From positions 1 through 9,537 of the forward strand of contig JAIPGT010000016.1 of NCBI GenBank assembly GCA_021735565.1: a DNA stretch of 9,537 nucleotides, written 5' to 3'. This DNA comes from Patescibacteria group bacterium. GTDB taxonomy: Bacteria; Patescibacteria; ABY1; JAGPKW01. The notes beneath the pieces were generated by a model that was given only the letters and a program-made list of their open reading frames with translations, had not been told where the DNA came from and made no database searches. Of this stretch, positions 1 to 9,537 are shown piece after piece; the first letter of the stretch is position 1, and each line of letters begins with the position of its first letter. Both the position numbers and the translations under genes were made by a program.

Positions 1-132
1 ATCTCTTTCTGAGTTTTCTATTTGGGCATAAGTTGGACGAGATATTCCTATTTTTTTGGCAAGGAATTCTTGGCTTATGCCTTCTTTTTGGCGGATTTTT
101 TTAAGGAATGTGGGGATTTTTTTTAATTTAAT
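1..132 (-). CDS. XRE-family HTH transcriptional regulator, partial (N-terminal part)
   Basis: The reverse strand encodes an open frame that leaves the window at base 1. It contains a helix-turn-helix of the XRE/Cro type, with the pattern GISQEFLAKKIGISRPTY followed by AQIENSERD. Such proteins bind short palindromes as dimers and often repress their own promoter or serve as antitoxins. A palindrome with a TTGACA box lies directly upstream at 171-197 and is the likely operator. The start is a problem. The frame opens after a TGA at 180-178 and contains no ATG, GTG or TTG. The best candidate is an ATT at 132-130, which gives 44 codons inside the window. Either an unusual start codon is used, or the 5' end is damaged or miscalled at one of the A-runs. 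The HTH assignment is firm; the target and the rest of the protein are unknown. Confidence 0.75.
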   Translation of the reverse strand, partial: MKLKKIPTFLKKIRQKEGISQEFLAKKIGISRPTYAQIENSERD

Positions 133-170
133 AGCTTTATTTATTTTTTTTATTCTAGTATATTGTAAAA

Positions 171-197
171 ATATCTGTCAATTAATTTGACAGATAT
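171..197. promoter_or_regulatory. Palindromic operator with two opposed TTGACA boxes
   Basis: Arms ATATCTGTCAA (171-181) and TTGACAGATAT (187-197) are exact reverse complements around a five-base centre. Each arm contains a perfect TTGACA box. On the minus strand the box at 181-176 is followed, after 18 bases, by TAGAAT (157-152), a good -10 for the XRE gene. On the plus strand the box at 187-192 has only a weak -10 candidate near 209-215. A dimeric XRE protein bound here would cover the -35 region, so autoregulation is the natural inference. Confidence 0.6.
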
Positions 198-242
198 ATT
201 TACATTGTGATGATTGAGAGAGGTTTTATTTATTTAGTTCCT

Positions 243-268
243 AGTTCCTAGGATACTAGGAACTTTTT
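243..268 (+). terminator. Hairpin with T-tract, plus-oriented terminator-like
   Basis: AGTTCCTAG (243-251) pairs with CTAGGAACT (256-264) around a GATA loop, and a run of T follows on the plus strand. An extra AGTTCCTAG copy begins at 236, overlapping the first arm. In the minus direction no T-run follows the stem, so it is a poor terminator for the operon that ends at 283. No plus-strand gene is visible upstream. It may end a short transcript from the plus-facing TTGACA at 187, or simply be an inverted repeat. Confidence 0.4.
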
Positions 269-282
269 AAAATAGTGATTAT

Positions 283-1206
283 TTATATATAAAATTTATT
301 ATAAATTTGTTTTATTAAAAATAATGCATAATCTATATCTTCAGAGCTAAAAATTGAATATTTACACATTTTTCCAAACTTAAGTTTTTTATAATCTATT
401 TTTTTAACTTTATTTTCTGGATCTTTTAAATCTTCTACATCAACTCTTATAAGTTCTAATTTTAATCCTCCCTTTTGAATATGTGTAGCAACTAATAAAT
501 TTTTCTGAATTTTATAACCAACATAATTTTTTGTTGGGCTTTCCTCTATTCTATTATCTAAATTTAAAACTTTTTCTCTTAATTCTTCAAATAATTCTTT
601 TGACTCTTTCCAATCTTCCTTAAATAGATCTTCTACTTTATATTTTTTTATTTCAGAAGAAACTTTTTGTATTTCTCCACTATTTTTTGTTATACTTTTT
701 ATACTTTCTACTGGATTTCTGCTAATTATGGGATTGTAAGAAATTAAATTATCTTCATATTTGTTAAATTCCCATAATTCAATTGGTAAATCTTTGAAAT
801 TGATTGCTTCTTTTTGATATCTGGTATAAGAATTTGCTACAAATATGACTCTGGATTGTGACCAATCTATATCTTCCTTTCTATTTAAATTTTTATTCAT
901 TTTATTATTATATTCTAAAACGAAATCTGCTTTATTATTAAGTAATAATGCTAGATAAGAATATCCTTAATCTATAACTGAAAAACTTCTGTCTCTTTTG
1001 TATTCTACGATAACAAATGAATTTGTTTCATTATCAAAAGCTAAAGAATCTATTCTTAGATTATTTAGGGCAAATTCTGAACTGATGAAATCTAATCCGA
1101 AGATTTCGTTCATGTTGTTTTCTGTTAGGGTTTGAATTTCTTTTTCAAGGGAAATTTTTTTCTCTTTTATGGGTTTTAATTTTTCAGTACCTTTGAATAG
1201 GAGCAT
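283..1206 (-). pseudogene. PD-(D/E)XK nuclease-like protein with C-terminal DUF5655 domain (COG3586-type), interrupted by one in-frame stop
   Basis: Reading from the ATG at 1206, the frame runs 307 codons to the stop at 283 and is broken only by a TAA at 969-967 (codon 80). The N-terminal 79 residues carry the nuclease core: RIDSLAFD supplies the acidic residue, and VEYKRD supplies the E-x-K pair. After the stop the same frame continues as GYSYLALLLNNKADF, then DWSQSRVIFVA and INFKDLPIELWEF, which I recognise from intact members of this family. The C-terminal region of about 100 residues resembles DUF5655. Relatives read DQGY at the break, so a CAA-to-TAA change explains it. In RecB-like nucleases that Q belongs to the QxxxY motif, here Q-GYS-Y. 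A downstream ATG at 900 could yield the 205-residue C-terminal part alone. The gene is last in the restriction operon, 32 bases after its neighbour. The cause could be a real nonsense mutation, readthrough or a sequence error. Confidence 0.8.
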
Positions 1207-1238
1207 ATTTGAGATTTAGTTAGTTGGTTAGGGTTGAA

Positions 1239-1940
1239 TTATTTATTAATATTTAAATAATAAAAATAATTTTTTATTTCTTCTTCATTTAAAGAAAAAT
1301 ATATAGTTAAAATTTGTAATAATATATTTTTTGTTTTTATTAAATTTTCATTGAAAAAAGAATTATAATCTGTTTCTATTTTTGTTTTTGCTAAATAAAG
1401 ATGTATTTTATTTCTGAGTTTTCTAAAATAATTTAATTCTTTATAAATAAAATGGTTTTTCCCTTGATTAAAAATATCTTTACTTTCAGAAATTTTTATA
1501 ATTTTATCTAAATTTATTTCTTCCTCTTTATAAGATTTTAGAACTTCAAATATTTGTGTTCTTAATTTTATTCTTTTTTTAAAGAAAACATAACTTTCAT
1601 TTGAATTTATTTCTTTTAATAAAGATAAATTTGTTTTTTTAATTAAATCTTTATCTTTTAAGATATTAAAAAGAATAGTTTCAATAATACTAACGCTAAT
1701 AATTATAAAAGTTTTAATATTTTGAGTATAAATAACGCTTGTTATTTCAGTGTTATTTAACGTATAATCTAAAAATTCTAGATATTGAATATTATAAGAT
1801 AAATTTTTATTATGAGAGTATTTAGAATCATAACTTATTTTTCTGTTTATAATTTTATTTAATTTTTCAATAGAAATCGGAAGCCATTTTTCAAATTTTT
1901 TATTATTTTCTAAACATTTTTTACAAATAGATTTTTCCAT
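1239..1940 (-). CDS. Hypothetical helical protein with HEPN-like R-N..H motif
   Basis: I do not recognise this 233-residue protein as a named family. It is mostly helical and lysine-rich. A CKKC pair near the N-terminus (residues 6-9) could bind metal or be incidental. A hydrophobic stretch at about 76-94 looks like a buried helix rather than a confident membrane span. The notable segment is YFRKLRNKIHLY (171-182): R173 and R176-N177 followed by H180 resemble the R-polar-x(n)-H active site of HEPN ribonucleases, which are common toxins and abortive-infection effectors. Spacing from R173 to H180 fits Rx6H; from R176 it is only Rx3H. The gene starts 7 bases after the res stop codon and ends 32 bases before the nuclease pseudogene, so it is almost certainly cotranscribed with the restriction genes. 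The HEPN assignment is a motif-level inference. Confidence 0.75.
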   Translation of the reverse strand: MEKSICKKCLENNKKFEKWLPISIEKLNKIINRKISYDSKYSHNKNLSYNIQYLEFLDYTLNNTEITSVIYTQNIKTFIIISVSIIETILFNILKDKDLIKKTNLSLLKEINSNESYVFFKKRIKLRTQIFEVLKSYKEEEINLDKIIKISESKDIFNQGKNHFIYKELNYFRKLRNKIHLYLAKTKIETDYNSFFNENLIKTKNILLQILTIYFSLNEEEIKNYFYYLNINK

Positions 1941-1947
1941 TTTATAA

Positions 1948-4632
1948 TTATAATTTAAAATATCTCACTAATTCATCAAAAGAATTAAATTTTTCTTTAT
2001 TATAATCTTCTTGCTTTATATATAAATAATTAAATTTAACCTCATTTTGAGCTTTATTTATATCTTCACACCAAACTGCAAGTCTTTTTATTTTTTCTAT
2101 ATCATCTAGATCCTCTCTTCCTTTAGTTTCTATAATATAAACCTCTTTTTCATTCTTTTTTACTATAAAATCAGGATAATAATGTTTTATTTCTCCATCT
2201 GAATTTTTATATTCTATTTTAAAATTAATAGAAAAATAATTTTTTACATAAGAAATAATATCATCAAATTTTTCTAATAAATTAGCAAACTCTAATTCAA
2301 AAACACTATCACCAACAATTTTATTAAAAACGCTCTTTTTTGGAATTAAATACCCCTGATCTTTCCAAATAAAAGGCCTAGATTGACCTACCTTAATATA
2401 ATCCTTTACTTCTGCTTCACCTTTGTCTAAAATTGTTAAACTATTAATTTCTTTGGTAAATATATTTATTATAATATTTCTAGCCTCTATTTCTGATAAA
2501 TTTCTTAAAATATTTAGATTATTTAAATCAATTTCCTTATCAAAAAGATATTTTTGTATAAATTCTCTAACTTTAGGATAAAGGATGTCATAACCATTAA
2601 ATAATCTTACTTCTTTTAATATTGATTGAGTAAAGAACCCAACTACACTTGTATAATCAGGTACAGAATTATTATCCAAAAAGATCTTATGATTTACTTC
2701 TCCACTATCAATATCTCTAAAAATTATTTCTCTTTTTTCTTGTTCAGAGAATTCTTTTATTATTAATTTTTTATTACTAAAATTATTTAAATTTAAATCA
2801 GATAGGTTCTTATATTCTTTATAAATTCTAGGCGTTAAAATTGGAATCTTTATATCCATTTTTTCTAAATCTTTTTTTTCATTTTCTTTATCTATTTCTA
2901 TAACTAAAGGGGTAATAGGATTAGTATCAAATCCCATTTTTCTTTTTTCAAATTCAACACCCTCACTTTTTATAGATTCAACAAAATCCATAAAAGCTGT
3001 AGTTCCTATTACGCTTACATATTCTTCAATATCTTTTCTTTCTCTATACATTCTTCGAAGTCCTCTTCCTAAAGTTTGTTCAGGTAATATATTAGACTTT
3101 GAACTGTAAGCCCTTAATCCAACTATAGTTGTTACATTTTTTACATCCCAACCTTCTTTAAGCATTAAAACAGAAACTATAACCTTATAAGGGCTTTCTA
3201 AGCTATCAATATTATCAGCCTCTTTTCTTAATCTTTCTAATTCTTCTTTTGCTTTTCCAGTACTAGTTTCTGTTATTTCTCCATTATCTTTAGTATGTAT
3301 AACTAAAACAGAATTTTTAAACTCTGTATATTTAGATTCTAAAAATTCTTTAACTTCATCACAATTTTTTGTATCATCTGTCATAATAAAAAGAACAGTC
3401 TTTTTATTCATTTTAATATGTTCATTGTATGATTTCTTCCATTCTTCATAACCTAACTGTAAAAAATCTTCATATTTTTCTGTATAAATTGAACTTTGTT
3501 TTTCAATTAGTCTTGCTCTACTTGATTCTTCTGGTAAAATTGGATGTTTTACTACATTTTGTCTAATAGCTTCTACTAAAGGATAATCTGAAATTGTTTG
3601 GACAAAGATTCCACCTTTATCATGTTTTGGTGTAGCAGTTAAATCAATTTGCAAGGACAATCTTTTACCTTTTTGTTTTAATTTATTATCAATATCTTCA
3701 ATAGATTTAAACCAGGCTAATTTTTCGTCATGAATATGATGAGCTTCGTCATTTATTATAACTAATTCTTCTATATTTCTAACAATTTCACCTAAATCAA
3801 CTTTTGTGTCAATTGCGTTTGTAACAGATTTTTCTCCTAAAAAGTAATTTGTTAAATTTTCATCTTCTATTGAAGATATTTTATTATTACTATCATAAAC
3901 TCTGTGTATATTTGTTAAAAATATATTACCAGTATTACTTATATTAGATATATTATCTTGTAAATGTAGTTTTAACTGAAAATCATTTTTCCAATCTCTA
4001 CCTTTAAAACCATTTTCTGGTAATACTGGATCTTCAAAAAATATTTTTAATCCTTTAAAATCACTATAAATTCTATCTAAAACTATAATATTAGGGGTTA
4101 TAACTAAAAAATTCTTTGATAAATCAGAATTCTCTTCATATTTTTTATGAAAATAACTCCAAGCTAATAATAAGCTCATAACTTTAGTTTTTCCTGAACC
4201 TGTAGCCATTTTTATAACAAATCTTTTCCAATCTTCAGAAAACATAGAAGGAGAAACTATCCCACTTTCATCAAATCTTAATAAATCATATTTATCTTTA
4301 ACTTTTATTACATCATATAAATAAATAATGGTTTCAACAGATTCTCTTTGAGCAAAATAATATTTAAATTCAAAATCAATTCCATCAGAATTTTTTAAAT
4401 AATGGGGATTTTTAAACCACCAATTAAGTAAGGCTATAGAAGTTTCAGTAGCTCCTTTATAATTATTGTCTCTCCATTCTTTTACTTCCTTTCTTAATTT
4501 ATGAACAAATGGAGGGAGCAATTTATACATAGCTCCACCTTTGTCTTTTAAAGATTCCTCACCTGGAACCCATCTAATTGATGGATCTAAAATTTCATGA
4601 GGAGATTGAGGAAAATTAGAATTTAAAGACAT
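1948..4632 (-). CDS. res: Type III restriction enzyme Res-like subunit (SF2 helicase + PD-(D/E)XK nuclease)
   Basis: This 894-residue protein is the ATP-dependent translocase and cleavage subunit of a type III-like restriction system. It acts with the Mod subunit encoded upstream to cut unmethylated foreign DNA. The SF2 helicase core is complete: Walker A ATGSGKT (143-149), DEAH box INDEAHH (293-299), TATP (332-335), and motif VI QTLGRGLRRM (519-528) preceded by LKEGWDVKNV. The C-terminal region has a PD-(D/E)XK nuclease signature: FELEFANLLEKF supplies an upstream acidic residue near 779, then YPDF (P820-D821) and IIETKG (E835, K837). The length is within the range known for Res proteins. 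It starts 5 bases after the membrane-protein gene and ends 7 bases before the HEPN-like gene. All key residues are present, so activity is likely. A plain DEAD/DEAH helicase annotation would be less specific but not wrong. Confidence 0.92.
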   Translation of the reverse strand: MSLNSNFPQSPHEILDPSIRWVPGEESLKDKGGAMYKLLPPFVHKLRKEVKEWRDNNYKGATETSIALLNWWFKNPHYLKNSDGIDFEFKYYFAQRESVETIIYLYDVIKVKDKYDLLRFDESGIVSPSMFSEDWKRFVIKMATGSGKTKVMSLLLAWSYFHKKYEENSDLSKNFLVITPNIIVLDRIYSDFKGLKIFFEDPVLPENGFKGRDWKNDFQLKLHLQDNISNISNTGNIFLTNIHRVYDSNNKISSIEDENLTNYFLGEKSVTNAIDTKVDLGEIVRNIEELVIINDEAHHIHDEKLAWFKSIEDIDNKLKQKGKRLSLQIDLTATPKHDKGGIFVQTISDYPLVEAIRQNVVKHPILPEESSRARLIEKQSSIYTEKYEDFLQLGYEEWKKSYNEHIKMNKKTVLFIMTDDTKNCDEVKEFLESKYTEFKNSVLVIHTKDNGEITETSTGKAKEELERLRKEADNIDSLESPYKVIVSVLMLKEGWDVKNVTTIVGLRAYSSKSNILPEQTLGRGLRRMYRERKDIEEYVSVIGTTAFMDFVESIKSEGVEFEKRKMGFDTNPITPLVIEIDKENEKKDLEKMDIKIPILTPRIYKEYKNLSDLNLNNFSNKKLIIKEFSEQEKREIIFRDIDSGEVNHKIFLDNNSVPDYTSVVGFFTQSILKEVRLFNGYDILYPKVREFIQKYLFDKEIDLNNLNILRNLSEIEARNIIINIFTKEINSLTILDKGEAEVKDYIKVGQSRPFIWKDQGYLIPKKSVFNKIVGDSVFELEFANLLEKFDDIISYVKNYFSINFKIEYKNSDGEIKHYYPDFIVKKNEKEVYIIETKGREDLDDIEKIKRLAVWCEDINKAQNEVKFNYLYIKQEDYNKEKFNSFDELVRYFKL

Positions 4633-4637
4633 ATTTT

Positions 4638-5057
4638 TTAATTAGTTGAGTTATTAGAGTTTTTAATGTTTTCAACTTTTTCTTTAGGATTAGTTGTATT
4701 TTTATCAATATATATTTTGAATTTTGTTTTTAACTTAGGAATACAATTTACTAAAAATATAAAAATATTTTTTAGAAATGATTTTAAAATTAATAAAGAA
4801 ATAACAAAAACTACTAATATATACATCCCTTTTAAGATATTAGGATCAATCCCATTTATTTGCTTAAATTCAGAAGTAAAGACTGGAACCCAAAGAGAAA
4901 TAATAGAAATCAAATTAATAATATCAAAAGAATTTTTTGTAGCATTTTTAAAATCAACTAATTTTAATTCTAAATCTGAAGAATTAATATAAATATCTTT
5001 ATTTTTTGGATATATAACTAAATTTTCAGCATCAATTTTATAATCGTTTTCTGACAT
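4638..5057 (-). CDS. Small protein with two predicted membrane segments
   Basis: This 139-residue protein matches no family I can name. Residues 1-44 are polar. Two hydrophobic stretches follow, at about 45-62 (FDIINLISIISLWVPVF) and 77-105 (MYILVVFVISLLILKSFL and onward). A basic, asparagine-rich tail of about 35 residues closes the protein. There is no signal peptide, so a two-helix inner-membrane protein with both termini on the same side is the simplest topology. It begins 2 bases after the zinc-ribbon gene stops and ends 5 bases before res, inside the restriction operon. Small two-helix membrane proteins next to nucleic-acid-sensing genes are often effectors in defence systems. That role is inferred only from position. 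Confidence 0.75.
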   Translation of the reverse strand: MSENDYKIDAENLVIYPKNKDIYINSSDLELKLVDFKNATKNSFDIINLISIISLWVPVFTSEFKQINGIDPNILKGMYILVVFVISLLILKSFLKNIFIFLVNCIPKLKTKFKIYIDKNTTNPKEKVENIKNSNNSTN

Positions 5058-5059
5058 AT

Positions 5060-5317
5060 TTATTCAATATTTTTTAAATCTTCTAACATACCTAATGGCC
5101 CTAATGCAAAATCATGACTATATCCACATTTTTTACAAATAATAGACATGTATGGTATAGATGGGCCACCAATTGAAAAATTTTTTGGGTTTTTTTGTAT
5201 AACCTTTAAAAATGGACCATCAACTAAAAAATCCTTGGCTCCACAAGGACAACTTAAATCTAAATTTAATGTTTCTATTTTTTCTATAAATTTATTTTTA
5301 AATTCTTCTACTGTCAT
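5060..5317 (-). CDS. Small zinc-ribbon protein
   Basis: This 85-residue protein has two cysteine pairs that can form a zinc ribbon: C23-P-C25-G and C61-K-K-C64-G. The segment between them contains GGPSIPYMSIIC, and after the second pair comes YSHDFALGPLGM. This arrangement, with an aromatic-rich strand before the second knuckle, resembles small zinc ribbons seen in many bacterial hypothetical proteins. The exact family is unknown to me. Zinc ribbons usually mediate nucleic-acid or protein contacts. The first knuckle is CxC rather than the common CxxC. The gene lies 30 bases after the mod stop codon and 2 bases before the membrane-protein gene, with which it forms a likely translationally coupled pair. 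A role as sensor or adaptor within the restriction operon is an inference from context. Confidence 0.78.
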   Translation of the reverse strand: MTVEEFKNKFIEKIETLNLDLSCPCGAKDFLVDGPFLKVIQKNPKNFSIGGPSIPYMSIICKKCGYSHDFALGPLGMLEDLKNIE

Positions 5318-5347
5318 AAAATATGATTATTTTATTAAAAAATGATT

Positions 5348-7531
5348 TTAAATATTAACTTCCACAACTTTCATTGTGTCATTTCCAAAAATATCTACCA
5401 CTTTTACTGCTATTTTTCTTTTTCCTGTTTTTACTTCCATTTCTGAAGACTTTAATTCTAGTGTTCTATTTTTTTTAGTTCTAAAAGACTGCCACTCATT
5501 TTCAAATATATATTCTCCCGTCCAATGTTCTTCCCATTCTTTATTTTTATTTTGTTTTTGTATAATTTCCTTTTTACTTTCATAATTAAAATCAATAGAC
5601 CAATAATCTATCCAATCTGTCCAACTTTTTGTTACAACCTCTCTAGAAATTATTCCTTCTTTATCTTTTGATATTTTTATAATTTGCCCTGAATCTAAAA
5701 GAATTTTTTCACCTCCATTCCTTAAGTCGCTTTCTTGTTTATTAATATCATCCTGATTATAAAAACAAGAAAACTCAAGAAGCTCAATAGAAATTCTATT
5801 CTTCTTTATAATTGGTTTAAATTCTATATAAGAAACATCATAAAATTTAACTTGGTTTTTCTCTATTAATTTTTTATCAAAAACTTCTTTTGGTATAAAT
5901 TTTAAAGATATATCAATCCCTCTTTCTTTTGCTTCTTGGACTTCTATTTGTATTCCCATTTCAAATTCAAAAGAAAGTAAATCTACTTTACTTATATTAT
6001 TTTCTAGAGATTCTTTTATAATCTCTTCTAAAAATAATTTAGATACTGGGACATTTATGGGTCCAATAGCTACCATTCTAGAGTTTTTATTTCCAATAAA
6101 TGTTTTAAATCCCGAAACACTTTCTGCTTTATATGCTTTTAATATTAATTCTATAAAAGCATCTTCTTTTTTCTTAATTTGTTCTTGTTTTTCTTGATCT
6201 CTTAAATCTTCATTAATTCCTATATAATGTTGTCTTTCATATTTTCCTAAATTTAAAATTTCAAAAGCTCTAAAATTTTTTCCATCCTTTTTTAATTCTC
6301 TTTGAACTCCTATCATCCTTTTTCTAGTTGTGTGAATTCCAAATTTACCTAAATCAGCACCAATCCATTTTCTATTTAATTTTTCAGCTACTGCAAGTGT
6401 TGTTCCGCTTCCACAGAAAAAATCACAAACAATATCTCCTTCATTAGAAGATGCTTTTATAATTCTTTCTAAGAGTTTTTCAGGTTTTTGAGTTGGGTAA
6501 TCAACAACTTCTGGGTTTTTACCGTGTGAAATATTTGATATATCATTCCAAAGTGAACCTATTGCTAGTTGAAATTCATCTAAATAATATTTTTTATATT
6601 GTTGTCCAGTAGATGTTTTATAAATTAAATTTTTATTTTTCATTTCATTGATAGATTTTTGAGAATAATCACCCAATGTAACTATTTTAAATAATCTCCC
6701 ATCTTCTTCTTTATACCTAAATTCTTTTAATTGTTTATATTTTAATTCATTAACTTCTTTATATTGTTGTAAAAAAATATAGTCATTAGTAGATTTTGAA
6801 TACCAAAAAATAGATTCAATTTCTTTTGACCATTGTTTAGAAATCTTTTTTGCTCCTTTCCCTACAGAGTCTCTTTTCCAAACTATCTCATTTCTAAAAT
6901 TCTCTTTTCCAAATATTTCATCTAGTATTAATCTCATATATCCACTAACTCTCCAATCACAATGTACATATATATTTCCATCTTCTGAAAGTAAATCCCT
7001 CATTAAAGTTAATCTCTCATAAATCATGGAAATAAAACTATCTGCCCCCTTACCCCAAGTATCACGATATGCAATCTCTTCTAAAACACTAGGTTTTTTA
7101 GTAAATTCGTTATCTCCAACTTCTATTTTCATAGAAAAATCTGCTCCAACATCAAAAGGAGGATCAATATAAATTAATTTTATACCACCCTGATCTTCTA
7201 TTTCTTTTCTTAATGGCCCATTTTTTAAAGAAGATAAAATTAATTTATTATCTCCCCAAATAAGTTTGTTAGTCCATCCCTTAACTTGTCTTCCACTAAA
7301 ATCAAATAGTCCACTTTGTAAATTATTTTTTATTTCACTTCTAGGTTCGTCAATCCTTTCAATAACTTGAAAAGGTAAAACAGAATTACAAATTTCATTA
7401 GTTTTTCCATTCCAAACAAGCTCAACTTGTTTTTTATCATCAAATAAAAGAAATCTATATTTATCAGGAAGATCTCTTCCATCTTCTAAAAGTTTAATAA
7501 TATCCCTAATTTCATGTTCTTGAAGTTGCAT
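5348..7531 (-). CDS. mod: Type III-like site-specific DNA methyltransferase (Mod)
   Basis: This is the modification and recognition subunit of the restriction system, transferring a methyl group from S-adenosylmethionine to an exocyclic amino group, most likely N6 of adenine. Residue numbers count from the upstream ATG at 7558. Motif IV, IDPPF (131-135), precedes motif I, FFCGSGTT (380-387), the beta-class order. TQKPEKLLERI (356-366) sits just before motif I. The variable region between about 225 and 345 should contain the target-recognition domain. About 290 residues follow the catalytic core. They end in a segment, WQSFRTKKNRTLELKS then KIAVKVVDIFGNDT, that looks like a beta-sandwich of PKD or Ig type. 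I prefer the ATG at 7531, giving MQLQEHEIRDII. The 7558 start adds a hydrophobic MLNFFILFL unlike a cytosolic enzyme, and TATATT at 7544-7539 would make the shorter form leaderless. It is the first gene of the operon. Confidence 0.92.
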   Translation of the reverse strand: MQLQEHEIRDIIKLLEDGRDLPDKYRFLLFDDKKQVELVWNGKTNEICNSVLPFQVIERIDEPRSEIKNNLQSGLFDFSGRQVKGWTNKLIWGDNKLILSSLKNGPLRKEIEDQGGIKLIYIDPPFDVGADFSMKIEVGDNEFTKKPSVLEEIAYRDTWGKGADSFISMIYERLTLMRDLLSEDGNIYVHCDWRVSGYMRLILDEIFGKENFRNEIVWKRDSVGKGAKKISKQWSKEIESIFWYSKSTNDYIFLQQYKEVNELKYKQLKEFRYKEEDGRLFKIVTLGDYSQKSINEMKNKNLIYKTSTGQQYKKYYLDEFQLAIGSLWNDISNISHGKNPEVVDYPTQKPEKLLERIIKASSNEGDIVCDFFCGSGTTLAVAEKLNRKWIGADLGKFGIHTTRKRMIGVQRELKKDGKNFRAFEILNLGKYERQHYIGINEDLRDQEKQEQIKKKEDAFIELILKAYKAESVSGFKTFIGNKNSRMVAIGPINVPVSKLFLEEIIKESLENNISKVDLLSFEFEMGIQIEVQEAKERGIDISLKFIPKEVFDKKLIEKNQVKFYDVSYIEFKPIIKKNRISIELLEFSCFYNQDDINKQESDLRNGGEKILLDSGQIIKISKDKEGIISREVVTKSWTDWIDYWSIDFNYESKKEIIQKQNKNKEWEEHWTGEYIFENEWQSFRTKKNRTLELKSSEMEVKTGKRKIAVKVVDIFGNDTMKVVEVNI

Positions 7532-7593
7532 AAGAAATAATATAAAAAAATTAAGCATTCGTTTTTAGATGCTCTATATAATCTTTACTTAAC

Positions 7594-7620
7594 AAAAAAG
7601 AGCAACCTTACACGGGTTGC
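7594..7620 (-). terminator. Rho-independent terminator of the structured RNA
   Basis: On the minus strand GCAACC (7620-7615) pairs with GGTTGC (7607-7602) around a seven-base loop, and TCTTTTTT follows. It closes the structured RNA and lies about 60 bases before the mod start. Its 5' arm shares three bases with helix P1, and its 3' arm can pair instead with the apical loop at 7685-7678, so termination could be conditional. Confidence 0.75.
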
Positions 7621-7752
7621 GTAAACAACTACCAGTTTTGGCGCAATGCCAATCATAATAGTGTTATCCCGATAAGATTGCTCTTACTTCACACTATTAT
7701 GACCAAAATGCTAACAAAGAAACTGGTAGTGGACTGATAATTGTTTACGCAT
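7594..7752 (-). ncRNA. Structured RNA of about 159 nt, 6S-like fold or attenuator leader
   Basis: A promoter places the start near 7752-7750, and the RNA would end in a T-tract near 7594. Helices, in RNA order: P1, TGCGTAAACAA (7751-7741) with TTGTTTACGCA (7628-7618), 11 bp. P2, ACTACCAGTTT (7730-7720) with AAACTGGTAGT (7638-7628), 11 bp sharing one base with P1. Apical P4, TCATAATAGTGT (7702-7691) with ACACTATTATGA (7664-7653), 12 bp. Between P2 and P4 is a large bubble. Its 3' side holds a small hairpin, TTGGC/GCCAA (7652-7648 with 7642-7638). The apical loop contains TAAGA/TCTTA. A closing stem, a central bubble with a 3'-side hairpin and an apical arm are the plan of 6S RNA, which binds RNA polymerase. 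Position just ahead of mod also allows a riboswitch-like leader. I see no conserved motif of a known riboswitch class, so the identity is open. Confidence 0.6.
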
Positions 7753-7756
7753 TTAT

Positions 7757-7785
7757 ATTTTAACCCTTTATGCTTATTTTTGCAA
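7757..7785 (-). promoter_or_regulatory. Promoter for the structured RNA
   Basis: Minus-strand TTGCAA (7785-7780) is followed by a 17-base spacer and TAAAAT (7762-7757). The -10 matches five of six consensus bases, the -35 four of six. The predicted start falls at the first bases of helix P1, which is strong positional support. It may also serve mod by readthrough. Confidence 0.6.
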
Positions 7786-7814
7786 AAATTTAATTTAAAT
7801 TAATTTTTTATATG

Positions 7815-7820
7815 TATAAT
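7815..7820 (+). promoter_or_regulatory. -10 box for the NYN-domain gene
   Basis: A perfect TATAAT lies 25 bases before the ATG at 7846. No good -35 is seen at the usual distance; the nearest T-rich candidate, TTTAAT at 7789-7794, is 20 bases away. The transcript would run divergently from the structured RNA and its promoter. Confidence 0.5.
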
Positions 7821-7845
7821 ATTTTTTTAATATTAAAAATATTTT

Positions 7846-8598
7846 ATGTTTATTCCTAAAACTGAAAAAATAGAAAAAATTTATAATAAATCTCCTGATA
7901 AAGTTAACAACTTTGATCATTTAATTAATAAAAATACTATTTTATATATTGATTATGCTAATGTTAAAAATTGGAAACTAAAAAAATCTTGGCATATAGA
8001 TATAAAAAGATTAAAACAATTTTTAAATTGTTTTGATAATGTAGAAAAAATAAACCTTTATTATGGGAGTTTAATTGGTGACAAAAAATCTGAACTAGAA
8101 ATTAAAAAAATCAAAAAATTTGGTTATAATTTAATAACAAAAAATGTTAAAATAATGCGTCATTCTATTGATGTAAGCAGTATATCAATGGATTCTACAA
8201 TATTAATATCTCAATTTATTAGAAAAAATCTAATTTTGCATTTAAATAAAAAAGAAATTATTTACTTAAATAAAATTTTTTATAGATTAAATAAATTAGG
8301 AAAAATGTATATAGAAGATAGAAAATGTAATTTTGATGTAGAAATTGGAAGAGATATGTTAATAGATTTTACAAAAAATAATATAAAAAGTTTTGTTTTA
8401 TTTAGTGGAGATAGTGATTTTGCTGATCCAATTAATCAATTATTAAAAGATGGTAAAAATATTATTTTAATTTGTACATATCATTGTGTAGCAAAAGAAT
8501 TGAATCAATTAAGAAAGAAAGGATTAATTATTTTTGATATTAATAATATAAAAAATTTTATTTGTAGAAATAAAGAAATTGATAAAAATTTATTTTAA
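7846..8598 (+). CDS. NYN-domain (PIN-like, DUF88/LabA-type) ribonuclease
   Basis: This 250-residue protein has the conserved acidic motifs of the NYN branch of the PIN-like nuclease superfamily. These are ILYIDYANV (D36, N39), the middle motif CNFDVEIGRDMLIDF (D164, D170, D174), and FSGDSDFADPI (D189, D191), followed by GKNIILI. The acidic residues coordinate the metal used for RNA cleavage. A helical insertion at about 105-155 separates the first motif region from the rest and is longer than in the minimal domain. NYN proteins act in RNA processing and decay, and some appear in defence or toxin contexts. It stands alone on the plus strand, divergent from a structured RNA and the restriction operon, which makes that RNA a conceivable substrate. 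The start has no Shine-Dalgarno sequence. A minus-facing terminator begins right at its 3' end. The cellular target is unknown. Confidence 0.85.
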   Translation: MFIPKTEKIEKIYNKSPDKVNNFDHLINKNTILYIDYANVKNWKLKKSWHIDIKRLKQFLNCFDNVEKINLYYGSLIGDKKSELEIKKIKKFGYNLITKNVKIMRHSIDVSSISMDSTILISQFIRKNLILHLNKKEIIYLNKIFYRLNKLGKMYIEDRKCNFDVEIGRDMLIDFTKNNIKSFVLFSGDSDFADPINQLLKDGKNIILICTYHCVAKELNQLRKKGLIIFDINNIKNFICRNKEIDKNLF

Positions 8599-8631
8599 AA
8601 AGAAAAGAGGCATTTCAAAAAGAAATACCTC
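8597..8631 (-). terminator. Minus-oriented Rho-independent terminator
   Basis: On the minus strand GAGGTATTTC (8631-8622) pairs with GAAATGCCTC (8616-8607), 10 bp including one U-G pair, around a TTTTT loop. TTTTCTTTTT follows. Read on the plus strand the stem has a C-A mismatch and no T-run, so it primarily stops transcription coming from the right, just before the NYN gene would be entered antisense. Confidence 0.65.
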
Positions 8632-8660
8632 GATCTTAAAATTTTGCATTTTTAATTGCA
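8597..8660 (-). ncRNA. Possible small RNA of about 60 nt
   Basis: A strong minus-strand promoter at 8694-8666 and the terminator at 8631-8597 delimit a transcript of about 60 nt containing no convincing gene. A 19-codon frame from the ATG at 8649 exists, but it consists largely of the terminator stem and T-tract, so it is unlikely to matter. The RNA would overlap only the last bases of the NYN gene. Its function is unknown. Confidence 0.35.
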
Positions 8661-8665
8661 GATTT

Positions 8666-8694
8666 ATAATATCATTCAAAAAAAATTGTGTCAA
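8666..8694 (-). promoter_or_regulatory. Strong minus-strand promoter in the intergenic region
   Basis: A perfect TTGACA (8694-8689) is separated by 17 bases from TATTAT (8671-8666), five of six to consensus. No protein gene lies downstream on this strand before the terminator at 8631-8597, so it appears to drive a very short transcript. Confidence 0.55.
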
Positions 8695-8736
8695 AAAATA
8701 TTTTATTGATTCTTAATTTTATATTTAAAAAAAAAT

Positions 8737-8812
8737 GGGCGCATAATATAAAACGGGCGCACAATGTGCATGGCCAGACATGTCTGGCCACTACATTATT
8801 TTATAAAATAAT
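8737..8812. repeat. Nested REP-like palindromes, copy A
   Basis: GGGCGCA at 8737-8743 is followed by a second GGGCGCAC at 8755-8762, whose partner arm is cut short at GTGC (8766-8769). The perfect 20-base palindrome TGGCCAGACATGTCTGGCCA (8771-8790) abuts it and is followed by CTAC (8791-8794). On the minus strand that is GTAG before a hairpin, the arrangement of REP elements moved by RAYT-type transposases. An 18-base AT palindrome at 8795-8812 and a T-run follow. The GC content contrasts sharply with the surroundings. No transposase is present in the window. Confidence 0.6.
8748..8769 (+). repeat. Direct repeat left of the toxin-antitoxin unit
   Basis: These 22 bases, beginning ATAAAACGGGCG and ending AATGTGC, are identical to 9488-9509 in the same orientation. 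The two copies bracket the toxin-antitoxin operon. Here the REP-like hairpin is truncated after GTGC by the adjoining TGGCCA palindrome. Confidence 0.7.
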
Positions 8813-8838
8813 ATTATTTTTTTATTTATTATTTGATT

Positions 8839-8863
8839 GGAACGCGCCAAGGCGCGTTCCTAC
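8839..8863. repeat. REP-like palindrome, copy B
   Basis: GGAACGCGCC (8839-8848) and GGCGCGTTCC (8851-8860) form a perfect 10-bp stem around AA. The right edge reads CTAC (8860-8863) and continues ACAATATTTT, the same flank style as the copy at 9495. On the minus strand this is GTAG plus hairpin. It is not followed directly by a T-run, so a REP-like element is a better description than a terminator. Confidence 0.6.
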
Positions 8864-8904
8864 AATATTTTGTTTTATTTTATTTAAAATGGGTATATAA
8901 TAAT

Positions 8905-8941
8905 TTGACATCTGTAATACAAATGTAATACAATTTAATTG
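8905..8941 (+). promoter_or_regulatory. Promoter and repeated operator of the toxin-antitoxin operon
   Basis: TTGACA (8905-8910) is followed by 18 bases and TACAAT (8929-8934), placing the start near 8941, about 28 bases before the antitoxin ATG. The sequence TGTAATACAA occurs twice, at 8913-8922 and 8924-8933, with an 11-base period (about one helical turn). The short inverted repeat CAATT/AATTG (8931-8941) overlaps. This fits cooperative binding by a ribbon-helix-helix antitoxin across the -10, giving autorepression. Confidence 0.6.
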
Positions 8942-8968
8942 TAATAATTATATTTATATAAAAAAATT

Positions 8969-9196
8969 ATGAGAAAAGTTCTAAGCATATCTCTCCCCTC
9001 TGAAACTCTTGAAGATATCAAAAAAAAATCAAAAAAAAGAAATTTTGATTCTATCTCTTCATATATAAAATATTTATTTTCTTTAGATAATGATTTAATT
9101 TCTGAAGATGAGTTATTAGATACTATTAAATCTTCTAGAGAGGAATATAAAAAAGGTGAATCTATATCTGCAAATTCTTTATCTGAACTTTTATGA
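8969..9196 (+). CDS. Ribbon-helix-helix-type antitoxin (type II TA)
   Basis: This 75-residue protein starts VLSISLPSETLEDIKKKSKKRNFDS, a strand followed by a helix as in the ribbon-helix-helix (CopG/ParD-like) DNA-binding fold. SSYIKYLFSLDN forms the second helix. The acidic C-terminal half (SEDELLDTIKSSREEYKKGE and SANSLSELL) is typical of the tail that wraps around and neutralises the cognate toxin. It lies directly upstream of a RelE-type toxin and overlaps it by the 4-base ATGA junction, so translation is coupled. Repeated motifs in its promoter are the probable operator it binds, alone or with the toxin. The name of the particular antitoxin family is uncertain; ParD-like and RelB-like proteins look alike at this length. 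Confidence 0.85.
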   Translation: MRKVLSISLPSETLEDIKKKSKKRNFDSISSYIKYLFSLDNDLISEDELLDTIKSSREEYKKGESISANSLSELL

Positions 9197-9465
9197 TTGT
9201 AAATAAAATTTTATATTCAAAAAAATTTGTTAAAGAATTAAAAAATTTACCCGAAAATATTCTTAATATAGCAATTAAAAAAGAAATAATTTTTAAAGAC
9301 AATCCTTTACATCCATCTTTGAGGCTTCATGAGCTACATGGAAAATTTCAAGGTATTTGGTCTATTTCTATAACTTCTGGTTATAGAATTATTTTTGAAA
9401 GAATGGAAAATGGAGATATATTATTTATATCAATAGGAAAACACGATTTGTATAAGTATTTGTGA
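9193..9465 (+). CDS. RelE/ParE-superfamily toxin (type II TA, mRNA interferase-like)
   Basis: This 90-residue protein has the RelE/ParE fold signature. SKKFVKELKNLPENI is the amphipathic N-terminal helix. HPSLRLHELHGKFQGIWSIS is the characteristic basic strand with R44 and K51, GYRIIFER carries the conserved R65, and FISIGKHDLYKYL ends with H84 and Y87. Basic and aromatic residues at these positions are those used by RelE/YafQ-like toxins to cut ribosome-bound mRNA. ParE-type gyrase inhibition cannot be excluded from sequence alone, but the I-G-x-H-D-x-Y ending favours the mRNA interferase branch. The protein is full length with no missing key residue. Translation starts at the ATG overlapping the antitoxin stop. 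Confidence 0.88.
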   Translation: MIVNKILYSKKFVKELKNLPENILNIAIKKEIIFKDNPLHPSLRLHELHGKFQGIWSISITSGYRIIFERMENGDILFISIGKHDLYKYL

Positions 9466-9487
9466 TTATTTTATTTATTATTTTGAA

Positions 9488-9517
9488 ATAAAACGGGCGC
9501 ACAATGTGCGCCCATAC
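9488..9517. repeat. REP-like palindrome, copy C, with right-hand direct repeat
   Basis: GGGCGCAC (9495-9502) and GTGCGCCC (9506-9513) form a perfect 8-bp stem around AAT, followed by ATAC (9514-9517), one change from CTAC. Bases 9488-9509 repeat 8748-8769 exactly. This appears to be the intact form of the hairpin truncated on the left side. It lies 30 bases after the toxin stop, and a T-run at 9531-9535 is too distant to make it a classical terminator. Confidence 0.65.
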
Positions 9518-9537
9518 AATATTTATTGATTTTTTAA

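Follow-up and report, generated by a model that had tools for sequence, protein, structure and literature searches.

Does the structured DNA that precedes mod in a Patescibacteria genome specify an RNA and, if so, is this RNA an analogue of 6S, a small RNA in its own right or a leader of the operon behind it? The locus was analysed within a stretch of 9,537 nucleotides of contig JAIPGT010000016.1, referred to below as the window.

Layout and fold of the element

Direct reading of the minus strand gave the order promoter-like site, 132-nt structured body, terminator, 62 nt and mod (Table 1). The structured element of about 159 nt is real and, judged by its sequence, resembles an RNA transcription unit; it is probably a cis-acting RNA and is treated here as a putative one. 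It offers a concrete RNA of about 159 nt with exact predicted ends. The G+C-content of the element is 38%, compared with 23% in the window, and is the highest of all 159-nt stretches.

The predicted start of the promoter-like site coincides with the first base of the closing stem. However, sites of this kind were not rarer than chance in the 601 bases scanned (7 found versus 4.2 expected from shuffles), so it is mainly its position that speaks for this one. The terminator scan returned one site versus 0.2 expected, on the minus strand only, and the U run that follows its hairpin ends at position 7594.

Three inverted repeats were read directly from the sequence, TGCGTAAACAA/TTGTTTACGCA and ACTACCAGTTT/AAACTGGTAGT (11 bp each) and TCATAATAGTGT/ACACTATTATGA (12 bp), all exact and in their annotated places. 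At least three inverted repeats of at least 10 bp occurred in 0 of 5000 dinucleotide shuffles (none in 4929, one in 70 and two in 1). The initial annotation had claimed that arms of 11, 11 and 12 bp are too long for chance, and that promoter, body and terminator follow each other on the minus strand; the shuffles bear out the first claim and the layout supports the second, with transcription itself predicted from sequence.

The fold energy of 161 nt corresponded to a z-score of −5.36, with 0 of 200 shuffles as low. For the 132-nt body it was −48.6 kcal/mol (z = −6.9), whereas 1000 shuffles averaged −25.2 and none of them was as low. Among 938 segments of 160 nt, taken from both strands at a step of 20, the element had the lowest fold energy.

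Table 1. Predicted features of the element and two genes of the operon, listed along the minus strand
Feature	Position	Strand	Details
Promoter-like site TTGCAA-17-TAAAAT	7757..7785	−	9/12 matches; predicted start near 7750 (G7750)
Predicted RNA, ~159 nt	7592..7750	−	ends taken from promoter-like site and terminator; numbering nt i = 7751 − i
Closing stem, 5′ strand (nt 1–18)	7733..7750	−	18 bp with nt 115–132, two U·G; fold prediction
Competing 5′ strand (nt 21–31)	7720..7730	−	11 bp with nt 113–123; in open 5′ bubble strand in state A
Apical arm, 13 bp (nt 48–60 with 87–99)	7652..7703	−	26-nt loop; fold prediction
Apical-loop segment (nt 66–83)	7668..7685	−	complementary to terminator: 18 bp, one bulge, two U·G
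Hairpin on 3′ side of bubble (nt 100–112)	7639..7651	−	fold prediction
Closing stem, 3′ strand (nt 115–132)	7619..7636	−	nt 131–132 also base of terminator hairpin; fold prediction
Intrinsic-terminator hairpin GCAACC/GGUUGC (nt 131–149), then UCUUUUUU	7602..7620	−	terminator scan and fold prediction
Terminator segment (nt 135–153)	7598..7616	−	pairs apical loop in alternative fold; duplex prediction
mod, DNA methylase (PF01555)	5348..7531	−	first gene of tight operon; ATG at 7531
res, type III restriction subunit (PF04851)	1948..4632	−	same operon as mod; Pfam

A strong fold of both strands could also mark a palindromic element that acts at the DNA level, such as a mobile repeat or a recombination or replication hairpin, and is transcribed in appearance only. 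The plus strand of the body folds well too (z = −6.0), as such an element would. However, the fold of the minus strand is better (−52.6 versus −46.9). In the minus-strand reading, the 60 pairs in named helices, alternatives counted, comprise 55 Watson-Crick, 5 G·U and 0 A·C pairs, and these counts are only supporting evidence for the strand because the helices were chosen from minus-strand folding. The five G·U pairs become mismatches if read on the plus strand. In these predicted structures, the wobble pairs and the terminator favour the minus strand, in line with a transcribed leader and against a DNA palindrome.

Comparison with 6S RNA

Two predicted states of the closing stem were found. 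In state A, nt 1–18 pair with nt 115–132 (18 bp), leaving a mostly open 5′ bubble strand of 29 nt opposite the small hairpin (−48.6). In state B, nt 1–9 remain paired as in A, nt 10–20 are bulged, and nt 21–31 pair with nt 113–123 (11 bp; −46.2). The states thus differ by 2.4 kcal/mol. Among minimum-energy folds of growing prefixes, which are equilibrium folds and not kinetics, that of 120 nt had the pairing of state B, and those of 130 nt or more were in state A. The bubble strand matches the closing-stem 3′ strand over 11 bp; after shuffling of the bubble strand, as good a match arose in 26 of 5000 cases, or in 146 of 5000 when G·U pairs were allowed. Neither the competing closing stems nor the complementarity of the apical loop with the terminator had been noticed in the initial annotation.

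According to one source, 6S RNAs are about 200 nt long and have imperfect arms and an open central bubble; 6S-1 of B. subtilis has a 3′-bubble hairpin and a ‘central bubble collapse helix’, formed by the bubble with the 3′ strand of P2 and also described for A. aeolicus 6S (PMC8876501). The element resembles the B. subtilis 6S-1 type in its predicted closing stem, its bubble with a 3′ hairpin, its apical arm and a possible collapse helix. The rod whose central bubble is open and carries a hairpin on its 3′ side is predicted in state A only, and the collapse helix is present as the 11-bp pairing potential. Unlike 6S, the element is shorter, has a loop complementary to its terminator, matches no 6S covariance model and has uninterrupted arms, free of the bulges and internal loops of the family. 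In a set of 13 6S RNAs from the control genomes described below (the 12 best-scoring hits and record L009), lengths were 179–194 nt, the longest predicted helix was 6–13 bp and the longest perfect repeat 7–10, compared with 132–159 nt, helices of 18 and 13 bp and a longest perfect repeat of 12 in the element.

Rfam scans of the window (E ≤ 5) and of a 241-base slice (E ≤ 10) listed 2 and 4 hits, respectively, all far below gathering scores; neither 6S (RF00013) nor 6S-Flavo, which we take to be RF01685, was among them. As a positive control, RF00013 matched 116 of 119 genomes at E ≤ 0.001, with 115 passing the cut-off, in the phylum to which the Ferroacidibacillus genome of record L003 belongs (presumably Bacillota). 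The same model matched just 4 or 5 of 14 named control genomes, and a miss in a distant phylum is therefore not proof of absence. A scan for tRNA and tmRNA found none. In the genome of record L097, a TwoAYGGAY RNA (RF01731, 51.8 bits) was seen at 730–885 on the plus strand, near the 6S gene.

Membership of the 6S family is not supported. The element may nevertheless function somewhat like 6S. As a strongly diverged analogue, it would mimic an open promoter in state A; transcribing from the 5′ bubble strand into the closing stem, RNA polymerase would synthesise a short product RNA, and nt 21–31 would pair with the 3′ strand released in this way, letting the enzyme go. The predicted bubble and the collapse-helix-like pairing agree with this reading, which we consider unlikely: besides the missing model matches and the long, perfect arms, it leaves unexplained both the match of the loop with the terminator and the position of that terminator 62 nt before mod. 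The initial annotation had proposed a 6S-like plan and pointed to the 6S and 6S-Flavo models. The closing stem, the bubble with a hairpin on its 3′ side and the apical arm were recovered in the predicted fold, together with an open 5′ strand of the bubble, and do resemble 6S, whereas the Rfam match did not materialise and the arms proved too long and too perfect. If true, a 6S analogue of this kind would show the extent of 6S drift beyond the Rfam model. In the literature searched, 6S RNA combined with Candidate Phyla Radiation gave no match, and combined with Patescibacteria only PMC8321541.

The terminator and the mod...res operon

Downstream of mod, the operon continues with two small genes, then res and other genes; adjacent listed open frames lie 2 to 32 bases apart. 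The ATG of mod lies 62 nt past the last T of the terminator T run; an alternative in-frame ATG at 7558 would make this spacer shorter. The terminator reaches −6.9 with six pairs and −1.2 without the two pairs that are common to the closing stem. Nt 131–132, which form these basal G-C pairs, are also needed by the closing stem in its full form.

The segment complementary to the apical loop, nt 135–153, runs from the end of the terminator 5′ arm through the loop and the 3′ arm of the terminator into the first U residues. The predicted duplex of loop and terminator has an energy of −26.8 kcal/mol, compared with shuffle means of −9.1 and −9.4 (sd 2.5 and 2.6), and was reached in 0 of 2000 shuffles of either partner. 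With nt 131–145, when the 3′ arm is still incomplete, the apical loop already gives −10.9. A harder control used 93 terminator-like hairpins from the window and the fetched loci and scored the best upstream 26-mer for each terminator, which gives −26.2 for the window; this value or a lower one occurred in 4 of the 92 others and, when the control was limited to hairpins with A+T-rich upstream DNA, in 1 of the 55 others. The complementarity of the loop is thus far less striking against other terminator-like hairpins than against shuffles. One viral-contig record (L065) carries two adjoining terminator-like hairpins at 4438–4458 and 4345–4367, with upstream complementarities of −26.2, equal to the window, and −21.0.

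We tentatively favour the reading of the element as a 5′ leader of the mod...res operon that acts as a transcription attenuator, over an unlinked small RNA and over the 6S analogue, because the terminator lies between a promoter and a co-directional operon and is contested by two alternative pairings, which is the usual logic of attenuation. Two features of attenuation leaders are present, each with a qualification: an intrinsic terminator between promoter and co-directional gene, with the promoter weakly supported, and a pairing exclusive with the terminator, which is equally strong in the 4 hairpins of the control. The promoter-like site, body, terminator, spacer and mod all share one strand, and the interval between terminator and mod contains no promoter-like site of at least 9/12. 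The best site there, at 8/12, would yield an almost leaderless message, and a nearly leaderless mod promoter of this kind would speak against attenuation. The two close states of the closing stem and the terminator pairs shared with it agree with an attenuator, as does the 235-nt read-through leader, whose minimum-energy fold lacks the terminator hairpin. However, keeping the loop-terminator helix in a nested fold costs energy (−41.6 at best, versus −52.6 for the free fold), so this helix requires a pseudoknot, and no riboswitch or leader of Rfam was matched. A T-box was set aside because of the lack of an Rfam match. In the predicted read-through leader, the terminator 3′ arm (7602–7608) pairs with the first mod codons (7523–7529) over 7 bp; this could be chance or a translational layer.

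In the favoured reading, RNA polymerase would start near 7750, and its rod-like transcript would end at an intrinsic terminator that is only marginal. The sequence and the predicted folds show two contests for the six pairs of this terminator, one with the closing stem at nt 131–132 and one with the apical loop through nt 66–83 with nt 135–153. Capture of the emerging terminator by the loop, as a pseudoknot, would let the polymerase read through into mod. If instead the loop were occupied or the closing stem shifted, the terminator would form and a free product of about 159 nt would result. The simplest guess for the signal would be an RNA or a protein on the apical loop, with the Mod protein among the candidates. 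A more specific form of the attenuator, which we regard as doubtful, is a two-state RNA switch of a kind so far undescribed, in which the apical loop of a long rod would capture the operon's own terminator as a pseudoknot and so provide on/off control of a type III restriction-modification operon.

Precedents exist among riboswitches: a pseudoknot is set against a terminator hairpin in the ZTP and fluoride riboswitches (PMC10687018) and likewise in the ZTP riboswitch (PMC10907184). The element shares with the ZTP (pfl) and fluoride (crcB) riboswitches a position in a 5′ leader and a pseudoknot that would compete with an intrinsic terminator (PMC10687018). Unlike them, it has no Rfam match, no known ligand and another class of downstream gene, and its predicted pseudoknot partner is the terminator strand itself, over 18 bp. 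In the rep leaders of plasmids pT181 and pIP501, which are antisense-controlled attenuators, an upstream segment can pair with the terminator strand and block the terminator. The pairing of an upstream segment with the terminator strand is common to these leaders and the element; unlike theirs, its downstream gene is not a replication gene, and an antisense promoter is not established. The timing of methylase versus nuclease in restriction operons is known mostly from type II systems with controller proteins; an RNA attenuator in front of a type III operon would, if true, be a different route. In the literature searched, no listed title pointed to RNA-based attenuation of a type III operon, and most subscription papers lie outside that literature.

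A rather unlikely alternative is a free-standing small RNA of unassigned class, with its own promoter and terminator and a stable product of about 159 nt, to which mod is incidental; a pseudoknot of loop and tail would then shield the 3′ end or serve pairing with another RNA. The promoter-like site, the terminator and the strong fold suit such an RNA equally, while the co-directional gene just 62 nt downstream does not. Base-pairing of the two loops of the RNA with ten gene starts gave nothing convincing (20 comparisons, most extreme z = −2.1); the apical loop matches its own terminator and not gene starts, which also argues against a free-standing small RNA.

Relatives of the element and its neighbourhood

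The upstream DNA of distant Mod relatives weighs on the same choice. Seventeen loci on viral contigs, all with distant relatives (49–59% identical, near full length), had no comparable leader; they were taken from 76 found. Of these loci, L034 and L008 are one contig, and the upstream DNA of L025 is identical to that of L026. Scanning 400 nt upstream in each flagged a terminator only in L025/L026, 280–281 nt upstream. A long-loop hairpin in L018, noticed by eye, was beyond what the terminator scan could count. Two plasmid relatives, equally distant (57% and 55% identical) and inspected by eye, showed nothing comparable, and in one of them another gene ends 48 bp before mod. The lack of a comparable leader at these 19 loci counts against an attenuator and in favour of a free-standing small RNA. 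In a protein search, the closest Mod relatives were 70–76% identical. The few named Mod relatives were scattered among the best 120 matches: Chlorobi, Nitrospira, Daviesbacteria, Pacearchaeota and Deltaproteobacteria.

No homologue of the element was found in the DNA searched (named genomes, viral contigs, plasmids and phages), a further point against the attenuator. A covariance model built from the single sequence, run on 88 of 92 sequence records (L009, L047, L055 and L088 left out), found only the window (205.6 bits on the minus strand, 33.3 on the plus strand) and L010 at E = 3.6. Distant blastn searches at E ≤ 10 returned 39 plasmid and 55 phage records; among the best 20 rows of each, coverage was at most 21%; most matches lay in the A+T-rich flanks, and a few covered the promoter together with the element's first bases. 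The longest frame without a stop codon across the element, used as the query of a protein search, gave no candidate.

Several pattern matches were rejected. In named genomes, a DNA pattern matched three times within open frames that resemble ABC-transporter ATPases, as read from their translation, and these matches were unrelated. In viral contigs it matched four times; these were dropped, judged from the sequence around the match only. The closing-stem pattern occurred in one viral contig with GTAAACAA-type repeats and was rejected on reading, while two further stem patterns had 0 matches. A retron-type RNA was set aside, with no reverse transcriptase recognised by Pfam among the ten window proteins.

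These searches return to the DNA-level palindrome, which appears very unlikely. Short palindromic repeats do occur elsewhere in the window, at 8730–8870 and 9488–9522, which counts in its favour. However, the window holds no second copy of the element itself, the best plasmid and phage matches cover only the 21% given above, and the stem patterns hit viral contigs once, in that unrelated repeat. The recurrence of the same palindrome at many loci, which the initial annotation had named as the sign of a mobile repeat, was not seen in the window, plasmids, phages and viral contigs searched. Any probability left beyond these four readings belongs to something else.

The repeats at 8730–8870 and 9488–9522 are short, G+C-rich intergenic palindromes (for example, GGGCGCACAATGTGCGCCC and GGCCAGACATGTCTGGCC), one 22-mer of which has two exact copies; by their sequence, they look like interspersed palindromic repeats. 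They lie around two genes at 8969–9465 on the plus strand, encoding a 75-aa protein without a Pfam match and, after a short overlap, a YafQ/RelE-like protein (PF15738), which are likely a type II toxin-antitoxin pair.

Divergently from the RNA, an NYN-domain protein is encoded at 7846–8598 on the plus strand. It has 1688 database relatives, and no link to the RNA was found. Among the best 120 of these, named relatives were scattered over Pacebacteria, Omnitrophica and Syntrophaceae. Relatives on viral contigs were absent by single sequence and numbered 3, distant and all without the RNA, by alignment; none was found on plasmids.

At the other end of the window, two open frames on the minus strand, 1206–967 and 900–283 (the second with DUF5655), share a reading frame in which a TAA at 967–969 stands between them, so that 283–1206 looks like one interrupted gene.
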